A stretch of 26,174 nucleotides of DNA from a virus, in IMG/VR virus record IMGVR_UViG_3300017971_000704, positions 1-26,174 of that record. One strand, 5' to 3'. Positions 1-26,174 of the stretch are shown here, in pieces. The first letter of the stretch is position 1; each line of letters starts with the position of its first letter. The position numbers were made by a program, and so were the translations under genes. The notes under the pieces were generated by a model, which was not told where the DNA came from, did no database searches, and saw nothing but the letters and a program-made list of their open reading frames with translations.

Positions 1-1752
1 CTGGATCATCTCAGCCTTCTGAGCTTCGTGAGCCTTGATGCCAGCAACGAGCATATCACGCATGCCTTCGGGCGCATTGGCAATATACTCATCCATGGTT
101 ACTTCCTTGTTGCCCGTGGGCTCGTCAACCTTGGTCTCTTCCTTCTTCGGCTCTGCCGGAGGAGCAACCTTGGTTTCTTCCTTCTTCAACTCAGGCGGCG
201 TCTGCTCCTTTGCCTGGTTGGCTATCCACTGCAACTTCTCCACATCCATCTCCATGAGGCCTTCCCTGTCCTCTTCAGTCCAGGGTGACTTCTCATTCGC
301 AATCAGCCCATCAACAATCTGTTCCTTATTCATGCCAAAATCCTCCTTCATGTTCAATAAAACACTTGGCATATCACTTGCCTTTTTGTCAGGATTGGTC
401 CGCTTCCAAGCGGCCCTGATTTTTGCTTTCACGCCCTTGACAGCGGAAGCAGGGAGTTGGACCTTTTGTCCTCTGAATCCCTTTCCAATCGCAGCAATAG
501 CTCTTCCTACTTGAGCAGCTGTTTCTTTCTTCTCTGGTGTCTCCCACAAACGTAATTTCCAAGTAGATGGCTTCTTTGGATCAGGAACATAGGCATAAGC
601 AGAGGCAGGATATTTGCTCCCACCTTCTGTCTTCATCTCTGCATTCCCAACCATCGTGCCATCAGACAACTTGTACTGTAGTATCTTTTCTGCTTCCTTC
701 CTCACCCCAACGAGCTTGACTTCATCATCAGCAATTTCATATTCTTGATAGTAAGTCTTACTGCCTTTTTCATAGATGAAGAAAGAATCAAAAACTACAT
801 TGACCCATGCATCAGAATCAGGGCCACTTCGTATCTTATCATTGATCTTTCCCCAGATATCATTGTGGCTCAATTCGTTGAACGTGGCTGCAAGGCTATC
901 AGCCAACAGCTTCTCAGCTCCCTGAAGCTCCGCAGCATTCCTCAGAAGTCCGGCCCCATCAGCAATCGAACAAGCACCCTTGAGATCAGGAAGGATGGCC
1001 AGGTGATCAGGCCGGTAGTTTCTGGCTATCTGTTCATACTTCTCTCCATTCCATTCACCCTCAGTCTGCTCATTATCAGTGAACAGTCCTGTACTCACTT
1101 CCATCATCTGGCCTGTACTGATGGCATTGATAACACGCTCATCAACAGCTTTCGTTTTCTCTTCGTCAATCCAGCATTCGGTTTTGAGCTTGCCATCTTC
1201 CCATTTGGTATTCATGAGGATGCCAATTTTCTGCTTCTCGAAGATGACCGGGTCACAGGCTGAGATGCTCATACCATTCATCTGAGGATGATAAACAACT
1301 ACGGGCTTGGCATTCCAAATGGCCGGAATCTTGGACAGCTCTTTGGCTGGATAATACAGTGGACCTTGAGAGCCTTCGTGCACACCTTCTGTCAGCATCA
1401 CGCACGGCACGACAAGGTATTGTTTCCCTTCCAGAGTTTCGTATCTGGTCTTGGCTTTGTCAGCCTTGAGGTTCAGGGTCACATTGGAAAAGAGTGTCAC
1501 CATATTTCCGTCTCCCTCATTGTTGGCCATGATGGCCTTGTGCATGGCCTGTGCTCTGCTTTTGGCATCCGGGCCACTGAAACATTTGATAATAGAGCCT
1601 TCTGGCTTATCCGTTTTTGATCCGGCTTTCTTTGGGTGTCCATGAACGACACACCATCTGTCCCCACGCTTCTCAACTCTATTGGAGATGGGAGAATCAA
1701 GAGTTGCAAACCTTTCATTAAGTATCAGGTTAGATTTGCTTTCTTTCCTCAA
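1..1752 (-). CDS. DUF2213-like phage head protein (possible prohead protease/scaffold), partial
   Basis: An open frame of 584 codons enters from 1752 and runs off the left edge without a stop, so the C-terminus is missing. The first part reads as a phage DUF2213-type protein: an N-terminal segment with VEKRGDRWCVVHG, a middle segment with ISTGQMMEVSTGLFTDNE, then NYRPDHLAILPD, the arrangement seen in phage head maturation/scaffold proteins (family knowledge). The later part has a Lys/Glu/Pro-rich linker with two similar KKEETKV segments, then a helical stretch with MDEYIANAPEGMRDMLVAG, perhaps scaffold-like. I chose a TTG start at 1752 because GGAG lies 8 bases upstream and no ATG fits; a GTG further upstream lies inside a terminator stem. 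Its position after the MuF gene fits a protease/scaffold role. The specific function is inferred; confidence that it is a real head-module gene is high. Confidence 0.8.
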   Translation of the reverse strand, partial: MRKESKSNLILNERFATLDSPISNRVEKRGDRWCVVHGHPKKAGSKTDKPEGSIIKCFSGPDAKSRAQAMHKAIMANNEGDGNMVTLFSNVTLNLKADKAKTRYETLEGKQYLVVPCVMLTEGVHEGSQGPLYYPAKELSKIPAIWNAKPVVVYHPQMNGMSISACDPVIFEKQKIGILMNTKWEDGKLKTECWIDEEKTKAVDERVINAISTGQMMEVSTGLFTDNEQTEGEWNGEKYEQIARNYRPDHLAILPDLKGACSIADGAGLLRNAAELQGAEKLLADSLAATFNELSHNDIWGKINDKIRSGPDSDAWVNVVFDSFFIYEKGSKTYYQEYEIADDEVKLVGVRKEAEKILQYKLSDGTMVGNAEMKTEGGSKYPASAYAYVPDPKKPSTWKLRLWETPEKKETAAQVGRAIAAIGKGFRGQKVQLPASAVKGVKAKIRAAWKRTNPDKKASDMPSVLLNMKEDFGMNKEQIVDGLIANEKSPWTEEDREGLMEMDVEKLQWIANQAKEQTPPELKKEETKVAPPAEPKKEETKVDEPTGNKEVTMDEYIANAPEGMRDMLVAGIKAHEAQKAEMIQ

Positions 1753-1767
1753 TCCTGCATCTCCAAT

Positions 1768-1805
1768 AAAAAAAAGGCCCACTCCTGTTAAGAAGTGGAC
1801 CTTTT
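1768..1805 (-). terminator. Rho-independent terminator upstream of the DUF2213-like gene
   Basis: Read on the minus strand, arm AAAAGGTCCACT (1805-1794) pairs with AGTGGGCCTTTT (1783-1772) over 12 base pairs with one T-G wobble and a 10-base loop. The right arm runs into a total of eight T's (1775-1768). It would end or attenuate leftward transcription from the terminase-portal-MuF operon before the DUF2213-like gene. On the plus strand the hairpin is followed by only four T's, so it is mainly a leftward signal. Confidence 0.75.
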
Positions 1806-1808
1806 CAC
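1788..1808 (-). other. Possible 6-codon leader ORF inside the terminator hairpin
   Basis: On the minus strand AGGAG is followed after 6 bases by a GTG that opens a six-codon frame, MKRSTS, whose TAA stop falls in the loop of the terminator at 1768-1805. The geometry resembles a leader peptide of a transcription attenuator. The frame is tiny and could arise by chance; nothing in the peptide suggests an amino acid signal. Confidence 0.2.
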
Positions 1809-1830
1809 AAAAGGCTCCTACATTCGCTAT

Positions 1831-1861
1831 ATAGTATTACTGATTTCTTTAGGAAAGTCAA
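1831..1861 (-). promoter_or_regulatory. Weak sigma-70-like promoter, leftward
   Basis: On the minus strand TTGACT (1861-1856) is followed after 19 bases by TACTAT (1836-1831). The spacer is longer than ideal. It would drive the terminator/leader segment and the DUF2213-like gene. Low to moderate confidence. Confidence 0.3.
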
Positions 1862-1879
1862 GAAAAAATAGAAAAAAAT

Positions 1880-2095
1880 TCACCCATCCACATCACTGGG
1901 TGGTTTCAAAGTCTCTTCAGATCGTACCAAATCAATCATTCCTGCTTTGATTTCAATGGTTATCTTTCCAAACCATCTGCGCTTCTGGGCTGATACAAGC
2001 AGTCCCTTCACCCAATGTACTTCCTCTTCCTGTTTCCTGAGCACGTCTGGGTTTCTGGTAAATAGTCTGGGATTGGAACTCACGGCTGTGTTCAT
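1880..2095 (-). CDS. Small phage protein, faint DUF2292-like C-terminus
   Basis: A 71-residue protein whose ATG overlaps the stop of the upstream gene (ATGA), so it is translationally coupled to it and is the last gene before the terminator at 1768-1805. The segment KRRWFGKITIEIKAGMIDLV resembles the short beta-hairpin pattern of DUF2292-type small proteins (aromatic-Gly-x-Ile/Val-x-Ile...Gly-x-hydrophobic). This is a visual resemblance only. There is no signal peptide or membrane segment. Function unknown; a real gene because of the overlap and operon position. Confidence 0.65.
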   Translation of the reverse strand: MNTAVSSNPRLFTRNPDVLRKQEEEVHWVKGLLVSAQKRRWFGKITIEIKAGMIDLVRSEETLKPPSDVDG

Positions 2096-2487
2096 TCCTT
2101 TTCTTCTTTCTTCTCAGGAGCTATATTGCTCACATACTCCTCTTTCTTGGTTTTCTTTTTCTTCTCAGACTCTTCCTCAACTTTCACATCAACCTTCTTG
2201 GCTTCAGGCTCTTCAGCTTTCATCACGGGTTTCCCTCCCAATAGATCAAGGAATGCTCCAATGTTTTTCATCTCCTCTCCCACCTCATTGAACTGTTCCA
2301 CAATTCTCAACTGGGTCTGAGGTATTGAAGTTCTTTTGACCATTGGATGGGTCATTGCCCTGGCCTGTAGTGCGAAGAGCTTTCCCATATGATCGTACAT
2401 CTTACACAGGGACATAAAATGCTCTTTGCATTCAGCCAATGCCTGCAGATTATTGAACGGTGTTCCAGCCTTCTTCCTCTTGCTCAT
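2092..2487 (-). CDS. Hypothetical charged phage protein in the head operon
   Basis: A 131-residue protein with a strong GGAGG ribosome binding site upstream of its ATG. Residues 1-90 look helical (FNNLQALAECKEHFMSLCKM, then a stretch up to FLDLLGGKP). Residues 95-131 are a low-complexity Lys/Glu tail. It lies between the MuF minor head gene and another small gene. The family is not recognised; the position allows a head-completion, scaffolding or decoration role but nothing in the sequence proves one. Confidence 0.7.
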   Translation of the reverse strand: MSKRKKAGTPFNNLQALAECKEHFMSLCKMYDHMGKLFALQARAMTHPMVKRTSIPQTQLRIVEQFNEVGEEMKNIGAFLDLLGGKPVMKAEEPEAKKVDVKVEEESEKKKKTKKEEYVSNIAPEKKEEKE

Positions 2488-2504
2488 CTACCTTCCCTCC
2501 TTCA

Positions 2505-3536
2505 CTATATTTCCTCTTTGCCAGCCCAGGTACTTCTGCGCTTGGCTTCAGCCACTGTTTGGGGTACTTTTTCCCCTGCTCTTGTTTTCTTCGGTAGTTC
2601 TTTCTTCAATGATGCCTTGATCTTTGCTGCTGTCCCTGCGACAGATCGTGCCAATTTCTTTCTTGATCTCTCTCCTACATTCGCCGGTATCCAGGCGCAC
2701 CGGCAATTGGGATGGCGTGGTATCAATCCCCGTGCCTCTTCTATCGTCATGACAGCACCTTCAAGCTCAGCACATAGAGGACAGACCAAATCATCTCCAG
2801 CCGTACTCCACTCAGCCATCACCGTCAATTCTTCAACACCCAATTCCTCAAAACTATCCAGCTGACCATCTGCATGAGCAGCTATGATCTCAGTCCGGGC
2901 TAGGGTCAAAGCCCGTTGTCTGGTGATCCCAGTGATATTCTTGCTCAGCATCCTGGCTATCGTGGTTGGATTCAGTCCCTGAGCAATCCCATTAGCCAAT
3001 ATCCGGTTCATCTGCTGAGACATCACATCAGTAATACCTTGCAGCTCATTGAATGATCGTGTATAAAGGAATTGGAGCTTGCTCAGTCTCTCTCCCTGAG
3101 CAAATGACGATTCAAGAAACTGACTCATCCTTCCCCGATAGAATTCTGGTGTTTCTGCAAGAGCTTCCTTGTGGGTATCTTTGTATGCTCTGATCATTCC
3201 TTTGCGATAGGCTGATTGAATGTACTTTGCTGTCCATGGTTTTCCAGTTGCATCAGAAACCAGGATGTTTTCATTCACTTGGGTTGTTATCCATCGCCGG
3301 AAAGCCGTTAGTTTCTGTTCATTGGTCATGAACCGCCATGCCTGTCTCTCCGGAAGCTGGTTGGAAACTATTTGCTGAAGGATCAACGGTTGACTTTCAT
3401 CCAATCCCAATACATCCTGCTGGACTATGGCCTTGATAACTAGACTTCTCACTTCATAGAACCTTCTCCGCATCTCTCTTGAAAACTGGTTGCGGAGAGT
3501 GGTTGTACGGGTTGGGTCATACCGAAGAATTGTCAT
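2505..3536 (-). CDS. MuF/SPP1 gp7-like minor head protein
   Basis: A 343-residue protein. The C-terminal half carries the Phage_Mu_F pattern: TLARTEIIAAHADGQ, then AEWSTAGDDLVCPLCAELEG, then IPRHPNCRCAW, the conserved metal-site-like Cys/His cluster of MuF domains. The N-terminal 180 residues are helical and probably contact the portal. Members sit inside the procapsid near the portal and help head assembly or DNA ejection (family knowledge). Its ATG overlaps the stop of the small membrane peptide at 3533-3640, and the portal gene lies just upstream, the usual portal-MuF order. After the MuF motif there is a basic tail rich in Lys. Confidence 0.9.
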   Translation of the reverse strand: MTILRYDPTRTTTLRNQFSREMRRRFYEVRSLVIKAIVQQDVLGLDESQPLILQQIVSNQLPERQAWRFMTNEQKLTAFRRWITTQVNENILVSDATGKPWTAKYIQSAYRKGMIRAYKDTHKEALAETPEFYRGRMSQFLESSFAQGERLSKLQFLYTRSFNELQGITDVMSQQMNRILANGIAQGLNPTTIARMLSKNITGITRQRALTLARTEIIAAHADGQLDSFEELGVEELTVMAEWSTAGDDLVCPLCAELEGAVMTIEEARGLIPRHPNCRCAWIPANVGERSRKKLARSVAGTAAKIKASLKKELPKKTRAGEKVPQTVAEAKRRSTWAGKEEI

Positions 3537-3640
3537 TTGTCTTTCTCATGCATAATATAGGCAATAACCAGCATCGTTATAATGATACCAAACGCAATCC
3601 CCATGAAGAGGTATTGGACTGCTGCAGATTTGTCTATCAC
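3533..3640 (-). CDS. 35-residue single-pass membrane peptide between portal and minor head genes
   Basis: A GTG at 3640 overlaps the portal stop (GTGA) and opens a 35-codon frame whose own stop overlaps the MuF start (ATGA). The peptide has a short polar N-terminus (VIDKSAAVQY), one long hydrophobic stretch (LFMGIAFGIIITMLVIAYI) and a charged end (MHEKDK), so it is a predicted single transmembrane segment. The exact fit between two genes, with overlaps on both sides, argues that it is translated and coupled. The role is unknown; a membrane peptide here could be a late membrane protein or an ejection accessory, which is speculation. Confidence 0.6.
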   Translation of the reverse strand: MIDKSAAVQYLFMGIAFGIIITMLVIAYIMHEKDK

Positions 3641-5157
3641 TCTTCCTCTCCCTCTATCTCTTCACCAGATATGACAGTCTCTTCAGTTGTTTCTTCCTCT
3701 TCCTCTTCTAACTCAGCAGCTTCACTTTCAAGCTCTTTTTCCCTTTTCAATGCTGCATCCATAATCTCTTTCACTTCATCAGGAGTAAGCCCAACAAACA
3801 TTGAGAGGAATATTTCTTCAGGTATCAAGGCATTAACATCACCAGCTACATACTTGCTGAATGCTTCAACCTTCTTAGCAAGCACTTCAGCCTTGTCCTG
3901 ATCGGATGGTGCAGCAAGATCAGGCCATTTGATTTTGTATTCTTCCGGCTCTGGAAGCACACCAACTGCAATCAACCTGTCTATCAATGGTCGTATGATA
4001 TAAGGTGAAAGATATTTGTTCTGCCTCCGGGCAACCCGTTTGTTCCATGCTTCTGTATCCTGAGTTGATGCAAGTTTGGCTTGTTCAGCTCCCATGAATA
4101 TCCTCTTGGGAATTCCAAGTACAATTGCAATGATCTCCAGTTGAACTTCAACATGATTTTTTGGATCAGCCACTTGCGGATTCAGGCTGTTGACCTTCAC
4201 TCCCTGCACAGTTAGATATCTTTGCAAGCCATTCGCCCAATCAGCTATTTTCTCTCTCAATGTATCCAACTGGGTTGTGGAAAGGGGTTTTGCATTCGGG
4301 TCCATCTCAAAACTGTAGCCGGGGAATCCTCCCTTCCAAAACATCTCTCCCGAACCACCTGTAATTTTTCTCAAGTCATACAAACGGTTGAACAGTGTTT
4401 GCATCCTTGGTGTTCCATATACCTCTGAGCTTTTCCGATTGTCGGCAATATGGATGACTCGTGACCAATGCACCAACTGTTCCTGAGAAGTCACTTCCGT
4501 GATTTCACCTGTACTGGTTCTGCTTTTCTGGACTGAATCAAAACTGACACTGTATAGAACAGGCTTTCCAAATCGTGGATTGGAAGGGTCTTTTTCAAGG
4601 CCTTTTATTTTTACTTCTGATTCGCTGAATACCCGGACAAACAGCAATTGACGTTCTGCATTTCCTACCTTCATTCCTTTTTCATCAATTCCCTCAATAG
4701 GTTGGTCCAGCGTTTTCCCATCATCAAACCCCAGCAGCATAATCCCGAACCGTCCTATACCACTCAGTTCATCAACCTTCATCATATAGGAATACAGTTG
4801 ACGTTCCTGCTCCAGTGTAACCCATGCTTCCTCAAAGTCTGTTTCCTTCGGATCATCTGTCTCATAGATTTCTGGATCATTCACCCAGCTTTCCTCCGGG
4901 AAGATGCTGACAACCCGTGTTGCAATTCCTTCCCTATCGTACATCATCTTGTATTGCTGAGTGTCTAGGGTTTTCGGATATCCACATTCATCATCAATAT
5001 CCCTTCGGCTATCAATCAGCTTGCTCAGTAAGTCTGCTCTCATCAGGCTGGCATTGCTTATCATATCCAGAACCTTCGCCTGATCAGCCTCATTCAGCTT
5101 CAGGGTTGTCACTCTATCTTCTTGAGCTTTACGAATCTTCAACACTTTCTTCGCCAT
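3637..5157 (-). CDS. Phage portal protein (DUF1073-like)
   Basis: A 506-residue protein directly after terL. It has the features of DUF1073-type portals: an N-terminal YDREGIATRVVSIFPEESWV segment, a middle ELSGIGRFGIMLLGFDDG, then HWSRVIHIADNRKSSEVYGT, and a long helical region with WKGGFPGYSFEM and LGIPKRIFMGAEQ. Portals form the dodecameric ring at the head vertex through which DNA enters and leaves (family knowledge). The C-terminus after about residue 470 is an acidic Glu-rich tail. The start overlaps the terL stop by one base and the stop overlaps the membrane peptide start. Length is typical for a portal. Confidence 0.88.
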   Translation of the reverse strand: MAKKVLKIRKAQEDRVTTLKLNEADQAKVLDMISNASLMRADLLSKLIDSRRDIDDECGYPKTLDTQQYKMMYDREGIATRVVSIFPEESWVNDPEIYETDDPKETDFEEAWVTLEQERQLYSYMMKVDELSGIGRFGIMLLGFDDGKTLDQPIEGIDEKGMKVGNAERQLLFVRVFSESEVKIKGLEKDPSNPRFGKPVLYSVSFDSVQKSRTSTGEITEVTSQEQLVHWSRVIHIADNRKSSEVYGTPRMQTLFNRLYDLRKITGGSGEMFWKGGFPGYSFEMDPNAKPLSTTQLDTLREKIADWANGLQRYLTVQGVKVNSLNPQVADPKNHVEVQLEIIAIVLGIPKRIFMGAEQAKLASTQDTEAWNKRVARRQNKYLSPYIIRPLIDRLIAVGVLPEPEEYKIKWPDLAAPSDQDKAEVLAKKVEAFSKYVAGDVNALIPEEIFLSMFVGLTPDEVKEIMDAALKREKELESEAAELEEEEEETTEETVISGEEIEGEEE

Positions 5158-6614
5158 TACCAGACTCCTATTCTGCCAGTTTGTGTCAGGATGGTGAATG
5201 CTCCACTACTTGCATCCACCTGATCCTTGTATTTGCTATTTGGAAACAATATCAGTTCATTCAGATAGGCCTTGTTCCATTCGGCTTTTCTCATATATAC
5301 ATTACCAATATTGACCTGAGCTGAGAATGGAAGTGCTCGTGTTACCTTGTCACCTGTTGGCCGTACGATCTCAGTTATGAATCCAGCCAGATTCCGCACT
5401 GTGTTCTCAGCAGATTCCTTTCCTCCTGATCCCGGCTCCTGCTCAACACCAGCTATCACGTCCGGGCCATCCAACTGGGTTGTCTGTTTGATCAGCTTTT
5501 CCCTTTCGCCTGAATCCATTTGAACTCTGATCACATCATCAATCCAAAATCTGTTTTGCTCATCCTGGCCCATTAATATCCCAGCTGTGAAAGCTCCTGC
5601 TCCTGCTGTTCCTGCCTTGTCCCAGAATCTCACTTTCATCAAGCAGTTTGGTACACCATCCTCTATATGGATTCTTTCGATCTTGAACAATCCACCTTCC
5701 GGGGGCACTGGGCTCTGTAGATATTGCCCTGCATACCCATATTCCAGCAGATTTGCCTTGGCCTCTTCCAATACAGTCCGTGAAAGCCGTATTGGATCCA
5801 GAAGCAGCACCCCTTCCCTTTTTGGGTCTGGTGTGTACTTCCTCCAGAGGCTTCGTGGTCTGATTGTCTTGATTGTTTTTTCATCCACTTCAGCCGGTAA
5901 GTTGATATGTCTCACCTTCACCTTGTCATTCTGGCTTAGCATATCGGCTGTTGGGTCATCTTCGTGAAGTCTTTGCATGATCAGGACTGTTGGAGTAACA
6001 TCCTTATCCACCTTTCTTGAAGATAGTGTTTCCCTGATCCATACTTTTGCATTCTTCAATTCCACTTCACTGGCAGCTTCCAATGGATTCAAAGGGTCGT
6101 CAATAATAATAAAATGAGCATGATATCCTGTTACTGCACCTCCTGTTGATGTTGCATATCTGAATCCCTCATCAATATTGACAAAATGTCCCTTAACATC
6201 CTGATCTGGAGCAAACTCCGTAGGGAATAGCTCTTGATATTTCTCAGACCGTAGAATATTGCGGCATCTCCGGCTCAAATCCAATGACAATGCATGGGCA
6301 TAGGAACCGCAGATGCTTCGTGCACTTTTCATTCTGGTCCAAATCCATGCTGGAAACATCACGGAGCATATAGTAGACTTGGTTGATCCGGGTGGTACGT
6401 TTATGACTAAATTATGTTTTTTGGGTTTCCATAAAAAGACCCGTTCAGCCAGCTTCTGCATTTCATTACATATATATGGTATGTGCCAATTCCAAATTGG
6501 CTCTTCTGGCACAACCACATCCCAGAAATACACTACGAAATCGAAGAAAGAATCTTGGAGAATGGATGCCTGAAGTTGTCTCTTGCTGATCTTGGGAAAG
6601 GAAGCCGTGGTCAT
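5157..6614 (-). CDS. terL: Terminase large subunit
   Basis: A 485-residue ATPase-nuclease that packages DNA into the procapsid. The Walker A motif is NVPPGSTKST (residues 72-81) and the Walker B motif is HFIIIDDPLN (D171, D172), followed by a coupling segment. The C-terminal RNase H-like nuclease domain has RFWDKAGTAGAG, an acidic GVEQEPGSGGK segment and the terminal KYKDQVDASSGAF, which supply the three expected acidic clusters. The ATG overlaps the stop of the putative small subunit. Domain order, length and the downstream portal make the call secure. Confidence 0.95.
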   Translation of the reverse strand: MTTASFPKISKRQLQASILQDSFFDFVVYFWDVVVPEEPIWNWHIPYICNEMQKLAERVFLWKPKKHNLVINVPPGSTKSTICSVMFPAWIWTRMKSARSICGSYAHALSLDLSRRCRNILRSEKYQELFPTEFAPDQDVKGHFVNIDEGFRYATSTGGAVTGYHAHFIIIDDPLNPLEAASEVELKNAKVWIRETLSSRKVDKDVTPTVLIMQRLHEDDPTADMLSQNDKVKVRHINLPAEVDEKTIKTIRPRSLWRKYTPDPKREGVLLLDPIRLSRTVLEEAKANLLEYGYAGQYLQSPVPPEGGLFKIERIHIEDGVPNCLMKVRFWDKAGTAGAGAFTAGILMGQDEQNRFWIDDVIRVQMDSGEREKLIKQTTQLDGPDVIAGVEQEPGSGGKESAENTVRNLAGFITEIVRPTGDKVTRALPFSAQVNIGNVYMRKAEWNKAYLNELILFPNSKYKDQVDASSGAFTILTQTGRIGVW

Positions 6615-7138
6615 TCCTTTTTTTCCTCTTCCTTTTCCATCTCTTCAAGCATCTGTTTTCTGATATCAAGAGGAATGCTTTTAAGTTTATCAAGTGAAAT
6701 CAATTCCTCATTCTGTATTTTAAGAGGATTCTTCCCACCTTCTAAGGTCAATTGAGGGTTTTTGTATCCCTTTTTCTCAGCATCAGGATGATGTTGTAAT
6801 ACCCATGTAGCCATCTTGGCGGCTGTTGGAAAATGAAGCCGTTGCATTGTCATTTCCAATACTGTTTCTTCTGCAATATCCAACACGATTTGGCGTTCAA
6901 TTCTCAACTCCTCCAACACCCAATCAGGAGCTTTTTTTAGTGCTTCGTATAATGCTGTTTGAGTAAGTCCGATTCTCTTTGCTATTGTACGGATATGTCC
7001 ACCAGTTCCACGCATGGCCCGTACTATTGCATTCCAGTCTGATTTAGTGCGTTTCTTTCCCCGTTTTCCCTTTTTAGATGTTGAGTTTAACGTTGTTTTT
7101 GAATGTCGTTTTCTCAACCTGATCTTTTTCAAAATCAC
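6611..7138 (-). CDS. Terminase small subunit (putative)
   Basis: A 175-residue protein immediately upstream of terL with an ATGA overlap. A basic N-terminus is followed by a helix-turn-helix-like segment with GGHIRTIAKRIGLTQTALYEAL (split here only for reading), then a central helical region and an acidic Glu/Lys tail. Small terminase subunits recognise the packaging site through such an N-terminal HTH and oligomerise through the middle. The start is taken as GTG at 7138 behind a weak AGGA; the first 30 residues are very Lys/Arg-rich, so a later start is possible. The call rests on the HTH, the length and the position. Confidence 0.75.
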   Translation of the reverse strand: MILKKIRLRKRHSKTTLNSTSKKGKRGKKRTKSDWNAIVRAMRGTGGHIRTIAKRIGLTQTALYEALKKAPDWVLEELRIERQIVLDIAEETVLEMTMQRLHFPTAAKMATWVLQHHPDAEKKGYKNPQLTLEGGKNPLKIQNEELISLDKLKSIPLDIRKQMLEEMEKEEEKKE

Positions 7139-7225
7139 TATATCCTATTTCATATCATTTTCCTCACATCTTATCTCGTCTTTATTATTATTACATATTT
7201 TCTTTCAGATTCAAGAGAATTTTTG

Positions 7226-7258
7226 TATAAAAATATATCTGTAAGATATATTTTTATA
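7226..7258. repeat. 15-bp perfect AT-rich inverted repeat upstream of terS
   Basis: Arms TATAAAAATATATCT (7226-7240) and its exact complement (7244-7258) flank a 3-base loop, GTA. It lies in the 191-base gap between the small leftward genes and terS. The symmetry and A/T content allow a terminator in either direction, an operator, or a packaging/replication landmark. Nothing else recognisable was seen in 7139-7329. Confidence 0.6.
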
Positions 7259-7329
7259 TATATCATGCTATCAAAGGGGTTTGTTTTTCTATGATTTCGT
7301 ATAGATACAGGTGCTTTTTTCTTGCTTTT

Positions 7330-7521
7330 TTATTCCTGGAAATTCTGTACATCCTTTTGGAGCTTTTCCAGTTCTGCTATTCGTGCTGTTGTATCCGTTT
7401 GGGCGAATAGTAGGAGCTTGGGATTCTTTTCGATCTTTTGTTTAAGTCCCTTCAGCTCATTCAATCGTTTTGAAAGAAGGTTATTTAATCTTATACATTC
7501 AACACAACCTTTCTTATTCAT
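7330..7521 (-). CDS. Small coiled-coil protein
   Basis: A 63-residue protein with a strong GGAGAAGG site upstream; its ATG overlaps the stop of the preceding gene. The N-terminus has a CxxC pair (MNKKGCVECIRLNN), and the remainder (LLSKRLNELKGLKQKIEKN... ARIAELEKLQKDV) has heptad-like spacing of Leu/Ile, so a coiled coil is likely. Family and role are unknown. It is the third gene of a three-gene leftward set beginning at 7806. Confidence 0.65.
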   Translation of the reverse strand: MNKKGCVECIRLNNLLSKRLNELKGLKQKIEKNPKLLLFAQTDTTARIAELEKLQKDVQNFQE

Positions 7522-7667
7522 TTTGCCTTCTCCGGTTTACTTGCTCTTCCCTGGTACTGTCTTGTGTTGCCTTGCTTCTGTCCATGAGCTTGTCTGGCCA
7601 GCTTTGTCATTTCATCTTTCTTGATCTTGCGCCTGGGGCCGTTCCCTTTCGGGTTGTTCTTTTTCAT
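7518..7667 (-). CDS. Small basic protein
   Basis: A 49-residue, strongly basic peptide (MKKNNPKGNGPRRKIKKDEM...RQYQGRASKPEKAK). The start is set at 7667 because AGGAG lies a suitable distance upstream; the open frame continues further upstream but that part overlaps the zinc-ribbon gene out of frame. It overlaps the zinc-ribbon gene by 56 bases and the coiled-coil gene by 4 bases. The charge suggests nucleic acid binding, which is inference. Function unknown. Confidence 0.55.
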   Translation of the reverse strand: MKKNNPKGNGPRRKIKKDEMTKLARQAHGQKQGNTRQYQGRASKPEKAK

Positions 7668-7806
7668 CCTGATTTCTCCTCTGATATTCCTCAAAACAAA
7701 CTTTACACAGCCATGTATGATTGATCCTGATATATACTGCTGCACGTCCACAGACATCACATAGACCGGTCTGTAACATATTATGCACGGGCGTGTTCTC
7801 TGGCAT
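7612..7806 (-). CDS. Small zinc-ribbon protein
   Basis: A 64-residue protein and the first gene leftward of the divergent control region, with AGGAG upstream of its ATG. Two CxxC pairs, CDVC and CKVC, are separated by a short beta-like segment (GRAAVYIRINHTWL), the pattern of a small zinc ribbon. The tail is Glu/Arg/Gln-rich. Such proteins are common as early phage regulators or adaptors, but no particular role can be read here. Confidence 0.65.
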   Translation of the reverse strand: MPENTPVHNMLQTGLCDVCGRAAVYIRINHTWLCKVCFEEYQRRNQDEKEQPERERPQAQDQER

Positions 7807-7826
7807 ATGGTTCTCCTATTCATTCT

Positions 7827-7855
7827 ATTATAATTTTTGTTGAATTGACTGTTAA
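7827..7855 (-). promoter_or_regulatory. Leftward sigma-70-type promoter
   Basis: On the minus strand TTAACA (7855-7850), a 17-base spacer and a perfect TATAAT (7832-7827) lie 20 bases before the first leftward gene. It forms the left half of a divergent promoter pair and probably drives the small leftward genes and perhaps the packaging operon. Confidence 0.75.
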
Positions 7856-7872
7856 AATGGGTTATTCTAAAC

Positions 7873-7888
7873 AGCGAGAAAACCCGCT
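7873..7888. repeat. Short inverted repeat between the divergent promoters (possible operator)
   Basis: AGCG-AG-AAAA-CC-CGCT: four outer pairs plus one inner pair around an AAAA loop, placed between the leftward and rightward promoters. Position suggests an operator, but the repeat is short and imperfect. The rest of 7889-7943 is A/T-rich with no other clear signal. Confidence 0.25.
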
Positions 7889-7943
7889 CTATCTACTTAA
7901 ATTCAGCAGATTTGAAAATCTAAAAATTTTTCCGATTTTTCTG

Positions 7944-7972
7944 TTGACATTCGTATCAAAATATGTTATATT
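7944..7972 (+). promoter_or_regulatory. Strong rightward sigma-70-type promoter
   Basis: A perfect TTGACA (7944-7949), a 17-base spacer and TATATT (7967-7972). It faces the rightward small genes starting at 8019 and is the best promoter in the window; probably an early promoter read by host RNA polymerase. Confidence 0.85.
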
Positions 7973-8018
7973 ACTTATAGAAAGATAAGATATGAAAAAG
8001 TAAACAAAACATTTGAAA

Positions 8019-8159
8019 ATGATCTCATTAAAAGATTGCTCCGGGATTGAGGTTGAAATCAACGAGGGTTCTAACCAGGTGGAGTTGATTGAGCTGAGAT
8101 ATTTTGACACGGTGAGTGGTTGGTGTTTAGATATTGACTATAGCAAGATAGGAGAGTGA
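8019..8159 (+). CDS. Small hypothetical protein (46 aa), first rightward gene
   Basis: ATG at 8019 opens a 46-codon frame (MISLKDCSGIEVEINEGSNQ...DIDYSKIGE) about 47 bases after the strong promoter. Alternating hydrophobic residues suggest a small beta-rich fold. There is no clear ribosome binding site, so it may start on a near-leaderless short 5' end or weakly. Its end carries the GGAG site for the next gene. Family unknown; position suggests early expression. Confidence 0.55.
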   Translation: MISLKDCSGIEVEINEGSNQVELIELRYFDTVSGWCLDIDYSKIGE

Positions 8160-8161
8160 AA

Positions 8162-8359
8162 ATGGAAGCATGGGAAATTATTCAACGGTTGAGCGACCTT
8201 GTGATTGATGATAAGGACAAACCTTATCATTGTTTGGCTTGTGGCAAACGGTATCGCCTTGAACCAAGGCTCTGGAAACACATTGGCGAAAATCATGATA
8301 AGTTGATTCGTGAGATTAGAACGATCAGTATTGTTTCTAATATAAACTGTTCAACCTGA
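8162..8359 (+). CDS. Small C2H2 zinc-finger protein
   Basis: A 65-residue protein; I use the ATG at 8162, seven bases after GGAG, rather than the GTG at 8156. It holds a classical C-x2-C-x12-H-x4-H pattern (CLACGKRYRLEPRLWKHIGENH, read in two parts), so a C2H2-type zinc finger that may bind nucleic acid. The N-terminus looks helical (MEAWEIIQRLSDLV). C2H2 fingers do occur in phage and bacterial proteins but are uncommon. Target unknown. Confidence 0.7.
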   Translation: MEAWEIIQRLSDLVIDDKDKPYHCLACGKRYRLEPRLWKHIGENHDKLIREIRTISIVSNINCST

Positions 8360-8379
8360 CCGAAATCATTTTTGAGGAG

Positions 8380-8487
8380 ATGGTTATTGAAGGAATGAAC
8401 GAAGAGGAAATGGAAGTGGCCTGGAACGATGCAACGGCCAAAGCAGAAGATATTATTTTTAATACTATTGATAATCTTTGTATATAA
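8380..8487 (+). CDS. Possible small acidic protein (35 aa)
   Basis: An acidic helical frame (MVIEGMNEEEMEVAWNDATA...TIDNLCI) fills the gap between two small genes. The frame is open back to 8341 and its upstream residues (LFNLTEIIFEE) also look protein-like, but no ATG/GTG/TTG lies there. Either it starts at 8380 or 8395, or it is a fragment of a longer ancestral gene. The neighbouring zinc-finger gene ends in another frame just before, so a frameshifted fusion is possible. Confidence 0.4.
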   Translation: MVIEGMNEEEMEVAWNDATAKAEDIIFNTIDNLCI

Positions 8488-8498
8488 AGGAAATAAAG

Positions 8499-8813
8499 AT
8501 GAATATCAAAAAAGATGTTGTTAATATGTCGAACCGAGTATACACTTTTGAAGAGGTAGAAAAAATGAACAAGATCATATTTTCCACGACGGGCGAAATC
8601 CACGGGCGCAGCAGTGATCCGTACAAATGGGTGTCGCGGTTGACAGCGGCAGAACGGGCACATGTTCTCGCCGGAGGCACGGTACTGATACGTGATCACG
8701 CGGCGCGTCATCACACGCAGAGTGGTTGGAAACGGGTTGTGTACCGTCACGGACGGTACATGCATCGCGAGGCTACGGCTGCACAAATACAGACAATTAA
8801 CCTGGAGGGCTGA
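8499..8813 (+). CDS. Hypothetical protein of unusually high GC
   Basis: A 104-residue protein starting at 8499 behind AAGGA. Visible segments are FEEVEKMNKIIFSTTGEIHG, WVSRLTAAERAHVLAGG and RDHAARHHTQSGWKRVVYRHG. It has many Arg and His residues in the second half. By hand count about 60% G+C over 8581-8700, against roughly 40% around it, so codon use differs from its neighbours and recent transfer is plausible. The family is not recognised. Confidence 0.65.
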   Translation: MNIKKDVVNMSNRVYTFEEVEKMNKIIFSTTGEIHGRSSDPYKWVSRLTAAERAHVLAGGTVLIRDHAARHHTQSGWKRVVYRHGRYMHREATAAQIQTINLEG

Positions 8814-8816
8814 GCA

Positions 8817-9059
8817 ATGGCATGCAGAATATGTGGGAATCCAAACGGTCAATGCTGCAAAATGTCTAAATGGATGTCTGAAGAAGATTTTGCCTTGAAG
8901 TATTTTGGAGCGCATATAAACGATCAATATCAATACATCAATAAGGACGGCGAGATATTGCCATATGGCATATTGCGTGATTTCCGTGATGATTATCATA
9001 CTAGTGGAATGAGCTTCACGGCATACAAGAAATCAACCCAAACAAAAGTGGAGGAGTAG
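8817..9059 (+). CDS. Small Cys-rich hypothetical protein
   Basis: An 80-residue protein with GGAGG upstream of the ATG. The N-terminus, MACRICGNPNGQCCKMSKWM, has four Cys within 12 residues and may bind a metal ion. The rest (FGAHINDQYQYINKDGEILPYG) looks like a small beta-rich domain. It lies 3 bases after the preceding stop, in the early operon. Function unknown. Confidence 0.65.
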   Translation: MACRICGNPNGQCCKMSKWMSEEDFALKYFGAHINDQYQYINKDGEILPYGILRDFRDDYHTSGMSFTAYKKSTQTKVEE

Positions 9060-9062
9060 AAG

Positions 9063-9236
9063 ATGTATAACGTGACCATAATCTGTGACGAAAAGATGAT
9101 GAAAAGAATTCAGGCAGGAGTTCTCACGTTCGACCCTGTGGACCCCAAGAACAAGCCTGATGAATTCATCCTAAAAATTGTTGATCAGTGTTCCAATCAT
9201 GAGCTGTTTTTGTCTGCTCATTTCATTAAAAAATAA
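9063..9236 (+). CDS. Small hypothetical protein (57 aa)
   Basis: ATG at 9063 follows a GGAGGAG site that lies in the end of the preceding gene. The peptide (MYNVTIICDEKMMKRIQAGV...HELFLSAHFIKK) shows beta-alpha-beta-like alternation. The excellent site and operon spacing support translation. Family and function unknown. It is followed by an A/T-rich gap. Confidence 0.6.
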   Translation: MYNVTIICDEKMMKRIQAGVLTFDPVDPKNKPDEFILKIVDQCSNHELFLSAHFIKK

Positions 9237-9256
9237 TTTTTATTTTTCTCTTTATT

Positions 9257-9278
9257 TTCAAAATTTTTGAATTATACT
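9257..9278 (+). promoter_or_regulatory. Palindrome overlapping a possible promoter before the sigma-like gene
   Basis: TTCAAAA-T-TTTTGAA (9257-9271) is a perfect 7-bp palindrome directly before TATACT (9273-9278), a good -10 element with no convincing -35. This could be a regulated middle promoter with an operator or activator site. Confidence 0.3.
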
Positions 9279-9319
9279 TCTATACCTTTCCTTTCTTCTT
9301 CATCCTAATGGAGGAACCA

Positions 9320-9832
9320 ATGAAACCCACCACAAATTGCTTTCCTACACCTGACCGAATCTACCGCAGATATAACAAGATGATCATGAAGATAGCTCAT
9401 ACTATGAGCAAAAAATTCAACAAACCATTTGATGAATTGTATGCAGAAGCAATGTATCACGTGCTGACAAGAATCCAAGAATGGAATCCAAAAAGAGGAG
9501 GCCTCTGTACTCATGTCTACAACTGTGCTTACTTTCATACCTGGAATTATTGTAAACCGGAAAGAGAAATTCCTCATGAATCAGATAACCCAACATTTGT
9601 AGAGCAAGAGACAAAACCCAACTGGTTCAAAAATTTTCTCAATGAGTTGTCAGAAGAAACCCAACAGCTAGTGAAAATCATCTTTGAAGCTCCTGAAGAA
9701 TTATATGAGACCGTCAAACCCAACTGCCCAAAACTCTCCAAGAAAGCCATACGAAATTATATGATTGATGCAATGGATTGGGATGAAATCAGAATTGAAA
9801 AATCCTTTGCAGAGATCAGGCAATGTCTCTAA
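9320..9832 (+). CDS. Sigma-70-family-like protein
   Basis: A 170-residue protein. The start is taken at the ATG at 9320 because GGAGG precedes it by six bases; an in-frame ATG at 9308 is less well placed. Residues about 12-80 follow sigma region 2: YRRYNKMIMKIAHTMSKKF, then DELYAEAMYHVLTRIQEWNP, KRGGLCTHVYNCAYFHTWNY. The C-terminal segment (ELSEETQQLVKIIF...IRNYMIDAMDWDEIRIEKSF) may be a degenerate region 4. It could redirect host RNA polymerase to phage promoters or act as a sigma-like regulator. It overlaps the helicase start by 10 bases. The region 2 match is by eye. Confidence 0.6.
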   Translation: MKPTTNCFPTPDRIYRRYNKMIMKIAHTMSKKFNKPFDELYAEAMYHVLTRIQEWNPKRGGLCTHVYNCAYFHTWNYCKPEREIPHESDNPTFVEQETKPNWFKNFLNELSEETQQLVKIIFEAPEELYETVKPNCPKLSKKAIRNYMIDAMDWDEIRIEKSFAEIRQCL

Positions 9833-12189
9833 AAAAGAGACTCAAAAAAGTCCTGAAAACAAAACCATATCCTTTTCAGCGTAGAGGGATGCTGTTCTTC
9901 AAACAAACAAAAGGACGGGCTCTCCTGGGGGATGATATGGGTCTTGGGAAAACAATTCAAGCGCTAGGTTGGTTAGCTGTTAATCCAAGCAAACGCCCTG
10001 TTATTATTGTTTGTCCAGCCAGCTCCAAATATAATTGGGCTGATCAGATTGAACAGCACACTCATATGAGATATCAAATATTAAACAGCAGAAATCCTGA
10101 ACCTGTTACTGAGCCCATTGTCATCATCAACTATGATATTTTGGCTTATTGGAAAGAAAAACTTCTAGGCATTCAACCCAAAGTATTGATCACAGATGAG
10201 TGTTTTCCTACAGGCACTCCTATAAAAACCCCTTCAGGTTATATTCCTATTGAAAAAATAAAACTAGGAGATTCTGTCCTAAATGCTTTTGGTATAGGAA
10301 TTGTAAAAAAGACAAACAAAAGAATTTCTAACTTAATAGAACTTCATTTAAGTAATGGAACAAAAATACAAACAACCCCTAATCATCCTTTCTTTACATC
10401 TGAAGGATGGATAAAAGCAAAAAATCTTTATCAAAAAATTCTTTTGACTTCTACAGATGTTCTTAATATAATGAATGAAGACACTATATTAAGAGAGAAA
10501 AAGAAAAATGATCAAATGCCAATGGTGCCAAAAGAAATTCAATCCAAAAAGAAAAACACAAAGATTTTGCGGTTGCTCTTGCTCAGCGAAATGGAGAATG
10601 AGTCAACCACATATCAAAAGAAAGATTTACAAAAATCAAACCCACGAAGTCCGTTCTGCTGGTGCAATAAAGATGCACAAAGACAATCCACATATCGCCA
10701 AAGCTTCTTCAAAAAGAATGAAAGAAAACAATCCATCTTCCAAACCAGAAGTGAAAAAAAAGATCAAAGCACATTGGAAAAAATATGGTCATCCTTTATC
10801 AAAAATACAAGCAAAAGGAGGCAATGGAAAAGAATTTTCACAGCCACAAAGAATTTTATGGGCGGCATTAGGCTCTCCATGGAAAATAGAGCATGCAATC
10901 CGAACAAAACAAAAAAGAAAATCTGGCTATCCTACATGTTACAAAGTAGATATAGCTCTTTTAGAAAAAAAGATTTGGATAGAAGTAGACGGTTGGTCAC
11001 ACAAACAGCCACATATAATTGCAAAAGACAAAAAGAAAAAAAATCTATTGATGAAATTAGGGTGGAAAGGATTGAGATTTACAAACCAAGAAATAATGGA
11101 AAACCTTCCCAACACACTGTTTACAATTTACAAGTTTCTGGACATCCATCATACTATGTAAATGATTTTTTAGTTCATAATTGTCATTATGTAAAAAACT
11201 TGAGAGCAAAACGGACAAGAGTCTGCAAAGAACTTGCCAAGAAAAGCAGACACATAATCGCTATGAGTGGCACTCCTATCATCAATAGGCCTGTTGAATT
11301 TTTTCCTATACTCAACATGATATGTCCAAAAGAATTCTCTAGCTTCTGGAAATTTGCTTTCAGATATTGTGATCCAAAAAGAGGATGGGCTGGCAAAGGA
11401 TGGGATTTTAGTGGAGCCAGTCATCTGGATGAATTGAGAGAACGAATCGAGCCTCTATTCCTTCGCAGGATGAAAAAAGAAGTATTAAAACAGCTGCCAG
11501 AAAAACAAAGGACAATAATGTCTGTAGACATAGACAATCAAGCTGAATATCACAAGGCTACAGTCTCTTTCCTTCAATGGTACAAAAACAAAGCAGGAAC
11601 CGTGGCGGCGAAGAGAGCAAAGAAAGCTCAAGCGCTGGTCAAGCTAGGCCAGCTAAAACAATTAACAGCCAAAGGCAAACTGTCTCAAGCATGTGAATGG
11701 ATTGACAATTTTCTTTTCTCCACTGATGAAAAACTAGTGATCTTTGTTTATCATCAAGAAATATTCCAAACATTGATTACACAGTATAAAAGGATAGCTG
11801 CAATTGGAGGGAAATCAGGAAAGAAAAGACAAAACGAAGTGAACAAATTTCAATCTAATGACAAGTGTAGATTGTTCATAGGAACTATCAGAGCAGACAA
11901 GGAATCAATCACTTTAACTGCTGCCCGAAGCGTGCTCTTCATTGAATTAGGATGGACTCCAAGCGAACACAATCAAGCAGAGGATAGAGTGAATCGAATC
12001 GGTCAAAAGTATAATAAAGTAAATGTCTATTATATCCTAGGACGAAATACTGTGGATCAATATGTGTGGGATGTTATTGAAAAAAAGAGAGAAGTGATTG
12101 ACCAAATCATTGATGGTAAATCCCATAGGAAATCATTAGTGGATATTTCAAAAGTAATTCAGCTCATAGAAAAAGGAGAAAAGAATTGA
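9823..12189 (+). CDS. SNF2-family DNA helicase/translocase interrupted by an intein
   Basis: A 788-residue precursor. Extein motifs: Walker A GDDMGLGKT (residues 36-44), Ia IIVCPAS, motif II split as ITDE/CHYVKN, motif III AMSGTPIIN, and C-terminal motifs LFIELGWTPSEHNQAEDRVNRIGQK with YYILGRNTVDQYV. Residues 127-453 are an intein; removal leaves about 461 residues, a normal size for phage SNF2-like helicases. The enzyme is an ATP-driven DNA translocase, probably used in replication or recombination. The intein splits motif II, so the ATPase should be inactive until splicing. Upstream it overlaps the sigma-like gene; downstream it overlaps a small RHH gene. Confidence 0.92.
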   Translation: MSLKKRLKKVLKTKPYPFQRRGMLFFKQTKGRALLGDDMGLGKTIQALGWLAVNPSKRPVIIVCPASSKYNWADQIEQHTHMRYQILNSRNPEPVTEPIVIINYDILAYWKEKLLGIQPKVLITDECFPTGTPIKTPSGYIPIEKIKLGDSVLNAFGIGIVKKTNKRISNLIELHLSNGTKIQTTPNHPFFTSEGWIKAKNLYQKILLTSTDVLNIMNEDTILREKKKNDQMPMVPKEIQSKKKNTKILRLLLLSEMENESTTYQKKDLQKSNPRSPFCWCNKDAQRQSTYRQSFFKKNERKQSIFQTRSEKKDQSTLEKIWSSFIKNTSKRRQWKRIFTATKNFMGGIRLSMENRACNPNKTKKKIWLSYMLQSRYSSFRKKDLDRSRRLVTQTATYNCKRQKEKKSIDEIRVERIEIYKPRNNGKPSQHTVYNLQVSGHPSYYVNDFLVHNCHYVKNLRAKRTRVCKELAKKSRHIIAMSGTPIINRPVEFFPILNMICPKEFSSFWKFAFRYCDPKRGWAGKGWDFSGASHLDELRERIEPLFLRRMKKEVLKQLPEKQRTIMSVDIDNQAEYHKATVSFLQWYKNKAGTVAAKRAKKAQALVKLGQLKQLTAKGKLSQACEWIDNFLFSTDEKLVIFVYHQEIFQTLITQYKRIAAIGGKSGKKRQNEVNKFQSNDKCRLFIGTIRADKESITLTAARSVLFIELGWTPSEHNQAEDRVNRIGQKYNKVNVYYILGRNTVDQYVWDVIEKKREVIDQIIDGKSHRKSLVDISKVIQLIEKGEKN
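10201..11181 (+). mobile_element. Intein in the DEAH-type box of the SNF2 helicase
   Basis: A 327-residue intein. It begins with Cys (CFPTGTPIKTPSGYIPIEKI, block A) and has a block B TPNHPFF segment. It ends with block F VYNLQVSGHPSYYV and block G NDFLVHN before Cys+1. The junctions are DE/C...HN/C, giving a spliced DECH box. G+C is about 30% at the N-end, lower than the flanks. The middle (about 10500-11040) has no recognisable domain in the intein frame, being a Lys/Ser/Gln-rich filler, because the same DNA encodes an endonuclease in another frame (10508-11161). Confidence 0.92.
10508..11161 (+). CDS. Vsr/DUF559-like homing endonuclease, out of frame inside the intein
   Basis: A 217-residue ORF lying wholly inside the intein in the next reading frame. 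Domains in order: an N-terminal zinc finger (CQWCQKKF...FCGCSCSAKW), NUMOD3-like DNA-binding repeats (IKMHKDNPHIAKASSKRMKE, NNPSSKPEVKKKIKAHW), and a PD-(D/E)XK domain of the Vsr/DUF559 type: FSQPQRILWAAL, YKVDIALLEKKIWIEVDGWSH, then LMKLGWKGLRFTNQEIMENL. These are the expected catalytic Asp and Glu/Asp/His positions. It starts at ATG 10508 behind a weak GAGAGA site. It would cut intein-less alleles and promote homing of the intein (family knowledge plus inference). The last 120 bases also encode the intein splicing blocks F and G. Confidence 0.85.
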   Translation: MIKCQWCQKKFNPKRKTQRFCGCSCSAKWRMSQPHIKRKIYKNQTHEVRSAGAIKMHKDNPHIAKASSKRMKENNPSSKPEVKKKIKAHWKKYGHPLSKIQAKGGNGKEFSQPQRILWAALGSPWKIEHAIRTKQKRKSGYPTCYKVDIALLEKKIWIEVDGWSHKQPHIIAKDKKKKNLLMKLGWKGLRFTNQEIMENLPNTLFTIYKFLDIHHTM

Positions 12190-12338
12190 CTGCAGAACGG
12201 AAAAAGAAGGATGAATGTGAATTGTTAATCTGGAACGTACCCTTGGAATTGAAAAACAAATTCAAGGCTCGATGCGCTCTACTCAAGATCACAATGAGGG
12301 ATGCTATTATAGATTTTATGACCAAATTCTCAAAATAA
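12186..12338 (+). CDS. Ribbon-helix-helix-like small DNA-binding protein
   Basis: A TTG at 12186 overlaps the helicase stop (TTGA) and has AAGGAG at the right distance. The 50-residue product reads ELLIWNVPLELKNKFKARCA then LLKITMRDAIIDFMTKF: one beta strand followed by two helices, as in Arc/MetJ/CopG-type ribbon-helix-helix proteins. It ends one base before the primase ATG, so it is fully packed into the operon. It may regulate the replication genes; this role is inferred. Confidence 0.65.
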   Translation: MTAERKKKDECELLIWNVPLELKNKFKARCALLKITMRDAIIDFMTKFSK

Positions 12339-12339
12339 A

Positions 12340-13233
12340 ATGCTAGACTTCACAAGGCTCTGCAAAGACTTCAATATTCCATTCCTTGAGAGTGGTCATC
12401 ATCATTGCCATGAGGGATGGATTCAAGTTCATTGTCCTTTCTGCACGGATGGGACCGATGGCTGGCACCTAGGATTCAATATCGAACACGGGAACATGAA
12501 TTGCTGGAGATGTGGTTCCCATCACATTACTCAATTTCTTTTTATTACCCTGAAGCACCGGGGAGTTTCTGTCGGACAAATTCTCCGATTGTATAATCAC
12601 GACAGAATCATCCTTCCAAAAAAAGAACAGCGGCCACGAAGAAAGAAAGCAAAGAAACCACTTCACATGGAATCTCTTTCAAAGATTCATAGGCAATACC
12701 TGAAAAAAAGGGGTTTTATACCTTCAAAATTGGCCCAGGAATGGAGTTTATCAGGAACTAAGGGATTATCAGGTTCTTGGTCATGGCGTGTTATAACACC
12801 CATTTTTAACGTCTCTTGGCAAATTGTAGCCTATATCGGAAGAGCAATCAATCCAGAAACAAAACCAAAATGGAAAATCTCTCACAATGAAGAGATGTCT
12901 GAAGAACCGAAAAAGCTATTGTATGGAATTCAGAAAATCAAAGACCGTGTTTTGATTGTGGAAGGTCCAAGTGATGTCTGGAGAATGGGGCCTGGTGCTG
13001 TTGCTGTTCTTGGAATCAATTGGAAAGAGGAGCAAGCATTCATATTGAAAAATGTTTCTCATAGATTTATCATGTTTGACCCGGAAAAGGAGGCCCAAAA
13101 ACAAGCTGAAAAACTGGCTGCTTGGCTGGCTCCTTTTCCTGGTGAAACTGAAATCATCTCAGGGTTAAAAACTGATCCTGGTGATTTGAATCAAGACGAA
13201 GCAAACAAGATAATGAAGGAATTGGGCTTTTGA
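12340..13233 (+). CDS. DNA primase (CHC2-type zinc finger plus TOPRIM)
   Basis: A 297-residue protein. The N-terminal zinc-binding domain has C32-x2-C35 ... C55-x2-C58 (CPFC, CWRC). After a basic linker (residues 95-110) comes a DnaG-like core, and the TOPRIM domain with VLIVEGPSDVW (Glu208) and FIMFDPEKEAQ (acidic pair). It makes RNA primers for lagging-strand synthesis. It lacks a helicase domain, and a separate DnaB-like helicase is encoded at 14638-16065, so it is a stand-alone primase. It is shorter than bacterial DnaG (about 600 residues), as usual for phages. Confidence 0.88.
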   Translation: MLDFTRLCKDFNIPFLESGHHHCHEGWIQVHCPFCTDGTDGWHLGFNIEHGNMNCWRCGSHHITQFLFITLKHRGVSVGQILRLYNHDRIILPKKEQRPRRKKAKKPLHMESLSKIHRQYLKKRGFIPSKLAQEWSLSGTKGLSGSWSWRVITPIFNVSWQIVAYIGRAINPETKPKWKISHNEEMSEEPKKLLYGIQKIKDRVLIVEGPSDVWRMGPGAVAVLGINWKEEQAFILKNVSHRFIMFDPEKEAQKQAEKLAAWLAPFPGETEIISGLKTDPGDLNQDEANKIMKELGF

Positions 13234-13253
13234 ATAAAATTTTTATTTTTTGC

Positions 13254-13282
13254 TTGAAGTTTGAAATATTTGAGTATATACT
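13254..13282 (+). promoter_or_regulatory. Rightward sigma-70-type promoter
   Basis: TTGAAG (13254-13259), a 17-base spacer and TATACT (13277-13282). It sits just after the primase stop and immediately before the structured RNA and terminator at 13291-13395. Confidence 0.7.
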
Positions 13283-13290
13283 ATGAATGT

Positions 13291-13395
13291 CTCAGTAGAG
13301 GGTACTCTAATGACAAACAACAATAACCCTTTGTGGCTGCAGGAACATCTTCGGGTGCTCTCTGCTGAGACAAGCCACAAAGGGTTTTTATTTTT
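13291..13395 (+). ncRNA. Candidate structured small RNA or attenuator leader
   Basis: A transcript from the promoter at 13254-13282 would start near 13289 and end at the terminator near 13395. No ORF of note lies in it. Besides the 14-bp terminator stem, CTCAGTAGAG (13291-13300) can pair with CTCTGCTGAG (13360-13369) in the terminator loop, with one wobble. The order of the four arms is A-B-A'-B', which makes a pseudoknot. A competing hairpin, TAGAG-GGTA-CTCTA, lies at the 5' end. It could be a small RNA or a ligand- or protein-responsive leader of the HNH gene. It does not match a riboswitch I can recall. Confidence 0.45.
13325..13395 (+). terminator. Rho-independent terminator with long loop
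   Basis: AACCCTTTGTGGCT (13325-13338) pairs perfectly over 14 bp with 13373-13386, and the T-rich tract TTTTTATTTTT follows. The 34-base loop can form a further short hairpin (GCAG/CTGC). It lies 12 bases before the HNH gene and would reduce its expression unless read through. Confidence 0.8.
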
Positions 13396-13406
13396 GGGAT
13401 GATTTT

Positions 13407-13799
13407 ATGGATGGACAAAATTATATTGAATTATTCAAAGATCCTCGTTGGCAAAAGAAACGGTTAGAAATTCTTGAAAGAGATGAGTGGGCTTGTCGCC
13501 TCTGTTGTGATGAAAAAACAACCTTACACATTCATCACACATGGTATGATAAAAATAAAAAACCTTGGGAATATGAAGATCATCAACTAATAACTCTTTG
13601 TGAAACATGCCATGAAGAAGAAAAAATAAAATCAAGAAGATATCTTCAAGATATTCAAAACATCATAAGACAACATGGGTATTTTTCTTCTGATTTACAA
13701 ATAATTTCAAAAGCATTAAAGGATGAAAACGTACTGACAATTCTTTATCGCATCGGAATGAAAAACAAAAAATATTTAAAGAATTTGATGAGTATATAA
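13407..13799 (+). CDS. HNH endonuclease
   Basis: A 130-residue protein of HNH type. The first part (YIELFKDPRWQKKRLEILER) is the common phage HNH leader, followed by C-x2-C (CRLC), LHIHHTWYD (the first H pair of the motif), an intervening Asn/Asp-poor segment, and LITLCETCHEE, which gives the second CxxC and the last His. It is AT-rich and has a weak ribosome site right after a terminator. This suits a selfish homing gene, though many phages use similar HNH proteins in packaging. Its stop overlaps the start of the next gene. Confidence 0.8.
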   Translation: MDGQNYIELFKDPRWQKKRLEILERDEWACRLCCDEKTTLHIHHTWYDKNKKPWEYEDHQLITLCETCHEEEKIKSRRYLQDIQNIIRQHGYFSSDLQIISKALKDENVLTILYRIGMKNKKYLKNLMSI

Positions 13800-14641
13800 T
13801 GGCAAGACCAACCAAAGCTGGATTAGATTATATCAATATTGATATTGATTTCTTTGAAGATGAAAAGGTAGAATTCATATCTGCAAAATATGGTGAATTA
13901 GGAGAACTCATTATCATCAAATTGCTTCTAAGAATATATCGAAATGGATATTATCTAAAATGGGGTGAAGATGAATGTTTCCTGTTTGCTAGAAGAAATG
14001 GAAAAAACACTACTTTTGATCTGGTAAATGATGTGGTTAATGAGTTATTAAAAAGAGATTTTTTCAGCAAGGATAAATACAAAAAATATGGCATTCTGAC
14101 ATCGAATGGTATTCAAAAAAGATATATAAAAGCAATTGAAAGAAGAAAAGAAATTAACCTCATAAAAGAGTATTTGATAGTTAATACAAACATTAACTCA
14201 GATAATGGTTGCATTAACTCAGATAATGGTTGCATTAACTCAGTTAAATCACATAAAGTAAAGGAAAGTAAAGGAAAAGAAAGTAAAGCAAACAAAAACA
14301 AACAATCCATGTGTGAAAAATTATCCAAAAAATTTATCAAATCTACTCTTATCAAAAGATCAGAAACACCATCATCAAAATCTTGGGCAAGAAAGCTAGA
14401 AAATTTTATAAAAAAAGAAAAATTAGATAAATCCAGAGTAAAAAAAGTTCTATTATGGTATTGTTCCCAATTCAATAAAAATAATCCATACAATAGAAAA
14501 TATCTCCCCAAGTTTGTACCTCAGTCAAACTCCATGTCAGGCTTTTGCCATAAATTTTTTGATATTGAGCAGTGCATGATGAGAATGACCAATGATAAAA
14601 CCGACCCGAATAAAAAGATCATTGAGGAATTCGTCCAGTGA
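13799..14641 (+). CDS. DnaD-like replisome organiser (DUF4373/Lin1244-like N-terminus)
   Basis: A 280-residue protein. The N-terminus, DYINIDIDFFEDEKVEFISA followed by GELGELIIIKLLLRIYRNGYY, matches the winged-helix domain found in phage DnaD-like initiators. A repetitive middle contains INSDNGC twice and a KESKGKESK segment, then a C-terminal helical domain. Such proteins bind the origin and load the DnaB helicase, encoded next with a 4-base overlap. The coding DNA contains a 21-base direct repeat (14191-14243) that may mark the origin. Domain assignment is by resemblance. Confidence 0.72.
   Translation: MARPTKAGLDYINIDIDFFEDEKVEFISAKYGELGELIIIKLLLRIYRNGYYLKWGEDECFLFARRNGKNTTFDLVNDVVNELLKRDFFSKDKYKKYGILTSNGIQKRYIKAIERRKEINLIKEYLIVNTNINSDNGCINSDNGCINSVKSHKVKESKGKESKANKNKQSMCEKLSKKFIKSTLIKRSETPSSKSWARKLENFIKKEKLDKSRVKKVLLWYCSQFNKNNPYNRKYLPKFVPQSNSMSGFCHKFFDIEQCMMRMTNDKTDPNKKIIEEFVQ
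14191..14243 (+). repeat. 21-base direct repeat inside the initiator gene (possible origin iterons)
   Basis: The unit CATTAACTCAGATAATGGTT+G occurs twice in tandem (14191-14211, 14212-14232), followed by an 11-base partial copy (14233-14243). A purine-rich A/G tract with several AAAGTAAAGG-like units follows at about 14255-14295. Phage origins often lie within their initiator gene, so this is a candidate origin. Confidence 0.55.
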
Positions 14642-16065
14642 AACGAAAGAAAGCCGATTCCAAAATCGAAGAGAAAATCATCACCGCCATGATTATCTCA
14701 AAAGAGTTCCTTGCAAAAGTGATTACATCCCTGGATTTGAATTTTTTCACAGCAGACCATTTCAAAAAGATAGCCCAGTGGTGTGTCAAGTACTACAGAA
14801 AATATCATGAAGCTCCTCACCACCATATTGAAACGCTCTATCATTCCTGGGTTGAAAAAGGGAAAGCCAGAGAGGAAACTGTTGAAGCCGTTCACATCAT
14901 TCTGGAAAAGCTGTCTGATCAATATGAGCGTGAAACAGAAAAGATAAGCAATATCCCATATCTGGTTGATCAGGCTGCAGAATATTTTCAAATGCGAAAT
15001 CTGGAACACTTCAGGGATAATCTTGATACTGCCTTGATAGAACAGGATAATGCCACGGCCAATGATGTTGTCAGTTCTTTTCGCCATGTCAATCTGGGAA
15101 TGGGAGCAGGTATAGACGTATTCAAAGACAATGAGGCATGGAAAGAAGCGTTTAGCAAAGCAGCTGAACCATTATTCACACTAGGACCACCTCATATCAA
15201 TTCTTTCTTTGCCAGCATTCTTTCCCGTGATAACCTACTTGGAATGCTTGCACCAGAGAAACGAGGGAAATCATATTGGTGTATGGAATTCGCCATCAGG
15301 GCATTGATGAGCAGAAGGAAGGTTGCTCTGTTTGAAGTTGGTGACATGAGTCAGTCCCAGCAGATCAAACGGATGGGCTCCCGTTTCGAGAGAAAACCTA
15401 TATTCAAAAAATATCTGGGCAGAATCAAAGTACCGGTCAGGATAAAACAAATCGGTAACAACACCAAAGTGAAATACAAAACAGAATTTCATAAAAAGAC
15501 AGTATCAGAAAAGGGAAGCAGGATTGCAAGACAGAAATTCATGAGACGTTTTGGAATCTCTCCTGAAAAGACATTCTTCAGGTTGAGTACTCATGCTAGT
15601 TCATCCATCAATGTGTCCGGTATATTCGGGATTCTCAACACGTGGGAAATGGAAGATGATTTTGTACCGGATGTCATTATCATTGACTATGCTGATATTC
15701 TCGCAGAGGAACCAGGGACAGCAAACTACTCAGCCAGAGACAAGATCAATGAAACCTGGAAAGCTCTGAGACGGCTGAGTCAGGAGAAGCATTGTCTTGT
15801 CATTGCTCCCACTCAGGCTGATGCGGCCAGTTATGATCAGGAGATATTGACACCCAGGAATTTCAGTGAGGATAAACGCAAGCTGGCTCACGTGACCGGG
15901 ATGCTTGGACTGAATCAAAATCCACAGGAAAAGAAGAGCGGAGTCATGAGGCTGAATTGGATAGTGCTTCGTGAAGCTCCATTTTCCATCTATCAATGTC
16001 TCCATGTCGGCCAGTGTTTGGAACTGGGACGGGCCTACTGTTGTGGGTATTATCGTGAATTCTAA
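14638..16065 (+). CDS. DnaB-like replicative helicase
   Basis: A 475-residue protein starting at GTG 14638, overlapping the initiator stop. An N-terminal helical domain like that of DnaB (IEEKIITAMIISKEFLAKVI... FFTADHFKKIAQW) is followed by a RecA-like domain. This carries the Walker A variant APEKRGKS (residues 205-212), motif VALFEVGDMSQSQ, and Walker B PDVIIIDYADIL (D350). It is a hexameric 5'-3' helicase that opens the fork and works with the primase and initiator. The P-loop is the relaxed A-x4-GKS form rather than GxxGxGKT. Its size matches DnaB. Confidence 0.85.
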   Translation: MKRKKADSKIEEKIITAMIISKEFLAKVITSLDLNFFTADHFKKIAQWCVKYYRKYHEAPHHHIETLYHSWVEKGKAREETVEAVHIILEKLSDQYERETEKISNIPYLVDQAAEYFQMRNLEHFRDNLDTALIEQDNATANDVVSSFRHVNLGMGAGIDVFKDNEAWKEAFSKAAEPLFTLGPPHINSFFASILSRDNLLGMLAPEKRGKSYWCMEFAIRALMSRRKVALFEVGDMSQSQQIKRMGSRFERKPIFKKYLGRIKVPVRIKQIGNNTKVKYKTEFHKKTVSEKGSRIARQKFMRRFGISPEKTFFRLSTHASSSINVSGIFGILNTWEMEDDFVPDVIIIDYADILAEEPGTANYSARDKINETWKALRRLSQEKHCLVIAPTQADAASYDQEILTPRNFSEDKRKLAHVTGMLGLNQNPQEKKSGVMRLNWIVLREAPFSIYQCLHVGQCLELGRAYCCGYYREF

Positions 16066-16146
16066 AACAGACGTTTTAAGAGCGTTTCATTCTTCAATAC
16101 GTCTCTTTATACCTATTTTGAAAGTTTTGCGTTTTAAGGCACCATT

Positions 16147-16176
16147 TTGAGCGTCCTAGAGCATGTTATTTATAAA
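16147..16176 (+). promoter_or_regulatory. Possible promoter before small genes
   Basis: TTGAGC (16147-16152), an 18-base spacer and TATAAA (16171-16176). It lies in the 147-base gap after the helicase gene. That gap also contains two copies of CGTTTTAAG (near 16069 and 16130) of unknown meaning. Confidence 0.35.
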
Positions 16177-16212
16177 TTCATACCCCCCATTTTCCGTTGG
16201 AAGGAGAAAAAC

Positions 16213-16398
16213 ATGCCGGATATTGAGATTGATAAGAAGTTTGAGCGGATCATATTCGAGTGTGAAGAATGTGGAGCAAAGATCAAAATTGATTTGTATT
16301 TGTTATCTGAAAACTGCCTCAGAAATTCCGGGAAAATCTGTAGCCATTACAAACTGGAGGAAGATAAACATTCATTTCTGTTAAGGAAGATAGGATGA
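16213..16398 (+). CDS. Small Cys-containing protein
   Basis: A 61-residue protein; ATG 16213 is chosen because AAGGAG lies 8 bases upstream. It has CEECGAKIKIDLYLL, a CxxC knuckle, and two later Cys (NCLRN, KICSHYK) which may complete a zinc site. Its stop overlaps the next start (ATGA). Function unknown. Confidence 0.65.
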   Translation: MPDIEIDKKFERIIFECEECGAKIKIDLYLLSENCLRNSGKICSHYKLEEDKHSFLLRKIG

Positions 16399-16646
16399 GA
16401 ACTGTCAGAGATTTTGTCAAGCAGCTTGTCACAGAAGGGAAAATCCCCAGACATATCAGGGCTGTTTCCTCATGTACCAAATGGGTTGATGAAATGGATA
16501 ATGTTGATTATCTGGCTGAAAAACTGTATCAAAAAAGAGAAAAGTGGAAAAGAGAAAAAAAGCATCAAACACCGGATAGAGTAACTGATTCAAAGAGATT
16601 AAAAATCAGGCGTAGAAAAAGACCTAACATTTTCCAAGAAAGTTGA
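16395..16646 (+). CDS. Small basic hypothetical protein
   Basis: An 83-residue protein coupled to the preceding gene by ATGA. The first half (VRDFVKQLVTEGKIPRHIRA, WVDEMDNVDYLAEKLYQKRE) looks helical, and the second half is Lys/Arg-rich (KREKKHQ, RLKIRRRKRP), suggesting nucleic acid contact. Family not recognised. The promoter at 16643-16673 starts within its last codons. Confidence 0.6.
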   Translation: MRTVRDFVKQLVTEGKIPRHIRAVSSCTKWVDEMDNVDYLAEKLYQKREKWKREKKHQTPDRVTDSKRLKIRRRKRPNIFQES

Positions 16647-16673
16647 CCTATTTTGTCATCCAAAACTTATAAT
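16643..16673 (+). promoter_or_regulatory. Rightward promoter with perfect -10
   Basis: TTGACC (16643-16648), a 19-base spacer and TATAAT (16668-16673). It lies about 65 bases before the acidic protein gene and could drive the whole preQ0/DpdA operon. The spacer is long, so strength may depend on an activator. Confidence 0.5.
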
Positions 16674-16737
16674 AAGACAATAGTTAGTTGTTCATTGAGT
16701 TTGTTGCAAGCCATTCTTTTGAAAAAGGAGATAGAAA

Positions 16738-17358
16738 ATGGCTGATGAGAGAAAGGTGGTTTTGAGTCTGCTGGAGAAACTGGGCGTGAAGTACACGTCA
16801 AAGATCAGTCTGGAACGGGCGAAGCAGAAGTTGGAGAGGAAGATTGAGAAGGATGGTCTTCCTGAGGATATCGAGATCACGAAGGCTGAAGTCAAGGTTC
16901 TGACAGCAATAGGGTATGAACTTGACTTTGAGGATGAAAGTGCTGATGAGCCTACTGAAGATGATCTTGCCGACATTGAAGAGGAAGAGGAAGAAGAAGA
17001 GGAAGAGGAAGAAGAAGAGGAAGAGGAAGAAGAAGAGGAAGAGAAAACTGCTCCGAAGAAAAACAAGAAGACATCCAAGAGCAAAGGCAAGAAGGAAAAG
17101 AAGGCTCCTGTACAAAAGAAGTCTTCTAAAAAGACAAAGCACCGGGGCGCTGGTGTTATTGCTACGATTGCTGAAATTCTTGCAAGCGCAAAGCGCCCAA
17201 TGTCTCTTGAACAGATTCATGAGAAATTGGTCAAGAAGTTTCCTGACCGGAATGCTGACTCAATGCTTGCCACGATTAGAGTACAGGTTCCTGGTCGTTT
17301 GAACAAAGAACGTGGCATGAAGATCGAAAAAACAGACAAAGGCTACGTGACCAAGTGA
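16738..17358 (+). CDS. Acidic winged-helix (HARE-HTH-like) protein with poly-Glu tract
   Basis: A 206-residue protein with AAGGAG upstream. Residues 1-60 are mixed-charge helical (VVLSLLEKLGVKYTSKISLE). Residues 81-102 are 22 consecutive Glu, then a Lys/Ser-rich basic stretch (about 105-138). The C-terminal domain (GVIATIAEILASAKRPMSLE, QIHEKLVKKFPDRN, TIRVQVPGRL) resembles a HARE-type winged helix as found in the RNA polymerase delta subunit. The acidic-basic-winged helix order suggests a DNA- or polymerase-associated protein, possibly a regulator. It lies just upstream of queC. Confidence 0.6.
   Translation: MADERKVVLSLLEKLGVKYTSKISLERAKQKLERKIEKDGLPEDIEITKAEVKVLTAIGYELDFEDESADEPTEDDLADIEEEEEEEEEEEEEEEEEEEEEEKTAPKKNKKTSKSKGKKEKKAPVQKKSSKKTKHRGAGVIATIAEILASAKRPMSLEQIHEKLVKKFPDRNADSMLATIRVQVPGRLNKERGMKIEKTDKGYVTK
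16978..17043 (+). repeat. Codon-level tandem repeat encoding 22 Glu
   Basis: Sixty-six bases of GAA/GAG codons built on an 18-base unit (GAGGAAGAGGAAGAAGAA) present three times from 16981 with a partial fourth. It is a likely site of length variation by slippage. Confidence 0.85.
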
Positions 17359-17383
17359 AAGAAAAAAAGAAAAAGGATTAAGC

Positions 17384-18052
17384 ATGAAGTCGGTAGTATC
17401 ATTATCAGGTGGGATGGATTCGGCAACAGCTCTTGACTGGGCTATCAATAATAGTGAAGAAGTTATTGCTGTTGGTTTCATCTATGGAAGCAAGCACAAT
17501 CCGTATGAACAGAAATGTGCTGAGCAACTGGCTTATCACTTTGAAGTGGAATTCATACGGATAGACCTGTCAGCAATTGGTAATCATCTCAGATCCAATC
17601 TGCTTAGGAATGGTGGAAATATTCCTGAAGGTCATTATGAATCTGAATCCATGAGACAGACTGTTGTTCCAGGCAGGAATATGATTTTCATTTCAATTCT
17701 TGCAGGGATTGCAGAAAGCCGTGATTTTGATACAGTGGTTCTAGGAATACATGCTGGGGATCATTTTATCTATCCAGATTGTAGACCCAAGTTTTTTCAT
17801 GCGATGGATTGGGCTGTGGAGAAAGGGACTGATGGGAAAGTGTCCCTTCAGGCTCCCTTTCTCCACGGAAACAAAACAACCATACTTCAATATGGTTATG
17901 AATCTTCAAAAGAACCTTTCCCATATCAACTCACTCGTACCTGTTACAAGGATCAGGAGTTGGCGTGTGGAAAATGTGGAGCTTGTCAGGAACGTTTGGA
18001 GGCCTTCAGAAATATTGGTCAGATTGATCCTGTTCAATATGAGGAAGAGTAG
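17384..18052 (+). CDS. queC: 7-cyano-7-deazaguanine (preQ0) synthase
   Basis: A 222-residue enzyme that converts 7-carboxy-7-deazaguanine (CDG) to preQ0 using ATP and ammonia. The PP-loop SLSGGMDSATAL is at residues 6-17, and the C-terminal zinc site has Cys187, Cys195, Cys198 and Cys201 (TCYKD, ACGKCGACQ). Length is that of normal QueC, and there is no fused amidotransferase domain. It is the first gene of a tight queC-queD-queE-folE-dpdA operon. The final DNA base is thus more likely preQ0 than archaeosine-type G+, unless another gene outside the window acts on it. Confidence 0.95.
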   Translation: MKSVVSLSGGMDSATALDWAINNSEEVIAVGFIYGSKHNPYEQKCAEQLAYHFEVEFIRIDLSAIGNHLRSNLLRNGGNIPEGHYESESMRQTVVPGRNMIFISILAGIAESRDFDTVVLGIHAGDHFIYPDCRPKFFHAMDWAVEKGTDGKVSLQAPFLHGNKTTILQYGYESSKEPFPYQLTRTCYKDQELACGKCGACQERLEAFRNIGQIDPVQYEEE

Positions 18053-18418
18053 ATGTATACGATCTCAAAAAGGATTGAGATTGCCGGAAGCCATAGACTG
18101 AATCTGGATTATGATTCTCCCTGTTCAGAACTTCATGGCCATAATTGGAATGTGATTGTAGAGGTACAAGGAGAAAGACTGAATGAGAATGGAATGCTGA
18201 TTGATTTCAAACACATCAAGGAAATTGTCAATCAGTTGGACCATTCTCATATCAATGATCATATTTCCTTAAATCCTACGGCTGAGAACATGGCCTTCTG
18301 GATTGCCTTTGAAATTCAGAAGAGAATTAATGAAGAATGGGAAGGGGATGAAATTCCCTGTATTTCCAAAGTCTCAGTCCAAGAGAGCGAAGGAAATCTG
18401 GCATGCTATATCCCATAA
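18053..18418 (+). CDS. queD: 6-carboxy-5,6,7,8-tetrahydropterin (CPH4) synthase
   Basis: A 121-residue QueD/PTPS-family enzyme that turns dihydroneopterin triphosphate into CPH4. Zinc ligands His14, His28 and His30 (AGSHRL, LHGHNW), catalytic Cys24 (SPCSEL) and the DHSHIND segment are in place. The ATG directly follows the queC stop with GAGGAAGAG as ribosome site. Full length; overlaps queE by 16 bases. Confidence 0.95.
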   Translation: MYTISKRIEIAGSHRLNLDYDSPCSELHGHNWNVIVEVQGERLNENGMLIDFKHIKEIVNQLDHSHINDHISLNPTAENMAFWIAFEIQKRINEEWEGDEIPCISKVSVQESEGNLACYIP

Positions 18419-19023
18419 ACCAAATCTTTTACAGCTTGCAAGGTGAAGGATTTTATGCCGGACGCCCTGCAGTTTTTATTCGATTGTCTGGCTGCAATTT
18501 GAAATGTCCTTGGTGTGATACCAACCATACAAAACATGAAAAGATGTCAGAAGAGCAAATTGTTCAGATGGTAGGAGAACTTTTGCCTCAAAGATGGCCT
18601 CCATTTGTTCTGATTGTTATCACAGGAGGAGAACCAACTTTATACGATCTTAATCCTTTATTGACAGAACTCACATTGATGCTTTCACCTAATGAAATCG
18701 CCATAGAGACCAACGGATACAATCTGAAAAGTATCCCACGTCTTAGCAACATCTGGGTGACAGTCTCACCAAAAATAATGGTGGAAGATTGTACAGCATT
18801 CTTTGATGATAAAGAGTGGTCAGGTGATGAATTGAAGATTGTTCTTGAGCCAGATATTGACGTTGAACTAATAAGGAAATTGCCCTTACGTCTACATACC
18901 AGATTTAATCATTTCTACATCCAGCCTTGCAGTGAAGACTTCGAGTCTGCTGTTGAATTTGTAAAGGAGAATCCATTGTGGATGCTGTCAGTACAGATAC
19001 ACAAGCTGATAAATATTTCCTGA
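18403..19023 (+). CDS. queE: 7-carboxy-7-deazaguanine (CDG) synthase, radical SAM
   Basis: A 206-residue radical SAM enzyme that makes CDG from CPH4. The cluster motif is C31-x3-C35-x2-C38 (GCNLKCPWCD), preceded by FYSLQGEGFYAGRPAVFIR and followed by ITGGEPTLYDL (SAM-binding GGE motif). Slightly shorter than many QueE. The start overlaps queD, and its end overlaps the next gene by 46 bases. Confidence 0.95.
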   Translation: MLYPINQIFYSLQGEGFYAGRPAVFIRLSGCNLKCPWCDTNHTKHEKMSEEQIVQMVGELLPQRWPPFVLIVITGGEPTLYDLNPLLTELTLMLSPNEIAIETNGYNLKSIPRLSNIWVTVSPKIMVEDCTAFFDDKEWSGDELKIVLEPDIDVELIRKLPLRLHTRFNHFYIQPCSEDFESAVEFVKENPLWMLSVQIHKLINIS

Positions 19024-20762
19024 GTTGGGATGATGTTTCTCTCAGAGCCGTCAATCTGGCCACTCAGATTAGAGAGGAATTGAATCTACCACCAGAATGC
19101 TACAAAGTGATAAGTATCTATGGTGTTCCTCGTGGTGGAATATTTCCAGCCTTACTGCTGCAGAAACATCTTCATGCAAACAATATTCTTGCTGACAAAC
19201 CGGAGGAGGCCGATATCTTTGTGGATGATATCATTGATTCCGGAGCTACGAGAGACAGGTACAAAAGGGATTTCCCAGACATTCCTTTCATTGCTTTGTA
19301 TGACAAGACAAAGGGAGAAGTTCCAGGCTGGTTGGTTTTTCCATGGGAAGCTATGTGTGAAGAGACCGGCCCACAGGAAAATATTGTGCGTATGATTGAA
19401 TATATTGGAGAAGACATACACAGAGAGGGATTGATAGAGACTCCTAATCGCGTTATCAAATCGTGGGAAACCTTGTATGGTGGTTATCACGTTGATCCCA
19501 AATCTGTTCTCAAGATGTTTGAGGACGATTCAAGTGATGAGATTGTTTTGCTGAAAAACATGGAATTTTTTAGCACGTGTGAACACCACATGCTTCCATT
19601 CTTCGGCAAGGCTCATATAGCATACATCCCAAATGGAAGAGTTGTAGGAATCAGTAAACTAGCTAGAGTGCTTGAAGTTTTTGCGCGAAGGCTTCAGATT
19701 CAGGAGAGGCTTTGTCAACAGATTACATCATTGCTTGATGAGGAATTGAAACCATTAGGTTCTGCCTGTATCTTGGAAGCCCAACACTTTTGTCTTGCTA
19801 AAGGAACTAAAATACAATTGGCTTATCTTGATAGAAATATTTTTCCTGATGGTGTTCCGATAGAAACTCTTGTTGGAAAACAAAATCTTCCTATTTATAG
19901 TTATGATAAAAATACAGAAAAAATTGTAATTGGAAATGCATCTAAAATATGGAGATCAGGAAGAAAAAAAGTATATAAAGTAACATTTGAATGGTTTTCA
20001 AAAAATCAATATAAAAAGAAAAAAATGAATGGGTCTATTAAAGTAACGGAAGATCATCCTTTTATGTTGCGTCACAAACTTCATAATCGTTATAATAATA
20101 AACACAGAAAATATAAAAATGGAGATTATTTGACAATTAAAGATGGGCTTTCTGTAGGTGATAGTCTGATGCCTTTTTCGTGCTATGGAGAAGAATACAA
20201 AACTTTATCCTTAAATAATGGGGACTATGTACATGAACATAGATTTTTAGCAGAAAATAAAATTGGAAGGAAATTAAAAACTTCTGAGGCTGTTCATCAT
20301 AAAAATGGAAATACCTTAGATAATAGCTTAAATAATTTAATTATCTTAAAGAGAGGAGAACATTCAAAAAAACACTTTGAAGGGAAAAAAAATGAGAATA
20401 AAAGCCATCCTGCTCATAACAAAAAAATTAGAAATCCATTAACATGTTTAGGATGTGGAAAAACATTTTTTGTTAAGTATGCCTATTTAGAAAAAACACA
20501 AAAGTTTTGTTCTCAAAAATGCTATCTTAAAAATGAAGGTAACCATAAAATAATAAAAATTGAAGAACTTGGTATAGAAGAAGTATATGATATTGAAGTA
20601 AATAAATTCAATAATTTTGCGGCAGAAGGTATTATTGTTCATAATTGTATGACTTCCAGGGGAGTTCAGAAGCAAAATTCTATCATGACCACATCCAGCC
20701 TGACTGGGGTATTCAGAGAGAAAGATGCTTCACGGTCTGAATTGTTCCAAATGATTAAGTAG
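18978..20762 (+). CDS. folE: Gpt-like phosphoribosyltransferase fused to GTP cyclohydrolase I, with intein
   Basis: A 594-residue precursor. Residues 1-135 are a purine phosphoribosyltransferase: WDDVSLRAVNLA, YGVPRGGIFPALL, PRPP motif ADIFVDDIIDSGAT (79-92), and PGWLVFPWE. The order resembles E. coli Gpt (WD...RA, SRGG, VIDDLVDTGGT, WIEQPWD). From about 140 it is GTP cyclohydrolase I: HREGLIETPNRVIKSWETL, zinc ligands Cys201 and His204 (TCEHHMLPFFG), VVGISKLARVLEVFARRLQ, and EAQHF/CMTSRGVQKQ. Residues 272-556 are an intein placed directly before the third zinc ligand. The spliced enzyme has about 309 residues. FolE supplies dihydroneopterin triphosphate for QueD. The start overlaps queE by 46 bases, with AAAGGAGAA upstream. 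Confidence 0.92.
   Translation: MDAVSTDTQADKYFLSWDDVSLRAVNLATQIREELNLPPECYKVISIYGVPRGGIFPALLLQKHLHANNILADKPEEADIFVDDIIDSGATRDRYKRDFPDIPFIALYDKTKGEVPGWLVFPWEAMCEETGPQENIVRMIEYIGEDIHREGLIETPNRVIKSWETLYGGYHVDPKSVLKMFEDDSSDEIVLLKNMEFFSTCEHHMLPFFGKAHIAYIPNGRVVGISKLARVLEVFARRLQIQERLCQQITSLLDEELKPLGSACILEAQHFCLAKGTKIQLAYLDRNIFPDGVPIETLVGKQNLPIYSYDKNTEKIVIGNASKIWRSGRKKVYKVTFEWFSKNQYKKKKMNGSIKVTEDHPFMLRHKLHNRYNNKHRKYKNGDYLTIKDGLSVGDSLMPFSCYGEEYKTLSLNNGDYVHEHRFLAENKIGRKLKTSEAVHHKNGNTLDNSLNNLIILKRGEHSKKHFEGKKNENKSHPAHNKKIRNPLTCLGCGKTFFVKYAYLEKTQKFCSQKCYLKNEGNHKIIKIEELGIEEVYDIEVNKFNNFAAEGIIVHNCMTSRGVQKQNSIMTTSSLTGVFREKDASRSELFQMIK
19791..20645 (+). mobile_element. Intein with HNH homing endonuclease in FolE
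   Basis: A 285-residue intein starting CLAKGTKIQLAYL and ending YDIEVNKFNNFAAEGIIVHN before Cys+1 (HF/C...HN/C). A block B TEDHPF segment is present. In the middle is an in-frame HNH domain with EAVHHKNGNTLDNSLNNLI and EHSKKH (His440-His441), then a zinc finger (CLGCGKTFF...KFCSQKCY). G+C is near 25% against about 43% in the flanking FolE coding DNA, consistent with recent arrival. It splits the enzyme immediately before the catalytic zinc Cys, so unspliced FolE should be inactive. Confidence 0.93.
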
Positions 20763-20769
20763 GAATATC

Positions 20770-21729
20770 ATGAGCATCAAGCTGTTTCTTGATAGTGGAG
20801 CCTTTGGTATCTATAAGAGATTATCAAAGGGAAGCATGGATGGATCGGCTATGTCTACTCTCAAGAGTCGTTCACGGGATGATTATTCTTACGTTTGCTC
20901 AGACGAATACAAAACATATCGAAGGGAATACGTTCGCTTTCTGAAAAAGCATGCCAAGCATTTTGATGTTTATGCAAATCTTGACGTGATTGGGAATGCT
21001 GAGCTTACCTACAAGAATCAGAAATGGTTTGAGAAACGGGGATTCAAACCATGTCCGGTCTGGCATATTGATTCTGATGTGAAATGGCTTCAGAGATATA
21101 TTGATGAAGGATATGACTACATTTGTATTGGAGCGATGGTTGGAGTTTCTTCTGTAATTTTACGACAGCTTTTAGATATGGTATGGTCAGAGATTCTTAC
21201 TGATAACAAAGGAATACCAAAGATAAAAGTACATGGATTTGGAATGACCAGCTTCAGTCTCATGAAAAGATATCCTTGGTATTCTGTGGACTCCACCTCT
21301 TGGGTGATAAGTCCAGGGTTCGGTTCCATTCTCTACCCGAAGAAAGGAAAGACAGAGGGATACGATTGGGGTTCTATTGAGAGCATTACCGTCTCAAACG
21401 TTGGGTTTAAGAAAGACCCTGGTTCCAATACCCACTTCAGGAACAAGCCTTCCTACTTAAGAAGGTATATTCTTGAATACTTGGAGAGCGCCGGCATTCC
21501 CTTTGGGGAAAGTTCATACAAAAAGGTCAATCCAAACTATGTCTTGAAGAAGGACGGTGAGAACTGGCTTGTTAAAGGAGAAGAGATTGAAGTAGTCGAA
21601 TCTCCAGGTGTATCAAACACTAGAATGAGAAGAGTTGATGCTTGCCTGTATGCCTTCACTGAGTTTGAGGCCCATCTGCCGAGGTGGCCATGGGCTCTAA
21701 AACTCAAGAAGAGAAAGACGTTACTATGA
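20770..21729 (+). CDS. dpdA: DpdA, TGT-like DNA 7-deazaguanine transglycosylase
   Basis: A 319-residue TIM-barrel protein. Visible segments are LFLDSGAFGIYKR (Asp8), DVYANLDVIGNAELTYKNQK, CPVWHIDSDVKWLQRYID, KVHGFGMTSFSLM and YPWYSVDSTSWV, the conserved order of phage DpdA proteins. It lacks the C-terminal zinc Cys cluster of tRNA TGTs. DpdA replaces guanine in phage DNA with preQ0 or a derivative, releasing free guanine (family knowledge). It follows the PRT-FolE gene by a few bases and overlaps the first mini-gene (ATGA). The location and the complete preQ0 pathway make the call strong. Confidence 0.92.
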   Translation: MSIKLFLDSGAFGIYKRLSKGSMDGSAMSTLKSRSRDDYSYVCSDEYKTYRREYVRFLKKHAKHFDVYANLDVIGNAELTYKNQKWFEKRGFKPCPVWHIDSDVKWLQRYIDEGYDYICIGAMVGVSSVILRQLLDMVWSEILTDNKGIPKIKVHGFGMTSFSLMKRYPWYSVDSTSWVISPGFGSILYPKKGKTEGYDWGSIESITVSNVGFKKDPGSNTHFRNKPSYLRRYILEYLESAGIPFGESSYKKVNPNYVLKKDGENWLVKGEEIEVVESPGVSNTRMRRVDACLYAFTEFEAHLPRWPWALKLKKRKTLL

Positions 21730-21938
21730 TCATTTATCTTGCAGGTAACATCAGAAGAAAAAAATCAGTGGTGTTTATATGTGAACCAAGACTTAAACAT
21801 GTTTTGTTTAGCTTTGAATACTTAGAAATGAGGAAAGGATTTTCAGAAACAAAAGAGAGATTCGAGGCAATGGTTGAAAAGAAAAAACAAAAAACAGAAA
21901 GAAGACAGGATGATCATCTATCTGGCTGGTCTCATTAG
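21726..21938 (+). CDS. IYLAG mini-protein, copy 1
   Basis: A 70-residue protein beginning MIIYLAGNIRRKKS, with RLKHVLFSFEYLEMRKGFSE and a Lys/Gln-rich tail. Its ATG overlaps the dpdA stop. It shares MIIYLAG..., RL.HVLFSF.Y..MRK.F with copy 2, so the two arose by duplication. The opening motif resembles the first strand and glycine turn of small nucleotide-binding or nucleoside deoxyribosyltransferase-like proteins, but the protein is too short for a full fold of that kind. Confidence 0.65.
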   Translation: MIIYLAGNIRRKKSVVFICEPRLKHVLFSFEYLEMRKGFSETKERFEAMVEKKKQKTERRQDDHLSGWSH

Positions 21939-22086
21939 CAAAAGAACTTCAAAGGAGTTCACTCTTCGTGAGTCGAGGCTTCTCCATGTCTTGTTCAGTT
22001 TTGACTACATAGATATGAGAAAGAAGTTCTTTGAAGAGATGGAAATGAAGAGACAGAAACAGAATAGAAGGAAGAGAGTAAGGTGA
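21910..22086 (+). CDS. IYLAG mini-protein, copy 2
   Basis: A 58-residue protein from ATG 21910 (MIIYLAGLISKRTSKEF, RLLHVLFSFDYIDMRKKFFE). The start is set here because it aligns with copy 1, and AGACAGG precedes it. It overlaps copy 1 by 29 bases in another frame. Function unknown; see copy 1. Confidence 0.65.
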   Translation: MIIYLAGLISKRTSKEFTLRESRLLHVLFSFDYIDMRKKFFEEMEMKRQKQNRRKRVR

Positions 22087-22196
22087 TAATCTACTTGGTC
22101 GGAAGCAATAGTATTCAGCTGAAATACAGGAAGAGATATCGCCGCTTTGTTCACGTATGGAAGTATAAGCATAAAAGAACTCGACAGAATGATTAA
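22083..22196 (+). CDS. IYLAG-like mini-protein, copy 3 (short, GTG start)
   Basis: GTG at 22083 overlaps the stop of copy 2 (GTGA) and encodes 37 residues starting MIIYLVGSNSIQLKYRKRY and ending RFVHVWKYKHKRTRQND. The first six residues and the basic HVW...K segment match the pattern of copies 1 and 2, so this is a third, shortened and diverged member. It ends just before the ribosome site of the clamp gene. Confidence 0.5.
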   Translation: MIIYLVGSNSIQLKYRKRYRRFVHVWKYKHKRTRQND

Positions 22197-22208
22197 AAGG
22201 AGAAAGAA

Positions 22209-23219
22209 ATGGCTGTCAAGAAAAGAGCGGAAGTCATCACAGTCCTAAATGGCCTGAAGTGTATCCTGACGCCAAATGAAGTACTGGAACAATCCAACGC
22301 CTTTGTTTTCAAAGACAAGAAAATCTTCACTTTCAATGGGGAGATATTTGCTTCAGCTGACTATGATATAGGTATCAAACAACCATTCTCAATTGTAGGA
22401 GCAGATTTCCTGAAGCTACTTGAAAAATTCCCGGATGATCAGATAGGTATTGACCTGGATGGAAATGAGCTGGTCCTGACAGGGAAAAGAAAGAAAGCCG
22501 GTATCACTATCTTCAAGGAAATTCTGCTTCCGTATACTGAAGTCCCTGAACCTGGAAAGCTGTTCAAAGTATCGGAAAATTTCTTCCACTATCTTTTCCA
22601 ATGCGCTCAGATATGCGGGAGAGATCACACCAATCCCAAAACCACCCATGTCCATGTACGAAAGAATTTTATTGAAGCTACGGACCGATACAGAGTCTTT
22701 CGTGTTGACGTGACTACAAAATTTATCAAACGGGAAATAATGATCCCATCTGATTCCATTCTTCTGCTTGGAAACAAGACAATAAAGAAAGCTGGAATAA
22801 AAGATAACTGGCTTCATTTATTATCAGAAAATGGGATAAGATATTCACTCCGTTGTTCGGAGATAGAATATTTTGATGATGAAATGCTGCATTCAATACT
22901 CAATATTGATGGTGTTTCAGGTTCTTTCCCCAAGACAATTTCTGATACGATAGAACGAGCCCAGGTAGTTCAGGATCAGTTAGGGGAAGCTCATATCACA
23001 CTGAAAGAAAATGCTCTGAAGATCAGAACAGAAAAGGATGGAGTTTGGTATGAAGAAAAGAGAAGCATCAAGTATTCCGGCAAGAGCATATCATTCACAG
23101 TCAGTCTGAATTTTCTCAAAGAGATTTTATCCAAAACGAAAAAGGTTATCTTTGGAGAATCAAGCATTAAGATTGAAAAGGACAATTTTCATTTTGTCAT
23201 TTGTGTAGAGAAAAAATAA
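22209..23219 (+). CDS. DnaN-like sliding clamp
   Basis: A 336-residue protein with the layout of a bacterial beta clamp: three similar domains. Recognisable segments are HVHVRKNFIEATDRYRVFRV (compare the ATDGHRL segment of DnaN), IMIPSDSILLLG, and the C-terminal VSLNFLKEILSKTKKVIFGE with ...FHFVICVEKK. AAGGAG precedes the ATG. It would tether the phage polymerase encoded downstream. It is a little shorter than DnaN (about 366). Its stop overlaps the next start (TAATG). Confidence 0.78.
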   Translation: MAVKKRAEVITVLNGLKCILTPNEVLEQSNAFVFKDKKIFTFNGEIFASADYDIGIKQPFSIVGADFLKLLEKFPDDQIGIDLDGNELVLTGKRKKAGITIFKEILLPYTEVPEPGKLFKVSENFFHYLFQCAQICGRDHTNPKTTHVHVRKNFIEATDRYRVFRVDVTTKFIKREIMIPSDSILLLGNKTIKKAGIKDNWLHLLSENGIRYSLRCSEIEYFDDEMLHSILNIDGVSGSFPKTISDTIERAQVVQDQLGEAHITLKENALKIRTEKDGVWYEEKRSIKYSGKSISFTVSLNFLKEILSKTKKVIFGESSIKIEKDNFHFVICVEKK

Positions 23220-24424
23220 TGCGTGGATTCTTCAGCGGTTCGGAATTGAAATCAGAAAAGATAACACCAAAGATTTCCCGGTGTGGCAAATGTGGACTGT
23301 ATAAAAAATGCATTAGTCCCAAGATGCAGACAACAGGTCTGGGAAGACGTAAAACTCTCTTTGTCGCTGAAGCTCCAGGAGAACAGGAAGATAGACAGGG
23401 AGTTCAGCTCATAGGGGATGCTGGTCAGCTACTGAGAGATGTGTTGGATGATATTGATATTGATTTGGATGATTGTTGGAAAACGAATACTGTCATCTGC
23501 AGACCTCCCAACAATAAGATTGAAAAACACATGATTCAATGTTGTCGTCCCAACCTATTGAAAACCATCAAACGGTTGAGACCGGCTGTGATTATAGCAC
23601 TGGGAAAATCAGCTCTGGAGAGTCTGTTGTTTCAGGAATGGAAAAAAGATATTGGCCCATTGACAAAATGGATTGGATGGACTATTCCCAGCCCACAGTA
23701 CAAGGCTTGGCTCTGTCCTACCTATCATCCCTCCTATATCTTGAGAATGGGTGAGGATGAGCTATTGGTGAAGATATTCAGACAGCATCTGAAGAAAGCA
23801 ATCAGTCTTGAGAATAAGAAAGTAAAGAAATATTCACTTGAAAATCTGAAGAGTAAGGTGGAAGTGATCCTTGATCCAGATCACGCAAGAACAAGGATGG
23901 CAAACCTCAGCACCAAGGAAGGAGTACTGGCTTTTGATTATGAGACTAATGGCTTGAAACCTGACAAGAAAGGACATAAGATCATCTCTGTCTCTTTTTG
24001 TCTAAATGGAAAGGATACGTTTGCTTGTGGAATAGATGAAGATCACCGAACAAAGAGTGTTCTATCTGATATATTGAAAAGCAAACACCTGAAGAAGGTG
24101 GCAAGCAATATGAAGTTTGAGGAGAGGTGGACCAGAGCAATACTTGGTCATGGTGTAAAAAGCTGGTATTGGGATACGATGCTTGCTGCTCATTGTCTTG
24201 ACAATCGTTCGGGAATTTCTTCAATCAAATTCCAAGCCTATATTCATCTTGGATTATCGGATTACGATTCTCATATTGCTCCATACCTCTATGGCAAGAA
24301 TTCAAATGGATTCAACCGGATTGATCAGATTGATCCGAAAGAGCTGTTAATTTATAATGGTATAGATAGTTTGACAGAATACATGATTATGAAAAGACAA
24401 AGAAAGATATTCAATGGGAAATGA
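23219..24424 (+). CDS. Family 4 UDG-like domain fused to DEDDy 3'-5' exonuclease
   Basis: A 401-residue protein; ATG 23219 overlaps the clamp stop. Residues 20-200 resemble family 4 uracil-DNA glycosylase: C22-x2-C25, LFVAEAPGEQEDRQG, LIGDAGQLL, ICRPPNNK (Cys94), CCRPNLL (Cys108/109), and TYHPSYILRM, with four Cys placed to hold an iron-sulfur cluster. Residues 235-400 are a DEDDy exonuclease: AFDYETNG (D240, E242), SNMKFEERW, and YNGIDSLTEY (Y379, D383), as in the proofreading domain of DNA polymerase I. It is probably the proofreading half of the phage polymerase, whose polymerase half is at 24608-25999. Whether the UDG part is active cannot be told. Confidence 0.85.
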   Translation: MRGFFSGSELKSEKITPKISRCGKCGLYKKCISPKMQTTGLGRRKTLFVAEAPGEQEDRQGVQLIGDAGQLLRDVLDDIDIDLDDCWKTNTVICRPPNNKIEKHMIQCCRPNLLKTIKRLRPAVIIALGKSALESLLFQEWKKDIGPLTKWIGWTIPSPQYKAWLCPTYHPSYILRMGEDELLVKIFRQHLKKAISLENKKVKKYSLENLKSKVEVILDPDHARTRMANLSTKEGVLAFDYETNGLKPDKKGHKIISVSFCLNGKDTFACGIDEDHRTKSVLSDILKSKHLKKVASNMKFEERWTRAILGHGVKSWYWDTMLAAHCLDNRSGISSIKFQAYIHLGLSDYDSHIAPYLYGKNSNGFNRIDQIDPKELLIYNGIDSLTEYMIMKRQRKIFNGK

Positions 24425-24614
24425 CAAGAAAATGCCTTCAAGAAAAGAACTTGAAGAGACTTTGAGACAACTGCAAGGAAGCCAAGAGTTGGTTGAAGAT
24501 ATGATCAAACCTATGGCCAAATTGCTGCATGCTAAATATGAAGCACTCATAGACACTGGATTTACAAAAGAACAAGCATTCACAATCATACTTCATAAAG
24601 GTATGGAATGGTGA
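24414..24614 (+). CDS. Small helical protein between the exonuclease and polymerase genes
   Basis: A 66-residue protein overlapping both neighbours (11 and 7 bases). It reads KELEETLRQLQGSQELVEDM then KYEALIDTGFTKEQAFTIIL, an all-helical pattern with a GFTKEQA segment common in small phage proteins of unknown function. It sits exactly where a polymerase I would join its exonuclease and polymerase domains. It might bridge the two subunits; that is speculation. Confidence 0.65.
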   Translation: MGNDKKMPSRKELEETLRQLQGSQELVEDMIKPMAKLLHAKYEALIDTGFTKEQAFTIILHKGMEW

Positions 24615-25999
24615 TCCCATACAAGAGATCAGCTTACAAACTCCTACATGATGGGGCAATAGCCCTGGCTGAGATTGAAGGAAATGGTATCAAGATTGAT
24701 ACTGTATATTTGAAAAAGACCATACGAAAAACTGAAAAGAGAATTCAACGGTTGCAAACTGAATTGGAAAAAGGAAAGGTTGCCCGGACATGGAAGAAAG
24801 TGTTTGGAAACAAAACCAATTTCAATTCCAACGATCAACTGGGAAAGATATTGTTTGAGCATATGGAAATTCCCTGTCCTGAGAGAACGAAGACAGGGAA
24901 GTACAGAACAAACGAAAAAACCCTTATGACTGTAGACCATCCATTCGTAGAAAAATATCTTCAGATCAAAAAACTACAGAAGGCATTGACAACCTATTTA
25001 AGGGGAATTCAGAAGGAAGTAGTGGACGGTTTTTTGCATCCTTTTTTTAATCTTCACATCACTCGCACGTACCGTTCATCTTCTGATTCCCCTAATTTTC
25101 AAAACATACCTGTTCGTGATAAAGAGCTTGGCAATCTGATCAGAAAAGCATTTATTGCCAGAGAAGGTCATCAGCTGGTGGAAATTGATTATAGCGGCAT
25201 TGAGGTGGCAATAGCCGCGGCCTATCACAAAGATCCAAGGATGATAGACTACATCGGCAATCCCAAATTGGATTTGCACCGGGACATGGCTATAGAATGC
25301 TACAAACTCAAGTCCGGGCAGGTAACAAAGGATATCAGATTCTACGGAAAAAACTGTTTCGTATTCCCTCAATTCTACGGTTCTATGTACACAGACTGCG
25401 CCAGAGCACTGTGGGGCGCTATAGACACAGCAAAACTATGTACAAAGGATGAAATGCCCTTAAAACGCCATTTACAAAGCCAGGGGATACGGGAATTAGG
25501 TGATTGCAATCCCCAGGAAAGCCCACACAAAGGTTCATTTGAATATCATATCCAACAGGTTGAAAAGGCTTTCTGGGGAAAACGATTCAAAGTCTATGCT
25601 CAATGGAAAAAGAAATGGTATCAGAAATATGTGAGCAGAGGATGGATGCTGACTAAGACTGGATTTATTTGCCAGGGCTTTATGAAGCGCAATGAGGTTA
25701 TCAATTATCCGGTGCAGGGTTCAGCCTTTCATTGCCTGCTCTGGTCATTGACAAGGCTTGTGCGTGAATTGAAAAAACATAAGATGAAAACACTGATTGT
25801 GGGACAGATTCATGACAGTATTCTGGCTGATGTTCCAGCAAAGGAGCTGGATGATTTTTTGATGTTGGCCAATACTGTTATGACAACTCAACTAACTAAT
25901 GAATGGAAATGGATCAATGTTCCACTTGAAGTTGAAGCTGAAGTATGCCCTATTGGAGGAAGTTGGTCCGAGAAAGAGGAGAAGGAGATTCCAAAATGA
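24608..25999 (+). CDS. Family A DNA polymerase, polymerase domain only
   Basis: A 463-residue polymerase with the family A motifs: an N-terminal thumb segment (LAEIEGNGIKID), HITRTYRSSSDSPNFQNIPV, motif A VEIDYSGIEVAIAAAY (Asp194), motif B RFYGKNCFVFPQFYG (Lys248), and motif C GQIHDSIL (Asp403). No 5'-3' or 3'-5' exonuclease domain is present in the same chain; proofreading is supplied by the separate gene at 23219. Motif A has Gly and motif C has Ser where Gln and Glu are usual (SQIE, HDE). The start overlaps the small upstream gene. Confidence 0.92.
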   Translation: MVIPYKRSAYKLLHDGAIALAEIEGNGIKIDTVYLKKTIRKTEKRIQRLQTELEKGKVARTWKKVFGNKTNFNSNDQLGKILFEHMEIPCPERTKTGKYRTNEKTLMTVDHPFVEKYLQIKKLQKALTTYLRGIQKEVVDGFLHPFFNLHITRTYRSSSDSPNFQNIPVRDKELGNLIRKAFIAREGHQLVEIDYSGIEVAIAAAYHKDPRMIDYIGNPKLDLHRDMAIECYKLKSGQVTKDIRFYGKNCFVFPQFYGSMYTDCARALWGAIDTAKLCTKDEMPLKRHLQSQGIRELGDCNPQESPHKGSFEYHIQQVEKAFWGKRFKVYAQWKKKWYQKYVSRGWMLTKTGFICQGFMKRNEVINYPVQGSAFHCLLWSLTRLVRELKKHKMKTLIVGQIHDSILADVPAKELDDFLMLANTVMTTQLTNEWKWINVPLEVEAEVCPIGGSWSEKEEKEIPK

Positions 26000-26174
26000 A
26001 TGATAAAAAATGTCCTTTAGTTGATACTTGTGAATATTTTCGTATTGATACTCAAACAGGACAATGTGATGGCACTCATTACCCAAATTGTATCTATGGA
26101 AATATAAAACCGGAGAAAAAAAAGAGACAGAAAAAGATTATTCTTCGCTGCTCCTCTTGCAACAAAGTTATAAA
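25996..26174 (+). CDS. Cys-rich protein, partial
   Basis: ATG 25996 overlaps the polymerase stop (ATGA) and the frame stays open to the right edge (59 codons). It contains CPLVDTCEYF, GQCDGTHYPNC, a Lys-rich linker and RCSSCNKV, so it may hold two small metal-binding motifs. The C-terminus is missing. Function unknown. Confidence 0.6.
   Translation, partial: MNDKKCPLVDTCEYFRIDTQTGQCDGTHYPNCIYGNIKPEKKKRQKKIILRCSSCNKVI

Follow-up and report, generated by a model that had tools for sequence, protein, structure and literature searches.

A Vsr-like nuclease gene nested in the +1 frame of a viral helicase intein and of its relatives in phages and prophages

In the textbook form of an intein, a homing endonuclease and a protein-splicing domain are fused. 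A viral helicase gene raises the question of how an intein is organized and maintained when its putative endonuclease is encoded in another reading frame. We analyzed a 26,174-base virus record from IMG/VR (the whole stretch is referred to as the window), in which an ORF of 788 aa at 9823–12189 on the + strand encodes an SF2/SNF2 helicase (Pfam SNF2-rel_dom, 1.1e-27; Helicase_C, 3.5e-09). Its features are given below, with a slash marking a splice junction.

9823–10200, + strand: N-extein, the N-terminal part of the SF2/SNF2-type helicase, ending in the Walker B sequence ...VLITDE (Pfam SNF2-rel_dom; junction DE/C).
10201–11181, + strand: intein of 327 residues, Cys1...His-Asn, followed by a +1 Cys (Pfam Intein_splicing, NCBIfam intein_Nterm and intein_Cterm, HINT model).
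10201–10470, + strand: N-terminal splicing part with blocks A and B, coding in a single frame (pLDDT 86–98 over intein residues 1–90).
10490–10492, + strand: TAA stop in the nuclease frame, 15 nt from the ATG, which by its sequence rules out frameshift entry from further upstream.
10501–11040, + strand: stop-free filler of about 180 codons in the intein frame, opposite the nuclease and predicted to be disordered (pLDDT mostly 45–56; 0 stops against 12.2 expected).
10508–11161, + strand: nested +1-frame ORF of 217 aa with an ATG start and a TAA stop, encoding a C4 zinc finger, a NUMOD3-like linker and a DUF559/Vsr-like nuclease (Pfam; AlphaFold; structure match to I-Bth0305I and Vsr).
11041–11158, + strand: stretch structured in both frames, namely the C-terminal splicing part of the intein (block F) and the C-terminal part of the nuclease (pLDDT; lowered 4-fold divergence family-wide).
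11182–12189, + strand: C-extein, the remaining helicase, beginning Cys-His-Tyr, with the DE/CH box restored on splicing (Pfam SNF2-rel_dom and Helicase_C; alignment to the intein-less homologue L002).

An earlier note, made from the letters alone, had outlined this layout, and its coordinates proved correct: no stop interrupts the intein frame between Cys127 and Asn453 of the 788-aa ORF, and the 217-residue nuclease with its own ATG at 10508–11161, placed there in a different frame, lies in +1. The roughly 180 stop-free filler codons that it described were borne out by the shuffles given below, and its proposal of dual coding at 11040–11161 agrees with the high pLDDT of intein residues 281–327 and nuclease residues 178–217, which are read from the same DNA.

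The intein begins directly after the Walker B ITDE and ends in VHN before CHY, and the intein-less homologue L002 aligns across this insertion site. Pfam Intein_splicing matched at 4.4e-13 with the window intein alone as query, and NCBIfam also recognized it. The residues of class 1 inteins are present in the window (C1, TTPNH in block B, VHN/C) and recur in the 150 lineages of the family described below, where C1 was found in 150/150 and the terminal HN in 139/150, with Cys at +1 in 144 and Ser in 6; C1, H62 and N327 are invariant in 58 inteins. In the structure model, whose alignment, like that of the nuclease model, held the window and the scanned loci only, pLDDT exceeds 80 over most of the splicing halves and peaks at 98, with the filler (about residues 100–280) mostly at 45–56. 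Foldseek matched the HINT model to the gp41-1 intein at 2.2e-06, and its hits to gp41-1 and DnaB inteins ranged from 1e-6 to 1e-5. The window element thus combines the splice-site residues of a class 1 intein with a predicted HINT fold, and protein splicing is predicted on this basis.

The product of the nested ORF matches Pfam DUF559 at 1.5e-11, and the DUF559 profile matches 78 of 78 nuclease members. It carries four zinc-binding-type cysteines and an RMKENNP stretch that, by eye, is NUMOD3-like. Its AlphaFold model (pLDDT 92.7) matches I-Bth0305I (3r3p, the best match), a DUF559 protein (3hrl) and Vsr (1vsr) in the PDB, and over 11041–11158 pLDDT is 81–97 for the intein and 89–98 for the nuclease. 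Five catalytic-type residues, D148, E159, D161, H165 and D174, are invariant in 78 nucleases that are about 29–52% identical to that of the window. In a sequence alignment to I-Bth0305I, an EDxHD enzyme, D161 stands opposite Asn and nothing corresponds to the His; the fold matches. These profile and model matches place the nested protein in the DUF559/Vsr-like group, with a PD-(D/E)XK-type fold and predicted nuclease activity.

A conventional contrast to this intein is found in the same genome. At 18978–20762, a second intein interrupts a FolE (GTP cyclohydrolase I) ORF that has an N-terminal phosphoribosyltransferase-like part, and its HNH endonuclease is in frame. This ORF belongs to a 7-deazaguanine-type cluster at 17384–21729 (QueC, QueD of the PTPS type, a QueE-like radical SAM protein and FolE), which suggests that the phage DNA carries a 7-deazaguanine modification. 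The gene that follows these (20770–21729) has no Pfam match, and a protein encoded at 16738–17358 contains a long Glu-rich run (GAG/GAA repeats) and, by eye, a C-terminal winged-helix-like stretch.

To find relatives, we selected loci by nuclease homology alone, which left the intein frame free to vary in the selection; an open intein frame in these loci is therefore an independent observation. A single-protein scan found no close relatives of the window nuclease, and family members came through family alignments. The first alignment matched 201 viral and 37 bacterial-genome stretches, and two further alignments matched 330 and at least 381; at most the best 80 loci were taken per viral scan, and the scans were partly overlapping and limited by similarity. 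Profile searches of the fetched loci identified the nuclease together with both intein halves in at least 253 loci, comprising about 170 distinct sequences and, after clustering at 70% identity, at least 150 lineages. Among the 253 loci listed, all 253 had a single ORF spanning the two halves, with the nuclease in +1, and none had a nuclease in frame or in +2. The other full-family members among the loci listed were five at contig ends, also in +1, and three free-standing relatives. L041 (3797–4429) and L242 (2977–3663, overlapping the helicase start) are free-standing ORFs, each immediately preceding an SF2 helicase without an intein, and L204 is near other phage genes; the nucleases of L041 and L242 are possibly the source or an escape form of the nested gene. 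Split-intein members were absent from the loci listed, and the halves share one ORF in all complete loci. The suggestion that nesting is an evolutionary intermediate toward split inteins was not supported: the layout looks old and stable, and free-standing relatives sit beside intein-less helicases.

The same arrangement is present in public phage records. A tblastn search with the nuclease matched 40 records, each time inside one longer annotated host CDS that was a helicase where a function was stated. We examined eight of them, from Vibrio phages K391, 1.088.O, 1.194.O, 159E43-1b, 104E43.1 and 24, Pseudomonas phage MR14 and Corynebacterium phage phi673; in all eight, the host CDS encodes a helicase with an intein, and the nuclease in its +1 frame is unannotated.

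The distribution of insertion sites bears on mobility. Insertion directly after the Walker B DE was observed in 131 of the 150 lineages, and the exteins include SF2 helicases, clamp-loader-type AAA+ ATPases, a terminase large subunit and a D12-class methyltransferase. In closely related Vibrio phages, one helicase occurs in three states: empty (544 aa, QDE/CHH), with a nuclease-free mini-intein (K459), and with the nested-nuclease intein. The empty sites are precise, and relatives with an empty allele include 141O35-1 and 1.024.O. The 4-fold divergence of Vibrio intein DNA is 0.02–0.17 against 0.41–0.54 for the exteins, and identity climbs at the intein borders; between K391 and 1.088.O it is about 76% just outside the borders and 90–98% inside. 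As the scans found no close relative of the window copy, recent movement of that copy is inferred from what the family shows. The closest helicase lacking an intein, L002 (67% identical), carries Glu at +1 and so is not a clean target itself.

One possible explanation is that the nuclease entered a pre-existing mini-intein as an accessory with another role, such as excluding rival phages, and does not drive mobility, as the position of the free-standing nucleases directly upstream of SF2 helicases without inteins (L041, L242) might suggest. We consider this improbable, because nuclease and splicing-domain distances are correlated (rho 0.49; 0 of 2,000 permutations; like our other pairwise tests, this one reuses lineages, so that pairs are non-independent and P values are indicative only), the intein appears mobile as a unit with the nuclease, and both are tied to Walker B sites. 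In two Vibrio phage loci, L131 (13VV501A) and L132 (PS65A.1), the same helicase gene contains the Walker B mini-intein and an additional intein at Walker A (GK/C...HN/T). The Walker A intein is a mini-intein in 13VV501A and is longer in PS65A.1, where by eye it apparently has an in-frame LAGLIDADG-type endonuclease.

Shine-Dalgarno matches of at least 6 nt precede 39 of 264 start-zone ATGs against 18 of 1,958 control ATGs (odds ratio 18.7), while matches of at least 5 nt are found in only 71 of the 150 lineages. Examples with the two elements a few bases apart are AAGGAGGT in L016, L024 and L099 and AGGAGGTG in L057. The window ATG at 10508 has a weak upstream AAGAGAG, and several other genes of the contig are likewise weak. 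The nuclease-frame TAA at 10490 leaves ATG 10508 as the only start, and in 36 lineages at most 12 codons separate the last upstream stop from the first CxxC. The Shine-Dalgarno enrichment and this TAA favor internal initiation at the nested ATG, which we infer to be the best explanation of nuclease production. A programmed ribosomal frameshift out of the intein frame, or transcriptional slippage there, would instead yield a fusion of N-extein, intein and nuclease, and purine- or A-rich runs just before the ATG (10499–10508) and near 11035–11041, together with the weak Shine-Dalgarno sequence of the window, would suit such a product. However, entry after the TAA at 10490–10492 leaves about 8 codons before the first zinc-finger Cys, the 36 lineages leave no more than 12, and canonical Shine-Dalgarno and ATG pairs stand before many nested ORFs, such as the four just named. 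We therefore regard a fusion as decidedly improbable.

We further investigated how selection acts on the two frames. Across the 150 lineages, the intein frame over the nuclease contains 0 stops against about 1,410 expected, whereas the third frame contains 2,511 against 2,266 expected. Two-fold NNY codons in these lineages end in C 1,067 times and in T 0 times before AA, AG or GA, compared with 1,600 C and 2,650 T elsewhere. In the free-standing relatives, the corresponding frame contains 9, 17 and 26 stops. The nuclease is under purifying selection. In close pairs its third positions vary most, and first-position change in the filler is a by-product. Nuclease 4-fold divergence over 120 pairs is 0.59 in the filler zone, 0.63 in the exteins and 0.18 in the block F/G zone; therefore, most of the filler is merely kept open, and the last 25 or so intein codons are constrained in both frames.

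These results bear on several claims of the earlier note. Selection holding two frames open is supported, and is strengthened by 150 lineages with the same layout. The codon-position comparison across homologues that it proposed gave a third-position excess in the nuclease frame, with filler changes at the first position. Its account of the filler stood in part: the filler is kept stop-free, but amino-acid constraint in both frames is seen only at the block F/G end. The signs of error that it named, stops in homologues or frame-restoring indels, did not appear, as both frames are uninterrupted over the overlap and no such indel is needed.

The nested ORF could also be a decaying or unexpressed remnant, with only the intein being of consequence. 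Endonuclease genes in inteins often decay, and nuclease-free mini-inteins do occur at the same site; nevertheless, the invariance of the catalytic-type residues in 78 nucleases, the third-position bias of change and the Shine-Dalgarno enrichment make a remnant highly improbable.

Chance was evaluated in the window itself. In 20,000 synonymous shuffles of the nuclease codons, the intein frame acquired 12.2 stops on average and never 0, as in the real sequence, and contig codon usage in place of shuffling gave an expectation of 18.2. An open alternative frame was absent from all 1,440 segments of 654 nt examined in the contig's other genes. An A-rich, stop-poor base composition was ruled out by the shuffles, by members of up to 67% GC and by the stop-rich free-standing controls. 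A group I intron-borne endonuclease was also rejected, as the host frame is open throughout and no Rfam intron was found in the window at the gathering threshold. Assembly or sequencing indels that displaced an ordinary in-frame endonuclease, the position seen in most described inteins and in the FolE intein of the window, deserve next to no credence, because about 170 distinct sequences, cultured phages among them, share the register with both frames uninterrupted over the overlap. Shared as it is by about 150 distinct virus and prophage lineages, the dual-frame layout is a genuine and widespread design and not a sequencing error.

Why the +1 register is used follows from the genetic code, because only there can every intein-frame stop be avoided synonymously. 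In the +1 arrangement, intein-frame stops arise where xxT is followed by AA, AG or GA, whereas +2 forces stops, for example at Met before a codon starting with A. Dynamic programming over all codon choices in 79 lineages gave 0 unavoidable intein-frame stops for +1 and 213 for +2, with at least one in the +2 arrangement in 77 of the 79. This codon rule together with common descent explains the register; the number of origins lies outside the reach of the rule. A more hydrophilic filler as the reason for +1 was considered, and was not relied on given the weak difference (GRAVY −1.00 versus −0.92; 97/150).

Taken together, the locus is very probably a mobile intein at the Walker B site of an SF2 helicase, with a homing endonuclease that is a translation product of its own, made from a nested +1 gene. 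One mRNA would give two products. Ribosomes starting at 9823 would make the helicase-intein-helicase chain, with a disordered loop opposite the nuclease gene, and the HINT halves would splice the intein and its loop out of the helicase. Ribosomes starting at the internal ATG 10508 would make the zinc-finger/Vsr-like nuclease, which would cut intein-less alleles at the conserved Walker B codons, and repair of the cut allele would copy the intein DNA in. The +1 register would persist through synonymous nuclease changes that remove every intein-frame stop. Nuclease translation, protein splicing, the specificity of cleavage and homing itself are all proposed here from sequence patterns and models.

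This arrangement resembles canonical mobile inteins (PI-SceI type and HNH inteins) in its HINT halves, its Cys1...HN/Cys residues, the placement of a nuclease gene between blocks B and F, a conserved catalytic motif as insertion site and a homing footprint. It differs in that the nuclease is in +1 with its own start, outside the spliced-out chain, which has a disordered filler. In 2009, Dassa et al. reportedly described "fractured genes", in which a split intein is accompanied by a free-standing gene for a Vsr-like endonuclease. These share the broad Vsr-like kind of nuclease, the association with inteins and separate translation, but there the intein and host gene reportedly occupy two ORFs, compared with one uninterrupted ORF here. 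I-Bth0305I, of EDxHD/Vsr fold (PDB 3r3p), is matched by Foldseek with probability 1.00 and a TM of 0.73 on the target, and by sequence at 7.7e-4. In contrast, its PDB annotation is that of a mobile intron protein, and it is about 24% identical over the catalytic domain, whereas here the nuclease follows a C4 zinc finger and is carried by an intein.

The ShiLan domain and the Pacc40 insertion, reported in 2025, are an out-of-frame HNH endonuclease in phage DNA methylases (PMC11855218). The authors detected neither intein nor intron, and the insertion was thought to remain in the host protein; the nuclease was placed in the "third frame", without a detectable ribosome binding site (PMC11855218). 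In both systems, a mobile endonuclease is encoded out of frame within a host gene whose own frame stays open, but the family described here has an intein with conserved splicing halves, a Vsr/DUF559-like nuclease, the +1 frame and Shine-Dalgarno sequences across the family. In the literature searched, we found no other account of an intein with an endonuclease in another frame. PMC11855218 cites a preprint on actinobacteriophage inteins with a "non-canonical architecture", so that out-of-frame intein endonucleases may have been described in part before.

We consider it likely that these phage and prophage loci represent a large, ancient class of mobile inteins, in which the homing endonuclease is an overprinted +1 gene with its own start, uncoupled from the splicing precursor, in a register dictated by the code, and missed by annotation. 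The last point is a practical blind spot, as the nuclease is unannotated in 8/8 public phage records examined, and other inteins with unexplained fillers may merit checking for hidden nucleases. Cultured Vibrio phages offer empty, mini-intein and full alleles of one gene for direct tests of homing. Dual coding in about 150 lineages pairs a folded nuclease in one frame with a disordered loop that is tolerated in the other; toward the 3' end, the DNA encodes two structured domains at once. The family is a natural experiment on the origin and persistence of overlapping genes, in which a simple codon rule predicts the register.

What the first reader, a model, noticed from the sequence alone, without database searches (positions are those of the whole stretch)
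17384..21729. Complete preQ0 pathway with DpdA: predicted 7-deazaguanine-modified phage DNA
FolE, QueD, QueE and QueC give all four steps from GTP to preQ0, and DpdA inserts the base into DNA. No QueF or amidotransferase fusion is seen in the window, so the simplest prediction is 2'-deoxy-preQ0 in the phage genome. This is an established anti-restriction strategy in several phages.
Basis: established knowledge. Interest (0 to 1): 0.7.

Follow-up and report, generated by a model that had tools for sequence, protein, structure and literature searches.

The report
Phage guanine-swapping enzyme in two parts
A phage carries a full operon to make the modified base preQ0 and swap it for guanine in its DNA, but the swapping enzyme lacks the first quarter of its barrel, and small genes right behind it, belonging to no family in the libraries searched, appear to encode the missing piece.

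Summary
The gene calls are right: queC, queD, queE, folE and dpdA form one tight operon with their catalytic motifs. No QueF or glutamine amidotransferase is found, including in related contigs of 44-68 kb, so 2'-deoxy-preQ0 is the best prediction. That part is a known kind of system.

(1) FolE is a Gpt-like phosphoribosyltransferase-FolE fusion (common in such phages), interrupted by a 285-aa HNH intein exactly before its zinc-binding Cys; the relatives examined lack the intein. (2) DpdA is not a whole enzyme: it starts at the catalytic strand (DSGAF) and its confident model has six of eight barrel strands. (3) Directly behind it lie three small tandem genes, the first overlapping the dpdA stop codon (ATGA). 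Two match the strand 1-2 module that is fused onto 9g-type DpdA. Free-standing modules, up to seven per phage, occur in most related metagenomic phage loci on the dpdA strand, under purifying selection. Those tested match no Pfam or PHROG family, and two types gave no hit in 50,697 phage records.

Best reading: a split-barrel DNA transglycosylase completed in trans. Assembly, activity and the base made are inferred, not shown.

The parts
17384..18052 (+). queC, preQ0 synthase, 222 aa, no amidotransferase fusion; SGGMDS ATP loop and Cys cluster CGKCGAC present
   Evidence: PF06508 E 4e-56, phrog_1550, sequence
18053..18418 (+). queD, 6-carboxytetrahydropterin synthase, 121 aa
   Evidence: PF01242 E 1e-29
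18403..19023 (+). queE, 7-carboxy-7-deazaguanine synthase, radical SAM motif CNLKCPWC
   Evidence: Radical_SAM and PHROG QueE-like E 2e-35, sequence
18978..20762 (+). Gpt-like phosphoribosyltransferase fused to FolE, GTG start, interrupted by an intein
   Evidence: PF01227 E 6e-64; XGPRT E 8e-4 over residues 10-114, FolE from residue 136; relatives start at the matching residue
19791..20645 (+). Intein, 285 aa, HNH endonuclease; Cys1, TEDH block B, VHN end, +1 Cys at 20646 (zinc ligand of FolE)
   Evidence: Intein_splicing E 4e-15 and HNH_3 E 4e-7; 27% GC against 42% in exteins; absent in aligned relatives
20770..21729 (+). dpdA core: barrel strands 3-8 with catalytic D8, H155, D174; N-terminal strands 1-2 absent
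   Evidence: phrog_887; invariant residues; AF2 pLDDT 92.5 with six barrel strands; nearest fold 7ui4 DpdA, Z 12.9
21726..21938 (+). Free-standing strand 1-2 module, copy 1, start overlaps dpdA stop (ATGA)
   Evidence: Sequence; HMM of other phages' modules E 4.2e-5
21910..22086 (+). Free-standing strand 1-2 module, copy 2, overlaps the end of copy 1
   Evidence: Sequence; HMM E 4.2e-5; 40/58 identical to L002:7885-8061, synonymous sites saturated
22083..22196 (+). Third copy, GTG start, frameshifted relative to the intact copy L002:8058-8231; degenerate or a sequence error
   Evidence: Frames compared

Best explanation
This is a phage operon for 7-deazaguanine modification of DNA whose DNA transglycosylase is split. 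QueC, QueD, QueE and, after intein splicing, the Gpt-FolE fusion make preQ0 from GTP. The dpdA gene encodes only barrel strands 3-8, with the catalytic aspartates. The missing first two strands are supplied in trans by small module proteins, the first translated from a start codon that overlaps the dpdA stop codon; together they form the complete TGT-type barrel that exchanges guanine in DNA for preQ0. The Gpt-like domain could return the guanine freed by each exchange to GMP and so to GTP. Shown here by computation: gene identities, motifs, the incomplete barrel, homology of the small ORFs to the fused module, their wide co-occurrence with dpdA and their purifying selection. Inferred: that module and core assemble, that the complex acts on phage DNA, that the base stays preQ0, that the intein splices, and the guanine recycling.
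For: Gene set and motifs. Window DpdA models with six barrel strands, a fused relative with eight, strands 1-2 lying in the module; fold match to DpdA 7ui4 rises from Z 12.9 to 18.8 with the module, which covers TGT from residue 40 on. HMM of fused modules finds free small ORFs. In a separate set of contigs 129 of 3,529 small ORFs hit and none of the shuffled ones, all on the dpdA strand; 28 of 32 DpdAs without own module have a free one nearby. Start-stop overlap or abutment in 37 of 43 contigs inspected. Purifying selection. Same conserved Ser, Ala and Tyr/Phe in fused and free forms.
Against: 24 of 26 DpdAs that already have a fused module also have free ones, so completing the barrel cannot be their only role there. 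No two-chain model or binding test was possible. A few short DpdAs have no recognisable module close by.
Confidence: 0.66

Rival explanations
1. The short DpdA works on its own, as an open barrel or by strand swapping in a dimer. The small ORFs are regulators or alternative partners that resemble the N-terminal module because they arose from it.
For: Free modules also accompany DpdAs with a fused module; the core models confidently alone; free modules have an Arg before strand 2 in 37 of 41 against 6 of 16 fused forms, hinting at an own role.
Against: In TGT-fold enzymes all eight strands build the barrel; the core lacks two. Almost every short DpdA examined has a module nearby, often overlapping its stop codon.
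Confidence: 0.2
2. The small ORFs are decaying duplicates of the 5' end of dpdA without function.
For: The third window copy is frameshifted, and module frames are broken upstream of dpdA in L123, L126 and L131.
Against: dN 0.13-0.35 with synonymous sites saturated; recurring subtypes shared between distant phages; overlap with the dpdA stop kept in divergent contigs.
Confidence: 0.05
3. The final base is not preQ0: a phage gene outside this contig or a host enzyme turns it into ADG, archaeosine, preQ1 or another derivative.
For: The window record is probably a fragment. Group 2 phages were predicted to carry preQ0 or ADG (PMC6884629).
Against: No QueF over cut-off or GATase_6 in related contigs of 44, 45, 61 and 68 kb; completeness of those contigs is unknown and other enzyme families were not searched.
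Confidence: 0.3
4. The transglycosylase acts on tRNA, and the operon feeds the host's queuosine pathway rather than modifying phage DNA.
For: TGT fold; phages with preQ0 genes but no DpdA have been suggested to do this.
Against: Sequence relation to 9g DpdA, a protein family shown to put 7-deazaguanines into DNA (PMC6884629); best fold match is the DNA preQ0 insertase 7ui4, though tied with TGTs.
Confidence: 0.06

Closest known systems
Enterobacteria phage 9g DpdA (DpdA1) and the Queuovirinae operons (9g, VpKK5)
   Same: Homologous DpdA with the conserved His196 (H155 here) and both catalytic Asp; neighbouring FolE, QueD, QueC, sliding clamp and DNA polymerase
   Different: Their DpdA carries the strand 1-2 module in the same chain; 9g QueC is longer, with an amidotransferase domain (PMC6884629); no free modules found near it; no FolE intein
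Group 2 preQ0 phages (E. coli phage CAjan, Mycobacterium phage Rosebush; PMC6884629)
   Same: preQ0 genes plus a DpdA, no amidotransferase
   Different: No split DpdA is mentioned in that paper ('split' occurs 0 times)
Bacterial DpdA (7ui4) and tRNA-guanine transglycosylases
   Same: Best fold matches, Z 12.9 and about 12.5 for the core
   Different: Their barrel is one chain; the window core aligns in many rows from TGT residue 97 on, the fused relative from residue 40
Gpt-FolE fusion proteins of phages VpKK5, NP1, PaMx25
   Same: Homologous over both domains, 47-54% identical; PRPP motif kept in 64 of 67 metagenomic relatives
   Different: Annotated as GTP cyclohydrolase; no intein
HNH inteins (e.g. 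DnaB, DnaX inteins)
   Same: Splicing blocks and HNH domain
   Different: Sits in FolE at the zinc Cys; no close relative of this intein found in viral contigs or annotated phages

Membership tests
Phage 7-deazaguanine DNA modification, group 2 (preQ0 genes plus DpdA, no amidotransferase) | FolE, QueD, QueE, QueC and a DpdA encoded together | tested here: met
Phage 7-deazaguanine DNA modification, group 2 (preQ0 genes plus DpdA, no amidotransferase) | No QueF, ArcS or Gat domain in the genome | tested here: inconclusive
   None over cut-off in the window or five relatives for QueF and GATase_6; ArcS not searched; the record is probably a fragment
Phage 7-deazaguanine DNA modification, group 2 (preQ0 genes plus DpdA, no amidotransferase) | 7-deazaguanine in virion DNA | not testable with these tools
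   Needs nucleoside mass spectrometry
DpdA1 (9g type) | Conserved His196, absent in DpdA2 | tested here: met
   H155 in KVHGFG is invariant in 40 sequences; the same motif of 9g DpdA gives His196 by count
DpdA1 (9g type) | Catalytic Asp of DSGAF and of the DSTSW motif | tested here: met
   D8 and D174 invariant
DpdA1 (9g type) | Complete eight-strand barrel in one chain | tested here: not met
   Six strands in the window model, eight in a fused relative
Intein (Cys1 type with HNH) | Cys1, TxxH, C-terminal HN and +1 nucleophile, HNH domain | tested here: met
   Sequence and Pfam
Intein (Cys1 type with HNH) | Empty site in relatives | tested here: met
   L002 and the other aligned FolE relatives run through the site
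Intein (Cys1 type with HNH) | Splicing activity | not testable with these tools
   Needs expression of the precursor
Xanthine-guanine phosphoribosyltransferase (Gpt) | Sequence homology and PRPP-binding motif | tested here: met
   E 8e-4 to E. coli XGPRT; VDDIIDSGAT in the sequence; activity untested

The most novel reading that the evidence does not exclude
DpdA in a large branch of uncultivated phages is a plug-in enzyme: one catalytic core pairs with a set of interchangeable small subunits that complete its barrel and differ mainly in the loop between strands 1 and 2, so that one phage builds several transglycosylases with different DNA target sequence or base preference.
Probability: 0.25. 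Interest if true: 0.88.

Novelty: new variant of a known kind. Interest (0 to 1): 0.66.

Why it matters
A TIM-barrel enzyme whose first two strands are encoded by separate, tandemly multiplied small genes would be a new architecture for a base-exchanging enzyme, and could explain how phage DpdAs differ in where and how much guanine they replace. It points to a small-protein family not found in Pfam or PHROGs, with a testable role, and warns that short dpdA ORFs expressed alone may be inactive. The Gpt-FolE fusion suggests a guanine-recycling loop matched to base exchange, and the intein at FolE's zinc site would make preQ0 synthesis depend on protein splicing.

Tried and rejected
Searching for the intein elsewhere: viral contigs gave no relative and annotated phages only distant partial matches, so its source is unknown. 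Annotated phages searched with two free-module types gave nothing; other types were not searched there. Profile search of DpdA against PDB sequences gave no real hit, and Foldseek's own list did not show TGT for the core model; the VIA second look did. The idea that the small ORFs share only a common Rossmann-like start (MKIYLAG) was rejected because the strand-2 residues LLSYY are shared too. Papers holding 'intein' with 'GTP cyclohydrolase' or with '7-deazaguanine' showed no FolE intein in title or abstract start (bodies not read). No paper on a split DpdA surfaced. A 2023 paper on further DpdA subfamilies that I recall was not found in the library.

Full report
OBSERVATION. Neighbouring ORFs overlap or lie within a few bases. 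The same order is kept in the closest relatives, L002 and L003 (58-77% identical per protein). The record is a 26,174-base linear virus contig. It carries head-packaging genes on the minus strand and replication genes (helicase, primase, DnaB-like helicase, DNA polymerase A parts) on the plus strand, so it is a tailed phage.

PATHWAY. QueC has no amidotransferase fusion. QueF and GATase_6 were not found over cut-off in the window or in five related virus records of 29-68 kb; the weak QueF hits fall on the FolE gene. By the published grouping this is a preQ0-type phage, predicted to carry preQ0 or ADG in DNA (PMC6884629). The prediction of dPreQ0 is therefore reasonable, but the product is untested and other enzymes could alter it.

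FOLE. The folE ORF encodes three things. Residues 10-114 match E. coli xanthine-guanine phosphoribosyltransferase (E 8e-4) and the part from residue 136 matches GTP cyclohydrolase I. This Gpt-FolE fusion is common: 47-54% identical versions sit in Vibrio and Pseudomonas phages, where they are named GTP cyclohydrolase, and the PRPP motif is present in 64 of 67 metagenomic relatives. Between EAQHF and CMTSRG lies a 285-residue intein (19791-20645) with intein-splicing and HNH domains, first residue Cys, block B TEDH, end VHN and +1 Cys. It is 27% GC against 42% in the flanking exteins. The Cys that follows it is a zinc ligand of the enzyme (general knowledge of E. coli FolE, Cys181), so the precursor should be inactive before splicing. 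The spliced sequence aligns through this point in the relatives fetched, the closest at 70% identity; none carries the intein. A possible role of the Gpt domain, inferred: base exchange by DpdA frees one guanine per modified position, and Gpt would turn it back into GMP for renewed preQ0 synthesis.

DPDA. The window protein is homologous to 9g DpdA (35%) and has the His that marks DpdA1 against DpdA2 (His196 of 9g, PMC6884629). Across 40 sequences D8, D72, H99, H155 and D174 are invariant. But the protein begins at MSIKLFLDSGAF, whereas 9g, VpKK5 and AL-2 carry some 60-70 residues before that motif. An AlphaFold2 model of the window protein (pLDDT 92.5) shows six barrel strands (strand 8, near D174, is short). 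A fused relative, L075:10289-11194 (pLDDT 91.8), shows eight, with strands 1 and 2 at residues 2-5 and 26-29. VIA against PDB gave the bacterial DNA preQ0 insertase 7ui4 first in both cases, tied with TGTs: Z 12.9 for the core and 18.8 for the fused protein. The fused model aligns from TGT residue 40, while the core aligns in many rows from residue 97, which puts D8 on TGT Asp102. So the window dpdA gene lacks barrel strands 1 and 2.

THE MISSING PIECE. Behind dpdA lie three small overlapping ORFs, 21726-21938, 21910-22086 and 22083-22196; the first starts inside the dpdA stop codon region, ATGA. The first two read MIIYLAG...LFSFxY, like the fused N-terminal module. An HMM built from 16 fused modules found dozens of free-standing small ORFs in the fetched loci, down to E 1e-8, with the best shuffled ORF at 0.04. 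Rebuilt without the window and L002/L003 sequences, it found the two window ORFs at E 4.2e-5. A second, more divergent type (MIxYYSG...MLTFW) was found from fused forms too. The third window copy is frameshifted relative to L002.

INDEPENDENT TEST. A new scan with the DpdA alignment gave further viral contigs. With HMMs trained only on the first set, 129 of 3,529 small ORFs scored below E 0.01 and no shuffled ORF did; all 134 ORFs below 0.05 were on the dpdA strand. Of DpdA ORFs lacking a fused module 28 of 32 had a free module nearby, and a 29th was seen by eye. Of DpdA ORFs with a fused module 24 of 26 also had free ones. Some contigs in this set are near-duplicates, so these are not counts of independent lineages. 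In 37 of 43 inspected contigs the module start overlaps or abuts the dpdA stop; those contigs were chosen mostly because a module was there. Bacterial and archaeal metagenome bins with such a DpdA show the same arrangement. Ten loci of the first set without a detected dpdA had no module, though some of these are short. Arrays reach about seven modules in L010, and in L042 and L009 two modules appear fused in tandem before the core.

SELECTION AND FUNCTION. Module pairs show dN 0.13-0.35 while synonymous sites are saturated or above 2.5. Strand 1 (A, G) and strand 2 (L, S, Y/F) residues are conserved alike in fused and free forms, the Ser in 15 of 16 and 40 of 41, while the loop between them varies. 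Ten free modules, two of them from the window, match nothing in Pfam or PHROGs, and two types gave no hit in 50,697 phage records. The simplest explanation for the window is that a module completes the barrel in trans. Why phages with a complete fused enzyme also carry free modules is not explained; alternative subunits with other target preference is the most interesting possibility. From general knowledge, the corresponding region of tRNA-guanine transglycosylase takes part in its dimer interface.

LIMITS. No complex was modelled and no activity measured. The module classes and thresholds were set by me. Literature was searched only in the open-access library; a 2023 paper on more DpdA subfamilies that I recall could not be read, so 'not described before' is provisional.

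Noticed in passing
window 10201-11181: A second intein, 327 aa, sits in the SNF2-like helicase ORF 9823-12189, between DE and CHYVKN (Walker B region); over the Pfam intein cut-off.
   Followed up: partly
L057:8301-10376: The DpdA of a relative carries a large intein-like insert directly before its catalytic SVDSTSW motif.
   Followed up: partly
L123, L126, L131, around 3300-3500: The module directly upstream of the DpdA core is split between two frames at a GA-dinucleotide run of differing length; slippage, programmed frameshift or decay.
   Followed up: partly
L004:6945-8892, L020:1935-3805, L075:10277-12216: These phage loci carry two DpdA core genes side by side.
   Followed up: no
window 23201-25999: DNA polymerase A is split into a part with exonuclease (23201-24424) and a polymerase part (24608-25999); L002 has a separate 109-aa ORF between the two.
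   Followed up: no
window 16738-17358: ORF upstream of queC with a run of about 25 glutamates; an acidic relative lies at the same place in L002.
   Followed up: no
L191:4983-6144: A contig binned as Aenigmatarchaeota carries the same core plus free-module pair, so the arrangement may reach archaeal viruses, or the bin is contaminated.
   Followed up: no

Follow-up and report, generated by a model that had tools for sequence, protein, structure and literature searches.

FolE starts the synthesis of preQ0 from GTP, and DpdA exchanges guanine in DNA for preQ0, with one guanine freed per base. The locus of Enterobacteria phage 9g and the Queuovirinae comprises queE, queC, queD, folE and dpdA together with a clamp and a polymerase (Hutinet et al., 2019, PMC6884629), and the virus studied here is alike in all of these, including a DpdA of the 9g type. 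The FolE of phage 9g consists of 204 aa without a phosphoribosyltransferase (PRT), unlike the FolE of this virus, which is fused to one. The analyzed sequence, referred to as the window, is the whole virus contig of 26,174 bases.

The PRT of the window was also compared with E. coli Gpt (PDB 1a95-1a98, 4jls). The two are alike in their fold, their segment order, and the elements PRGG, DDxxDSGxT, K115, W134, and PW(D/E). The window PRT is unlike Gpt in being only 27% identical, fused to FolE, loop-less, and approximately 20-28 residues shorter between the pyrophosphate loop and the PRPP motif. Our best explanation, held tentatively and at somewhat less than an even chance, is that this two-domain protein acts in the 7-deazaguanine DNA modification of the phage and that its PRT brings the guanine freed by DpdA back into the nucleotide pool.

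Gene organization of the window

The genes queC, queD, queE, PRT-folE, and dpdA are contiguous in the window in this order, followed by a clamp-like gene and pieces of a DNA polymerase. The features are listed below.

17384..18052, + strand: QueC, without amidotransferase domain (PF06508, 4e-56)
18053..18418, + strand: QueD (PF01242, 1.2e-29)
18403..19023, + strand: QueE (phrog_2076, 1.9e-35)
18978..20762, + strand: gene of the PRT-FolE fusion, with an intein inserted (594-aa precursor; 309 aa once spliced)
19008..19352, + strand: Gpt-like phosphoribosyltransferase domain, residues 11-125 (PHROG, NCBIfam, phmmer, predicted fold)
19128..19139, + strand: pyrophosphate loop P-R-G-G, residues 51-54 (Gpt S36-R37-G38-G39)
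19212..19250, + strand: PRPP motif DIFVDDIIDSGAT, residues 79-91 (Gpt D88, D89, D92)
19329..19349, + strand: base-pocket motif WLVFPWE, residues 118-124 (Gpt W134-D140)
19377..19790, + strand: FolE N-extein with the CEHH zinc/catalytic motif, residues 134-271
19791..20645, + strand: intein of 285 aa, residues 272-556 (PF14890, HNH_3, TIGR01443/TIGR01445)
20646..20759, + strand: FolE C-extein, whose first residue is the third zinc-ligand Cys
20770..21729, + strand: DpdA, DNA guanine transglycosylase (phrog_887, E = 4e-47; own profile, 2e-90)

The genes for preQ0 synthesis and for DpdA are both present, which identifies the window as carrying a DpdA-type 7-deazaguanine DNA modification cassette. 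The fusion gene was read from the window as a single open frame of 594 codons, from a GTG at 18978 to the stop at 20762 on the + strand, with a Shine-Dalgarno sequence (AAAGGAG, 18963-18969) 8 nt upstream of the start. The end of queE and the start of the fusion gene overlap by 46 nt, and dpdA begins 7 nt past the end of PRT-folE, so the dpdA neighbor named in a preliminary description of this DNA was confirmed directly downstream. No QueF or ArcS was noticed within the 26-kb fragment. Together with a QueC that has no amidotransferase domain, this leads us to expect dPreQ0 or dADG, and not dG+, according to the grouping in PMC6884629.

GTP cyclohydrolase I and its intein

The C-terminal part of the fusion matched FolE at 215 bits against a cut-off of 27 (PF01227, E = 5.5e-64) and at 208 bits against a curated cut-off of 181.6 (TIGR00063). 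It is interrupted by an intein (PF14890, E = 3.6e-15, 56.5 bits against a cut-off of 35.8) with an HNH_3 endonuclease inside. The intein displayed Cys1 (CLAKG...), the block-B TxxH in the form of TEDH, the C-terminal His-Asn (IIVHN/C), and Cys+1, and its GC content was 26.8% compared to 42.3% in the coding sequence upstream. The insertion point (...EAQHF / CMTSRG...) lies immediately ahead of the zinc-ligand Cys of FolE. The zinc ligands and the catalytic His of FolE are accounted for by CEHH (residues 201-204), H270, and Cys557, and Cys557 meets the His-Phe pair only once the protein is spliced. The Cys557 site corresponds to Cys181 of E. coli FolE, in which the zinc ligands are C110, H113, and C181. 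Since the intein directly precedes the third zinc ligand, the sequence suggests that FolE should stay inactive until splicing. The GTP cyclohydrolase I, earlier described as complete, is complete in the predicted spliced product; its coding sequence is not contiguous, as the HNH intein occupies 19791-20645.

Identity and predicted fold of the PRT domain

The N-terminal domain matched the PHROG phosphoribosyl transferase family phrog_8995 (E = 4e-11), the NCBIfam xanthine PRT (E = 1e-10, under the curated cut-off), and E. coli XGPRT (E = 4e-6, phmmer against PDB). A Pfam scan of the PRT domain gave no match, which may explain why annotators missed it. The AlphaFold prediction, made from an input alignment of 60 rows that all came from the window or the retrieved loci, had a pLDDT of 92.7 and a pTM of 0.85. 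The best fold matches of the model were the XGPRTs of E. coli and Yersinia (Z 12.6-11.7), above other purine PRTs and PyrR; the E. coli enzyme aligned with a Z of 12.6 and 3.4 A over 112 residues at 27% identity. The segments follow the order of Gpt (PRGG, DIFVDDIIDSGAT, K110, WLVFPWE), with K110 and W118 of the window corresponding to K115 and W134 of Gpt. By sequence and fold, the closest relatives of solved structure are the xanthine-guanine PRTs. The Gpt-like N-terminus proposed in the preliminary description was therefore upheld by the family searches and the predicted fold, and the proposed order of its flanking segments by the alignment to Gpt. A PRPP motif arising by chance was ruled out, since the fold, the family matches, and the conservation agree.

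Conserved active-site residues and the missing flexible loop

Conservation was scored in Gpt numbering. Among 70 fused PRTs, D88, D89, D92, G94, T96, W134, and P138 were each present in 70/70, G38 in 69/70, and R37 in 63/70 with Lys in four more (R or K in 67/70), while K115 was found in 61/69; the mean top-residue frequency across the domain in this 70-protein set was 0.49. The first survey had used the search patterns W.V.PWE and DD..D.G, so selection bias was possible. Conservation was re-measured in 58 distinct PRTs that were retrieved via DpdA or FolE only and not by PRT motifs. D88, D89, G94, and T96 were present in all 58 of this independent set, W134 in 57, D92 in 56, and K115 in 49. 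The near-invariance of the PRPP, pyrophosphate, and base residues indicates that the domain is kept under selection as a PRT-type ligand site for a purine and PRPP. K115 of Gpt contacts the purine O6. Its substitution in about 12%-15% of the PRTs, seen in both sets, was counted against recycling.

The flexible catalytic loop of Gpt (about residues 54-75, with a Ser-Tyr pair) is absent from the window PRT, in which the stretch from the pyrophosphate loop to the PRPP motif spans 22 residues compared to 42 in Gpt. The same stretch measured 14-27 residues in 69 of the 70 fused proteins of the first set and 17-31 residues in the fused proteins of the set retrieved via DpdA or FolE. The separate PRTs of phi13:1, StAshley, L012, L082, and L162 kept the loop stretch, with 41-50 residues. 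The Ser-Tyr pair of the flexible loop is important for Hpt catalysis. With the hood loop absent, catalysis may be weak, dependent on help from the FolE domain, or lost altogether. The fused family fails one defining feature of Gpt and is classed here as Gpt-like, not as a member of Gpt. An active site that is loop-less yet conserved in its residues poses a puzzle in enzymology. The absence of the loop from nearly all members (14-31 residues compared to 42) was also counted against recycling.

Retention of the ligand residues with loss of the catalytic loop would fit a different role, in which the domain binds PRPP and/or guanine (or its nucleotide) but transfers inefficiently, and adjusts preQ0 synthesis by FolE to the purine supply or to the rate of guanine release. 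Precedents for such a sensor are GFRP, a regulator of animal GTP cyclohydrolase I, and the PRT-fold regulators PyrR and B. subtilis PurR. The domain is joined covalently to FolE, which catalyzes the committed step, and this is consistent with a sensor, as are the PyrR entries among the fold matches, at a lower Z (9.9 compared to 12.6 for XGPRT); fold alone cannot separate a regulatory PRT from a salvage PRT. The purine pocket (W134, PWE, K115), however, is conserved as well as the PRPP site, which argues against a sensor. Sensing of PRPP or a guanine nucleotide is the strongest rival to recycling, although we regard it as rather unlikely. If true, it would give the phage a means of controlling GTP cyclohydrolase I.

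The loss of the loop would also fit a former PRT that is retained as a mere structural or assembly domain of FolE. Many phage FolEs function without a PRT, and a few (L148, L234, L248) bear unrelated N-terminal extensions. The ligand residues of the PRT are nevertheless invariant in a domain whose mean top-residue frequency is 0.49, and separate genes of the same PRT family exist, which makes a purely structural role very unlikely.

Distribution of the fusion in phages

Using tblastn, the PRT-FolE fusion was detected in named phages of Pseudomonas (NP1, PaMx25, JG054, and others) and Vibrio (VpKK5 and 1.117/1.207), as well as in phages of Stenotrophomonas, Variovorax, Xanthomonas, and Sphingomonas (MMDA13). 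The sole label carried by these fused proteins is "GTP cyclohydrolase." The fusions of NP1/PaMx25/JG054, VpKK5, Stenotrophomonas ply2008005c, and Sphingomonas MMDA13 are like that of the window in having two domains, a loop-less PRT, and dpdA just downstream, and unlike it in being intein-free.

The window PRT domain alone, used as a query against viral contigs, found no close relatives, and an alignment-based profile was required. The profile search yielded 80 viral contigs, the majority with the PRT fused to FolE and the rest with a separate PRT adjoining folE, with queC/D/E nearby. Among 71 loci with FolE in a survey anchored on DpdA, 31 were fused, 2 had a separate PRT, and 38 were without a PRT; a survey anchored on the PRT-less FolE of 9g found the fusion in 30 of 80 viral loci. 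A 9g-type DpdA was present in 21/21 fusion contigs that were searched whole. The tblastn, profile, and anchored surveys ruled out a fusion unique to the window phage. The domain is thus present in about 40% of the DpdA loci surveyed, on the enzyme that opens the pathway, masked by the "GTP cyclohydrolase" label. More than half of the DpdA/FolE loci, including that of phage 9g, are without it, so a phage can dispense with the domain and salvage by the host may be enough; this, too, was weighed against recycling. On the question of a single origin of the fusion, five changes were counted on the tree, with a p-AU of 0.19 from few alignment columns.

The preliminary description did not recall the fusion as described. 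We likewise found no report of a PRT-FolE fusion in the literature searched (a 2023 NAR survey of phage 7-deazaguanines lay outside the search), although many public genomes contain it. The PRT is not mentioned in the accessible papers on these phages. The conserved, loop-less, fused form appears to be undescribed, whereas the pathway and both domain types were already known.

Separate PRT genes and DpdA types

The separate PRTs that were scanned belong to the same PHROG family, phrog_8995. A separate PRT adjoins folE in Flavobacterium phage immuto and in large metagenomic phages, and one is also present in phi13:1 and StAshley. In phiST-type phages, the separate PRT lies away from folE. The PRT of Campylobacter CP220-type phages is likewise a gene of its own, with FolE and QueD encoded at other places in the genome, and the record of Campylobacter phage F379 labels its unfused PRT "purine phosphoribosyltransferase / queuosine biosynthesis protein." Campylobacter phages are stated, by reference, to carry dADG (PMC6884629). 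Phage immuto, the large metagenomic phages, and F379 have a 7-deazaguanine gene set as in the window, but their PRT is unfused.

DpdA was detected in the surveyed phages by PHROG families because Pfam PF23859 misses them; a search with phrog_1279 gave zero matches anywhere and was uninformative. Among the virus records searched, 10 with a separate PRT carried the other DpdA family, phrog_19058, which is the type in immuto and the metagenomic separate-PRT phages where identified. The product gp036 of phi13:1 resembled the immuto DpdA (E = 1e-6). StAshley gp090 contains DpdA-like stretches by eye only, and its BLASTP comparison with phi13:1 gp036 was not significant. A StAshley genome without que genes was ruled out, as queC/D/E sit upstream. 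That the separate PRTs belong to DpdA-less phages on a nucleotide route was weakened by the phrog_19058 DpdA in the 10 records and by phi13:1 gp036.

The separate genes bear on the regulatory reading as well. Sensing on behalf of FolE is at odds with PRT genes that lie distant from folE, as in phi13:1 and CP220, and with separate PRTs that retain the loop, as in phi13:1 and StAshley. The loop in these two PRTs is what working salvage enzymes would have.

The PRT was always found within 7-deazaguanine gene sets, its pocket is like a 6-oxopurine pocket, and preQ0, CDG, and ADG retain the Watson-Crick face of guanine. The domain could on these grounds phosphoribosylate one of these bases instead of guanine, yielding a nucleotide of the modified base. 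The fusion phages, however, have DpdA, which uses the free base, and formation of a nucleotide would divert it; moreover, PRTs bond the purine N9, and the 7-substituents would need space. We consider a 7-deazaguanine substrate improbable.

Proposed recycling of guanine

In the mechanism that we favor, the PRT domain would bind the freed guanine and PRPP and make GMP, which cellular kinases would take back to GTP (or dGTP). Recycling would save purines and remove guanine as a competitor of preQ0 at DpdA, and the fusion would co-express and co-localize both ends of the guanine cycle. For a 9g-like genome at 26% replacement of dG (PMC8265664), a rough scale from assumed inputs is about 6,400 guanines freed, or about 1 mM per 100 progeny in 1 fL, so guanine release by DpdA in heavily modified phages would be a flux of millimolar scale. 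The fate of this guanine is not addressed in the literature searched.

Guanine recycling, as first put forward in the preliminary description, gains from a Gpt-like domain with near-invariant ligand residues that travels with FolE, QueC/D/E, and DpdA, and is weakened by the loop missing in 69/70 fused proteins. The conversion of GMP to GTP needs two phosphorylations by kinases, and the fusion therefore cannot channel directly. Recycling, in our view a plausible reading at somewhat below an even chance, would explain the conserved purine pocket, the ties to more than one DpdA type, the separate genes, and the loop-bearing versions. The narrower proposal of a dedicated loop-less Gpt family, mostly fused to FolE, that closes the guanine cycle, with the FolE decamer or an altered mechanism replacing the loop, is possible but more doubtful. 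If the cycle is closed in this way, phages would encode a salvage step of their own linked to DNA modification, of which the literature searched gave no description. The intein-free homologues in cultured Pseudomonas and Vibrio phages make the fate of guanine directly testable.

Fusions in cellular genomes

The fusion also occurs on a chromosome of Peribacteria, next to the gene for thymidylate synthase, in 1 of 117 genomes of the class, and QueC was not found in that genome, which is incomplete. In Planctomycetes, the fusion was present in 1 of 146 genomes of an order. The cellular fusions are sporadic and very rare in the groups sampled. The Peribacteria case indicates that the tie of the fusion to DNA modification is not absolute, and its gene neighborhood would fit a domain that serves general purine or folate metabolism, with a secondary place in 7-deazaguanine gene sets. 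Such a role is most improbable given the rarity of the cellular fusions, while the viral ones sit in que/dpdA loci.

Insertions in pathway enzymes and in the helicase

Among related phages, the 7-deazaguanine pathway was invaded by intein-like insertions in at least four of its enzymes, mostly immediately ahead of an active-site or metal-binding cysteine. Matches to intein profiles were limited to the FolE insertions of the window and of the comparison locus L018, and the other insertions are termed intein-like.

Insertions in pathway enzymes (L-numbers are comparison loci)
Window 19791-20645: FolE, Cys181 site, intein profile match
L018: FolE, Cys110 site, intein profile match
L166: FolE, Cys110 site, intein-like
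L026/L139 and L214: QueE, third Fe-S cysteine, intein-like
L180: QueC, intein-like
L031: DpdA, ahead of VDSTSW, intein-like

In phage NP1, a homing endonuclease gene (L009:5866-6309) intervenes between PRT-folE and dpdA.

A further intein of the window interrupts a SNF2 helicase gene, and its reading frame passes through an endonuclease ORF that uses a different frame.

Window 9823-12189: SNF2 helicase gene
Window 10201-11181: intein, inserted within the DECH motif of the helicase
Window 10508-11161: DUF559/Vsr-like endonuclease ORF (217 aa), frame +1 relative to the intein

When the endonuclease ORF was reshuffled synonymously, the helicase frame was kept open in 0 of 20,000 reshufflings (mean 17.4 stops); both the helicase/intein frame and the endonuclease frame therefore appear to be under selection. 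Relatives were located inside helicase genes in the identical relative frame in Corynebacterium phage phi673 and Vibrio phage 159E43. An HNH out of frame within a non-intein methylase insertion provides a precedent (PMC11855218).

Other arrangements of PRT and FolE

Three comparison loci (L053, L054 and L061) carried a separate PRT gene that lacked the flexible catalytic loop and overlapped the end of queC rather than adjoining folE; the PRPP motif of this gene showed the acidic substitution D88E. FolE of three phage loci (L148, L234 and L248) had an N-terminal extension of about 125 residues, in which a profile search revealed no PRT likeness. A PRT-FolE fusion was also encoded on a bacterial chromosome, in a Peribacteria genome contig (L097:6860-7831), flanked by SecDF and thymidylate synthase; QueC was not found in that incomplete genome. 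A folate-linked use of this fusion, or its transfer from phage, is possible.

DNA polymerase A

DNA polymerase A of the window was divided over two genes.

Window 23201-24424: uracil-DNA-glycosylase-like domain and exonuclease
Window 24608-25999: polymerase domain
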